DNA of 41,625 nucleotides from Armatimonadota bacterium. Its GTDB lineage: Bacteria > Bacteroidota > Ignavibacteria > OLB7. The notes under the pieces were generated by a model. The model did no database searches. It saw nothing but the letters and a program-made list of their open reading frames with translations, and was not told where the DNA came from. Within the stretch, counting starts at the first letter, position 1; each line of letters starts with the position of its first letter. This document shows positions 1 to 41,625 of the stretch, piece by piece. The stretch is from the NCBI GenBank assembly GCA_020850315.1, contig JADZEY010000111.1, positions 1 to 41,625 on the forward strand. The letters are read 5' to 3'. The position numbers and the translations under genes are program-made.

Positions 1-120
1 GGATTTCGGGAGGCGATACTGAAATTTTTCAAGAACATCAAGAACTACAAAGCAGAGTTAGAGAGTCTTCTAACCCTGAATTTCCATATTCCCCGAATTT
101 CGCAAACTCAAAGCACGTGA
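1..120 (+). CDS. Transposase C-terminus (partial, IS630-like)
   Basis: Frame 1 is open from the window edge to a TGA at 118-120, giving 39 residues that include KNYKAELESLLTLNFHI. This resembles my recollection of IS630-family transposase C-termini, where an FF..N...Y...L.SLLT.NFH pattern closes the protein. The catalytic DDE residues would lie upstream, outside the window. The last codons run into the terminal inverted repeat, as is common in compact insertion sequences. With so short a fragment, the family call leans on the TIR and the TA target as much as on the protein. Confidence 0.6.
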   Translation, partial: GFREAILKFFKNIKNYKAELESLLTLNFHIPRISQTQST

Positions 121-537
121 GTATAACGCAGCTTGGATATCTTCTATATCCTCATCAGTGCTCAAGATGTATCCGTAGAATTCCTGATGATTTACTGGTA
201 TCAACACCAGAAGATCGCCCATTACCTTAGCCGTTAGGAATGGGAAATCTTTTCCGAACCTTGTCAATCGGTACTCGCTACGGGTGCCTATCCCATACCA
301 CGTCACACATGATTGCGTTACTCTTCCATCCTGCCAAATTATTCTTGGCCAGCTCTTTTTATTTTCTCCTTTTACGGGCGGGTGAGGTGAATAGAGATGG
401 AATCCTAATTTCGGAAGGAAGAAGCCAGATTGATGCCCTCCAGTTAAGCCTACATCATTTCGTGAAATAAATTTCAAAATTGCTTTACCGGCAGCTAAAG
501 CATCTGCAATGGCTCGCTCTCCTATAGGTGATGCCAT
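70..537 (-). pseudogene. EcoRII-like restriction endonuclease N-terminal domain, interrupted by IS
   Basis: The 155-residue reading frame matches the N-terminal effector-DNA-binding domain of EcoRII-type restriction enzymes: TGGHQSGFFLPK at about 32-43 and RSEYRLTRFG at about 86-95 resemble the GGHQ and RITRWG segments of EcoRII. EcoRII is about 400 residues with a C-terminal catalytic domain, which is missing here. Native sequence runs to about L138. The last 17 residues, from Tyr139, are encoded by the IS end (positions 70-125) and stop at a TAG inside it. The gene is therefore split by the insertion, and the catalytic half is predicted beyond the IS, left of the window. It lies 66 bp downstream of a matching methyltransferase in the same direction. 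The remaining fragment should not cut DNA; it might still bind sites or be inert. Confidence 0.78.
96..125. repeat. IS terminal inverted repeat (30 bp)
   Basis: The sequence begins AATTTCGC and ends GTGAGTATA. Reversed, it matches the left terminal repeat of the MITE at 41476-41505 in 27 of 30 positions. The outer TATA contains the TA target. The repeat also supplies the last codons of the transposase on the plus strand and, on the minus strand, an artificial tail for the interrupted restriction gene. Confidence 0.8.
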
Positions 538-603
538 ACATGACTCCTTTGTTTCGAGTATCTTACACTGATGCCTGCAATTATGACAGCAGCTATTTTT
601 TAT

Positions 604-1818
604 TTATAAGACACTTTCTATGCTTGGGTTACGCCCCTTGACAAGGCAGCGTGATCCGCAATTTGTGATATGCCACCGTAGTGTCTTAACTATCTCTTTA
701 GCTATAGCTTCAGCAACAGGGGGAACCACCGCATTCCCAAATTGTTTATACGCCTGCGTGTCAGATACTACAATTTCACGACTATCTTCAAAACCCATAA
801 TGCGTGCGGCTTCTCTAGGTGTTAATCTACGTGGATTCTTGTGTTTACCTTGAGGGATCAAGATTTCAGATCCATCTTTATAATACCTTGCACTTAACGT
901 GCGTGATACACCATTTAGGTCAGTAAGCCCGAAGCCGAACCCGTTCCCTTTCTCTCGATGACGTTGTGCGTAGTCCTGCAAGTACTTCCACAAATGGTCG
1001 CTTAAGGTGTACTTCTGATCTGGCTCTGATTCCAAAATATCTTTGAATTTAGGTTTTGGCTCCGGTGCTTTTGGAAACTGAAATGGAGGATTATTACCAA
1101 AAATATGCTTATCAAAGCAAACGATAAAAATACGCTCTCGATGTTGCGGTACATAGTCTGCGGCATCAATGACTTTATTAAAGATCACATAGTCTAAATC
1201 TTTCAACGTAGCCGAGATTACCTTATAGGTTCTTCCGCCATCATGCGACAGTAAATTTTTAACGTTTTCAAGCAGCAAGACAGGTGGGCGTTTTATTGCA
1301 GCGATTGTGGCAACATTATAAAATAATGTCCCTTGCGCAGCATCCTGAAAACCATGAGCACGGCCAAGGCTGTTTTTCTTGGATACTCCAGCTATTGAAA
1401 ATGGTTGGCACGGGAAGCCAGCAGCTAATAGATCATGATCGGGAATTGATGCTGGGTCAATTGCCCGTATATCCCCATGAGGTAGCTCACCAAACCATGC
1501 CTTATATGTTTTCTGCGAGTATTTATCCCACTCGCAAGAGAACAGGCAGCTTCCTCCAGCACGCTCTAGACCGATACGAAGCCCACCAATTCCTGAAAAC
1601 AAGTCAATGAAAGTGAAGGGCAATGTTGCTTCCGTAGTTGATGGAGGTATGGGATGATCAACATCATCAAATAAAGAGGGTTGCGCTGAATACGAGACTG
1701 CTCGTTCAAGAATCTTCAGTAGAAACTCATTCTGTGTCATCTGTTGCTGATGACGCTCTCGTTCAAGCCAAGAGCGTATTGCAGGAGAGACATTCCGAAT
1801 GAAAAGATTTTCCTTCAT
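604..1818 (-). CDS. DNA (cytosine-5) methyltransferase, Dcm/M.EcoRII type
   Basis: This 404-residue enzyme transfers a methyl group from SAM to C5 of cytosine. All core motifs are visible: FIDLFSGIGG (70-79, SAM binding), GFPCQPFS with nucleophile Cys137, LENVKN (183-188), QHRERI (225-230) and QFGNAVVPP (359-367). The target-recognition stretch with GNGFGFG (291-297) and SRTLSARYYKDGSEILI (305-321) closely resembles Dcm and M.EcoRII, so CCWGG or CCNGG is the likely site. Residues 1-45 precede the catalytic domain and look like a ribbon-helix-helix DNA-binding unit (FIRNVSPAIRSWLERE then a helical stretch). SsoII-type enzymes have an N-terminal regulatory DNA-binding domain, so self-regulation is plausible. 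The partner endonuclease downstream is IS-disrupted. GC content is near 40% in sampled lines, well below the neighbours, which suggests transfer. Confidence 0.93.
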   Translation of the reverse strand: MKENLFIRNVSPAIRSWLERERHQQQMTQNEFLLKILERAVSYSAQPSLFDDVDHPIPPSTTEATLPFTFIDLFSGIGGLRIGLERAGGSCLFSCEWDKYSQKTYKAWFGELPHGDIRAIDPASIPDHDLLAAGFPCQPFSIAGVSKKNSLGRAHGFQDAAQGTLFYNVATIAAIKRPPVLLLENVKNLLSHDGGRTYKVISATLKDLDYVIFNKVIDAADYVPQHRERIFIVCFDKHIFGNNPPFQFPKAPEPKPKFKDILESEPDQKYTLSDHLWKYLQDYAQRHREKGNGFGFGLTDLNGVSRTLSARYYKDGSEILIPQGKHKNPRRLTPREAARIMGFEDSREIVVSDTQAYKQFGNAVVPPVAEAIAKEIVKTLRWHITNCGSRCLVKGRNPSIESVL

Positions 1819-1847
1819 ACTTAGTGATGTAGTTCGCTGGGAAAAAG

Positions 1848-1865
1848 TGATAGCAATGATAGCAA
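1848..1865. promoter_or_regulatory. Tandem 9-bp direct repeat, candidate operator of the methyltransferase
   Basis: TGATAGCAA occurs twice with no spacer (1848-1856 and 1857-1865), 29 bp before the ATG of the methyltransferase; on its coding strand it reads TTGCTATCA twice. Ribbon-helix-helix repressors commonly bind closely spaced short repeats, and the methyltransferase carries a putative domain of that kind. The repeat is seen directly; its role as an operator is inference. Confidence 0.5.
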
Positions 1866-1971
1866 ACTATGCCCAGTAATCCTAATGTGACCTCTACATA
1901 CTCTACGAAGGTAATCTCCTGCTGCTTAGATACTCAGTTTTGCATAAAAATTGAGGATACAAACTCTTCGA

Positions 1972-2994
1972 TTACTTTTTTATCCCCAACCGCTCGAACA
2001 ACCCCACCGCCAGCATCGGCAGCGCGATGGTGGCATCGCATTGAACTTCGGCGGAGACTGCGTTCTCGGTGTATTTCCCCCAGCTTACTGACTCGCTGAT
2101 GGTGCAGCCACTAAGCCCCCCCCAGCTTGGGGAATCGGTGTAGATGCGCACCGTGCGGTCGTAGCCGTGGCGTTCGGTTGCGCCGGTCATCTCTAACAAC
2201 GGCCAAGCCTGCTGCGCCCAGTTGCGCGGGACCCCGCCGCCGATGATGATGGTTCCCCCACGCTCCTTTTCCAGAAGGCTGTGGGCAAATACTTTCACGT
2301 CGGAAAGTTCATCCAGCACAATGTTCCAGTTGTTCCGCAGGTTGTACTTCACCAAGTTCAGCGCGTACTCGCTGTCGGTTGTTGCGCCGCAGTAGATGGG
2401 GACGTTGTGGCGCGCCGCCGCTGCAAGGATTCCCCGCTTCCCCATTGCATCCAACGCAAGCCCCGTGATGCGGAACAGTTCCTGGGGGCGAACCCGCCAG
2501 GGCTGAAGCGGATCAATGTTGTTATCGGCAAAGTACTTCGTCAAGATTGCCTCCAACAGAACCTCGCCGTTGTGATAGCCATCTTCCGGCAAGAAGGTGT
2601 CGTAGATGCGGTTGATGTGATGCTGGTACAACTCGGCATCGTTCACCGAGGTGGCTCCAACAAAATGCCCCTGGTTTTCGGGGTCGGCATGGTTTACCAT
2701 CGAGTGGCTCATGTTGGCCCCGGTGCTGACCAGTGCGTCAATGATTCCATGCTCGATGAACTGCGTCACCACCTCCTCCATCCCGCCGGGGACCATTGCC
2801 CCGGCAAGGGTCATGATAATCATGCAATCTTCGTCCCGTACCATATTCTCCAGCACATCAAGGCAGCGGCTAAGGGCGCGCCCCTGGAAGGAACATCCCC
2901 CCAAACGTTGCAGTAGGTCGTTCACCCCCGTAACATCCCTGGGGGAAATTGGTGCGATTTTTTTCTGGAGATATTCTTCGCGCGTGTGCTGCAT
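1972..2994 (-). CDS. Deoxyhypusine-synthase-family protein
   Basis: The 340 residues have the NAD-dependent deoxyhypusine synthase fold: SFQGRALSRCL near 34-45, STGANMSHSMVNH near 90-102, GGGVPRNW near 243-250, and SESVSWGKYT near the C-terminus. Lys307 in SWGK corresponds to the lysine that forms the enzyme-aminobutyl intermediate in the human enzyme. Bacteria have no eIF5A with hypusine, so bacterial members act on small polyamines (for example homospermidine formation) or on unknown substrates; the substrate here cannot be read from the sequence. The gene is alone. Its 3' end abuts the AT-rich restriction-modification region, so the island appears to have landed just downstream. A TACATTTG -7 element lies upstream. 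Confidence 0.88.
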   Translation of the reverse strand: MQHTREEYLQKKIAPISPRDVTGVNDLLQRLGGCSFQGRALSRCLDVLENMVRDEDCMIIMTLAGAMVPGGMEEVVTQFIEHGIIDALVSTGANMSHSMVNHADPENQGHFVGATSVNDAELYQHHINRIYDTFLPEDGYHNGEVLLEAILTKYFADNNIDPLQPWRVRPQELFRITGLALDAMGKRGILAAAARHNVPIYCGATTDSEYALNLVKYNLRNNWNIVLDELSDVKVFAHSLLEKERGGTIIIGGGVPRNWAQQAWPLLEMTGATERHGYDRTVRIYTDSPSWGGLSGCTISESVSWGKYTENAVSAEVQCDATIALPMLAVGLFERLGIKK

Positions 2995-3035
2995 CGGTAA
3001 GCTGTTTCTGAGTTGTGAATTAGGTTGACGGGGGG

Positions 3036-3043
3036 CAAATGTA
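3036..3043 (-). promoter_or_regulatory. Bacteroidota-type -7 element for the DHS-like gene
   Basis: On the minus strand the sequence reads TACATTTG, matching TAnnTTTG, about 42 bp before the ATG at 2994. No TTG is visible at the expected upstream distance, so the match is only to the -7 half. Confidence 0.4.
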
Positions 3044-3093
3044 CGGAGTTGAGGGGGAAAGGATGGAGAGAAAATATCGGAACATCACCCCCG

Positions 3094-3212
3094 GCTTCGC
3101 TGCCGGCCCTCACCCCCTCGAAGATGCCGATTCAATCGGTACGCCCTCTCCCAAGCTGAGGTTGCTACTGCTTCCACTTCATTGGTCGGCTGGGAGAGGG
3201 AGCCAAAGCCGA
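3094..3212. repeat. Intergenic hairpin repeat, copy A
   Basis: This is one copy of a roughly 120-bp sequence that recurs at 4962-5080 and, shortened, at 5091-5190. It contains GGCCCTCACCC, then CCCTCTCCCAAGC, the box CTACTGCTTCCACTTCATT, then GGCTGGGAGAGGG. CCCTCTCCCA pairs with TGGGAGAGGG, giving a hairpin. The inner stretch TCGAAGATGCCGAT is shared with copy B and missing from copy C. The remaining bases to 3382 hold runs of TCTCAATTC and ATTCGACAT. I see no gene between 2995 and 3382. Confidence 0.8.
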
Positions 3213-3334
3213 TGAACACAGGAAAGGAGAGGGAAGCAGAGCAGAGTGAGTGATCCCGCAACCTATGATATCCAACATCACCCCGGCTGATGCTGAATGC
3301 GGGGCCTGCCGAACAAGCAAACCCCTCCTCACTC

Positions 3335-3380
3335 TTCTCAATTCTCAATTCCCCATTCGACATTCTCAATTCGACATCCC
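3335..3380. repeat. TCTCAATTC / ATTCGACAT simple repeats
   Basis: Short imperfect repeats TTCTCAATTCTCAATTCC and CATTCGACATTC run up to the 3' end of the beta-helix gene. The ATTCGACAT unit recurs in other intergenic gaps (9416-9436, 32981-33010, 36245-36280, 36401-36427). Confidence 0.65.
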
Positions 3381-3382
3381 CC

Positions 3383-4882
3383 TCACCGAACCACTTGCTT
3401 CACAACGACGCGGCTACCGAGCCGAACGATGAGCAGGTAGAAACCGCTGGGGGCTTCGGCGATGGGGAGTTGCAGCCTTGTGTGGCCGCTGGGTAGATCG
3501 GTGTGATGCTGCCAGATCGTTTCGCCGCGAACATCGTGCAGCGAAAGCTCCACCCGGCCCGCCCGTGATAGCCGAATATCAGCCGCAACCTGGTCAGGTG
3601 TTGAAATCGCCTGGCATTGCAGCTCGGATTGTGGTTCATGTTCGGCTCCAACAGCGGTTGTGCTGGTTCCCCCTTCCACCGCGCCGATGGAGCGATTGGG
3701 AAGGAAGGGGCGGCCTTTGTAATCATGGGTTGGCTGATCCACAGCAAGCCCTGCGCCGATCGCTGGCGAGGCAGTGCGCAACGCAAAATCGGAGGGCGCA
3801 GCGGCCAGCAGTGGGTCGCGCCCGATGATGCCGTTGGATTCCGTTGCGGGGAGGTTCGGCCCGCTCCAGCTTCCGTTCTCGGCATGGAACCACAGGTTGT
3901 TGGCGAAGGCGAACGTTGCCGGGCGTGTGTTCCCGCCGATATTGATAATTGGGTTCGCCGCCATGTTCCCAATCACCACAATGTTGTTGCGGAAAGCGTT
4001 GTCGCCGCATTGCAGGAACGTCGCGCCAGTGGTCTCCTGAAGGATACGCGCGGCCCAGCGTTGTGGCAGATAGATGGTGTTGTTGACGACTTCGCTGTTG
4101 ACGGTTCCAACAAACGCAACTGGTGCGTCGGAGCCAACAAAAATGTTGCTGTACACCGCAATCCGTGCCGACTCGTAGTTGATCCCCAACGGGCGGAAAA
4201 ACTGAAGCCCGGTTGATCCACCGATATTGATTGCGCGTGCGCCACCATCAATAAACGTGTTCCCCTCGATCCGGATGTCGCTTGTTCCCCCTTTTGCTTG
4301 GATGCAGTTAGACCCGCCACGCTCGAAGCGATTGCGAAGGAAACTCCCCTGGTGGCAGCCGACCATATCAATCATGCTGCCGCCGGCCGCGCCGTTTTGG
4401 AAGGTGCAATCGCGAACCTCGAAGCTATCAATGCCGGACATCTTGAAAAGGTCGTTGTTTCCGGTGGCGTTGATATCTAACCACGTACACCGCTCGACAA
4501 TCAGGTGGTGGGCGGGGGTGTCGTAGGTTCCGCCGTCATCAATGTTTAGGCCGTTTCCGGTTTGCCCGCCGAAGCTGATCCCAACAATCCGCAGATACGC
4601 GGGATCGGTAAGCTGCCAAGCGTTGCTGCCGCCACGAATAACCGCCCCTTCGCCTTCCCCCAGAATCGTTATCCATGCGTCGGCACGCCCTTGCAAGCCT
4701 TCCACATACTGGCCCCCAGCATGGGTTCCGGCCTTGAAGAGGATCGTATCGCCGGGCTGGGCAGCAGCGGCGGCGGCTTGCAGGTTGGCGTATGCCGCCC
4801 CCTGCCCCACTTCCAACGTGCGGGAAGCAAGCAGCAATGGGAAGGCAAGGATTGCAAGAAGAACCAGTAGCAGAGTTTTCAT
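3383..4882 (-). CDS. Secreted right-handed beta-helix protein with T9SS sorting domain
   Basis: From the ATG at 4882 this is 499 residues. It opens with a signal peptide (MKTLLLVLLAILAFPLLLAS) and is followed by a parallel beta-helix: repeated strands with N/D/G turns such as HHLIVERCTWLDI, FEVRDCTFQNG, IRIEGNTFIDGG and NNIVVIGN, as in polysaccharide-lyase or pectate-lyase-like proteins. The last 80 or so residues form a T9SS type A sorting domain ending GFYLLIVRLGSRVVVKQVVR. It is therefore predicted to be surface-anchored or released. No catalytic residues can be assigned, so enzyme versus adhesin is open. The earlier in-frame ATG at 4930 would add 16 residues before the signal peptide and is rejected. 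A full promoter match lies upstream at 4928-4957. Confidence 0.85.
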   Translation of the reverse strand: MKTLLLVLLAILAFPLLLASRTLEVGQGAAYANLQAAAAAAQPGDTILFKAGTHAGGQYVEGLQGRADAWITILGEGEGAVIRGGSNAWQLTDPAYLRIVGISFGGQTGNGLNIDDGGTYDTPAHHLIVERCTWLDINATGNNDLFKMSGIDSFEVRDCTFQNGAAGGSMIDMVGCHQGSFLRNRFERGGSNCIQAKGGTSDIRIEGNTFIDGGARAINIGGSTGLQFFRPLGINYESARIAVYSNIFVGSDAPVAFVGTVNSEVVNNTIYLPQRWAARILQETTGATFLQCGDNAFRNNIVVIGNMAANPIINIGGNTRPATFAFANNLWFHAENGSWSGPNLPATESNGIIGRDPLLAAAPSDFALRTASPAIGAGLAVDQPTHDYKGRPFLPNRSIGAVEGGTSTTAVGAEHEPQSELQCQAISTPDQVAADIRLSRAGRVELSLHDVRGETIWQHHTDLPSGHTRLQLPIAEAPSGFYLLIVRLGSRVVVKQVVR

Positions 4883-4927
4883 GAATGTTTTGAGGAAGAT
4901 TGTTGAACAAGGGGGAGAGAACTGCGG

Positions 4928-4957
4928 CAAAGGTAGTTACTGCATCGGGTACTTCAA
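4928..4957 (-). promoter_or_regulatory. Bacteroidota-type promoter of the beta-helix gene
   Basis: On the minus strand TTG (4957-4955), a 19-bp spacer and TACCTTTG (4935-4928) match the Bacteroidota primary-sigma consensus TTG-N19-21-TAnnTTTG. It lies 45 bp before the ATG at 4882, which supports that start. Confidence 0.7.
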
Positions 4958-4961
4958 CTGC

Positions 4962-5080
4962 TTTCGCTGCTGGCCCTCACCCTCTCGAAGATGCCGATCC
5001 TATCGGCACGCCCTCTCCCAAGCTGAGGTTGCTACTGCTTCCACTTCATTCGTCGGGTGGGAGAGGGGGCCAGAGCCGAA
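4962..5080. repeat. Intergenic hairpin repeat, copy B
   Basis: This copy is nearly identical to copy A at 3094-3212 over the whole length, including the TCGAAGATGCCGAT insert and the CTACTGCTTCCACTTCATT box. CCCTCTCCCA and TGGGAGAGGG can pair across it. No coding function is seen in the 4883-5450 gap. Confidence 0.8.
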
Positions 5081-5090
5081 ATCTGTTGCC

Positions 5091-5190
5091 CGCGTTCGCT
5101 GCCGGCCCTCACCCCAGCCCTCTCCCAAGCTGATGGAGCTACTGCTTCCACTTCATTCGTCGGCTGGGAGAGGGGGCCAGAGCCGAAATT
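5091..5190. repeat. Intergenic hairpin repeat, copy C (short form)
   Basis: The left and right arms of copies A and B are present, with CCCTCACCCCAGCCCTCTCCC on one side and GGCTGGGAGAGGGGGCCAGA on the other. The TCGAAGATGCCGAT insert is missing. Copies B and C sit almost head to tail with 10 bp between them. Confidence 0.8.
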
Positions 5191-5197
5191 GGCAGGA

Positions 5198-5362
5198 GTG
5201 CTTCCGCTGCATTTGTGGGGTGGGAGAGGGAGCCCGGGGGTGAGGGCCAGTTCAAACAGCGATCCCCCTTTCCGCTTTTTCTCTTCCTCCCCCTCGCCCG
5301 CCCAGCAGATGCTGGTATCTGCGTGGCCAATCGGGAGAGGGGGCCGGGGGGTGAGGGCCAGT
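5198..5362. repeat. Two half-copies of the hairpin repeat, right arm only
   Basis: GGGAGAGGGAGCCCGGGGGT followed by GAGGGCCAGTTCA (5222-5254), and GGGAGAGGGGGCCGGGGGGT followed by GAGGGCCAGTTCA (5334-5363), are the reverse-complement form of the CCCTCACCC...CCCTCTCCC arm. They lie about 112 bp apart, between the full copies and the TerC promoter. Confidence 0.65.
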
Positions 5363-5401
5363 TCAGACGAAGCCCCGCATTCGCCATTCAACATTTCCCC
5401 C

Positions 5402-5409
5402 TACCTTTG
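5402..5409 (+). promoter_or_regulatory. Bacteroidota-type -7 element of the TerC gene
   Basis: TACCTTTG matches TAnnTTTG exactly and lies 41 bp before the ATG at 5451. No clear TTG lies at the expected upstream distance. It directly follows an ATTCAACATTT relic of the intergenic repeats. Confidence 0.5.
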
Positions 5410-5450
5410 CGCCCCGAAACCTATCAACAACCCAGCATACAACTACCAGC

Positions 5451-6272
5451 ATGATTGAAGCACTCCTCTCCGGCCAAGTCCTTGCCAGCCTTGCGGCATT
5501 GACCGTTATGGAGATTGTTCTTGGCGTTGACAACATCATCTTCATCTCCATTCTTGCCTCGCGGTTGCCGCAGTCGGATCAGTCGCGGGCGCGGCTGATT
5601 GGGCTTGCGCTGGCGTGCATTCTTCGGGTGGGATTGATCTTTGCCATTGGCTGGATCATCAGCCTTTCCCAGCCATTTTTCACCTTGTTCGATCACCCCT
5701 TTGCCGGGCGCGATCTGATTCTGCTTGGCGGCGGGCTGTTCCTGATTTACAAGGCGACAAGGGAGATTCACAACAAGCTGGAGGGTGCCGAAGACATCCA
5801 CGCGAACGGAGCGAACAAGTCAGAGTTTGGAAGCGTGGTGCTGCAGATCACACTGCTGAACATCGTCTTCTCGCTCGACTCCATCATCACCGCCGTTGGC
5901 ATGACAAGCCAGCTGCAACCGGCTATCCAGATCGAGACGATGATTATCGCGGTGGTGCTGTCGCTTGGGTTCATGTTGGCAACGGGGCGGCCCGTGGGGG
6001 ATTTTGTGATGCGCCACCCAACCGTAAAAATGCTGGCACTGGCCTTCCTTCTGATGATCGGTATGACGCTGGTGGCCGAGTCGTTCCACTTCGAGATTCC
6101 GAAGGGATACGTCTATTCGGCAATGGCCTTCAGCGTGTTTGTGGAGATGCTGAACCTGTGGGCCAAGAAGCGTCAGCAAAACAAGGGAAAGAAACTGCCA
6201 GAATCTGTTCACCTTCACCAGAACGTTACCGGAGTTTCGTTGGCGCAGGAGGAGGCTGGGAAGAAATCGTAG
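5451..6272 (+). CDS. TerC-family integral membrane protein
   Basis: This 273-residue membrane protein has about seven transmembrane helices. It carries the two conserved acidic motifs of the TerC family, EIVLGVDNIIFISIL (residues 21-35) and NIVFSLDSIITAVGM (about 136-150), whose aspartates lie in membrane helices. Family members are linked to tellurite resistance and to manganese or calcium handling, including metalation of exported enzymes. The exact substrate cannot be read here. It stands alone on the plus strand, 41 bp downstream of a -7 element, and is followed by a strong terminator. Length is typical of short TerC proteins without CBS domains. Confidence 0.9.
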   Translation: MIEALLSGQVLASLAALTVMEIVLGVDNIIFISILASRLPQSDQSRARLIGLALACILRVGLIFAIGWIISLSQPFFTLFDHPFAGRDLILLGGGLFLIYKATREIHNKLEGAEDIHANGANKSEFGSVVLQITLLNIVFSLDSIITAVGMTSQLQPAIQIETMIIAVVLSLGFMLATGRPVGDFVMRHPTVKMLALAFLLMIGMTLVAESFHFEIPKGYVYSAMAFSVFVEMLNLWAKKRQQNKGKKLPESVHLHQNVTGVSLAQEEAGKKS

Positions 6273-6300
6273 GGGATTACGTCATGCGTATCCATCAATC

Positions 6301-6349
6301 AGCCGGAGAGCGATTTGCTCTATCGATGTGCTCTCCGGCTATTTTTTTT
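6301..6349 (+). terminator. Intrinsic terminator after the TerC gene
   Basis: AGCCGGAGAG and CTCTCCGGCT form a perfect 10-bp stem around a 20-base loop, followed by a run of eight T. It starts 28 bp after the TerC stop codon. Confidence 0.9.
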
Positions 6350-6495
6350 AGCGTGTCCATGGCTTGCGTAAGGTCAGTCATTCAGCCGCAGTAATCGCCG
6401 CTGATTGCGCCGGCTGCGCGGTGTGACACTGATTGTTCGTTGCCTTCGTCGGCTTCCCCCTAACCCGTAAAAAAACATCTCTTCCCATATTCCGC

Positions 6496-6527
6496 TTGCG
6501 TTCACTAACCGTAAGGTTCTAACTTTG
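6496..6527 (+). promoter_or_regulatory. Bacteroidota-type promoter of tRNA-Thr
   Basis: TTG (6496-6498), a 21-bp spacer and TAACTTTG (6520-6527) match TTG-N19-21-TAnnTTTG. The tRNA begins 30 bp later, so a start of transcription shortly after 6530 would leave a short leader. Confidence 0.65.
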
Positions 6528-6556
6528 CAGCCCGTTTGAAAAAACAATCAATACCA

Positions 6557-6629
6557 GCCACCATAGCTCAGTTGGTAGAGCAGCTCATTCGTAATGAGCA
6601 GGTCCACGGTTCGAGTCCGTGTGGTGGCT
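6557..6629 (+). tRNA. tRNA-Thr (anticodon CGT)
   Basis: A full cloverleaf can be drawn. The acceptor stem pairs GCCACCA (6557-6563) with TGGTGGC (6622-6628), with discriminator T at 6629. The D arm contains AGCTCAGTTGGTAGAGC. The anticodon arm pairs GCTCA with TGAGC around TTCGTAA, giving anticodon CGT for the threonine codon ACG. The T arm contains GGTTCGAGTCC. The 3' CCA is not encoded. It is transcribed alone between its own promoter and a hairpin terminator. Confidence 0.96.
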
Positions 6630-6637
6630 CAGTCATT

Positions 6638-6683
6638 CAATCGCCATCCTTCCCTGAACCGAAGGATGGCGATTGTTGTATTT
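6638..6683 (+). terminator. Intrinsic terminator after tRNA-Thr
   Basis: CAATCGCCATCCTTC (6638-6652) and GAAGGATGGCGATTG (6661-6675) form a perfect 15-bp stem with an 8-base loop, followed by TTGTATTT. It begins 8 bp after the tRNA. Confidence 0.85.
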
Positions 6684-6712
6684 GATCCGACCTCTCATTC
6701 GTCTCCGTCCCC

Positions 6713-9139
6713 ATGCCAACCTCCCTTCGCTTACCGTTCCGCTGCTGCTTGCTGGTTGCTGCCATTCTTCTTTCAGCCCAGGAAGCTCTCCCCCAATCCA
6801 TTTTCGACATCAATTTTGGCGGCGCGCGGTCGCATCCGTTCGATGTTCAGCATATCGCGGTTGATGTTCGGTTCAATCTGGAACGGAAGGAGGTGAGCGG
6901 CACGGTGCAGCACCGAATCCGCTCGCTGGCGAACCCACTTGCGCAACTTCGGATAGATGCGGCATCCACCATGAATTTCACCGCAATCACAGTGGATGGC
7001 CGCCCAGCCCAGTATCAGCATTCCGGCGATACCCTGACGGTGATGCTCCCCACGCCGCGCCCCTACAACGACACGTTCACGGTCTCCATCAGCTACAACG
7101 TCATCCCGAACAAGGGCCTCTACTTTATCACCCCCAACACGAACGCCGGCAATCGGTATCAAATCTGGACGCAGGGGGAAGCCGAGGACAACCGCTACTG
7201 GTTGCCATGCTACGATTATCCGAACGACCGCGCCACCAGCGAACTACGCGCCACCATCCCCGCCGGATGGAAACTCCTTTCCAACGGCCTGCTACGCTCC
7301 ACCACCACCAACCCCGACAGCACAACAACGTGGCATTGGTTCCAAACAAAGGATCATGCAAGCTACCTGATAATGCTGGCAGCCGGGGACTACCTGGTCA
7401 CGCGCGACACCGCCGATGGAATCCCCTTGGAGTATTGGAGCTACCCAGATATGCCGGAGCGCGTCGGCCCAACGTTTGCCCGCACCCCCGATGTAATGCG
7501 CTATCTGGCCAGCAAATTGGGCGTTCCCTATCCCTGGGAGAAATATGCCCAAGTGATGATTGCCAATTTCATGTACGGCGGAATGGAGAACACCACCGCC
7601 ACCACACTGAACGATGATGCACTGGTTGATGAACGTGGATTGATTGATTACAACCCCGATAAATTGATTGCCCACGAAGCTGCCCACCAATGGTTTGGCG
7701 ACCTGGTGACCAACCGAAGCTGGGGCCACCTTTGGCTTCACGAGAGCTATGCCACCTACCTTGCCGCACGCTTCTGCGGCCACTACTACGGCGATGATGT
7801 TTTTGCGAAGGAGATGTACGATGCCGGAACCACCGCCGAAGCAACCGACAAGTGGGAGGGGCGCAACCCCATTGCCAACGGCAGAGGCATCCCCCAAAAC
7901 ATCTACCAACGGGGGGCGCGGGTGCTGCAGATGCTTTGCCAGTTGGTGGGGGAAGATCAGTTCTGGCGCGCAAACCAACTGTTCTTGCAACGCCACGCCC
8001 ACGGGCTGGTGGAATCAAACGACCTGAAACTTGCCTTCGAAGATGCCACAGGGCTGAACCTTGATTGGTTCTTCCGGCAGTGGATCTACGGCGCGGGAAT
8101 GCCACAATTTGCGGTGGAGAAAACGTGGGAGGATGGCCGGCTTCAACTGGTTGTTCGGCAGATCCAAACGTGCGACTCACTTACTGGCATATTTCGCGCA
8201 CCGGTTCCGATTGAGTTTCACCTTGCCGACCGGATTCTGGCCGACACCGTTTGGGTTTCGCACGCTGCCGACACGTTCCGGTTCCCGCTTCCGTCGCCGC
8301 CGAAGTTTGTGATCTTTGATGCTGGTGATGTTCTGCTAAAAACCGTTGAGTTCCGCCGCACCACCGATGAACTGATTGCGCAGCTTCAGGCCCCCCGAAT
8401 GATTGACCGATTGCTGGCAGTGCAAGAACTTGCGCGGATGAAGCCTGCAAAAAGAAATGCCGAGCAGAGGGCTCGCGCCATTGCCGAGCAGTTCCAGCGC
8501 GAACCTTCGCCGTTTGTGCGGCGCCAGATGCTAAACCGCATTGGAACAATTGACGAAACCGTTGGGGCCGCGATGCTGGCCCAAGCAATCCACGACCCCG
8601 ATGCCGACGTGCGCCGCGAGGCCGTAGAATCGGCTTGGATAATCCCAAACGAGGAGCGCGCCAGGCTGCTGCGCCCGCTGCTGCGCGACAGCAGTTTCAG
8701 CGTTATCAACGCCACGCTGGGGGTGCTGGCCACAACCGACACAGCTGGGCTGGAGCCATACTTGTTGGAGATGCACGGGAAGAAAGGGAGGCGGGAAAGG
8801 TTGGCACAAGGGTGGCTGGGCGCGGTTGCTGCCGGGAAATTCACACAGTTTGTGGATGCCGCCGTTGAGTACACAACCGAGCCGTTCAGCCGCCACACCC
8901 GCGCCGATGCCTACCAGACATTATCGGCGCTTGACACCACCACATCCAACGCCCGCGCAGCAATTCTGCGGGGCATTGTTGATGAATCCGACCGTGTCCG
9001 CGCCGCCGCCGCCACCGCCGCCGCCCGCCACCTTGATGATGCACTCCGCACCGCACTGCAAACCCTTCAGAACAACACAACCGAAGAAGCAAAAGAGGTG
9101 ATTGAAAAAGTGCTGGAAGGGGATTGGGAGGAAGAATAA
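6713..9139 (+). CDS. M1-family zinc aminopeptidase with C-terminal HEAT-like repeats
   Basis: This 808-residue secreted peptidase removes N-terminal amino acids from peptides. A signal peptide covers about residues 1-28. The catalytic zinc motif HEAAHQW starts at His321 (ligands H321 and H325, catalytic Glu322), and the third ligand Glu344 lies in LWLHESYATYLA, an exact HExxH-x18-E. The substrate-binding loop usually written GAMEN reads GGMEN (289-293). After about residue 560 the sequence turns into alpha-helical repeats (RRQMLNRIG..., DPDADVRREAVESAW), as in the HEAT-like tail of M1 enzymes. It probably works in the periplasm or at the surface. It follows the tRNA terminator and appears monocistronic. 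Confidence 0.92.
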   Translation: MPTSLRLPFRCCLLVAAILLSAQEALPQSIFDINFGGARSHPFDVQHIAVDVRFNLERKEVSGTVQHRIRSLANPLAQLRIDAASTMNFTAITVDGRPAQYQHSGDTLTVMLPTPRPYNDTFTVSISYNVIPNKGLYFITPNTNAGNRYQIWTQGEAEDNRYWLPCYDYPNDRATSELRATIPAGWKLLSNGLLRSTTTNPDSTTTWHWFQTKDHASYLIMLAAGDYLVTRDTADGIPLEYWSYPDMPERVGPTFARTPDVMRYLASKLGVPYPWEKYAQVMIANFMYGGMENTTATTLNDDALVDERGLIDYNPDKLIAHEAAHQWFGDLVTNRSWGHLWLHESYATYLAARFCGHYYGDDVFAKEMYDAGTTAEATDKWEGRNPIANGRGIPQNIYQRGARVLQMLCQLVGEDQFWRANQLFLQRHAHGLVESNDLKLAFEDATGLNLDWFFRQWIYGAGMPQFAVEKTWEDGRLQLVVRQIQTCDSLTGIFRAPVPIEFHLADRILADTVWVSHAADTFRFPLPSPPKFVIFDAGDVLLKTVEFRRTTDELIAQLQAPRMIDRLLAVQELARMKPAKRNAEQRARAIAEQFQREPSPFVRRQMLNRIGTIDETVGAAMLAQAIHDPDADVRREAVESAWIIPNEERARLLRPLLRDSSFSVINATLGVLATTDTAGLEPYLLEMHGKKGRRERLAQGWLGAVAAGKFTQFVDAAVEYTTEPFSRHTRADAYQTLSALDTTTSNARAAILRGIVDESDRVRAAAATAAARHLDDALRTALQTLQNNTTEEAKEVIEKVLEGDWEEE

Positions 9140-9147
9140 TCGCTGCC

Positions 9148-9262
9148 TGAACTCTACGAAATCGCACGGGCAAGCGAGCTTCCCCGCTCATGCTGAACCT
9201 ATCTGAATTCCACGAGATCGCACGGGGGAGTTTACTCCCCCGCTCATGCTGAACCTGAGGGG
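9148..9262. repeat. Tandem intergenic repeat with GCTCATGCTGAACCT
   Basis: Two adjacent units of about 55 bp each contain CTGAA, then ACGA(A/G)ATCGCACGGG, an AG-rich stretch, and CCCCGCTCATGCTGAACCT. The tail GAGGGGGCCAAAGCCGAAGA resembles the right arm of the hairpin repeats at 3094 and 4962. No gene is seen between 9140 and 9580. Confidence 0.65.
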
Positions 9263-9346
9263 GCCAAAGCCGAAGAGGAGATTGTAATGCTTCAGTTTCT
9301 CACCCAACCTCCCCCTCCACTCATTCAGTTTCTCACCAAATATCAC

Positions 9347-9384
9347 CTCCGCTCATGCTGAGCCCCGTCGAAGTATGAGCGGAG
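9347..9384. repeat. REP-like palindrome
   Basis: CTCCGCTCAT (9347-9356) and ATGAGCGGAG (9375-9384) form a perfect 10-bp stem around GCTGAGCCCCGTCGAAGT. Palindromes of this form (GCTCATGCTGAG...GTCGAAG.ATGAGC) are, from memory, frequent REP-type intergenic elements in many bacterial genomes. No REP-associated transposase is present in the window. Confidence 0.65.
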
Positions 9385-9439
9385 CCACCGAACTGGCATT
9401 TCTTCACTCTCCTTGATTCGACACTCGACATTCCCCAAT

Positions 9440-9500
9440 CAGGTGAAGCCACTGTTTCCACTTCATTTGCCGGCTGGGATAGGGGCAAAACCGAAGAGTG
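9440..9500. repeat. Degenerate copy of the intergenic hairpin repeat
   Basis: AGGTGAAGCCACTGTTTCCA, CTTCATTTGCCGGCTGGGAT and AGGGGCAAAACCGAAGA match the right half of copies A to C (box CTACTGCTTCCACTTCATT and arm GGCTGGGAGAGGG) with several substitutions. It follows an ATTCGACACTCGACATTCCC repeat at 9416-9436. Confidence 0.55.
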
Positions 9501-9580
9501 AAAGAAGCAAGAACTACTCTTGTTTCTTTCACTCTTCCCTATCCATTCCTCTCTATTTCTCTCCTGCTTTTCCTTGCTGC

Positions 9581-10482
<902 letters not shown>

Positions 10483-10486
<4 letters not shown>

Positions 10487-11259
10487 TTCCAGTTTCCAAG
10501 CAGTTGTTGAAGTGGTGCAATCAGTCCCGCTTGCAGGTCGTTCGGCACCGGGACGCGCACAATCAGGTTCGGCCACAGGATCATTGGTGGTTGCTCAATC
10601 AGGCGGGCCGATAGCCTGACCAAGTGCAAATCGTCGTACAGAAATGGGCGTTGGCCGCAGTGCAACGCGCGGCAGTTGATCCGCACGCCATGCCCGCAAT
10701 CATTCTGGCGGCAAATCCGCCCGATATATCCTCCATCCGCATTTGTCAAAAACAGATCGGCTTCGCGGTGCACCGTTTGTGCAGCTTCATGCAACCTACG
10801 CACACGCGAAGCCAACGGCGCAAGCTCCATCCCATCAGCAACGGTGATCAAAAGATCAATATCTCTGGGATCAGGTTTTGCTGTTGCCAGCGACCCAATC
10901 AGGGCAATCCGCATCACCCCATCCAGCGGGCTTCCTCCATCGGCGGCAATCACCCCACGCACAAATCGGAGCGTCTCGGCAATCAGCCGCAATCGGGTTC
11001 CTGTTGGCGGTGTGTAGATAGCATCTTCGGTTAGTGGAATCGCCGACAGCAATGTTATTTCGGTGGCATACGCCGCGCAGGCGTGAATGTCATCTTCGAT
11101 GAGTTGCGGGTAGCGGACTAGCAACTCCTGAGCGGTTTCCCCTGCGGCAAGCCTTCCCAGCACTTCAATCACGGCGATAGAAGTCCCACGAATCAGCGCG
11201 CTGCCGGGGTCGCCCGGTGTGCCGACGGTTATTCTGCGAAGAAGCTCGTGATGTGTCAT
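10483..11259 (-). CDS. DUF433 - nucleotidyltransferase fusion protein
   Basis: Two domains are visible in 258 residues. Residues about 1-75 match DUF433: [20 protein letters not shown], a hydrophobic helix, then [21 protein letters not shown]. This is a small helix-turn-helix-like family often found as an antitoxin or DNA-binding unit. Residues about 90-230 match a minimal nucleotidyltransferase core: [20 protein letters not shown] (GS then DxD) and a later acidic ADLFL strand that could supply the third carboxylate. A cysteine-rich stretch [19 protein letters not shown] follows and could bind zinc. Stand-alone DUF433 proteins are usually 70-90 residues, so the fusion is notable. It is translationally coupled to the SEC-C gene. 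A toxin-antitoxin or nucleotide-modifying role is possible but unproven. Confidence 0.75.
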
Positions 11260-11405
11260 CTGAAGCAGAGAGAGAGGGGAGGTAGAAGGCTACCAGCCAA
11301 ATCGCGAACCAAAAAATTGATGTGAACCACGAAAAACCGAGCCGAAGATAATAAACCACTGGCAGCTACCTTACTGTATGTGAGAAACTTACACGAATTT
11401 TGCCC

Positions 11406-12527
11406 ATGCACTACTTCACACGCCTTCCTTCTCTCAGTCTTGTTCTTCTTCTTGTTTCGCTTCCTTCCCTGCAAGCGCAAGACTCAACGGCCTCCCCGGC
11501 TGATGCTCCCGCAGCCGACAGCGCCGCTCGCGACCGTAGCGGCCTGGCCATTCTTCCCTTTGTTGCCTACACCCCCGAAACCCGTTGGGCCGGCGGTGGT
11601 GCGGTGATCTACTACTCGCGCGCGGAAGATGCCCCGCTGGATTCCCGCGCTGACGAGATCAGCGGCGGCGGAATTTATACCCAGAACAAACAGCTCTCCA
11701 TCATCTGCTACCCCGAACTCTACTGGGCCGAAGGGCGATGGAGCCTGAAAGGGAGCTTGGGCTATCTCCAGTATCCCACCTACTTCTACGGCGTTGGCAA
11801 CGCTACCCGAAAGGAGGATGAAGAACTGTACGAACCGCGCACGCTCCGTTGCTCGGCAGCCATCACCCGATACTTCGACCACTTGATGCTTGCGGTGCGC
11901 TACGATGCCCGCCACGACAAATTCCTTGCTGTGGATTCTGGAGGTTTTTTGGATAACGATCGGTTTACCGGAAGCAATGGCGGGTTGGCCAGCGGCGTTG
12001 GGCTGATTGCTGGGATTGATGACCGCGACTACACCTTCAGCACCACACGCGGAACCTACGTGCGGCTGATTGCCATGGGCTACGATGGCATCCTGGGGAG
12101 CGATTTCGATTGCGGGAAATTCACCTTGGATGCCCGCCGCTACTGGCCGGTGTTTGGGGATCATGTTGTGGCGGCGCAGGTGTATGGCGAGTTCACCAGC
12201 GGCCAGGCACCCTTCTACATGCTCTCCCAGCTTGGCGGCGAAAACCGGATGCGAGGGTTCTACGAAGGCCGCTACCGGAACAACCAGATGATGACCGCAC
12301 AAGCCGAATACCGCCTGCCGGTGTGGTGGCGGTTTGGCGTGGTGGGGTTTGCGGGGATTGGCGCGGTGGCCCCAACCATGGCGACATTCGGCCTACGCGA
12401 CGTTCGCGCTTCGGCAGGGACTGGCATCCGTTTTTCGCTGGATCCGAAGGAGCGGATCAACGTCCGGCTGGATTTTGGGGTCGGGGAAAAACTGGAGTTC
12501 TACTTCGGGATTGATGAAGCGTTGTAG
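11406..12527 (+). CDS. Omp85/surface-antigen (D15)-like outer-membrane barrel
   Basis: Translation probably starts at ATG 11406, giving 373 residues; an in-frame TTG two codons upstream is less likely. A signal peptide (HYFTRLPSLSLVLLLVSLPSLQAQ) precedes a short Ala/Asp-rich linker. The rest is an array of amphipathic beta-strands. The C-terminal half contains the barrel signature LGGENRMRGFYEGRYRNNQM and strands AEYRLPVWWRFGVVGFAGIG typical of BamA/TamA-type 16-strand barrels. No POTRA domains are present, so it is not BamA itself; small POTRA-less D15 proteins in this group have unknown roles. It is monocistronic and ends before a strong hairpin. Confidence 0.8.
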   Translation: MHYFTRLPSLSLVLLLVSLPSLQAQDSTASPADAPAADSAARDRSGLAILPFVAYTPETRWAGGGAVIYYSRAEDAPLDSRADEISGGGIYTQNKQLSIICYPELYWAEGRWSLKGSLGYLQYPTYFYGVGNATRKEDEELYEPRTLRCSAAITRYFDHLMLAVRYDARHDKFLAVDSGGFLDNDRFTGSNGGLASGVGLIAGIDDRDYTFSTTRGTYVRLIAMGYDGILGSDFDCGKFTLDARRYWPVFGDHVVAAQVYGEFTSGQAPFYMLSQLGGENRMRGFYEGRYRNNQMMTAQAEYRLPVWWRFGVVGFAGIGAVAPTMATFGLRDVRASAGTGIRFSLDPKERINVRLDFGVGEKLEFYFGIDEAL

Positions 12528-12541
12528 CCAAAAAGCCAGCA

Positions 12542-12590
12542 AACAACAAGCAGGGGCGGAACCGTGATGGTTCCGCCCCTGCTTGTTGTT
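12542..12590. terminator. 22-bp perfect hairpin, probable bidirectional terminator
   Basis: AACAACAAGCAGGGGCGGAA plus CC (12542-12563) pairs perfectly with 12569-12590 around the loop GTGAT. It sits between the convergent barrel gene (stop 12527) and the minus-strand gene ending at 12719. The flanks carry GTTGTTGTTC rather than a clean T-run, so termination is probable but not certain. Confidence 0.75.
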
Positions 12591-12648
12591 GTTCAATACG
12601 CTGTATTCTTACTCCTCTCAGGTTTGCCTATCTGCTGGATTTTTAGAA

Positions 12649-12744
12649 TCCACCGCAGGAGCCGTTAGGTGATCATAGCTGCAGTTCTTGCTGCACACGC
12701 CATGTCCACCCCACGCGATCAACCACCTCCACCGCAGGAGCCGT
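12649..12744. repeat. 17-bp direct repeat at the 3' end of the tail-fibre-like gene
   Basis: TCCACCGCAGGAGCCGT occurs at 12649-12665 and 12728-12744. On the minus strand the inner copy encodes the last codons of the gene (DGSCGG) before its stop. The outer copy would read GSCGGF then TAA in a matching frame. This looks like the remaining end of a second, deleted paralogue. Confidence 0.6.
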
Positions 12745-13609
12745 CCGACTTACTCACAACCGCCCAAGAGTTAGCCGGGGCATCCCAGATTAGCGTGAGG
12801 ACCTCATCTGGAAAGATGTGTAGGTTCCAGAAGTCGGATGTCAGGATATTTCCGTTGGAAAGCTCGAACCCTTGGGATGGGTTTTGCCCGAATGGCCCAT
12901 CGTTGCAATCCCCTTTGGCTTGCAGCATCAGTATCTGGCCATCTTGCAGGCCATCGCTTAGGTACACAAAGGTGTTGTCCGGACGGGTGCTGGAGCGGGC
13001 ACGAATGTAGGAGCGGTTGCCAACGGTGATTGTGCCACCATCAGTTAACGCAACTTCCGATGGTGGGCGCACCGCCAAACCGCCATCAACATCCATCCGC
13101 ACGTTCGGGTCGGTTGTGCCAATGCCAACGTCACCATCGTTATCCACCCGCATCCGTTCAGCATTGTTGGTGCGGATCACCAACGCAACGTCATCTTTTG
13201 TTCCCAAAAAATTGGTTGCGGGGTTCGTGTTCGGGTTGCCCGTTGTGGACCAGCCGAAGTTCACCAAGTTGCTGGTGTTCAAAATCGTAGCCCACGTAGG
13301 AGTCCCCGGCGTTCCGCTGTTGTACTCAAAGTTGCCAGTGGTGGTGTTGAACACCAGCAGCCCAGTGGCCGGGTTCGGTATCGCGTCCCGTTGGGCCGAG
13401 GTCATTCGCGGGATTAATAATCCTGCACTTGTGGAGAAGATATCCAGCGCAGCTGATGGATCAGGTTTTGTGGTTCCAACCCCCATGTGTCCGTTGGGAT
13501 CAACAACAGGAGAGTTCTGTTGAGCAACGGTGACGGTTGCCATGCTGAGCGTTAGTAGCAACAGCCCCACGGCAAGCATCGGCAATGGTAAACGTTGAGG
13601 TACGATCAT
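12719..13609 (-). CDS. Secreted tail-fibre-like protein
   Basis: The start at ATG 13609 gives 296 residues and places a signal peptide (LPMLAVGLLLLTLSMATVTVAQ) at the N-terminus. The longer frame to 13807 is rejected. Next come GVGTTKPDPSAALDIFS and LIPRMTSAQRDAIPNPATGL, then LVFNTTTGNFEYNSG. This pattern is common in secreted Bacteroidota proteins and resembles phage tail-fibre trimerisation segments. A second GIGTTDPNVRMDVDG unit follows. The C-terminus is Cys/Gly-rich (SDGSCGGGG). No T9SS tail is recognised. Function is unknown; a trimeric surface fibre is one possibility. A promoter-like match lies upstream. Confidence 0.78.
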   Translation of the reverse strand: MIVPQRLPLPMLAVGLLLLTLSMATVTVAQQNSPVVDPNGHMGVGTTKPDPSAALDIFSTSAGLLIPRMTSAQRDAIPNPATGLLVFNTTTGNFEYNSGTPGTPTWATILNTSNLVNFGWSTTGNPNTNPATNFLGTKDDVALVIRTNNAERMRVDNDGDVGIGTTDPNVRMDVDGGLAVRPPSEVALTDGGTITVGNRSYIRARSSTRPDNTFVYLSDGLQDGQILMLQAKGDCNDGPFGQNPSQGFELSNGNILTSDFWNLHIFPDEVLTLIWDAPANSWAVVSKSDGSCGGGG

Positions 13610-13654
13610 TGGTAAGTCCTTAAGTGTGAGTTTGAGGAGTTCTGAGAAGTGACG

Positions 13655-13685
13655 CGAAAATAGGGCAGCAACTTGAATGCACCAA
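13655..13685 (-). promoter_or_regulatory. Promoter-like element for the tail-fibre-like gene
   Basis: On the minus strand, TTG (13685-13683), a 20-bp spacer and TATTTTCG (13662-13655) match TTG-N19-21-TAnnTTTG with one mismatch. It lies 46 bp before the ATG at 13609. Confidence 0.5.
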
Positions 13686-13706
13686 ACAATTATTCTACGC
13701 CACTGG

Positions 13707-14624
13707 CTACCGCAAAGTGATGCTCCCCTGCGGCGTGCGCGCAATAATTGGCGCGCCAAATGGGGTGCCAAGCGAATCAGGAAAACCCCGGATAAGCGGA
13801 AGCGCATCTACTTGCGGAAGCAGCCCCTCCGGCACATGAAGTTCAAGATTCCCCGACTGGGTGATAAGCCAGCAGGTGTCGGCAACCTGGCGCAATCTTG
13901 CGGTGATGTTCCCCCGTTCCAGCCGAACATCTGCAGCATTGAACTGCTCGCTCATCTCAACACTCCCTTCCCCCCTAACCCGAATTTTTGCATCGTTCAT
14001 GGTTGCTTGCAGCAACGTACCAGCCAGGGTGAAATCGCCATTCCCAACCAGCCGCTCAAGGGTGATGGTTCCGGCTGTGTCGGCCACACGCACCGTTCCG
14101 CGAACATCGCGCAAGGCGGTGGTGCAGCGGTCGGTGGCGCAAGTGATCTCCCCAACCACGCCATCAACCGCTACCTTCCCAGCCCTTCCGTGCAATCGCA
14201 GTTTTGTGTTGTCGGGGATTGTCAGCAGCACGGTGATGCTCCCCGAGCGGAGCGGGCTTCCCACAGGATACGCAGCCACGCGAACCGTCCCGTCGGAATC
14301 GCGCGTTGCATCGGCTTCCACCCTGCCGAACTCCACCGCATCCCCTTCCAGAAACAGATCCACGCCGATGCTTGCCGTGCCCCCCCGCACAATGCGCAGC
14401 TCCGCTTGTTCAAACCAGACCTCCACGCTACGCGGGGTGCTATCGGTTGGGAAGCTACGGTGGCGTGCGTCGCTGGGAAGGCTGGCAGCCGGAGCAAAAC
14501 CATCCGCAGGTGAGTTGCCGAACAGAAAGTTGGAGATAGTGTGGTCATCGCTGGCCGCTTCGTAGATCCCCCCCCCCGCCGCAAGCAAGGCCAGAAGGCT
14601 AATCGCAATTAACAGGTAGCGCAT
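13707..14624 (-). CDS. Secreted beta-solenoid protein, DUF4097-like
   Basis: A 305-residue protein with an N-terminal hydrophobic segment (MRYLLIAISLLALLAAGGG), which may be a signal peptide or an anchor. The rest is a series of short beta-strands in a repetitive pattern (SGSITVLLTIPDNTKLRLHG, GKVAVDGVVGEITCA, GTVRVADTAGTITLERLVG, GDFTLAGTLLQATM, GNITARLRQVAD, SGNLELHVPEG). This is the layout of DUF4097/putative adhesin domains that form a beta-solenoid. Such proteins are often encoded near envelope or anti-sigma genes and are of unknown function. It lies between two minus-strand genes, 63 bp downstream of the large protein's stop at 14688. Confidence 0.7.
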   Translation of the reverse strand: MRYLLIAISLLALLAAGGGIYEAASDDHTISNFLFGNSPADGFAPAASLPSDARHRSFPTDSTPRSVEVWFEQAELRIVRGGTASIGVDLFLEGDAVEFGRVEADATRDSDGTVRVAAYPVGSPLRSGSITVLLTIPDNTKLRLHGRAGKVAVDGVVGEITCATDRCTTALRDVRGTVRVADTAGTITLERLVGNGDFTLAGTLLQATMNDAKIRVRGEGSVEMSEQFNAADVRLERGNITARLRQVADTCWLITQSGNLELHVPEGLLPQVDALPLIRGFPDSLGTPFGAPIIARTPQGSITLR

Positions 14625-14687
14625 GTTGTTGATTTGAATAACGTAGCGCGAAACAGCAGAGTTGTTGACGGCAACGGAGCTCCCGCT

Positions 14688-17354
14688 TCAACGCTTGTCA
14701 GCCGAAAAATCCAACGCTTCTACCTTCCTCCCGGCCCGCAACGTCACAACTCCATTGTTGGTGCATTCCAGAAACGGACCTTCCATCCGCAAGCCATCCC
14801 GAATCGGGGCTTCCGCAACGCCATTTACCAGCAGCTGAGTACCCTCATCCCCCTGCTGGCGCAGGGTAAGGTGGTCGCCGTGAATCGTCGTGTAGCTGCT
14901 TGGTGTCGGTTTCCGCTGGCGTAGCTGTTGGATAAAATCGGGGAAGCTGAGTTCCTGTGTGCTTGCCGTCTCCACCACGTACCCCTTTCCGGAACGATAC
15001 CGACGGTTGGCGGCCTGTTCGCTCCAAACTCCAGTCGCATCAAACGGCCAGATACCCACCATCCCCCCTTCCATCCGGCAGATGATCCATCCGCTGGAAT
15101 CCCGCACCAGCGTGTCAAGTGACTTCGGGAAGAAAAGATCAACGTTTGGATAGGGCGATTGTGGCGGAATATCATACCGTGCAATCAGCGTCCCACGGTG
15201 CTGCCAAACCTGCTCGAACGGCGATCCCCCAATCCATTTATCGGGGCTGCGGTATCCTGCTTTGGTTGTGCCGATGTTCTCCAACATCAACTCAGGCTCC
15301 TCCGGGAAAAACATCCCAAGCTCCTGAGCCGACGAATATGGATTCAGCCCGAAGATGGTGTTGTTTGGGCGGTTGGCGGCAAACGTCACATCCCACGTGT
15401 GCTGCTGGATTGGCGATTGCAATCCCCCCTGCATCGAGCCAATCGCGTAATCGTGGTTGATGAATGTCTGCTTCCGCACCGGCGTAAACCGTTCCTTGCT
15501 GAACCGCATTTTCCCACGCGAGCGGTGCACCTCCCGATGCAGAAATGGAGCATCGCGCTGGTTCAGTATCTCCCGAATAATTCCCGATGGCCGGAACGGG
15601 CTAACCGAAGCAAACGCTAAATCAGCAAACGGAATCGGGACGGTGTCACGAAGGTAGAAATTGATGTAGCCGTTCATCTCGGCAAGGCGCGGGTTCAGTG
15701 TGGAGCTTTCGCCATCGCGTGAGTGCGCACCGCAGTAATTGCCGTTCAGATATTCGGTAGCGGCATCGGCCAACAGAAACTCCAACATCATCTGGCAGCG
15801 GTGGCGAAGCCGTGAGTCGCTCGCAAAATCCCGAAGCACAAGAAGCGGCGCAATGTAGTAGTAATGGTAGCGGGGGGAATCCCATTCGGACATCCCGTTG
15901 GTGGCAGTTTCATCAATCCAGTGGTGGAGGTACTTCGTTGCTTCGGCATGGATTTGGCGCGAGCTTTTTCCATTGAACCACTCACTCTCGGGAAGGTCGG
16001 GCCATTCCTGGCTGAATAAAAAAAGTGAGGAATAATACATCAGAAAATGGTTCTCCGTATCGCCACGGTAGGGGGTGTACCGCCGCCACGTTTCGCGGAA
16101 CCGCGCACGCCACTGATGATCCAGAAAATTATGGCAATAAAAATAGAAGCAGGTGGCTGGGTACATCCAAAAGATATCCCCCTTTGGCTGGCGTAGCAGC
16201 GTGTCAAGCTGCCGCCATGCTAACGCTGTATCGGTGCCGGTCACCAATTTTGCGGCGACAAACTGGAAATTCAGCGCGTTATTCCGGGCAATTTGGTGCA
16301 AAGTGGAATCAAGCAATGGTGAAGAATGAGAAACAGCAGAACATTGATGAATTGAGGAGGGAATCTGTGTTGAAAAAACGTTGGGAACCGAGTCGCTATC
16401 TGGATACATAATCTGCTCAAAAATTATCGAATCACTGCGAAACTGTTTTTCGGTAAGGCTCCACACCTGCGCTTTTCCCAACCCTGATTGCTGCCACGCT
16501 GTATCGTGAATATTTTTTCGCCAAACTCCATATCCGAATGTTCCGGCAAGCAACTCCTCCGTTTCGTGAATTTTAATCAACGCATGAACTCTGCGTGTAG
16601 GGAGATTGGAGGTGATATCAGTGATACTGTCATTTGAATTTGATTGAATTACTACTCCATTAAATCCGTACAGAATTTTTTGATTGTCTTTTTCAAGAGT
16701 GATGTTGGCATCCAATACTTCATCTTTGCCATACATCCTAACTCTGCTGGTGCGGACGGTATCCCAAACGGTATCCCACGATGCTCCATTATTTTCCGAA
16801 TAGCAACGATAGAGGTACGGTGAGGTGTCAAGCGAAGCAAGCGCGACCCAACGGGTGGAAATAGAGTTTGGCGGCGAAATGGAGAAAACGTAGCGATGCT
16901 GCAACACCCCTTCTGGATTTTCCCAATGCTCACCTCCATCGCTTGACCGCCACAGCCCCCAAGCCGTTGCAGCAACCACCCAGCGCGGATCTTGCTGGTT
17001 CACTTTCACATCCATCACCTCGGTCATTCGCCAGTCGGTGGTGATGCGCCATGTTGTCCCGTAGTCGGTGGACTTATGCACTCCATTTCCCGCAGCAATA
17101 AATAAAATCTGCCCATTTGTGCGGTCAACAGCATCCATTGCGTAGGCTTTCAGATTTCGCGGGCCAAGATGTTGCCACGTCCGTGCGGAGTCCACGCTGC
17201 GGAATAATCCGCTGCCCAGCGTGCTGCTTCCAACAATGGAATCCTGATTGCCAAGAACAACAGCATAGAGCGTGCTCCGTTGCTGGGAAATTGCAGTGAT
17301 GGGAATCAATACAAAAAGGAGTATCCATTGCAGAGGCAGGATTCGGTACTTCAT
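14688..17354 (-). CDS. Secreted Asp-box beta-propeller fused to alpha/alpha-toroid lyase-like domain
   Basis: This 888-residue protein has a signal peptide (about 1-24). Residues about 25-310 carry at least four Asp-box (BNR-type) turns: SVDSARTW (53-60), STDYGTTW (95-102), SSDGGEHW (137-144) and SENNGASW (186-193), which indicates a sialidase/sortilin-like beta-propeller. From about 340 to 640 it changes to aromatic helices (FYCHNFLDHQWRARFRETW, HYYYIAPLLVLRDFASDSRL), as in an alpha/alpha toroid of polysaccharide lyases. A beta-rich tail follows. No T9SS tail is recognised. The domain junction (about residues 205-345) is unusually AT-rich. It lies 22 bp after the six-hairpin glycosidase-like gene and is probably co-transcribed with it. 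A carbohydrate-degrading role is inferred; active-site residues cannot be assigned. Confidence 0.75.
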   Translation of the reverse strand: MKYRILPLQWILLFVLIPITAISQQRSTLYAVVLGNQDSIVGSSTLGSGLFRSVDSARTWQHLGPRNLKAYAMDAVDRTNGQILFIAAGNGVHKSTDYGTTWRITTDWRMTEVMDVKVNQQDPRWVVAATAWGLWRSSDGGEHWENPEGVLQHRYVFSISPPNSISTRWVALASLDTSPYLYRCYSENNGASWDTVWDTVRTSRVRMYGKDEVLDANITLEKDNQKILYGFNGVVIQSNSNDSITDITSNLPTRRVHALIKIHETEELLAGTFGYGVWRKNIHDTAWQQSGLGKAQVWSLTEKQFRSDSIIFEQIMYPDSDSVPNVFSTQIPSSIHQCSAVSHSSPLLDSTLHQIARNNALNFQFVAAKLVTGTDTALAWRQLDTLLRQPKGDIFWMYPATCFYFYCHNFLDHQWRARFRETWRRYTPYRGDTENHFLMYYSSLFLFSQEWPDLPESEWFNGKSSRQIHAEATKYLHHWIDETATNGMSEWDSPRYHYYYIAPLLVLRDFASDSRLRHRCQMMLEFLLADAATEYLNGNYCGAHSRDGESSTLNPRLAEMNGYINFYLRDTVPIPFADLAFASVSPFRPSGIIREILNQRDAPFLHREVHRSRGKMRFSKERFTPVRKQTFINHDYAIGSMQGGLQSPIQQHTWDVTFAANRPNNTIFGLNPYSSAQELGMFFPEEPELMLENIGTTKAGYRSPDKWIGGSPFEQVWQHRGTLIARYDIPPQSPYPNVDLFFPKSLDTLVRDSSGWIICRMEGGMVGIWPFDATGVWSEQAANRRYRSGKGYVVETASTQELSFPDFIQQLRQRKPTPSSYTTIHGDHLTLRQQGDEGTQLLVNGVAEAPIRDGLRMEGPFLECTNNGVVTLRAGRKVEALDFSADKR

Positions 17355-17376
17355 GATTCAGCGATAGCGTAGATAA

Positions 17377-19434
17377 TCATGTGATGATTAACGTGTGATT
17401 GATGTTCAGCGGTAGCGGGATTTTTATGACCCCTTGCTCCATCGTAATTTTTTCGCCATCCAGCTCCGCAGTTGTGGTTCCACTGATAATTATTTTAATT
17501 GTTCCAGAACCCACACGAATTGTGTGTTGGAAGTCTGAAATTTTTGACGCAATAATTAGCATCTCACCTTCAATTTTCACACATAGCAGGTGGCGGACAA
17601 CCAGAACAACAAACTGCGCCCATCCCCAAACAATAATTCCCACTGGCGGAAATGGAGGTGTGCTGCGCGGGCCGTAATACTCAAACCAAGTTCCACCAAC
17701 TCCTGCTTTTCCCAGCAGCCAACGCAACGAGCGTTCGGCGCGTTCCGTTACTCTGGCTTCGATTTCTGCCGAGGCAATAAATGCTGTTGCGAACGCCCAC
17801 GGGCCGTGGGAGTCGGGGTCGGAAGCAATGGTGCTTCGGCCATATCCGCCCTCTCCATTTTGATTCCAAAGAAGCTCCAGATTATCCAGCGTCCGCGTGG
17901 CAATATCACTGTTTGCGGGAACAATCCCGTAGATAATCGGCAACGCCTCCACGGCATCGGGAGTGCAGGGGCGGGCGGTTGTTTCTGGGGAAGCGGGAAG
18001 GTACGGCGCGTAGTTAGGATCATGCGGGCCTGCGTCGGGAACCATGATTTCCGCTGGAGTTCCGTCGGCCAATCGGCGGTGGATAAATTTGCCTTCGTGA
18101 AGTAGCCGATACTTCGGATGATTCAGCATCGCTTCCTGAATCCGCTGCCCAGCAGCGCGCCACCGTTCGGCATCTTCCTGCTGGCCCAAATGCTGGGCAA
18201 GCTCGGCAATGTGAATCAACCCAACAGAGCAGAACACTTGGTGGCTAAGGTCGAACCCGGGCTGAACGCCCATCCACGGCAGCCGCTCCCAAAGGTCGCG
18301 GCGGGCTTGCAGCAAACCGCTCTCGTGTTGGTATTCTGGACGGAGCAGATAGTTGGCAACCGCACGGATGCGACCCCACCACAACTGGGGGAGCTTGACA
18401 TCGCCAGTCCATCGCCAGTAGTGCCAGATGGCATCCAACACCGCCCCGTTTCCGTTCAGTTCGGAAAGTTCGCCGCCACGGAACCGGCTTGATTCGGCAA
18501 TCATCCCCTCATCATTGGCCAGTTGGCTCAGGATATTCTGGATCACCTGCCGCGCCAGCACAAACTGTCCGCTGATGGCCGCCGCAGTGGCAACCATCGC
18601 CGCATCCATCCCCCATTGATAGCCATACTGCCAGATTGAAGCGTCGAATTTTCCGCTGCGGCTTACCGCGGCCCGAAGCCCGTTGCAGGCAATGGCATAC
18701 TGGCACTGAAGTTGGCCCGCAAGGGTTTCGCCAAGCGATTCATTGAAGGTGGCAGGCGGATCCGGTTCTTCACGTTGGATCCAAAACTCTTCCTGCTGGG
18801 CCATTCCAACCGCTTCAATCGAATAGATGAACGTTGCGCAAACGCCGCCGGCATTGGCTTGGCAGGGAACGGTTAAGAACCGCTCGAACGCATTCCCCGA
18901 TGGAGCCGAAAAAAGGCTAATGGAAGCATATCCTTCCGCCTGAAGCAGCCCACCGGGGGCTGCGTGGAACTGATCGAACAGCAACGGGTTGGCGTACAGC
19001 GCGGCTTCAATCTGAACAGCTTCAATCCGAGCAACAGCGGCGGCACATTCGGGTTCGGAAATGGAGACTTCGCGGATCAGGTTGGATGTGGAGCGTTGCA
19101 CGTAGAACCGCTCGGTGACAACCACCGCGCCAGCCCGCCACCGTGCCACAACTTCTGGCCGCTCTGTTAGGTTCCACCCGACATCCAGCGTGCTGTGGGT
19201 TGGGCGGTGGCGGACTCCATCCACCACAACGGTGAGCATGGTGCGTTGCAAACCAAGTTCGGGGTGGAACAGCCATGTCCCTTCTTTTCGCGTCATCCGT
19301 TCGGGGTCCCACAGCAGCAGTCCAAGCGGCGCAAGCAATGGGTTGCGGCTCCATTGCAGCACAGCAACAATGCGCCCATCGCCAAGCGGGAAATAATCGG
19401 TGTCTGGGGCGTTGGTTTGTTGATCTGGTATCAT
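17377..19434 (-). CDS. Six-hairpin glycosidase-like protein
   Basis: The 685 residues begin with a beta-rich domain (FPLGDGRIVAVLQW..., RFYVQRSTSNLIREVSI) and continue, from about 250, with an (alpha/alpha)6 barrel. Recognisable pieces are WQYGYQWGMDAAMVATAAAI, ELNGNGAVLDAIWHYWRWTG, DSHGPWAFATAFIASAEIE and TWFEYYGPRSTPPFPP. The arrangement resembles GH15/GH63/GH78-type six-hairpin glycosidases and phosphorylases. Asp and Glu residues in these segments could be catalytic, but I cannot assign them. There is no signal peptide, so it appears cytoplasmic, unlike its downstream neighbour. It begins 5 bp after ispH ends and is probably in the same operon. The last 75 codons are more AT-rich than the rest. 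Confidence 0.72.
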   Translation of the reverse strand: MIPDQQTNAPDTDYFPLGDGRIVAVLQWSRNPLLAPLGLLLWDPERMTRKEGTWLFHPELGLQRTMLTVVVDGVRHRPTHSTLDVGWNLTERPEVVARWRAGAVVVTERFYVQRSTSNLIREVSISEPECAAAVARIEAVQIEAALYANPLLFDQFHAAPGGLLQAEGYASISLFSAPSGNAFERFLTVPCQANAGGVCATFIYSIEAVGMAQQEEFWIQREEPDPPATFNESLGETLAGQLQCQYAIACNGLRAAVSRSGKFDASIWQYGYQWGMDAAMVATAAAISGQFVLARQVIQNILSQLANDEGMIAESSRFRGGELSELNGNGAVLDAIWHYWRWTGDVKLPQLWWGRIRAVANYLLRPEYQHESGLLQARRDLWERLPWMGVQPGFDLSHQVFCSVGLIHIAELAQHLGQQEDAERWRAAGQRIQEAMLNHPKYRLLHEGKFIHRRLADGTPAEIMVPDAGPHDPNYAPYLPASPETTARPCTPDAVEALPIIYGIVPANSDIATRTLDNLELLWNQNGEGGYGRSTIASDPDSHGPWAFATAFIASAEIEARVTERAERSLRWLLGKAGVGGTWFEYYGPRSTPPFPPVGIIVWGWAQFVVLVVRHLLCVKIEGEMLIIASKISDFQHTIRVGSGTIKIIISGTTTAELDGEKITMEQGVIKIPLPLNINHTLIIT

Positions 19435-19439
19435 GGGTG

Positions 19440-20681
19440 CTACGCCGATGTACGCTCCTGAAATGCCCCCAATGCTTCTTCAACTGATCGGGCAGTTGGA
19501 TAGAAGGTGAGGATGGATTGGATCACCGCATCCACCAGCGCGTCCGGGCAGGAAGCCCCACTGGTCAGCACAAGCTGAATCGGGCGATCCAGCACCGGAA
19601 GCCACCCTTCGGTCAGGACTTCCTTCCCGGTGTGAATATCGAAATGGCGGATGGAGGTTTGGCTAAGAATTTCACCAGCATCGCGGATGAAATAGGTTGG
19701 CATCTTCTGCTGGCAAAGCTCAACCAGATGAGAGGTGTTGGAGCTGTTGTAGCCGCCAACCACAATCGCCAAATCCCCGCCGGAAGCAATCAGCGCGCTG
19801 GTGGCCCCTTGATTTTCGTTGGTGGCGTAGCAGAGGGTGTCGCGGGTGTCAGCAAAGTGCTCGGCGATGGTTTCGGGGCCGTAGCGGGCAAGCATTGCTT
19901 GGCGTAATCGGTCGGCAATGGCTTGGGTTTCCTGGGCCAGCATGGTGGTTTGGTTCACCACGCCAATCCGGTTCAGATCGGTAGCCGGATTGAACCCTTC
20001 GGAGCTTCTGTTACGGAACCATTCCTCAAACTTTTCCACTGCTTCCCTCCCTTCGATGATTGCCGCCAGACGCTCGGTTTCTTCCATGTTTTCCACCACC
20101 ACGGTTGGCGCGCTGCTGCGGCTGTGGCTGAACGTTGCGCGGGTTTCCTCATGATTCCATTTGCCATGCACCACCACTGTGCAATCTCGCTCGCCAAGCG
20201 TTGCGGTGCGGTTCCAGACCTTCTCCACAAACGGGCAAGTGGTGTCGTAGCGGTAGGGGTCAATTCCGCGTTGGCTAAGTTGCTGCTGGATTTCGAGAGT
20301 GGTTCCGAACGCTGGGACAATCACAATGTCGTCGGCAGAAAGGTCATCCCAGCGGACCAGTTGCTGGCCGGAAGTGGTCATCACAAACTGCACGCCACGC
20401 CCCCGCAGGTCTTGGTTCACGTGGGGGTTGTGGATCATCTCCGACAGCAGAAAAATCCGTTTGTCGGGATGCTGCTCAACAGCACGGTAGGCAATCTCGA
20501 TTGCGTTCTCCACCCCGAAACAGAATCCGAAATGCCGTGCTAAATGGAAGCGAACAGGCCCAAAATCCAGCACCGAGGGGGAGTAATCCCGGCGGCGTGG
20601 GTCTTGCAGTTTTCGGGCATTTTTCACCACTGAGATAATCGGCGAGCGGTAGAAGACGGGAATATCGAACGTGCGTGCCAT
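19440..20681 (-). CDS. ispH: 4-hydroxy-3-methylbut-2-enyl diphosphate reductase
   Basis: IspH performs the last step of the MEP pathway, reducing HMBPP to IPP and DMAPP with a 4Fe-4S cluster. The start at ATG 20681 gives 413 residues; the longer frame upstream overlaps a terminator and another gene and is rejected. Three cluster cysteines are visible: C54 in GFCFGVENA, C149 in TTCPFVEKVW and C284 in DTLCYATNENQ. The HGKWNHEET, YNSSNTSHL and TSGASCPD segments are also conserved. The length, well above the roughly 316 residues of the E. coli enzyme, matches the longer form known from cyanobacteria and some Bacteroidota. It is the first gene of a unit with the glycosidase-like gene 5 bp downstream. 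A terminator between it and the KTSC gene suggests its own promoter. Confidence 0.95.
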   Translation of the reverse strand: MARTFDIPVFYRSPIISVVKNARKLQDPRRRDYSPSVLDFGPVRFHLARHFGFCFGVENAIEIAYRAVEQHPDKRIFLLSEMIHNPHVNQDLRGRGVQFVMTTSGQQLVRWDDLSADDIVIVPAFGTTLEIQQQLSQRGIDPYRYDTTCPFVEKVWNRTATLGERDCTVVVHGKWNHEETRATFSHSRSSAPTVVVENMEETERLAAIIEGREAVEKFEEWFRNRSSEGFNPATDLNRIGVVNQTTMLAQETQAIADRLRQAMLARYGPETIAEHFADTRDTLCYATNENQGATSALIASGGDLAIVVGGYNSSNTSHLVELCQQKMPTYFIRDAGEILSQTSIRHFDIHTGKEVLTEGWLPVLDRPIQLVLTSGASCPDALVDAVIQSILTFYPTARSVEEALGAFQERTSA

Positions 20682-20695
20682 TGGCTGTGTTGGAT

Positions 20696-20734
20696 AAAAA
20701 AAAACCGGAGCAGAGCGCGGCAGGCCTGCCCCGG
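20696..20734 (-). terminator. Intrinsic terminator between the KTSC gene and ispH
   Basis: On the minus strand CCGGGGCAG (20734-20726) pairs with CTGCTCCGG (20713-20705) with one G-T pair and is followed by nine T. It sits 42 bp after the KTSC stop and 15 bp before the ispH ATG, so it ends the upstream transcript. It could also act as an attenuator in the ispH leader. Confidence 0.85.
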
Positions 20735-20776
20735 TGTAAAAATAGTGGCTTCGCGGGGGGAAGCACGTCACAAGGT

Positions 20777-21166
20777 TTATGCCGACATCGGCACCGAACG
20801 GGCTGCGGCTGGGCGCGCAATCGGTTGGGCTGGTAGCGGCGGCTGGGTCGCTGATGATTGCGTTGGTGTGGCGGGGGATTGCTCCATCGCTACGGTGGAT
20901 TCCGGCATTGGGGGCAGTTTTGCTGCGCGGCGTGCCTGCTGGCGTTTGGTTAGCCGGCCCAACCGCTCCTGCCGAAATCGCCCCTGGATCCGTCGGCGGA
21001 AGAAGCTCCCTTTGGACGGAGAGCGGAGGAATTGCAGGAAGACATCGTGCGGCACATTCTCGAATACATAGATTCCGCCGCCGGTGAAGATCACCTCCAA
21101 TTGGCGGGTTTTCGGGTCGTACCCGATTGCGTGAATCGCGTTTGAGTTGACGGTTGTTAGCATCAT
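20777..21166 (-). CDS. KTSC-domain protein
   Basis: The 129 residues start with a KTSC domain: VNSNAIHAIGYDPKTRQLEV, then FTGGGIYVFENVPHDVFLQF, then SPSKGSFFRRRIQGRF. This is a small family (about 60 residues) named for a conserved Lys-Thr-Ser-Cys sequence in its founder members. It is found alone or fused to nucleic-acid-associated domains, and its function is unknown. Here the sequence reads SKGSFF where the founder motif would lie, so the motif is not conserved. The C-terminal half is basic, then Pro/Ala-rich, and probably disordered. A terminator follows the gene. No clear promoter was found upstream. Confidence 0.75.
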   Translation of the reverse strand: MMLTTVNSNAIHAIGYDPKTRQLEVIFTGGGIYVFENVPHDVFLQFLRSPSKGSFFRRRIQGRFRQERLGRLTKRQQARRAAKLPPMPESTVAMEQSPATPTQSSATQPPLPAQPIARPAAARSVPMSA

Positions 21167-21358
21167 GGCGGTGCCTGTTCAGTGGTTGCTTGGGCGTTGT
21201 CTGTGCGGTCTTCCGGTGGCAAAGGAACAGCCAACTGTTGCATGGTTTTTGGCCACGCTTCATTGACGAATAAGGGGGTGAAATGATGTGTGGATTGGGA
21301 TTTTTTTTGCCGTGCTTAACAGTTTGTGCGGCTATCTGCCAACAGCAAAGAAGTTGGG

Positions 21359-21388
21359 TTGCTTTCCAACAATGCTTTGCTATTTTTG
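21359..21388 (+). promoter_or_regulatory. Bacteroidota-type promoter of the aminotransferase gene
   Basis: TTG (21359-21361), a 19-bp spacer and TATTTTTG (21381-21388) match TTG-N19-21-TAnnTTTG exactly. The ATG at 21446 lies 57 bp downstream, which supports that start over the in-frame codon at 21326. Confidence 0.7.
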
Positions 21389-21445
21389 CTCCCGTCGTTC
21401 AATCCAAACCTGTGGCTTTATACCGGCCCGCTTCCCAGGTACTCC

Positions 21446-22546
21446 ATGATCGCAGTCCCTTCCCATATCGCCTCGTTACGGGCTTACCAGCCTGGCAAAT
21501 CCGTTGCCGAAGTTGAGCAAGAGTTAGGAATCACCGGCGCGGTGAAACTTGCTTCCAACGAAAATCCCCTTGGTTCATCACCCCTTGCTCTTCAGGCAGC
21601 TGCCGAATCGTTGCAGCACCTTACCCACTATCCCGATGCAGGGCTGCGGTTGCGTCAAGCCATTGCCGAACGGTTCGTTATCCGCCCGGAAAACGTGATC
21701 TGCGGTAGCGGGGGTGAGTCCATCATCAGCACCGCACTACACACGTTTTTGGATGGTGAGGATGAGATGATTAGCAGCGAGGGGACGTTCGTGGGGTTTC
21801 TGGTGCTGGCCCATGCTTCCGGCAAGAGAACCCACTACGTGCCGCAGCGGAACAACGGGTACGATCTAGACGGTATCCTGCGGAAGATCAACGACAAAAC
21901 CAAGATCATTTACATCGCCAACCCGAACAACCCCACCGGAACGGCAGTGGCCACCAACGCGCTTGAGCGATTCATGGGGAAAGTGCCGGAACACATTCTG
22001 GTGATCCTTGATGAAGCCTACTTTGAGTACGCCGACGGCTGGCCCGATTACCCCGATTCGATGCACTACCGCTGGGATAACGTTCTCACTGTCCGCACCT
22101 TCAGCAAAGCCTACGGCCTTGCCGGAATCCGCATCGGCTACGGCATGGCCCACTCGGACATCATCGGCAAGATGATGAAAGTGAAACTGCCGTTCGAGCC
22201 GAACACCCCCGCCGAAGAAGCCGGATTGGCAGCCCTGAACGATGAAGATTTTTTGCGCCGCACTGTTGTGCTGAACCGCGAGTCGGTGCTGTACTATCAT
22301 CACGAGTTCGAGCGGATGGGGCTGCGCTTTGTGCCAACCCTTGCCAATTTCGTGATGATTGACTTCCGCGACCACGACCGAATGATGCGGATATTCAACG
22401 GGCTGATGCGGCGCGGGGTTATCACCCGCCCACTTACCGCGTTTGGGCTTCCGAACTGCCTGCGGATTTCCACCGGCACAATGGAGCAAAACGTCCGCTG
22501 CGTGGAAGCATTGGAGGAAGTTCTGAACGAGGAATTGGTTCACTAA
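21446..22546 (+). CDS. HisC-like PLP aminotransferase, possibly aromatic
   Basis: A 366-residue class-I/II aminotransferase of the histidinol-phosphate (HisC) type. Seen are KLASNENPLGSSP (near 32), the PLP pocket piece CGSGGES, NPNNPTGTAV, DEAYFEYAD and FSKAYGLAGIRIGYG, with the Schiff-base lysine at K221. HisC-type enzymes transaminate imidazole-acetol phosphate, but several act on phenylpyruvate and 4-hydroxyphenylpyruvate. The next genes encode 4-hydroxyphenylpyruvate dioxygenase and glutamate dehydrogenase and no histidine genes are nearby. I therefore infer that it supplies 4-hydroxyphenylpyruvate from tyrosine. HisC itself remains possible, so no gene symbol is given. The gap to the next gene is 100 bp. 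Confidence 0.85.
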   Translation: MIAVPSHIASLRAYQPGKSVAEVEQELGITGAVKLASNENPLGSSPLALQAAAESLQHLTHYPDAGLRLRQAIAERFVIRPENVICGSGGESIISTALHTFLDGEDEMISSEGTFVGFLVLAHASGKRTHYVPQRNNGYDLDGILRKINDKTKIIYIANPNNPTGTAVATNALERFMGKVPEHILVILDEAYFEYADGWPDYPDSMHYRWDNVLTVRTFSKAYGLAGIRIGYGMAHSDIIGKMMKVKLPFEPNTPAEEAGLAALNDEDFLRRTVVLNRESVLYYHHEFERMGLRFVPTLANFVMIDFRDHDRMMRIFNGLMRRGVITRPLTAFGLPNCLRISTGTMEQNVRCVEALEEVLNEELVH

Positions 22547-22646
22547 AGGCCAATTCCTTGCTCACTTTTTGGCCGGCTCCTTCCGCGCCAGCAACAGATT
22601 CCGCAAGCAAAGCAGTACCAACCATCAACACATAATTTTCCCGAAT

Positions 22647-23771
22647 ATGGAAACAGCCGAGCAACTCCGTGAAGCCGACCAGGGGCAAGACCTGTTCAAA
22701 ATTCATGGCACACATCACATTGAGTTTTACGTTGGCAACGCAAAGCAAGCCGCGTATTTCTACCGCCGCGCAATGGGCTTTGCGCTAACCGGATACTGCG
22801 GCCCGGAAACTGGTGTGCGCGACCGCGCAAGCTACCTTCTGGAGCAAGGGAAAGTCCGCCTTGTGCTGACCACACCGATGAACCCAGAGAACCCGATTGC
22901 CGACCACATCTACAAGCATGGCGACGGCGTGCGCGACATCGCAATCCATGTTGAAGATGCCGAGGAAGCCTACCGAATTGCCACCGAGCGCGGCGCACGT
23001 GGGGTGATGGAGCCGATGGAGATCAGCGACGCGAACGGCACGGTGAAAATCGCCACGGTTGCCACCTACGGCGATACCGTCCACAGCTTTGTGGAACGCC
23101 GCAACTACAACGGCGCATTCCTTCCAAACTTTGTCCCGCGCCAGGACTCACTGGCCGCCCCAGTCGGGCTGAAGCACGTGGATCACGTTGTGGGGAATGT
23201 TGACTGGAATAAGATGGAGGAGACCGTCAACTTCTACAAAGATGTCTTCGGTTTCAGCCGCTTTGTCAGTTTCGACGACAAGGACATCTCCACCCAATAC
23301 TCCGCGCTCCGCTCAACAGTGGTTGCCAACGAAAACAAGTGGATCAAATTCCCGATCAACGAGCCAGCCGAGGGGTTAAAGCAATCGCAGATTGAGGAGT
23401 ACGTGAAGTTCTACCGTGGCGCGGGGGTGCAGCATATCGCTATCGAGTGCGAGGACATCCTTCACTCCATCGCTACCATGCGCGAAAACGGTGTTGACTT
23501 CATGGTGGTTCCCGGCAGCTACTACGACGACCTTCAGGCACGTGTGGGTGATATCCAAGAATCCATCGAGGACCTTCGGAAGCTGAACATCCTTGTTGAC
23601 AGCGACGACAAGGGGTACATGCTCCAAATTTTCACCCGCCCGTTGGAGGATCGCCCAACGCTCTTCTTTGAGTTCATCCAGCGTCGCGGCGGCGAGTCCT
23701 TTGGGAAGGGGAATTTCAAGGCATTGTTCGAGGCGATTGAGCGCGACCAAGCCGAGCGCGGAAACTTGTAA
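22647..23771 (+). CDS. hpd: 4-hydroxyphenylpyruvate dioxygenase
   Basis: The 374-residue enzyme converts 4-hydroxyphenylpyruvate to homogentisate with non-heme Fe(II) and O2. Two VOC half-domains are present: the first starts at IHGTHHIEFYVGNAKQAAYF, the second at LKHVDHVVGNVDWNKMEETV. The metal triad is visible as H180 (VDHVVGN), H263 (VQHIAIE) and E342 (FFEFIQR). The C-terminal helix GGESFGKGNFKALFEAIERD is typical and closes the active site. The ATG at 22647 is chosen because the family N-terminus fits it; the frame from 22569 adds an unrelated 26 residues. Homogentisate could go to tyrosine breakdown or pigment formation; downstream enzymes are not in the window. Confidence 0.96.
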   Translation: METAEQLREADQGQDLFKIHGTHHIEFYVGNAKQAAYFYRRAMGFALTGYCGPETGVRDRASYLLEQGKVRLVLTTPMNPENPIADHIYKHGDGVRDIAIHVEDAEEAYRIATERGARGVMEPMEISDANGTVKIATVATYGDTVHSFVERRNYNGAFLPNFVPRQDSLAAPVGLKHVDHVVGNVDWNKMEETVNFYKDVFGFSRFVSFDDKDISTQYSALRSTVVANENKWIKFPINEPAEGLKQSQIEEYVKFYRGAGVQHIAIECEDILHSIATMRENGVDFMVVPGSYYDDLQARVGDIQESIEDLRKLNILVDSDDKGYMLQIFTRPLEDRPTLFFEFIQRRGGESFGKGNFKALFEAIERDQAERGNL

Positions 23772-23787
23772 GAACGCATCACCGCAA

Positions 23788-23818
23788 GCCACTGGCAATT
23801 GCTGAAATCGCCAGTGGC
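23788..23818. other. Perfect 9-bp hairpin between hpd and the dehydrogenase gene
   Basis: GCCACTGGC (23788-23796) and GCCAGTGGC (23810-23818) pair perfectly around a 13-base loop. No T-run follows, so it may stabilise mRNA ends or partly reduce read-through rather than terminate. It lies 17 bp after the hpd stop and 58 bp before the glutamate dehydrogenase start. Confidence 0.55.
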
Positions 23819-23876
23819 CGTGGTACACCAACAGAACGTCATTGCTCACTGACACATACACGCAGAGAGAACAATC

Positions 23877-25385
23877 ATGGCATCAACAAAGAAAGCAGCC
23901 GCCCCCAAAGCGGCAACCAAAGCATCACCAAAGAAGGGGAAGGATAGCGACGTTGGCGCGCTATCGCACTTAATGTCCGCAGAACCATCGTTCTACCAAA
24001 CCGTCGAGAAAAACTTCTCGAAGGCGGCTTCGGCAACCGATTATCCGAAAGGGTTGCTGGATCAGATTCGCGTCTGCAACGCGGTGTACATGGTTCGGTT
24101 TCCGGTCCGCATCGGCAACGATATCGAGGTATTCACCGGCTGGCGCGTGCAGCACTCGCACCACCGCCTTCCGACCAAAGGGGGAATCCGCTACGCAACC
24201 CACGTCACCGAAGATGAGGTGATGGCGCTTGCCGCGCTGATGACCTACAAATGCGCCATTGTGGACGTTCCGTTCGGCGGCGCAAAAGGGGGCATCCAGA
24301 TTGACCCAAAGAAGTACAGCGAGGAAGTGATCGAGCGGGTGACCCGCCGCTACACCATGGAGCTGATCAAGCGGAACTGCATCGGCCCCGGCGTGGACGT
24401 TCCGGCACCCGATTACGGAACCAGTGCCCGCGAAATGGCGTGGATTGCCGACACCTACCAGACGGTGATGCCTGGACAGATTGATGCCATCGCTTGCATC
24501 ACCGGCAAACCGCTCTCGCAAGGGGGGATTGCTGGCCGCGCATCGGCAACCGGGCGTGGCGTGTTCTTCTCCATCCGCGAAGCACTGAACGGAGCCGAAA
24601 ACGCCAAGCTGTTCGGGATGACCCCAGGGCTAAACGATAAACGGGTGATTATCCAAGGGCTTGGGAACGTGGGCTACTGGTCGGCAAAATTCTTGCAGGA
24701 AGGGGGAGCAACAATCGTTGGCATCTGCGAAATGGAAGGGGGGATTTACGACAAAAACGGGCTGGACGTTGACGAAGTCTTCAAGCACCGGAAGGAGACT
24801 GGCTCGATCCTGAACTTCAAAAACGCCAAGAACGTGAAGCGCGGAAACGACGTGATGACGATGGATTGCGACATCCTTGTGCCGGCTGCGCTAGAGAACC
24901 AACTAACGGCCAGCAACGCGCCAAACATCAAAGCAAAGATGGTTGCCGAAGGGGCCAACGGCCCAACCACTGCCGAAGGGGAGGAGATTCTGCTGAAGCG
25001 TGGAATCCACATCATTCCGGATGCTTACTGCAACGCAGGCGGCGTGACGGTCAGCTACTTCGAGTGGCTGAAGAACCTGTCGCACGTTCGGTTTGGGCGG
25101 CTTGGCAAAAAATCGGATGAAGCCAGCTTCACCCGCATTGTCACCGCTATCGAGCAGATGACCGGTGCCTCGATGAACAGTGATGTCCGCAACCACATCA
25201 CGCAAGGTGCCGACGAAGCCGACTATGTGGATAGCGGGCTAGAGGAAACAATGATCGGTTCCTTCTACCAGATTAAAAACGTGTACGACACCAACAAACG
25301 GGTGAAGGACCTGCGAACCGCCAGCTTTGTTGTGGCGATTGACAAAGTGGCCCGCTCGTACATGGAGCTTGGGATTTTCCCGTAA
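23877..25385 (+). CDS. Glutamate dehydrogenase
   Basis: A 502-residue Glu/Leu/Phe/Val-type dehydrogenase that interconverts glutamate and 2-oxoglutarate plus ammonia. The core motifs are HHRLPTKGGIRYATHVTEDE, then MTYKCAIVDVPFGGAKGGI with the catalytic lysine, then PAPDYGTSAREMAWIADTY, then the nucleotide loop VIIQGLGNVGYW and the C-terminal EGANGPTT and NAGGVTVSYFEW. The first 25 residues are Lys/Ala/Pro-rich (AAAPKAATKASPKKGK) and absent from most relatives; they may be disordered. The gene follows hpd by 105 bp. Its product could regenerate 2-oxoglutarate for the upstream transaminase, which fits the cluster. NAD versus NADP preference cannot be read with confidence. Confidence 0.95.
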   Translation: MASTKKAAAPKAATKASPKKGKDSDVGALSHLMSAEPSFYQTVEKNFSKAASATDYPKGLLDQIRVCNAVYMVRFPVRIGNDIEVFTGWRVQHSHHRLPTKGGIRYATHVTEDEVMALAALMTYKCAIVDVPFGGAKGGIQIDPKKYSEEVIERVTRRYTMELIKRNCIGPGVDVPAPDYGTSAREMAWIADTYQTVMPGQIDAIACITGKPLSQGGIAGRASATGRGVFFSIREALNGAENAKLFGMTPGLNDKRVIIQGLGNVGYWSAKFLQEGGATIVGICEMEGGIYDKNGLDVDEVFKHRKETGSILNFKNAKNVKRGNDVMTMDCDILVPAALENQLTASNAPNIKAKMVAEGANGPTTAEGEEILLKRGIHIIPDAYCNAGGVTVSYFEWLKNLSHVRFGRLGKKSDEASFTRIVTAIEQMTGASMNSDVRNHITQGADEADYVDSGLEETMIGSFYQIKNVYDTNKRVKDLRTASFVVAIDKVARSYMELGIFP

Positions 25386-25408
25386 ACAAGAGCAGAGTAG
25401 CAGTACAG

Positions 25409-25448
25409 CACGACCCAAGTATGAGTATCATGCTTGGGTCGTGTTTTT
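25409..25448 (+). terminator. Intrinsic terminator after the glutamate dehydrogenase gene
   Basis: CACGACCCAAG pairs with CTTGGGTCGTG, and ATGA pairs with TCAT inside it, giving a stem of about 16 bp with loop GTA, followed by TTTTT. It lies between convergent transcripts and may serve both. Confidence 0.9.
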
Positions 25449-25521
25449 AGACCTGTGCGAAACGCATCCATAGCGTGTAGAATTGCGTCCCCCTGTATCC
25501 CAAGGATAATTTCGGATACCT

Positions 25522-26733
25522 CTACTCCGGCAACCACTGGTATCCAATTCCCAGCCGGAAGCCAACGTAGTATTGCTTCCAGTCGGCATCCTTCAGCACG
25601 GAGTTGAGTTGGCGGCTGAGGAATGCTTCAAAGAAGAATGTTCCGAACTCTGCCGACACATTCCATCCCAACGCCACTTCGGCTCCGGTGCGGACGCGAT
25701 CAAGCTGGTTCAGTGTTCGCTGATCCATCAGGGTCAGCGTATCCATCCCGTTGCCATACCGCAAATCTTCTTTCACATTGGCAAGCTGCACATACTGCGT
25801 TGCTTTGCTGCTGACGGTGTATGCCCCCGAAACGCCAACGTTCAGGTAGTAGTACGAGCCGATCGTCACCGCTTCCGAAACCAAAAACACACCGTAGAAG
25901 GGGATGCTGATCCCGATCTTCCCGGCCACCGCGTACTGGTTCAAGAACAACGTGTTCACTTCTTTCAGCGAGCCTTTGTTGCCAGCTAAGGTGAGGTAGC
26001 TGCGGGTGGTGTCGTTGGAGAACAGCACCCCATCGGCGATTTGCAACGCGGCGTCGGCCCGAAGAATTGCGGGCATCGGCAAGTTCAGTGTGAAGCTAAA
26101 CCCGTATTCCGAAAAATTGGTGACGGGATAGACCGCATCCTCAATCTCCTTGTTCTGGTTCGGCTGCTGAATCTCCCGCTCGCCCGAACTGTACGGGTCG
26201 CCGTGGTTGAACGGCGCGGTTGTTGGAACAAACCCGCTTGATCGAATATCGTTCGCATGGTCGTACACGTCGGCGTAGGGGAAGAGCGCGGTGAAGGAGA
26301 GCGAGCGCGCCGCAAACGCCTGCGGAAACCAGCCATGCGAGTAATGCTTGATAAGATCATCCACCAAGTCGTTCATATCTGGCCCTTCTGAATCAAGCCC
26401 GATGGATTTCCAGAGTGAGTCTTGCTCGGCTTGGTACAGCGAATCTTGCCGCGCCTGCTGCGCCGAATCAAGCGGTGGCGGCTGCTGGGCGATGGTGTCG
26501 GGAAGGTTTAGGCGAACGGTGTCTTGTGGCAATGCCGGCGGCGGCACCATCCGCCGCCGTGCCGATGTGTCGGCTGGAGGTTGTGTGGGGGCCGGGCGGG
26601 GATTACGGCGACCACCGCGGCGTTGCGCGTCGGCATCGGTTGTGGCGGCAAGCAGAAACAGCAACGCCACCGCAAGCACCCGGAGCATACTCCGGGAAGT
26701 GAGAGGAAATAGAGTAAGCATCAGGTTCTTCAT
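25522..26733 (-). CDS. Outer-membrane beta-barrel protein with Pro-rich N-terminus
   Basis: The start at ATG 26733 overlaps the TGA of the upstream gene by four bases (ATGA), which indicates coupling; the frame from 26790 is rejected. The 403 residues contain a signal peptide (about 1-37), a basic Pro/Arg-rich linker (RRGGRRNPRPAPTQPP), a short helical SAQQARQDSLYQAEQDSLW segment, then alternating beta-strands (YGFSFTLNLPMPAILRADAAL, KIGISIPFYGVFLVSEAVTIG, YYYLNVGVSGAYTV, YYVGFRLGIGYQW). The last residues form an amphipathic terminal strand, as in outer-membrane barrels. It is the third gene of an envelope operon. I recognise no named family. Confidence 0.75.
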   Translation of the reverse strand: MKNLMLTLFPLTSRSMLRVLAVALLFLLAATTDADAQRRGGRRNPRPAPTQPPADTSARRRMVPPPALPQDTVRLNLPDTIAQQPPPLDSAQQARQDSLYQAEQDSLWKSIGLDSEGPDMNDLVDDLIKHYSHGWFPQAFAARSLSFTALFPYADVYDHANDIRSSGFVPTTAPFNHGDPYSSGEREIQQPNQNKEIEDAVYPVTNFSEYGFSFTLNLPMPAILRADAALQIADGVLFSNDTTRSYLTLAGNKGSLKEVNTLFLNQYAVAGKIGISIPFYGVFLVSEAVTIGSYYYLNVGVSGAYTVSSKATQYVQLANVKEDLRYGNGMDTLTLMDQRTLNQLDRVRTGAEVALGWNVSAEFGTFFFEAFLSRQLNSVLKDADWKQYYVGFRLGIGYQWLPE

Positions 26734-27545
26734 CGTAGGACGTGCATCGGTTTGTGGGCTTCTCCGCTGTTGGTCACCAGTCGCGCCCAATACACGCCAA
26801 CCGAGACATCGTAGCCTGGGGTGAACGTGATAAGATGGATCCCCGCCGGAACAAACCCCTGGTCAAGGATGGTGTACTCCTCTCCAAGATCGGTGTACAG
26901 GATCAGTTTCACGGGGGAATCTTTGTCAATCCGGTAGGCCCATGTTGTTGGGGTGAACCGAAGCACAGGGTTCGGATAATTCTGCTCCAACGTGGCAAAC
27001 CGCACGTACGGGCGTGGTGTTCCGATTGAAGTTGTGGTGATGGTTCCGGTGGCCGCGCCAACCTCACCTCCATTCAGCCGAAGGCTGCTGAAGCTGACAA
27101 CGCACACCGAGTCGTTCCCCGCCAACGCCTCCCCGGCCAGCCGAACAATCGTGTCCCCTTCGGCGCGTGGGGTCGCGCTTCCGGTGCGGATCGTTATCGC
27201 GAAGGTGAAGGTGCTGTCGGTAAGTTTTGTTAGGCGTTGCGCGATTGCTGTATCGCCAGCGGCCACCGCAAACCGCTCCGGGAAAAACACCGTTGGGTTG
27301 CTGAGTTGGAACGCCCCCTCGATAGTGATCGTTGCTCCGGTGTCAACTCCATTAGCAAGCCGTAGCGGAAGCTGGACCTCTTTCCCAACAAAACCGTGAG
27401 TATTGCCGGCAAGTATCTGGGCCGTGGTTGCTTGCGGAAGCAGGGAAAGAAAAAAACCACAGAGGCACAGAGTACACAGAGAAGGGAGAAGAGAGAAATG
27501 GGAACGGATTCCGTGCTGTTGCTTGAATCTTGTAAAAACTCTCAC
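26730..27545 (-). CDS. T9SS-targeted secreted protein, GTG start
   Basis: GTG at 27545 is chosen as start, with GGGAGG placed 8 bases upstream and overlapping the stop of the preceding gene. This gives 271 residues with a signal peptide ending near ATTAQ. The longer frame to 27764 overlaps the OmpA-like gene heavily and is rejected. The middle is a beta-rich domain resembling cohesin or Ig-like folds (KEVQLPLRLANGVDTGATI, TIEGAFQLSNPTVFFPE). The last 80 residues are a T9SS type A sorting domain: LEQNYPNPVLRFTPTTWAYR and a final VYWARLVTNSGEAHKPMHVL. It lies 4 bp after the OmpA-like gene and overlaps the barrel gene by four bases. Confidence 0.8.
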   Translation of the reverse strand: MRVFTRFKQQHGIRSHFSLLPSLCTLCLCGFFLSLLPQATTAQILAGNTHGFVGKEVQLPLRLANGVDTGATITIEGAFQLSNPTVFFPERFAVAAGDTAIAQRLTKLTDSTFTFAITIRTGSATPRAEGDTIVRLAGEALAGNDSVCVVSFSSLRLNGGEVGAATGTITTTSIGTPRPYVRFATLEQNYPNPVLRFTPTTWAYRIDKDSPVKLILYTDLGEEYTILDQGFVPAGIHLITFTPGYDVSVGVYWARLVTNSGEAHKPMHVLR

Positions 27546-27549
27546 TGCC

Positions 27550-29058
27550 TCACCTCCCGATAATGACAAATTCCGTGCGGCGATTTTTCCGGCGGTTGTC
27601 GTCGTTGTCGTTGGCCACAATCGGCTTCGATTCGCCGAATCCTTTTGCCACCAAACGGTTCCGTCCGATGCCCATTTCCACCAACGATTCCAGCACCGAT
27701 TCGGCGCGTTTTTCCGATAGCCGCTGGTTGTAGTCTTCGCCGCCGCGGTCGTCGGTGTGGCCACGGATTTCCATTATCAATTTTGGATTATTTCGCATCG
27801 CCTCGGCCACCTGCCCCAACAGCGGAAGCGATTCGGGGCGGATGGTTGCCTTGTCGTACTCGAACTCGATGTTCACAAAAGCGATTGTTCCCACAGGGGC
27901 GAACGGGGTGAAGATGGAGCGGTCGTAGGTCCCGTAGTCGCTGACGGTGAACCCTTGCAGTTCGGGGAAGCTAAGCCAGGCGCGGGCCGTGTGGCGCGCA
28001 TCGCACTGCGGCGGGCGGTAGGTGATTCGGTAGTAGTTGTTCATGCTGCGGTAGATGTCGGCAAAAACGTAGGGGAACTCCTTGGTGCTGTACAGCCGGT
28101 AGAACCGCCCGCCGGTGTAGCCAGCAAGGTTTCGCATCGGTTCTTCCTCGGCCATCCCGTAGGCCACCGTGTAGATTGCTGTGTTGGTTTCCCGCGCAAT
28201 CCGGTGCACCGATTCCAGCGTGCTGTCGGAACTATTGTCGCCGCCATCGCTGAAAAGAATTGCCACCCGCTTGTATCCCGCCGGGGCTTTTTTTAGTTCA
28301 TCAATGCCGCGCAACGTGCCGTCGTACATGGCGGTTCCCCCTTCGTAGCCACGCAAGCCATCAATCTGGAACAGGCGTTTGTACAAGCCGCTGTCGGCGG
28401 TGAGTGGGACCTCCACTTTCATGGTGGAGGTGAATTTTACCACCGTGATCATATCCCCCTTCTTTATCACTTTCAGCAGCAGTGTGATTGCTTCTTGCAG
28501 CTTGCGGGCGCGGGCTTCCCCCATCGAAGGTGAGTGATCCAGCACCAGCGCAATGGCGTATGGCTCGCGGCGGTCCTGGCGGATTTCAGTAACGGTAAAG
28601 CTGTCAATGGTGGTGGTGGTTCCGTTGCAGGAATCCACCAACCGTTGCCAGTAGTTGCGGTAGCTCCCTTGCCCGGCGAAGTATGGCGGGGCAAGCCCCA
28701 TCACAAAACGCCCGTTGGTATCGAACACAAAGGCGCGAAGCTCAATCTGGTTTGGGTAGCGGCTGTCATCTACCGTGCGAATATCCATCTGCAGTGGCAG
28801 CAACGCTGCAGCTGCCGAGTCGGCCCCGGAACCGATCACCGTTCCGGTTGTGATGCCGCCGGTTCCCACGGTGATCTTCCCTTTCCACGCTTCAATCACT
28901 TGGCCGAACGGCGTGGTGGAGGTCATGTAGATTGGCTTGTAATCCTTTGGGGGGAGCGTCTCCTCCACCATACTTTCGATATGATGGGGGCAGCCGCCCA
29001 ACAGCAGTGTTAGCGGAAGCAATGCCAGCAGCACTGCACGGCGTAGAAGTTCAGTCAT
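27550..29058 (-). CDS. VWA- and OmpA-domain lipoprotein
   Basis: The 502-residue protein has a lipobox LLGGC with the lipidated cysteine at C23. A von Willebrand A domain begins at about residue 165, with the metal site DHSPSMG (D174, S176, S178) and GGTAMYDGT and FSDGGDNSSDS completing it. The C-terminal 110 residues are an OmpA peptidoglycan-binding domain: NIEFEYDKATIRPESLPLLG, EIRGHTDDRGGEDYNQRLSE, KRAESVLESL and NRRTEFVIIG. It should link the outer membrane to the cell wall and use the VWA domain to hold a partner. The next two genes, a T9SS client and a barrel protein, are translationally coupled to it and are candidate partners. Confidence 0.92.
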   Translation of the reverse strand: MTELLRRAVLLALLPLTLLLGGCPHHIESMVEETLPPKDYKPIYMTSTTPFGQVIEAWKGKITVGTGGITTGTVIGSGADSAAAALLPLQMDIRTVDDSRYPNQIELRAFVFDTNGRFVMGLAPPYFAGQGSYRNYWQRLVDSCNGTTTTIDSFTVTEIRQDRREPYAIALVLDHSPSMGEARARKLQEAITLLLKVIKKGDMITVVKFTSTMKVEVPLTADSGLYKRLFQIDGLRGYEGGTAMYDGTLRGIDELKKAPAGYKRVAILFSDGGDNSSDSTLESVHRIARETNTAIYTVAYGMAEEEPMRNLAGYTGGRFYRLYSTKEFPYVFADIYRSMNNYYRITYRPPQCDARHTARAWLSFPELQGFTVSDYGTYDRSIFTPFAPVGTIAFVNIEFEYDKATIRPESLPLLGQVAEAMRNNPKLIMEIRGHTDDRGGEDYNQRLSEKRAESVLESLVEMGIGRNRLVAKGFGESKPIVANDNDDNRRKNRRTEFVIIGR

Positions 29059-29316
29059 AATGAAAATTCAGCAAGGTGGATTGAGATCCCTACTTGCGTT
29101 GAAAATAGCGGTTGGAAGTGGCTTTCGCTGCAATGGATGCAAGAGATGCAGATGCAAAGGAAGAATGCAGCGCGGCCCGCCTGACGGAAGTCGCGGCTGA
29201 GAGTTGCAGAGGGGGGAAGGGTTTAAGGAAATAGGGGGCGTGCGCCAGCATCGGTTTGCTTTCTATCTTCGCGCCCTAAGGTTTGTGCCCTTCCTGATTA
29301 CTTTCCATCGTTCAAC

Positions 29317-32300
29317 ATGAAGCATCTCCGTCCTTCTGCCTATCGTCGGCTACGCCATTCTTGTTGGCTGATTGCCCTGCTTTGCATCGCGGCAACTGCC
29401 CACGCCCAGGAACTCTCCTTCCAGAACCTCACCAAAGGGGAACTGCTGAATGGGTTCGCCGCGCGTGCGGTGTATGTGGACGATATGGATCGCCCGATGG
29501 GGGGGCGGTTTGTTCACCAACGCACCGGGTTCACGCTCGATCTGCTGGCCATTCAGTCAGCGCCGCAAGCCTTCATCTGGGTCAACAGCGTCCCCACAAG
29601 CGATATGGGGGAACCTCACACCCAGGAGCATCTTCTGCTTGGAAAAGGGAACAACGGCCGCCGCCACGCCAACTTGGAAGGCGTTTCGGCGGCAAGCTCG
29701 TCGGCGTTCACCGAGCAGCTTCGGACCTGCTACCATTTCCACACCGCAGCTGGGGTCCAGGTGTTCCACCAGCTGTTCGAAAGCCAGATGGACGCGCTGC
29801 TCCATCCCGATTACACCGATGAAGAAATCCGCCGCGAGGTCCGCAACTTCGGCGTTGCCGTCAACCCTGCCGATGGACAACTACGGCTGGAGGAAAAGGG
29901 GACCGTGTACAACGAGATGGTGAGTTCCTTCGAGCGTGGCTGGAGCCGGATGGCGCGCCAGGTTGACATTGCCATGTACGGCCCTGACCACCCGCTGGCG
30001 TTTGTTAGCGGTGGGTTGCCGGCGGCTATCCGCCAGATGAAGCCGGAAGACATCCGCCGTTTCCACGCCGCCAACTACCAGCTTTGGAACATGGGGATGA
30101 TCGCCTCGCTCCCCACCTCTTTCCAACTTGACTCAACGCTTGCTCAGTTCGACGCTGCCTTGAACCGGCTGCAAGGCACGGCCCCCGCCAAACCGGCGGC
30201 CCCGCTCTATCCAAATCTTCCGCCGCCGCAATCTTCCAAAGAAGGTTCGATCCACATTGCCCAGTATCCATCCAGCAATCCCAGCCAGCCCGGCCCTGCG
30301 CTGTTCTGTTGGGGGCCAACTCGCAAGCTGGGGCTTCGGGAGCGATTCCTGCTGGAGCTTTTTCTGGAGAATATCGCCGGCGATGCCACCACCAATCTGT
30401 ACAAGCTGCTGGTGGATCCGCAAACCCGAAAGATTGACATCGGCACAACAGGGGTGTTCGGTTGGGTCAGCAGAGATTTGGGGAACCCAGTGACGATTGG
30501 GCTCAGTGCTGTGGAGCCAGGCCACATGAACCAGGAGGAACTTTCGCAGGTGCGGACCTTGATCCTGAAAGAGATGGAGCGGATCTGCCAACTGCCCGAC
30601 AACAACCCCGAACTGCTTGCCTTCAATGCCCGCGTCAAGAATCGGATCATCAGCACTCGGCGTTCGCTGCGCCAGTTCGTGAACCGCCCACCTGGGTTCG
30701 GCTATCGCGGCAGCGGTTCCGGCTGGTTCAATCACCTGATGGACCTTGACAGCGAAGATGGTTTCCGAAAATCATTGACCCGAAAAGATGAGCTTGCCTT
30801 TGTGGAAACAATGATAGGCGAAGGGGTGAACCTGTGGCGGAAAATGATGAGCCTCTGGAAGCTGACGGAACAGGTTCCGTACATCGGCGCGGCAAAACCG
30901 AGCCCCGAACTGGTGGCGGCCGAAGAATCCGAACGCCGCAGCCGCATTGATGCCGAGGTTGCGCAACTGGTGGCACGCTACGGCGTTGCCGACAAGCAAT
31001 CGGCAATACGCCGCTACGGGGCCGAGTACGACGCAACCACCACCCAGCTTGACTCAATCACGAATCTTGCCCCATCCGCCACGCTGGTTGCTGCCCCACC
31101 GATGACCCTTGATGACCAGATCCAATTCTCCATCGAACAAGCCGGCAACGGAGTCCCGTTGGTGGCCTCAACATTCGAGAATTTAACAGGGGCAACCGTG
31201 GGGGTTGCGCTGGATCTGCGGGGGGTTGGCCAGCAAGATTTGATCTACCTCTCGATGCTTCCAACCTTGCTGACCGATGTTGGGGTGACGGAGGGGGACG
31301 GCATCATTTCCCACCAAGCGATGAGCGAACAATTGCGGGCCGAGATCAGCGGATTGGAAGCCTACATCAGCAGCAACTACCGCACGGGCCGCTGCGAGTT
31401 GGTGATGCGGGGATCAGGGGGCGATCTGAAGGAAGCCCGAAAAGCAACCTACTGGATGCTGCTTGCACTGGTGGCCCCCGATTGGCGCGCCGAAAACCTT
31501 CCGCGCATCCGCGAAGTGGTGGACCAGACGCTATCCGGGTTGCGCGCCACCATGCAAGGCTCGGAAGAAAACTGGGTGAACGATCCGGCCATTGCCTGGA
31601 TGAAACAGAACGACCCTCTCTACTTGGCCACCAACGCATTCCTGACCCAAACCCACAACGTGCTGCGGTTGCGGTGGATGCTGATGGAGCCCGGAGCCAG
31701 CGGACGAAAGGTGGCGGAGTACCTCACCTTCTTGAGCGTTGCCGGAGGGATGGGGCGTGGAAGCGTCGAGCAGATTCTTGCAGCATTGGAAGGGGATGCG
31801 GAGGCAATCGCCAGCATCGGCCGCCGCAGCGATGACGTTGCCGATTTCCTGAAACAGCGCGATCAGTTACCCGAGGATGGAAAAAGCATTGTGGCCGAAG
31901 CAATCAAGGATCTGAAGCAGATGCTGAACGAAGTCCCCGATGCCACACTTGCGGTGGATTGGCGATACCTGTGCGAACGGATGCGCGACGACCTGCTGAC
32001 CCCACCCGCCGACGTGCTGAAGCACCTGAAGAAGTTGCGCGGCACCATCACTAACCTTGCCAACGCACGGATGTTTGTGATAAGCTCCACCAACACACGC
32101 GACCAACTACGGACGGAGCTACGCCAGATCACCGACAATCTTGCTGGCAGACACCCGGATGGTGCACCACCAAGAAGCCAAGCCCAGGGAACCGGGATGA
32201 TTGCCGAGCGTGTGGCCAGCCGCACCCAAAGCAACCGCCCGGTGTTTGTGGGATTGGTGAACCCGAACACGCAAGGCGGAGTGTTCGTGAACTTCGCGCC

Positions 32301-32934
32301 GGGGATCACCTACGCCCAAACCGACCGCGAATCGTTGGTGAAGTTCCTTGCCAGCAAAACCTACAGCGGGCACGGCTCGCACAGTATGTTTATGAAAACA
32401 TGGGCAGCGGGATTGGCCTACAGCAACGGCCTTCGCATCTCCGCCAACGATGGGCTGGTGGGCTACTACGCCGAGCGTTGCCCCGAACTTCCGCAGACCC
32501 TGCGGTTTGTGATTGATGAACTGAAGCGTGGCCCGCGCAATCCCGCCTACGTTGATTATGCGATAGCGCAAGCCTTCATGGAGTTCCGCTCGGCGGGCAG
32601 CTACCCGGGGCGTGGCGAAGCAATCGCCAACGACCTTGCCGATGGGTTGTCCCCAGACACCATCCGTGCCTTCCGCCAAGCCATTCTGGACCTCCGTTCC
32701 GATCCCAACATCGCCAGCGAAGTCTTCGATCAGCTGCCGAAGGTCTATGGCCGGGTGCTTCCCGGCTACAACGTCCGCGCCGCCGATGTTCCGGGGGGAA
32801 TCTATTTCGTGATCGGCCCGGAAAAGCAGATGAAACTCTACGAGGACTATCTGAAAAAAGTGGAGGGAGAAAACACCGAACTGGTGCGGCTGTACCCGCG
32901 TGATTTTTGGATGGTGACGGGAGGGGGGGAGTAG
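29317..32934 (+). CDS. Large M16-type zinc protease (PreP-like)
   Basis: A 1205-residue exported protease; residues about 1-30 are a signal peptide. The inverted zinc motif HTQEH spans 101-105 (H101, catalytic E104, H105), and E200 in TVYNEM is the likely third ligand, spaced as in PreP. Family landmarks include EEIRREVRNFGV, GGLPAAIRQMKPEDIRRFHAANY, a second inactive M16-like half and a helical hinge (about 530-570). Members clear short peptides such as signal or targeting peptides inside a closed chamber. The length exceeds PreP (about 1000 residues), mostly in the C-terminal half. An imperfect -7 element TATCTTCG lies at 29264-29271. I see nothing else in the 258-bp gap upstream. Confidence 0.88.
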   Translation: MKHLRPSAYRRLRHSCWLIALLCIAATAHAQELSFQNLTKGELLNGFAARAVYVDDMDRPMGGRFVHQRTGFTLDLLAIQSAPQAFIWVNSVPTSDMGEPHTQEHLLLGKGNNGRRHANLEGVSAASSSAFTEQLRTCYHFHTAAGVQVFHQLFESQMDALLHPDYTDEEIRREVRNFGVAVNPADGQLRLEEKGTVYNEMVSSFERGWSRMARQVDIAMYGPDHPLAFVSGGLPAAIRQMKPEDIRRFHAANYQLWNMGMIASLPTSFQLDSTLAQFDAALNRLQGTAPAKPAAPLYPNLPPPQSSKEGSIHIAQYPSSNPSQPGPALFCWGPTRKLGLRERFLLELFLENIAGDATTNLYKLLVDPQTRKIDIGTTGVFGWVSRDLGNPVTIGLSAVEPGHMNQEELSQVRTLILKEMERICQLPDNNPELLAFNARVKNRIISTRRSLRQFVNRPPGFGYRGSGSGWFNHLMDLDSEDGFRKSLTRKDELAFVETMIGEGVNLWRKMMSLWKLTEQVPYIGAAKPSPELVAAEESERRSRIDAEVAQLVARYGVADKQSAIRRYGAEYDATTTQLDSITNLAPSATLVAAPPMTLDDQIQFSIEQAGNGVPLVASTFENLTGATVGVALDLRGVGQQDLIYLSMLPTLLTDVGVTEGDGIISHQAMSEQLRAEISGLEAYISSNYRTGRCELVMRGSGGDLKEARKATYWMLLALVAPDWRAENLPRIREVVDQTLSGLRATMQGSEENWVNDPAIAWMKQNDPLYLATNAFLTQTHNVLRLRWMLMEPGASGRKVAEYLTFLSVAGGMGRGSVEQILAALEGDAEAIASIGRRSDDVADFLKQRDQLPEDGKSIVAEAIKDLKQMLNEVPDATLAVDWRYLCERMRDDLLTPPADVLKHLKKLRGTITNLANARMFVISSTNTRDQLRTELRQITDNLAGRHPDGAPPRSQAQGTGMIAERVASRTQSNRPVFVGLVNPNTQGGVFVNFAPGITYAQTDRESLVKFLASKTYSGHGSHSMFMKTWAAGLAYSNGLRISANDGLVGYYAERCPELPQTLRFVIDELKRGPRNPAYVDYAIAQAFMEFRSAGSYPGRGEAIANDLADGLSPDTIRAFRQAILDLRSDPNIASEVFDQLPKVYGRVLPGYNVRAADVPGGIYFVIGPEKQMKLYEDYLKKVEGENTELVRLYPRDFWMVTGGGE

Positions 32935-32982
32935 TCAGTGGTCAGTGGTCAGTGGTCAGTAGCCCGTGGTCAGTGGTCATTT
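32934..32982. repeat. GTCAGTG tandem heptamer repeat
   Basis: Seven units of seven bases: GTCAGTG three times, GTCAGTA, GCCCGTG, GTCAGTG and GTCATTT. The array begins on the last base of the M16 stop codon and leads into an ATTCGACACTCGGCATTT repeat, then the aat promoter region. Confidence 0.8.
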
Positions 32983-33021
32983 CATTCGACACTCGGCATT
33001 TCCCATTTCCCTCTATCTTGC
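32981..33021. repeat. ATTCGACACTCGGCATT repeat and -7-like element before aat
   Basis: The ATTCGACAC unit at 32981-33010 belongs to the same intergenic family as 9416-9436 and 36245-36280. It is followed by TATCTTGC (33014-33021), a one-mismatch match to TAnnTTTG, 25 bp before the aat ATG. Confidence 0.45.
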
Positions 33022-33045
33022 GGGCCAACAACAACCAATACCTGT

Positions 33046-33699
33046 ATGGCAACCATTGATTTTGTGGATCCCTACCTTGCCGGCGATGACGGGCTTGTGG
33101 CAAAGGGGGGGCAATTCACTCCGGAAAATTTGTTGAAGGCCTACGGCATGGGAGTTTTTCCCTGGCCAACCGATGAGGACTCCATCTACTGGGTTTCCCC
33201 GATTGAGCGTGGGGTGATGTTCCTGGACGAACTCCATATCCCCCGAAGCCTTCGGAAGGATCGGGAGCGCACGAACTTCACCTTCACCATTGACCACGAT
33301 TTCCCAAGCGTTATCGCTGCGTGCGCTGCGGCCACCCGCCACGGCCAGCAGGGGACCTGGATTATTGATTCGATGATCGCCGCCTACTGCAATCTTCACC
33401 AGTTGGGATACGCCCACAGCGTGGAAGTTTGGGATGGAGATGAGTTGGTTGGCGGGTTGTATGGCGTGGAGGTGCACGGGATCTATGCCGGCGAAAGTAT
33501 GTTCCACCGCCGCACTAACGCCAGCAAGTTTGCACTGCTGCATATGATAGACCACCTGCGCGAACGCGGCGCCCAGTGGATTGACATCCAGATGGTGACA
33601 CCGCACATGGCGATTCTTGGCGGCAAAGCAATCCCCCGCCACGAGTTTCTGGAATTGCTTGCCGCCACCCAATCCCCCGACCGGAAGCTGTTCGGATAG
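33046..33699 (+). CDS. aat: Leucyl/phenylalanyl-tRNA-protein transferase
   Basis: Aat adds Leu or Phe from aminoacyl-tRNA to proteins with an N-terminal Lys or Arg, marking them for ClpS/ClpAP degradation. From ATG 33046 it is 217 residues, typical length. Motifs are KGGQFTPENLLKAYGMGVFP, WVSPIERGVMFLDELHIPRS, GTWIIDSMIAAYCNLHQLGY, AHSVEVWDGDELVGGLYGV and GESMFHRRTNASKFAL. The frame from 32938 is rejected because its extra 36 residues come from a tandem repeat. It is followed by a barrel gene with only 3 bp between stop and start. The tandem repeat lies in its leader. Confidence 0.96.
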   Translation: MATIDFVDPYLAGDDGLVAKGGQFTPENLLKAYGMGVFPWPTDEDSIYWVSPIERGVMFLDELHIPRSLRKDRERTNFTFTIDHDFPSVIAACAAATRHGQQGTWIIDSMIAAYCNLHQLGYAHSVEVWDGDELVGGLYGVEVHGIYAGESMFHRRTNASKFALLHMIDHLRERGAQWIDIQMVTPHMAILGGKAIPRHEFLELLAATQSPDRKLFG

Positions 33700-33702
33700 C
33701 CG

Positions 33703-34245
33703 ATGCGATTTCTTCTCCCCTTGCTCTTCTTACTCCATTGTTATTCGCTACCAGCGCAGCCCGCTGTGATTAGTGATTCCACCAAGCCAATCCCCCTCTG
33801 GTTCCGGCTTGGGATTGCCTCGATGAAAGGGATTGAGCCGCTGTACGGGTTCGATCTTGGGTTTACGGTGAATTTTATGGAGAGCCACCTGCTTGCCGTG
33901 CGGGTGATGCAGGGGGAAGCGCTTCCTTCCAGCAACTTGCAGCTTCCTGGCCGCCCCCCCGATAATCTTCTGGATGCCAGCCTGCTGTACGGGGTTATCA
34001 CCCGTGATGAAATTGGGCAAGCCGCATTGTTTGCTGGCGTTGGCGTTGCGCATGGCCAGGTGCTGAAAACCGCCCGCAGCGTGCAAACCTTCAGCAGCCT
34101 TAGCTTCCCGGTTGAGGGGCAGTTGATTATTGCCCCGTGGCCAACCCTCGGAATTGGGATAGATTTCCTCTACTCTTTCAACGCTCAAAAAAACTTCTAC
34201 GGATTCTCGCTGGCTCTGCAGGTGGGAAGGGTGCGGCCAGAGTAG
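33703..34245 (+). CDS. Small predicted outer-membrane barrel protein
   Basis: The 180 residues start with a signal peptide (MRFLLPLLFLLHCYSLPAQ). The remainder is built of alternating beta-strands (FDLGFTVNFMESHLLAVRVM, AALFAGVGVAHGQVL, SLSFPVEGQLIIAPWPTLG, IGIDFLYSFNAQKNFYGFSL) ending in an amphipathic strand. This matches an eight-stranded barrel of OmpW/OmpX size. It begins 3 bp after the aat stop and is probably co-transcribed. No family name is recognised and its function is unknown. Confidence 0.68.
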   Translation: MRFLLPLLFLLHCYSLPAQPAVISDSTKPIPLWFRLGIASMKGIEPLYGFDLGFTVNFMESHLLAVRVMQGEALPSSNLQLPGRPPDNLLDASLLYGVITRDEIGQAALFAGVGVAHGQVLKTARSVQTFSSLSFPVEGQLIIAPWPTLGIGIDFLYSFNAQKNFYGFSLALQVGRVRPE

Positions 34246-34308
34246 AGTGATTGCTGCCAAACTGAATGCCACTGCCATCATTTCACTATCCACTGCTAAC
34301 CATCGCTC

Positions 34309-36066
34309 ATGTTCTCCCGCTCCCTTTCCTTTCCAATCCTTGCGGTGCTGGTGCTGCTGCTGACGGCAACCGCCTGTGTGCAGGTGTGGCAGGTGGGTGC
34401 CGAGTGGTTTGTGCAACGTCCGCCGCTTGCAATCGTGATCCGCAATGTGGCAATGGTGGCTGCGCTGCTGGTGGGGGGCTGGCTGCTGATTCCGCGGCCC
34501 AACCGTACCAGCAAAGCGGCCACGCTTCTTGTGGTGGCGGCATCGCTGTTCGGGATTGGCTTGGCAATGCAGTTCCGGCTTGGGCATGATTATCCACGCC
34601 AGCTTTCGCGGGATCAGGTTGCCGCCATTGCCGATTCGGTGCAAGGGAAGCTGCGCGGCGGGACCCAAGACTCTGTCCGCAGGCTAACGCGCCGCATTGC
34701 TGCGGAACAGAACGCCCAGCTTCGCCGCGATTTCGAGGCATCCCGTATTGACCTGCGATTGGCCCGCTCGTTGGAACGCGCCTACGGGCCAACACCCCTT
34801 ACCCAGCAGGTGCTTGGCGGGCGCGCGGTTGGCCCCAGCGATAATCTTCTGCTTCGTCTAATTCCGGTGATTGCTGGGTTGTTAGCATTGTTGTTTGCGG
34901 CGCGCTCCACGGTTCCGGTGCTTCTCAGCTCCCACTGGAAATTGGTGGGATTCTACGGCAGCTTTGCTGTGTGCATCGTCACGTTTGTCTATCTAACCGT
35001 TAGCGGTGGGATTCGTGGAGCAACCTTTGCCCCGCAAGAATTGCTGAAGCTGACGCTGCCGGTTGCATGGGCCGGGTTCTTACTCCATTTCCGCAACGCA
35101 CTGCGGCCCGAACATCGCGGGGCGTTCACCAAATCCCCACTTGCCCTTTGGATCTACATCGTCGGGTTGCTGACGCTCCCGTTGGGGGTGTTTCTGGTGA
35201 TGCGTGATTTCGGCCAGTTTCTGGTGATTGGATTGGCGCAAGTGCTGTTGCTTGCCTGGTTCACCCGAAGCCCCCTGTACGTTGTGCTGTTCACCGGCGG
35301 ATTTTTGGCAACCGGAATCACACTGCTGTCGGGAAAAACGTTTTCGGCAACAACGTTGCTGCTGCTGTTGGGGGTGGTGGTGGGGGCGGTGCTGGCCCTG
35401 GGCGCGGTGGAACGCTACCGCCGCCGCGACAGCTTGTGGACTGGGGCATCGCTGGCACTGGCGGGCTACACTGCCATTGCCATGCTTGCTGTGCAGTTGC
35501 CGTTCATCGCCCGGATGATTGCCACCCCACGCCAACGATTTCTGCTCTGGGCCGATCTGTACAGCCGCCACGGCGACCCCGCGTGGTGGGATCGCTCGCG
35601 CCAAATTATCGAGGCACTCTACGCCTTCGATGCCGGGGGGCTTGCCGGGCGCGGGCTTGGCGAAGGAACACCGTTTCTGATCCCTAAAGCTGCCAGCGAT
35701 TTTGTGTTTGCTGCCGTCACCGAGGAGCTTGGGATGCTTGGCGGGCTGCTGCTGATTCTCTCCTTCCTAAGCCTTGTTGCCATTGGGCTGCGGTTTGCGC
35801 GCCAGCAGGGGGAAACCACGTTTGGCGGTTTGGTGATTGCCGGCGCAACACTGCTGCTTGGGGTGCAAGCCGTGGTGCACATTGCCGGAACCATGAACCT
35901 TCTGCCGATGACCGGCATCACCCTCCCGTTAGTCTCCAGCGGGGTCAGCTCGGCAGCGGTCAGCTGGGCACTGGTGGGGATTATTCTGGGGATTGGTTCG
36001 CAATCCACCGAAGCCAAAACTGTGGTGATCCGGAAAGATCTGCAGCAGCCAACGCTCCGCCCCTAA
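34309..36066 (+). CDS. SEDS-family (FtsW/RodA-type) peptidoglycan polymerase, enlarged
   Basis: The C-terminal 380 residues match the SEDS family: VMRDFGQFLVIGLAQVLLLAW where others read PDLGT, YAFDAGGLAGRGLGEGTPFL, IPKAASDFVFAAVTEELGML and GVQAVVHIAGTMNLLPMTGIT, then LPLVSSGVSSAAVSWALVG. SEDS proteins polymerise lipid II glycan strands with a class B penicillin-binding protein. Here there are 585 residues instead of about 380-420. The extra N-terminal part has about three membrane helices and an 80-residue charged loop (about 105-185). No class B PBP lies nearby. Whether it acts as FtsW or RodA cannot be told, so no symbol is given. A terminator-like hairpin follows. Confidence 0.85.
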   Translation: MFSRSLSFPILAVLVLLLTATACVQVWQVGAEWFVQRPPLAIVIRNVAMVAALLVGGWLLIPRPNRTSKAATLLVVAASLFGIGLAMQFRLGHDYPRQLSRDQVAAIADSVQGKLRGGTQDSVRRLTRRIAAEQNAQLRRDFEASRIDLRLARSLERAYGPTPLTQQVLGGRAVGPSDNLLLRLIPVIAGLLALLFAARSTVPVLLSSHWKLVGFYGSFAVCIVTFVYLTVSGGIRGATFAPQELLKLTLPVAWAGFLLHFRNALRPEHRGAFTKSPLALWIYIVGLLTLPLGVFLVMRDFGQFLVIGLAQVLLLAWFTRSPLYVVLFTGGFLATGITLLSGKTFSATTLLLLLGVVVGAVLALGAVERYRRRDSLWTGASLALAGYTAIAMLAVQLPFIARMIATPRQRFLLWADLYSRHGDPAWWDRSRQIIEALYAFDAGGLAGRGLGEGTPFLIPKAASDFVFAAVTEELGMLGGLLLILSFLSLVAIGLRFARQQGETTFGGLVIAGATLLLGVQAVVHIAGTMNLLPMTGITLPLVSSGVSSAAVSWALVGIILGIGSQSTEAKTVVIRKDLQQPTLRP

Positions 36067-36111
36067 CCACCAGATTTTTCACCTGATATATCTAAGAAGT
36101 AGCCAGCAAGT

Positions 36112-36163
36112 AGAGAGCGCAGAGTGTTTGACTGAGATCAGCATTCTACGCTCTCTCTCTTTT
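36112..36163 (+). terminator. Terminator-like hairpin after the SEDS gene
   Basis: AGAGAGCG pairs with CGCTCTCT, and AGAGTG with CATTCT, around a 15-base loop, with one internal mismatch. The sequence then reads CTCTTTT. It lies 45 bp after the SEDS stop. Confidence 0.6.
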
Positions 36164-36244
36164 CCGAACTCTATGTAAGCCGCCCCGATCCTCCTCCCCC
36201 CCTCCGCACTCTCTCCGCTCCACCACTTCTTCTTTCTCTTCCCA

Positions 36245-36427
36245 CATCCGACACTCGGCGTTCGACATTCGACATTTTTTTCTCTCACTTCCCAACTGTG
36301 GCCGCTGCAAACCGCAGGTGTGGCCGGGGGGGAATAGATTGAAAAGAGTGGCGATAGAGCAACCAACAAACGCCCTCTGCCCCCCCTTTCTCTTTCTGCT
36401 CATTCGACATTGGAAATTCGACATTCC
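36245..36427. repeat. ATTCGACAT repeats in the gap before the FN3 gene
   Basis: ATTCGACATTC-type units occur at 36245-36280 and 36401-36427. They flank a purine/pyrimidine-rich stretch. No gene is seen in the 379-bp gap from 36067 to 36445 apart from these repeats and the hairpin at 36112. The second unit ends 18 bp before the next start codon. Confidence 0.6.
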
Positions 36428-36445
36428 ACATAACTGATTCGCGAT

Positions 36446-38242
36446 ATGAAAGCACTACTTACCTATGCCGCAGCCTTGCTGCTGATGACGATGGCGGCCA
36501 TTGCCCAGCCAGCGCCGAACCAACCGCCAAACGGCGCAACCGATCTGCCAACCGATGTGACGTTGGGCTGGCGACCGCTGAAAACGGCGGCGAGCTACGA
36601 GGTGGAAATCGCCCTAAAAAGTGATTTCACGCAGATCTACAACCTGATGGCGACCGAAGCGACAACCGCCGAGGCCGCAAATTTGAACTACTCCACCACC
36701 TACTACTGGCACGTCCGGGGGATTGATTCCGAAGGGGTGGCCACCGATTGGAGCAGCACGCAATCGTTCACCACCATTGCTTCCACCGGAATCCCGCAGC
36801 CCATTTCCCCGGAAGATGGCGCGACCGACCAACCTACCAGTGTGATGTTGCAATGGAGCGGCGTAGCCGGGGTTGGCGGGTACGATGTGCAATGGAGTAA
36901 CGACCCTGCGTTCCCAACTGGCGGGGCGCAAACGGCAACGGTTACGGGAACCACACACCAGTTGCCGACGCTTGGTTATGGGGCCACAACATACTGGCGG
37001 GTTCGGGTAACGGCTGCGGCTGCGGCCACGCCGTGGTCGCGGTATGCGGCCTTCACCACTGGCTTTCCCACCCCCGATCCCCTTTCCCCGCCGCTGCTAA
37101 TTTCCCCGGCAAACGGCCAAGCAAACCAGCCGGAATCGGTGATATTGGTGTGGCATCACGTGGCCGCAAAGGATCCGATCTACGAAATAGAGGTTGCCAG
37201 CGACCCACAGTTCGCCAACGTTGCCTACTCCGATGCCGGAGTAACCGACACCGCCTACGCGCTGGGCAATCTCCCCGCAGGGCAAACCTTCCACTGGCGC
37301 GTTCGTGCCGATAATGGTGAGGTAAAAAGCGATTGGTCGGGTGTGTTCAATTTCAGCACCGCGCCGGAATCCCCCATTAGTTTGCTGGCCCCGCAGCTGC
37401 TAACGCCACCGAACAACACCACCAGCGCGCCGCTCCTTGTCACGATGACATGGGACAGCATCCCAGAAGCCAGCGATTACGAAGTGGAGATTGGGAAGGA
37501 TGCCACGTTCGAATCGGTTGACACCACGCTCACCAGCACCACCGCCTGGGCCGAGCTTGCCGGATTGCCGAACGCCACAACCTACCACTGGCGCGCCCGC
37601 GCACGGAGCGGGGCCGCAACCAGCGCGTGGTCCCGCCCCTTCCAGTTTACCACCGAATCGGTGGAGCCGCAGTTGCCTTCGTTGCCGGAGTTGATTGCCC
37701 CGGCGGACGGTTCCACCGGCGTGATGAACCCGGTTCAGCTTCGGTGGAAAGCCGCAAGCAACGGGCAAAGCTACATCGTTGAAATCTCCAACAGCGGCGC
37801 GTTCGCTGGCGAGCAAAACAAGGTTCAGATAACATCCGTGGATCACTATTTAGACTCACTGCCGGAAGGGACAAAGCAGTGGTGGCGGGTTCGCGCGGCA
37901 AACCAGTACGGCCAAAGCGAAGCAACGAAGCCGTGGAGTTTCACCACCAACATCAGCACACCGACAGGGGTGGAAGAGGAAGCATCAGTAGCGGCGTTGC
38001 AAGTTCGGGTCTATCCAATCCCGGCCTCGGCAACGATGACGGTTCAGCTTCCGGAAAGGAGCGAAAACGGAGCAAGCGTCACGCTGTTTACGGCAGAAGG
38101 AATCACGGCAATCACCACCAACATTGCAGCCGGGACAACCACTGCAACAATCTCAACCGCCCCCCTGCCGGCGGGTATCTACTGGTGCGTGATTTGTGCC
38201 GATGGCAGCAAGGCAACGCGGGCAGTGGTGATAGTGAAATAG
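36446..38242 (+). CDS. Secreted FN3-repeat protein with T9SS sorting domain
   Basis: A 598-residue surface protein with a signal peptide (about 1-20). Five fibronectin-III-like repeats follow, each about 95 residues: a PNGATDLPTDVTLGW-type start, a strand pair with YxVEI or YDVQWS, and an end such as TTYYWHVRGIDSEGVATDWS or TFHWRVRADNGEVKSDWSG. The C-terminal 80 residues form a T9SS type A sorting domain ending GIYWCVICADGSKATRAVVI. It carries no catalytic domain, so a binding or scaffold role is likely. The downstream protease, 48 bp away, shares FN3 modules and the same export route. Confidence 0.85.
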   Translation: MKALLTYAAALLLMTMAAIAQPAPNQPPNGATDLPTDVTLGWRPLKTAASYEVEIALKSDFTQIYNLMATEATTAEAANLNYSTTYYWHVRGIDSEGVATDWSSTQSFTTIASTGIPQPISPEDGATDQPTSVMLQWSGVAGVGGYDVQWSNDPAFPTGGAQTATVTGTTHQLPTLGYGATTYWRVRVTAAAAATPWSRYAAFTTGFPTPDPLSPPLLISPANGQANQPESVILVWHHVAAKDPIYEIEVASDPQFANVAYSDAGVTDTAYALGNLPAGQTFHWRVRADNGEVKSDWSGVFNFSTAPESPISLLAPQLLTPPNNTTSAPLLVTMTWDSIPEASDYEVEIGKDATFESVDTTLTSTTAWAELAGLPNATTYHWRARARSGAATSAWSRPFQFTTESVEPQLPSLPELIAPADGSTGVMNPVQLRWKAASNGQSYIVEISNSGAFAGEQNKVQITSVDHYLDSLPEGTKQWWRVRAANQYGQSEATKPWSFTTNISTPTGVEEEASVAALQVRVYPIPASATMTVQLPERSENGASVTLFTAEGITAITTNIAAGTTTATISTAPLPAGIYWCVICADGSKATRAVVIVK

Positions 38243-38290
38243 GAGCAAACCGACAGGCGAACAGAACACACAGAACAAGCAACAAAGACC

Positions 38291-41236
38291 ATGAATACAA
38301 CATCGTTATTTCGCCGGATGGCCGCGCTTGTGGGCGCAGCATTGTTGGGGGCATTGCCAGCCGCAGCGCAATCCCCCGCAGGGCAACCCGGGCCAACACC
38401 AATGGCACCGATTTATGCACGCTACATTGGAGTGGATAAGCTGTGGGGAGGAACGTACAAACTGGATGGGAAAGGGGATACGGTAGGATTGTTCGAGTTT
38501 CAGAACTACCCGCAGCTGCTGCATCCCGAGCTTCAGCATATGGTGTCGCGGGCGTTTGCGCCAACAATGCCCGCCGAGCAGAAACCGGACGTTCACCCAA
38601 CACAGGTGATGGGGGTGCTAACGGGGAAAGGGGTTAATGCCATGCGAAAAGGATGCGTCAACCAAAGCACCATTGATATGTACGCCACCGACGGGTCGCC
38701 CGCGCAGTTTATCCAACAAGCGGGGAAACGGAACTGGCAGATCAGCAACCACTCCTACGGCATCAACCGTGGCTGGGTCCAGACACGCCTTCCCAGCAAG
38801 GCGTTGGTGTGGGTCTGGAACGGCACGCTGGACGGATCGCCGAACACAAAAGACCGTGAGGACCCGCACTTTGGACACTACGATAAGTTCGCCCGCCAAA
38901 TGGACTCGGTGATGTACGCCCGGCCAACACAAATCCCCGTTGTGGCCGCTGGCAACCAACGTGGGATTGCCCCGGCAGGCGATACGGCATATGCGTTCAT
39001 CCTTGCTGGCACGGAGTTCAGCAGCAACACTGGCGATATGCCGCATCCCGCAAACGGGGGAGCCGGCGGATGGGATGTGTTGGCCAGCATCGGGCTTGCA
39101 AAAAATGCCATTGTTGTTGGGGCCGTTGACTCCACCAACAAACTATGGGCCCACAGCAACACTGGCCCCACCGACGATGGGCGGATCAAACCCGACGTGG
39201 TGGCACTTGGTGTGGATGTTCCCCTTTCGGGGAAGGTTGGAAACTTGCTTAGCTACACAACCGCTTCCGGCACCTCCTACGCGGCCCCGGCTGTCAGCGG
39301 TGCGTTGCTCCAGCTGCGGGAATACTGGCGGAAGTTCAATCCCACAGCTCCGTTCACCGCAGCCACCGCGCGCGGGTTGCTGATCCACACCGCCCGCGAC
39401 ATTGATAACATCGGTCCCGACTACCGCACAGGCTGGGGAAAAGTTGATGCGCAAGCTGCCGCCGATCTGATTCAGTTGAACTCAACAAACAACGGCTTCT
39501 CCATCCGGCAAGCAACGCTGAAGCAAGGGGAGAGCTACGAGTTCTACATCAAATCCTACACCAACGGACCTGTTCGCGGGACTATCGCCTGGAACGACCC
39601 GCCCGGGATTGTGATGACCGGACCAAGCGGCCGCATCACCTTGAACAACCGAACCCCAACGCTGATAAACGATCTGGATATCCGGATGTATGAGGTGCTG
39701 AACAACGGGAAAACCGCGTTGAACAAAGTCTATCACCCATTCACCTTGGACCCAACCAAGCCAGCCGAGGAAGCCAACTACGCCGACAATGTTGTTGATA
39801 ATGTTGAGCAGATCTATTTCAAGGCTGTGAACACCTACCTTCCTGGGCAGTTCAGCTTTGTGTACAAAGTGGTTATCAAGCACAAGGGGACGTTAAGCGG
39901 TGGGAAGCAAGATTTCGCACTGTTCATGAGTGGTGCATCGGAGGTGCTGCTGGCACCACAAGAAGTGAAAGTTGCCACCAACGGAATTGCCCCAAAAGGT
40001 GGCGCAAGCCTTGCCGCCACCAGCGCGTTTGTGACCTGGAACGCAGCCCCCGGCGCCACCAACTACGACGTTCAGTACCGCACAATCGGCAGCCAGCAGT
40101 GGACGGCAATCAACAACGTTTCCAAAACGGAGGCGAAGCTGGATAACCTTCAGGCGGCCACCTACCAGGTGCAGGTGCGGGCGCGGCATGGGGCAGTGGT
40201 TAGCCCCTGGACCAGCGTGGTGCAATTCTACGGAAGCACACCAGTGAAACCGTCCGAGGTGTGGATCACACAACAGACCACCACCAGCGGAGTTGTGAAC
40301 TGGACTGCCGTAAACGGCGCAACCCAATACGAAGTGCAGTGGGCGCGGATTGCTGGCGACAACACAGTGCTGGGGGGATGGAAAAAGAAAGTGGTGAACG
40401 GCACCTCCACTACGCTAAGCAGTCTCTATCCCGACCAATACTACGCCGTGTACGTCCGCACCAAATACGCCAACAACTTGCTAAGCGATTACAGCGACGT
40501 GCAAGCCTTCTGGACCCTAAGCGATTGCAGCAGCTACGAACCGAACAACACCCCACCCAACGCCCGAAAAATCCGCACGGGGGATTACGCCGATGGGATG
40601 CTCTGCAAAGGAGATAAGGAAGATTGGTTCCTGATCTACAACCCCAGCGGCTTCAAGAATTTGCAGGTGACATTTTACGAGCACTCCAAGCCGTTCAAGC
40701 TGACCATCTACCGCCAGCCGATCAACGGCGGAACGGTTAGCGCGGTGCCGAACACCACAATCACCAACAACGGCACACAAAGCGTGAAGGTGAACAATGC
40801 TGACTTCGCCAACTACAACTACTACGTGCAGGTGTGGGTCAACGACCCGAACGTCACCTACAGCGACAGTGAGCCTTTTACCATCATTGCCACCACCAAA
40901 GCAACACCGTACCAAGCTAACGGCGATGCAGTGCCAACCCCAATGGCAAAACCAAGTATCGAGGAATCGAGGGAAGCTGCGGCTGGGGCTATCCAACTCT
41001 ATCCAAACCCCGCCAACAGCAGCACTACCATTGGCTTCCGTGGCGTTCCTTCGGGAAGCAATGTTCGGTTGGTGGTGTATGATGCCAGGGGCAGGGTGGC
41101 CTACTCCATTGATGGAATTGTTTCCCCGAACAACAGCATAGTTCTGCCAACCGAAGGGCTGCCAACCGGAGCCTACATGGTGGAAGCAATCGCCGACAAC
41201 AAGCGGCTAACCAAACGGCTGATGGTGGTGCGGTAA
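38291..41236 (+). CDS. Secreted S8 (subtilisin-like) protease with FN3, PPC and T9SS domains
   Basis: A 981-residue protein: signal peptide (about 1-27), S8 domain (about 35-395), beta-sandwich (about 400-555), two FN3 repeats (about 560-745), a pre-peptidase C-terminal (PPC) domain (EPNNTPPNARKI, GDKEDWFLIYNPSG) and a T9SS sorting domain (from about 905) ending GAYMVEAIADNKRLTKRLMV. Catalytic His102 (HPTQVMG) and Ser329 (GTSYAAPAVSG) and the oxyanion Asn222 (VAAGNQRG) are visible. At the usual VxDxG position the sequence reads VGLFEFQN, with Glu69 in place of Asp. That could be a glutamate variant, or the true Asp may lie elsewhere. It may be co-transcribed with the FN3 gene 48 bp upstream. 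Confidence 0.87.
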   Translation: MNTTSLFRRMAALVGAALLGALPAAAQSPAGQPGPTPMAPIYARYIGVDKLWGGTYKLDGKGDTVGLFEFQNYPQLLHPELQHMVSRAFAPTMPAEQKPDVHPTQVMGVLTGKGVNAMRKGCVNQSTIDMYATDGSPAQFIQQAGKRNWQISNHSYGINRGWVQTRLPSKALVWVWNGTLDGSPNTKDREDPHFGHYDKFARQMDSVMYARPTQIPVVAAGNQRGIAPAGDTAYAFILAGTEFSSNTGDMPHPANGGAGGWDVLASIGLAKNAIVVGAVDSTNKLWAHSNTGPTDDGRIKPDVVALGVDVPLSGKVGNLLSYTTASGTSYAAPAVSGALLQLREYWRKFNPTAPFTAATARGLLIHTARDIDNIGPDYRTGWGKVDAQAAADLIQLNSTNNGFSIRQATLKQGESYEFYIKSYTNGPVRGTIAWNDPPGIVMTGPSGRITLNNRTPTLINDLDIRMYEVLNNGKTALNKVYHPFTLDPTKPAEEANYADNVVDNVEQIYFKAVNTYLPGQFSFVYKVVIKHKGTLSGGKQDFALFMSGASEVLLAPQEVKVATNGIAPKGGASLAATSAFVTWNAAPGATNYDVQYRTIGSQQWTAINNVSKTEAKLDNLQAATYQVQVRARHGAVVSPWTSVVQFYGSTPVKPSEVWITQQTTTSGVVNWTAVNGATQYEVQWARIAGDNTVLGGWKKKVVNGTSTTLSSLYPDQYYAVYVRTKYANNLLSDYSDVQAFWTLSDCSSYEPNNTPPNARKIRTGDYADGMLCKGDKEDWFLIYNPSGFKNLQVTFYEHSKPFKLTIYRQPINGGTVSAVPNTTITNNGTQSVKVNNADFANYNYYVQVWVNDPNVTYSDSEPFTIIATTKATPYQANGDAVPTPMAKPSIEESREAAAGAIQLYPNPANSSTTIGFRGVPSGSNVRLVVYDARGRVAYSIDGIVSPNNSIVLPTEGLPTGAYMVEAIADNKRLTKRLMVVR

Positions 41237-41289
41237 GAAGCACAACAATAGCAACGATATGCGGGGGGGAGACGAGAGCACGCACAACA

Positions 41290-41331
41290 GCGCGGAGGTT
41301 GCCAGCATGGTAGCCTCCGCGCAACGTTTTT
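41290..41331 (+). terminator. Intrinsic terminator after the S8 protease gene
   Basis: GCGCGGAGG (41290-41298) pairs with CCTCCGCGC (41314-41322), extended by weaker pairing inside, followed by AACG and TTTTT. It lies 53 bp after the stop codon. No gene is seen from 41237 to 41475. Confidence 0.85.
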
Positions 41332-41475
41332 GTGGGGGGAATGATTGTTTTTGGCGGATGATGATGCATGGAGTAACGTGGTTTGCGAGAAACCTACGTG
41401 ATCTGTGATGGAGAGTAGGAACCGCTACCTGTTATCGGGAGAAGTGAGTTGGAGCAATTTTTAGCCTACCGAAAT

Positions 41476-41601
41476 TATACTCGCGTGCTTTCAGTTTACG
41501 AAATTGTCACCCTGTTTACCCCGATTTGATCGGGGCGAAGACGAGGCCTATACAGGGCCTGACAAGAATAGAATTTCGCAATCTCAACACACGCGAGTAT
41601 A
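41476..41601. mobile_element. 126-bp MITE of IS630 type
   Basis: The element has 30-bp terminal inverted repeats (41476-41505 and 41572-41601; 25 of 30 positions match), each ending in TATA at the outer edge, consistent with a TA target duplication. Its left repeat matches the terminal repeat of the IS at 96-125 in 27 of 30 positions, so that IS or a relative probably moves it. The 66-bp core has no open frame of note and folds: CCCTGT pairs with ACAGGG, and CCCCGAT with ATCGGGG around TTG. It lies in noncoding sequence 240 bp after the S8 gene. Confidence 0.82.
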
Positions 41602-41625
41602 GCCATGCAATACATAATGATAATA

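Follow-up and report, generated by a model that had tools for sequence, protein, structure and literature searches.

Three linked genes for a VWA-OmpA lipoprotein, a predicted type IX secretion client and an outer-membrane-type beta protein as a tentative trans-envelope tether

The three-gene locus and its products

The window analyzed here is a stretch of 41,625 nucleotides of contig JADZEY010000111.1 (assembly GCA_020850315.1), in which three minus-strand genes lie in tandem (29058-27550, 27545-26730, and 26733-25522). These genes, their junctions and the domains of their products are arranged as follows:

27550..29058, minus strand: gene 1, predicted VWA-OmpA lipoprotein, 502 aa, ATG start
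28990..28992, minus strand: lipobox cysteine C23 (LGGC-P) of gene 1, assigned by eye without a signal-peptide program
28075..28554, minus strand: VWA domain of gene 1 with D174, S176, S178, T242 and D271, Pfam bounds
27580..27864, minus strand: OmpA peptidoglycan-binding domain of gene 1 (Pfam)
27553..27558, minus strand: GGGAGG in the last codons of gene 1, ribosome-binding site of gene 2, the same in the congener G001
26730..27545, minus strand: gene 2, predicted small type IX secretion system (T9SS) client, 271 aa, GTG start
27420..27545, minus strand: signal peptide of gene 2, residues 1-42, ending in ATTA before Q, cleavage site placed by eye
26994..27419, minus strand: body domain of gene 2 (LSNPTVFFP ... 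LAGxDS)
26733..26993, minus strand: predicted C-terminal sorting domain of gene 2 (TIGR04183 in family members)
26730..26733, minus strand: ATGA overlap of the gene 2 stop (TGA) and the gene 3 start (ATG)
25522..26733, minus strand: gene 3, predicted outer-membrane-type beta protein, 403 aa, ATG start
26353..26622, minus strand: proline/serine-rich linker of gene 3, from the alignment, long in this genus and of varied length in the family
25525..26352, minus strand: beta domain of gene 3, conserved in the alignment from the SHGWFP motif on

The close spacing described in the initial annotation is borne out at both junctions: a 4-bp spacer (GGCA) separates genes 1 and 2, and the ATGA overlap joins genes 2 and 3. 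The ribosome-binding site that had been assigned to the GTG-started middle gene is likewise present, with GGGAGG forming the final two sense codons of gene 1 (which ends ATC GGG AGG TGA), immediately 5' of the TGA and 7 nt upstream of the GTG; motif and spacing are identical in G001. Measured to the nearest in-frame start codon rather than to mapped true starts, the distance of gene 2 from the gene 1 stop ranges from a 4-bp overlap to +6 bp in 10 of 12 genomes with the contiguous trio, and gene 3 begins at most 4 bp from the gene 2 stop in 11 of them. Longer open reading frames for gene 2 (GTG 27764) and gene 3 (TTG 26790) were rejected as mechanical 5' extensions. All three genes are under purifying selection, judged against a single congener (dN/dS versus G001 of 0.087, 0.136, and 0.112 for genes 1, 2, and 3, respectively).

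Gene 1 matches the VWA (PF00092, 66.0 bits, cut-off 23.8) and OmpA (PF00691, 79.7 bits, cut-off 27.2) family models, and both domains of the VWA-OmpA lipoprotein named at the outset are thus above cut-off with their key residues intact. In an alignment of 12 family members the lipobox C23 and the following P24 are invariant, as are D174, S176, S178, T242 and D271, which we take to be the MIDAS motif DxSxS...T...D. The OmpA motif LSxxRAxxV is present as well, with D436, L447, S448, R451, A452 and V455 unchanged in all 12 members. Only these two family models score above cut-off, and no TPR, propeller or CRD match was found in gene 1. The PorE model NF052230 aligns to the OmpA part only (85.5 bits, cut-off 600), and all 59 rows of a PDB sequence search fall in the OmpA region. 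The product is probably an OmpA-family lipoprotein with predicted wall binding, and it more likely faces the periplasm than the cell surface.

Gene 2 is supported as a type IX client by its family. Of 13 family members, 8 match TIGR04183 at E<=0.1 (the best at 3e-8), and Por_Secre_tail and FlgD_ig each match 3; the gene 2 product itself, P0002, matches none of the sorting-domain models. The client assignment of the initial annotation therefore stands at the level of the family, together with the presence of SprA in the genome, but not for P0002 on its own. As a single query, P0002 matches proteins in 91 of 99 genomes, and among the matches listed it is mostly the part from about residue 150 on that aligns, a pattern expected of a shared tail. 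The C-terminal sorting domain has a dN/dS of 0.034. No Pfam family matches gene 2 at E<=1. A PDB search with the gene 2 family gave FlgD as its best match (E 0.03, three of five rows), the rest being chance, and a search with the body alone gave only chance matches. Structure prediction of P0002 with one relative from locus L119 was unusable (pLDDT 38.8). A cohesin-like fold for gene 2 was weighed by eye and is not claimed.

Gene 3 probably encodes an outer-membrane protein, as judged from its sequence periodicity. On a hydropathy scale with raised aromatics, it shows beta-type periodicity (z 3.5, reached by 1 of 2000 shuffles) with seven candidate strands, and from residue 126 on its dN/dS falls at 0.067. 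Among 18 family members there is one weak match to OMP_b-brl_2. No Pfam family scores above cut-off for gene 3, neither PorP_SprF (PF11751) nor any NCBIfam model matches the 18 members at E<=0.1, and a PDB sequence search returned nothing. The barrel that had been proposed is consistent with the periodicity and the one weak Pfam match, but a structure model of the product (P0003) with one relative from L119 failed (pLDDT 31.0, unusable). Neither gene 3 nor the gene 2 body convincingly resembles a named domain. A PorP_SprF search of the whole genome also gave no match, the control being likewise silent everywhere.

Joint distribution of the three genes

The conservation check called for by the initial annotation found the trio contiguous, with its order kept, in 12 of the 17 genomes with a confident gene 3. 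Independent occurrence of the genes in most genomes, the outcome that had been named as counting against a common unit, was not seen: strong matches to all three families fall in an identical set of 14 of the 395 genomes of the phylum sample, spread over six families. In these 14 genomes gene 3 matches at E<=1.9e-40, the gene 2 body at E<=1.1e-27, and gene 1 at 567 bits or more, the next best score being 414. The gene 1 boundary between orthologs and paralogs was set after the scores had been seen, with matches below 567 bits taken as paralogs, and the three best first-look candidates were scored per genome. Profile seeds came from 9 of the 14 genomes for gene 1 and 10 for gene 2, so that the genomes outside the seeds number 5 for the gene 1 profile, 4 for that of gene 2, and 11 for that of gene 3.

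The genes are non-adjacent in G028, G273, G305, G331, and G384, and with scattered genes in five of the 14 genomes, adjacency alone does not explain their shared presence. G443 and G259 belong to one genus, and all three genes are strongly matched in the former but none in the latter. The comparison supports the three genes behaving as an inherited unit, and their carriers are probably relatives of green sulfur bacteria.

Several weaker matches were left out of these counts. For gene 3 they comprise G009, G037, G055, and G063 (E 7e-5 to 5e-4), where the matches are C-terminal parts of frames of about 800 aa, as well as G412 (E 1.9e-6), G424 (7.1e-5), and second weak matches in G266 and G339. 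For gene 2 they comprise G070 and G420, second weak matches in G331, G335, and G396, and many matches to the tail. The congener G001 additionally carries a second, lone gene 3 copy (L086).

A palindromic repeat within the client signal peptide

The hydrophobic peak of the gene 2 signal peptide covers residues 25-36. The DNA that codes for the core of this peptide is one arm of a palindromic repeat dispersed through the genome, a feature that the initial annotation did not mention:

27458..27481, minus strand: core of the repeat arm, in frame, encoding SLCTLCLCG, a zero-mismatch match to the repeat pattern

The arm has 42 matches in its own genome, against 2 for a reversed control. Two of the 42 are one and the same element, on contig ends that overlap over 114 identical bases, and 40 matches are without contig overlap. 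The congener has 84 arm matches, while three other members of the family have none. When 30 of the 42 matches were read, several lay within long open frames, and the hairpin of one element has a z of -9.1. In gene 2 the repeat is kept in frame in both sampled species of the genus (G000, the genome under study, and G001), with no indel in G001. Beyond the core, this copy has a modest likeness to the consensus (45 of 71 compared positions). A RAYT/Y1 transposase was considered as the mover of the repeat and rejected, there being no Y1_Tnp match in the genome. Literature searches with the repeat sequence found no paper matching it.

The repeat in the signal peptide may be a co-option akin to the Rickettsia palindromic elements (RPEs), which are described as dispersed palindromic repeats of about 100 bp that lie in frame in protein genes (PMC2229807). 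Fusions of repeats with predicted signal peptides are mentioned in a review (PMC2229807; see also PMC2759123). As in RPE and bacterial MITE fusions, and as befits an RPE-like element, what is found here is a dispersed palindromic repeat of about 100 bp, in frame within a conserved protein gene. It differs from them in being another repeat in another phylum, and in that one arm supplies the signal-peptide core, a stretch absent from the other gene 2 family members. Because those members display the repeat-free state and the congener retains the repeat, the repeat-encoded signal peptide may offer a clean case of mobile DNA giving a conserved gene an export signal.

A possible type IX envelope module and its alternatives

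SprA/Sov (TIGR04189) scores over cut-off in the genome under study and in all 19 further genomes tested, 16 of them with all three genes, so that each of the 17 genomes carrying the trio has SprA. Co-inheritance, gene order, tight junctions, intact MIDAS and OmpA residues, purifying selection, and SprA in the carriers are the grounds for reading the three genes as one accessory type IX envelope module, in which the client would be held by the membrane protein and tied to the wall by the lipoprotein; this reading is given close to an even chance. The client would leave the cell in two steps, through Sec and then through the type IX translocon; once outside, it would stay on the outer surface because the dedicated outer-membrane beta protein would hold its sorting domain or small body domain. 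The lipoprotein, lipid-anchored in the inner leaflet on the periplasmic side, would grip the membrane protein via its metal-dependent VWA site while its OmpA domain holds the wall. The result would be a surface protein mechanically tied to peptidoglycan, with the client serving as a fixed surface adhesin or receptor. In its way of working the module would resemble PorE-PorP, yet it belongs to neither family. That the gene 3 homologs of G028, G305, and G384 follow another OmpA-type protein fits this reading, the membrane protein pairing with OmpA-type proteins in two settings. We infer the localization, the binding partners and the adhesin or receptor role of the three products. The putative single surface complex suggested by the initial annotation is partly supported, by joint inheritance also where the genes are scattered; the lipoprotein is more likely periplasmic than on the surface.

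In its fuller and more tentative form, the proposal is a trans-envelope, integrin-like tether in which a periplasmic, wall-fixed VWA protein would use its metal site to grip an outer-membrane protein displaying the type IX client, with the export signal of the client rebuilt, in this genus, from a selfish palindromic repeat. The 5 of 17 genomes without a contiguous trio, the lone L086 copy of gene 3, the lack of a sorting-domain match in P0002 itself, and the VWA-OmpA paralogs of trio-free genomes count against the module reading. Among the literature matches listed, the titles and abstract openings contain no description of the trio as a VWA-OmpA-type IX operon, and the joint inheritance points to one cell-surface device undescribed so far. 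Since the three families share an identical presence in distant genomes, genome comparison is by itself enough to propose a membrane partner for a type IX client, and the proposal is open to direct testing.

A partial precedent is the PorU-PorV pair, in which PorV has been proposed to anchor a type IX surface protein in the outer membrane (PMC5445135). The two proposals have in common that a membrane beta protein keeps a sorting-domain protein on the cell surface; unlike PorV, gene 3 has no NCBIfam match at E<=0.1. We know of no counterpart of the wall-binding VWA lipoprotein in the PorU-PorV pair.

That the three are independent envelope genes sharing an operon, with no common device, is very improbable. 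VWA-OmpA paralogs are indeed common (a match at E<=1e-80 in 38 of 395 genomes) and occur in genomes lacking the trio, including G259, G003, and G009; one paralog in the genome under study (L087) is itself clustered with a probable type IX client. Against this stands the restriction of strong matches to the same 14 genomes, even where the genes are scattered. A PorA-like sensor, in which the client, as an uncleaved receptor on the surface, would send a signal into the cell by way of the membrane protein and the VWA lipoprotein, is unlikely, though gene 2 shares the small layout of a signal peptide followed by a single domain of about 140 residues and a sorting domain. The Porphyromonas gingivalis PorA is described as a small protein with a signal peptide, an Ig-like domain, and a sorting domain that acts on PorXY-SigP signaling and interacts with PorV (PMC7712824). 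Past gene 3 there is a sigma-70 family gene with regions 2 and 4, at a distance of about 1.4 kb in G266 and of about 4.3 kb, on the opposite strand, in G396, and similar genes were seen by eye near the trio in G281 and G373; sigma-factor genes near some trio loci would suit signaling. These genes do not, however, adjoin the trio, none was seen by eye among the other lineages viewed, and gene 2 shows no similarity to PorA in PDB sequence searches.

It is improbable that the trio is a general PorE/PorP-like factor on which the export of all type IX clients depends. A membrane protein and a type IX client alongside an OmpA lipoprotein recall PorE (PG1058) and PorP (PMC5053529, PMC5445135), and PorE of P. 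gingivalis has been proposed to link the periplasmic and outer-membrane parts of the type IX system (PMC5053529). Gene 1 resembles PorE as an OmpA-type lipoprotein predicted on the periplasmic side of the outer membrane. Its VWA domain sets it apart, as does the lack of TPR, propeller and CRD matches, and gene 3 differs from PorP/SprF in lacking a Pfam PorP_SprF match. In G028, G305, and G384 the gene 3 homolog comes after a PD40-CarboxypepD_reg-OmpA protein of PorE-like architecture (the CarboxypepD_reg score lying below the Pfam cut-off in two of the three). A further difference from PorE with PorP, PorK, and PorN of P. gingivalis is that the trio is missing from some SprA-bearing genomes: SprA is present in G003, G009, and G259, yet none of the three genes is strongly matched there (a single weak gene 3 match in G009 has E 5.3e-4), and the trio therefore looks dispensable for type IX secretion.

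The three genes and their products

The trio is arranged on the minus strand as follows:

29058-27550, minus strand: gene 1, a lipoprotein with VWA and OmpA domains, 502 residues (translation and domain models)
27545-26730, minus strand: gene 2, 271 residues, starting with GTG (translation)
26733-25522, minus strand: gene 3, 403 residues (translation)

The junctions described in the initial annotation are all present in the window sequence: four bases separate genes 1 and 2, the stop of gene 2 and the start of gene 3 overlap as ATGA, and the GGGAGG preceding the GTG of gene 2 forms the final two sense codons of gene 1. Promoter and terminator scans of the window gave nothing beyond what shuffles give, and a tRNA-Thr at 6557 is the only tRNA in the window as well as its only match to Rfam at gathering score. 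The source genome assembly (G000) comprises 4.24 Mb in 138 contigs and is 99.84% complete; in its congener, G001, the trio sits on a contig of 89245 bases.

Gene 1 carries both domains proposed for it, and its cysteine 23, within an LGGC lipobox, is invariant in all 12 members aligned, as are the MIDAS residues and the OmpA motif. Bacteroidota lipoproteins have a surface-export signal. This signal was not seen after the gene 1 cysteine, where the next residue is P and no acidic run follows, and the lipoprotein is therefore likelier to face the periplasm.

In the gene 2 product, a signal peptide precedes a domain of roughly 140 residues, marked by the motifs LSNPTVFFP and LAGxDS, and a tail follows. 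Its assignment as a client of the type IX secretion system (T9SS) holds at the level of the family, as the sorting-domain model TIGR04183 recognizes the tail in 8 of 13 members (E≤0.1) and the translocon protein SprA is encoded in the genome, but the window's own protein is not matched by that model. As a single query this protein matched 91 of 99 genomes, among the matches listed mostly through its last 120 residues. SprA is present in G000 and in 19 of 19 other genomes tested, 16 with all three genes and three without, and the trio is therefore accessory to type IX secretion.

The product of gene 3 is likely a barrel, as had been proposed: on a hydropathy scale with raised aromatics, its hydrophobicity alternates in β-strand fashion (z 3.5, reached by 1 of 2000 shuffles; helix periodicity z -1.7), and OMP_b-brl_2 gives one weak match (0.0014) among 18 members. 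The C-terminal parts of ~800-aa frames in six other loci (L015, L016, L017, L018, L104, and L105) weakly resemble the gene 3 end (E 1.9e-6 to 5e-4) and may form a distant barrel family.

Judged by their substitution patterns, all three genes appear functional, with dN/dS in the single pair G000 and G001 of 0.087 for gene 1, 0.136 for gene 2, and 0.112 for gene 3. Within gene 2, the ratio is 0.41 in the signal peptide and 0.034 in the sorting tail; the conserved portion of gene 3 has 0.067.

Co-inheritance of the trio

A gene 3 query matched 10 of 99 genomes (six strongly) and a gene 3 profile 16 of 395 genomes of the phylum (14 strongly), which pooled gives 17 genomes with a confident gene 3. 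The three genes adjoin one another in the same order in 12 of these (G000, G001, G002, G004, G097, G266, G281, G335, G339, G373, G396, and G443); the others are G028, G273, G305, and G384, of one family, and G331. By eye, flanking genes vary from lineage to lineage, which makes the trio itself the apparent unit. Measured from the nearest in-frame start codon, the start of gene 2 ranges from a 4-bp overlap to +6 bp relative to the gene 1 stop in 10 of the 12 contiguous trios (+19 in G335, +82 in G002), and gene 3 begins within 4 bp of the gene 2 stop in 11 (+36 in G339).

Gene 1 and the gene 2 body (tail excluded) were searched against the same 395 genomes as the gene 3 profile. The gene 2 body matched 16 (14 strongly), and gene 1 matched 38 at E≤1e-80, 14 of them with at least 567 bits and the next best with 414, a gap read after the search. 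The strong-match sets are identical for all three genes, comprising 14 related genomes in six families (G000, G028, G097, G266, G273, G281, G305, G331, G335, G339, G373, G384, G396, and G443), and because of this relatedness their agreement does not represent 14 independent events. Profile seeds came from nine of these genomes for gene 1, ten for gene 2, and three for gene 3. The five non-seed genomes score 567.7 to 665.3 for gene 1. The five genomes lacking a contiguous trio retain all three genes, with genes 1 and 2 elsewhere. Relatives without the trio occur within the same families (e.g., G003, G009, and G259, the last congeneric with G443), and these three carry VWA-OmpA paralogs. On this comparative sequence evidence, the trio is a real co-inherited three-part module.

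G001 holds a second gene 3 homolog, alone, without adjoining gene 1 or gene 2 (L086 5232-6170, contig C113). In G331, whose genes 1 and 2 are on other contigs, a phage-type integrase gene (PF00589, 43.7 bits) occupies the expected place of gene 2, directly upstream of the gene 3 homolog (L118 5906-7183 and 7232-8209). In G335, a DUF58/VWA_2 protein gene directly upstream of the VWA-OmpA gene (L112 8796-9689) is a second VWA protein in that gene run.

A possible type IX surface tether

Of the single surface complex envisaged in the initial annotation, co-inheritance as a module stands, and its role is most likely that of a type IX surface tether. In G028, G305, and G384, the gene 3 homolog follows another OmpA-type protein, with PD40, CarboxypepD_reg, and OmpA domains (in one of the three genomes CarboxypepD_reg passes the Pfam cut-off). 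This domain arrangement resembles that of PorE minus its TPR part, judging by the PorE layout in an excerpt of PMC5053529. This neighborhood suggests that gene 3 encodes the membrane partner of wall-anchoring proteins, by analogy with PorP, which an excerpt of PMC5445135 places together with PorK and PorN. Within the trio, the VWA domain of gene 1 would be the grip and the gene 2 client the part displayed, comparable to PorU held on PorV (same excerpt) or, alternatively, to PorA (excerpt of PMC7712824). The trio families are new, and in kind they are akin to type IX membrane partners already known.

A VWA-OmpA paralog in G000 (L087 2739-9798, contig C102) shares a cluster with a Rax2/Kelch propeller protein, the sorting tail of which falls just short of the Pfam cut-off, a GH18-CUB protein, and a 275-aa protein matching no Pfam family; a VWA-OmpA protein near a probable sorting-tail protein thus recurs in this genome. 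The trio may have a signaling role: sigma-70 family genes, located beyond it by about 1.4 kb in G266 (L113 8131-8754) and by about 4.3 kb in G396 (L116 10823-11509), speak against a purely mechanical one. Each of these sigma-70 genes adjoins a long frame that matches no Pfam family.

A dispersed repeat in the gene 2 signal peptide

At its start, gene 2 of G000 and G001 has a stretch that is unusual (SLLPSLCTLCLCGFFLSLL or SLLFSLCTLCLCGVSLFLL) and whose DNA is one arm of a dispersed palindromic repeat:

27458-27481, minus strand: repeat arm within gene 2 (match to a 24-base pattern)

With up to three mismatches the pattern occurs at 42 places in G000, against 2 for the reversed control. With up to two it occurs 42 times in G000, 84 in G001, and 0 in G002, G003, and G004; it is present in 14 of 99 genomes overall, with scattered copies in other families too. 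Two of the 42 G000 matches are one element seen twice at overlapping contig ends, leaving 40, and 22 pair as 11 inverted pairs (10 without the contig overlap), 45 to 62 bp start to start. The repeat is built with CTCTGTG units, one paired element folds with z -9.1, and a Y1_Tnp model found no match in G000.

Gene 2 contains one arm rather than an inverted pair, and between G000 and G001 this arm has no indel and keeps frame. In both genomes the reading frame from the GTG start to the cleavage site is free of further ATG, GTG, or TTG codons, and an ordinary start therefore cannot skip the stretch, which is absent from all 11 other gene 2 family members aligned. The simplest account is that, in the ancestor of the genus, an element inserted into the signal peptide, its hydrophobic reading frame then being retained as the signal core. 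This kind of event is already known from the in-frame palindromic elements of Rickettsia, for which an excerpt of PMC2229807 mentions fusions with predicted signal peptides; the literature searches made turned up no description of the gene 2 instance. Among the loci covering 30 of the 42 G000 matches (L050-L079), L053, L062, and L071 also have repeat arms (1501-1524 in each) close to the beginning of open frames of >500 codons that run off the locus; these arms may precede the true start or represent further signal-peptide captures.

Follow-up and report, generated by a model that had tools for sequence, protein, structure and literature searches.

Is the short inverted-repeat element near the right edge of this contig a MITE, and which transposase could have moved it? 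The window analysed is the whole of contig 111 (41,625 nucleotides), one of 138 contigs in an assembly of 4.24 Mb. Among the nearest named relatives of a protein encoded in the window, Chlorobiota MAGs predominate, and one carries the label Bacteroidetes. The preferred reading, held with a probability of about 0.93, is that the element is a non-coding passenger in which two IS630-family ends enclose an unrelated palindromic core, inserted at TA and most likely moved by a multicopy insertion sequence (IS) resident in the same genome.

Structure of the element and of the partner IS

Two 30-bp inverted repeats with a 66-bp spacer had been described by the first-pass annotation, and both were located exactly there (Table 1), the left arm beginning and the right arm ending with TATA as had been noted for the outer edges. 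The left arm reads TATACTCGCGTGCTTTCAGTTTACGAAATT and the reverse complement of the right arm reads TATACTCGCGTGTGTTGAGATTGCGAAATT; the two arms are identical at 25 of 30 positions. The match claimed between the left arm and the IS end at 96–125 was reproduced when the reverse complement of that end was used, and every pairing of an IS terminal inverted repeat (TIR) with a MITE TIR, at both IS ends, gave 24–28 identical positions of 30. When the window was searched with the TIR pattern (three mismatches or fewer), three sites were returned, namely both MITE arms and the IS end, with none expected in shuffled window sequence. With a length of 126 bp, 30-bp TIRs and, in the ORF list of the window, no internal open reading frame reaching 80 aa, the element is of the size and type of a MITE (less than about 600 bp, non-coding, with TIRs). 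By analogy with the sister copies, its net insertion would amount to 124 bp, one duplicated TA being counted.

Table 1. Coordinates of the MITE and of the IS end within the window.
Feature	Position	Strand	Basis
MITE, 126 bp, TATA to TATA	41476..41601	+	copy search and arm mapping
Left terminal inverted repeat, flanking TA included	41476..41505	+	27/30 vs IS right end, 25/30 vs IS left end
Right terminal inverted repeat, flanking TA included	41572..41601	-	26/30 vs IS right end (96–125), 24/30 vs IS left end
22-bp block TGTTTACCCCGATTTGATCGGG, short hairpin inside	41513..41534	+	long subtype only; missing from 102–103-bp subtype
Right end of IS assigned to the IS630 family	1..125	+	1–117 = last 39 aa of transposase; TIR 96–125

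At the opposite edge, where an IS had been proposed, an IS630-type transposase ORF is indeed present with its C-terminal part; since the contig begins within the IS, the window contains no more than the final 125 bp of it. The right end of the IS was found on at least 17 contigs of this genome, its frame closing with residues like KYYPTKEGFREAILKFFKNIKNYKAELESLLTLNFHIPRISQSQGT (contig 17), and the left end, TATACTCGAGTGCTTTCAGATTGCGAAAAC, on at least 12. TATA is present at the IS ends of all contigs examined, left and right ends being read on separate, unpaired contigs. The left end extends furthest on contig 79, where 503 bp provide 149 N-terminal residues, of which residues 28–148 match the NCBIfam IS630 transposase model NF033545 (E 2e-18; the match is that of a partial protein and hence below the whole-protein cut-off). 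The winged-HTH domains Pfam HTH_33 and HTH_29 were detected above cut-off in the same N-terminus, and the Pfam DDE_3 profile gave no match in the assembly, the middle of the IS lying outside the assembled contigs. Judged by its N-terminal part, its ends and its TA sites, the IS is assigned to the IS630 family (Tc1/mariner-like). No close relative covering the transposase in full was found among the genome contigs searched; weak matches were obtained in two other genomes when 391 class genomes were searched, and plasmid matches showed 26–34% identity. The claim that a non-autonomous element and a candidate mobilising transposase are paired in one genome was thus borne out, by an IS with at least 17 copies and matching ends on both sides.

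Several genes hit by these elements were observed in passing. An EcoRII-type restriction gene (window 70–537, minus strand; EcoRII-N profile, E 3.7e-19) is cut by the IS after about 138 residues and adjoins a C5 methyltransferase gene (604–1818, minus strand), which is open over 404 aa; none of the 12 IS left-end contigs was recognised as carrying the C-terminal portion of the EcoRII-type gene. A further copy of the same IS lies inside a TdeIII-type restriction endonuclease gene on contig 64 (Pfam RE_TdeIII, E 1.3e-49), so that two restriction genes have been struck by one IS. The gene family MGCGCNDPINSWYDWAHQ..., of unknown function and without a Pfam match (contigs 132, 97, 27, 17 and 10), occupies six places in the genome, five of which lie beside or beneath an IS or MITE insertion.

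Copies, target sites and the probable mover

When the genome was searched with the 126-bp sequence, the result was far from a single copy lacking any IS with matching TIRs: 12 complete copies were found, together with three partial or decayed ones (contigs 138, 57 and 44). Four complete copies form a long subtype (126 bp on contigs 111, 70 and 5; 125 bp on contig 95) and eight a short subtype of 102–103 bp (contigs 25, 132, 20, 90, 89, 124, 114 and 76), the main difference being the 22-bp core block. The complete copies have different flanks. Contigs 70 and 5 carry identical elements, from which the window copy is set apart by a single base, at 41498; copies one base apart at different sites point to recent spread. 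Outside this genome, the MITE was not found in four family members, phages or plasmids, nor in the 391 class genomes, for which two candidates were scored per genome, so that weak relatives could escape.

TA duplications and empty sites in relatives had been named as the mark of mobility. This was confirmed for the sister copies on contigs 132, 124 and 89, all of the short type, which have TA...TA flanks and empty counterparts in which one TA (or TG) stands in place of the element and the duplicated TA; for the window copy it was confirmed at the left boundary only. The copy on contig 132 interrupts a gene whose paralogues in the congener G004 and in this genome are uninterrupted, the junction reading TA or TG; that on contig 124 interrupts a gene intact in G004, and that on contig 89 is missing from the matching site in G004. 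Removal of the element plus one TA leaves one open reading frame through the sites on contigs 132, 124 and 90. A reciprocal case is provided by a different MITE of 116 bp (ends TATACTC...GAGTATA), which in G004 lies a short distance downstream from the ORF 38291–41236 orthologue; the window is empty there, at about 41370–41385 (GTAACGTGGTTTGCG). The left flank of the window MITE is homologous to G004 up to 41476, where the homology stops, and the right flank (24 bp) gave neither alignment nor synteny with G004. The empty sites of the short-type copies thus support mobility of the MITE by clean TA insertion indirectly. The family is dispersed in multiple copies, has its TIRs in common with the resident IS, and its sister copies were inserted at TA.

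For ISY100, of the IS630 family, the transposase is the only protein required, also for excision, and DNA that retains just 30 bp from each of the two ends is moved by it to TA sites (PMC2170065). Since 30 bp per end are enough for ISY100, a MITE with 30-bp IS630-type ends should be a substrate. By analogy with the ISY100 biochemistry, a cut-and-paste mechanism is presumed, with the transposase of the resident IS as the probable mover: it would most likely bind the MITE TIRs through its N-terminal HTH domains and then cut the MITE out, and the excised element would be inserted at a TA dinucleotide with duplication of the TA.

The TIRs of the MITE and the IS are not identical, so that the actual mobiliser could be another IS that differs slightly from the resident one. 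The copies might even be fossils of a past burst driven by a lost IS630 relative, the ends of the resident IS being alike by common ancestry; the imperfect TIR identity, the decayed or partial copies and the presence, in this genome, of a second IS with an 87% identical transposase end would fit such a history. It is nevertheless considered unlikely: the copies on contigs 111, 70 and 5 are 99–100% identical at different sites, and the pairs on contigs 132/20 and 90/89 are identical or near-identical, which again indicates recent spread. The second IS has TATACTGAAACCAGATTGG at its end and is a far poorer match to the MITE ends. Movement by the resident IS is therefore preferred.

Core of the element

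The core had been described as a nested hairpin, and two hairpins are present (CCCCGAT-TTG-ATCGGGG and AGGCC...GGCCT). Folding as RNA and as DNA, which the first-pass annotation had recommended, supported a real hairpin core with a stability far above that of shuffles (whole element: z -6.8 for RNA and -7.0 for DNA; core only: z -3.35). In a consensus fold over the MITE copies, the TIR stem was kept, the core hairpins were not, and covariation was almost absent. The strong predicted folds, together with the location past the 3' end of a gene (ORF 38291–41236), could suggest a functional structured RNA or a bidirectional terminator that resembles a MITE and is retained for its hairpins, but the TIR stem is the sole part conserved between copies, an observation that speaks against a role of the core as RNA, a search of Rfam with the MITE gave no match, and some copies break coding genes; this identity, judged highly improbable, was dropped. 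An origin of the MITE by internal deletion of the IS was dropped as well, because BLAST of its core against the known portion of the IS (its first 503 bp and last 146 bp) found no match. Since the core is unrelated to these parts, simple deletion from the visible IS does not account for the MITE.

It is a doubtful, though conceivable, proposal that MITE cores are modular in this genus, the widely dispersed palindrome GTCATTCCCGCGAAAGCGGGAATC and a 22-bp hairpin block at its apex being shared by the cores of several otherwise different repeats (contigs 51, 15, 90 and 72, and the window type). If true, one family would have acquired or swapped cores with another, and selection might have favoured the cores as hairpins.

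Two separate observations concern these sequences. The 22-bp block of the long MITE was found on contigs 51, 15, 90 (9291) and 72, each time at the equivalent position behind GTCATTCC or GTCATTCG, within host repeats without these TIRs and with varying loops. The palindrome GTCATTCCCGCGAAAGCGGGAATC of the G004 MITE core has exact matches in 92 stretches of viral contigs; the viral copies looked at mostly stand alone, with CA or CAG as the next bases.

Contig ends and related elements

The suspicion that the family breaks assemblies proved justified: most IS ends found are contig ends, and contigs 70 and 5 end exactly at the MITE end. Contig termini typically lie 123–127 bp into the IS, the exceptions being one right end of 146 bp and left ends of up to 503 bp. 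A terminal 127-mer is common to contigs 70 and 5, and likewise to contigs 114 and 76, as would be expected from de Bruijn assembly with k = 127. The last 127 bases of the window start one base past the SNP at 41498, so that a second place should share the rest of the MITE and the 24-bp right flank; no second contig with both was found in the assembly. The contig ends (window 41498–41625; contigs 114 and 76) imply a MITE right flank that is common to two copies (24 or 22 bp) and a left flank that is not. This one-sided sharing may reflect a mixture of strains, a larger repeat or copies that have recombined with each other. The IS/MITE pair explains the stopping points of both ends of the window contig.

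The closest published case is the pneumococcal pair of RUP (repeat unit of pneumococcus) and IS630-Spn1; read as a MITE cross-mobilised by an IS630 element, the window element falls into that kind and does not found another. RUP is a non-coding element of 107 bp with IS630-Spn1-like TIRs and TA target sites, described as 108 intergenic copies (PMC2229807). As far as descriptions allow comparison, both are short non-coding elements that carry the TIRs of a resident IS630-family IS and use TA sites, whereas the family described here comprises about 15 copies, at least three of them inside genes, belongs to another phylum and has two size subtypes that differ by the 22-bp core block. The Correia/NEMIS elements of Neisseria are likewise short, TA-flanked inverted-repeat elements, again likened by description, but no IS matching their TIRs is reported in the review (PMC2229807), whereas the window MITE has one. 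The pair resembles IS630/Tc1-mariner elements such as ISY100 in the N-terminal HTH of the IS, the TA duplication at the MITE sister copies and TIRs of about 30 bp that include TA; unlike in ISY100-type elements, the MITE lacks a transposase, and the catalytic part of the partner lies outside the assembly.

Little is added to the general knowledge of MITEs by this ordinary example of known mobile DNA. What it offers is a clean record of an IS630/MITE pair from the Chlorobiota MAGs, a lineage that has received little study, and its insertion sites can be regarded as natural gene disruptions.
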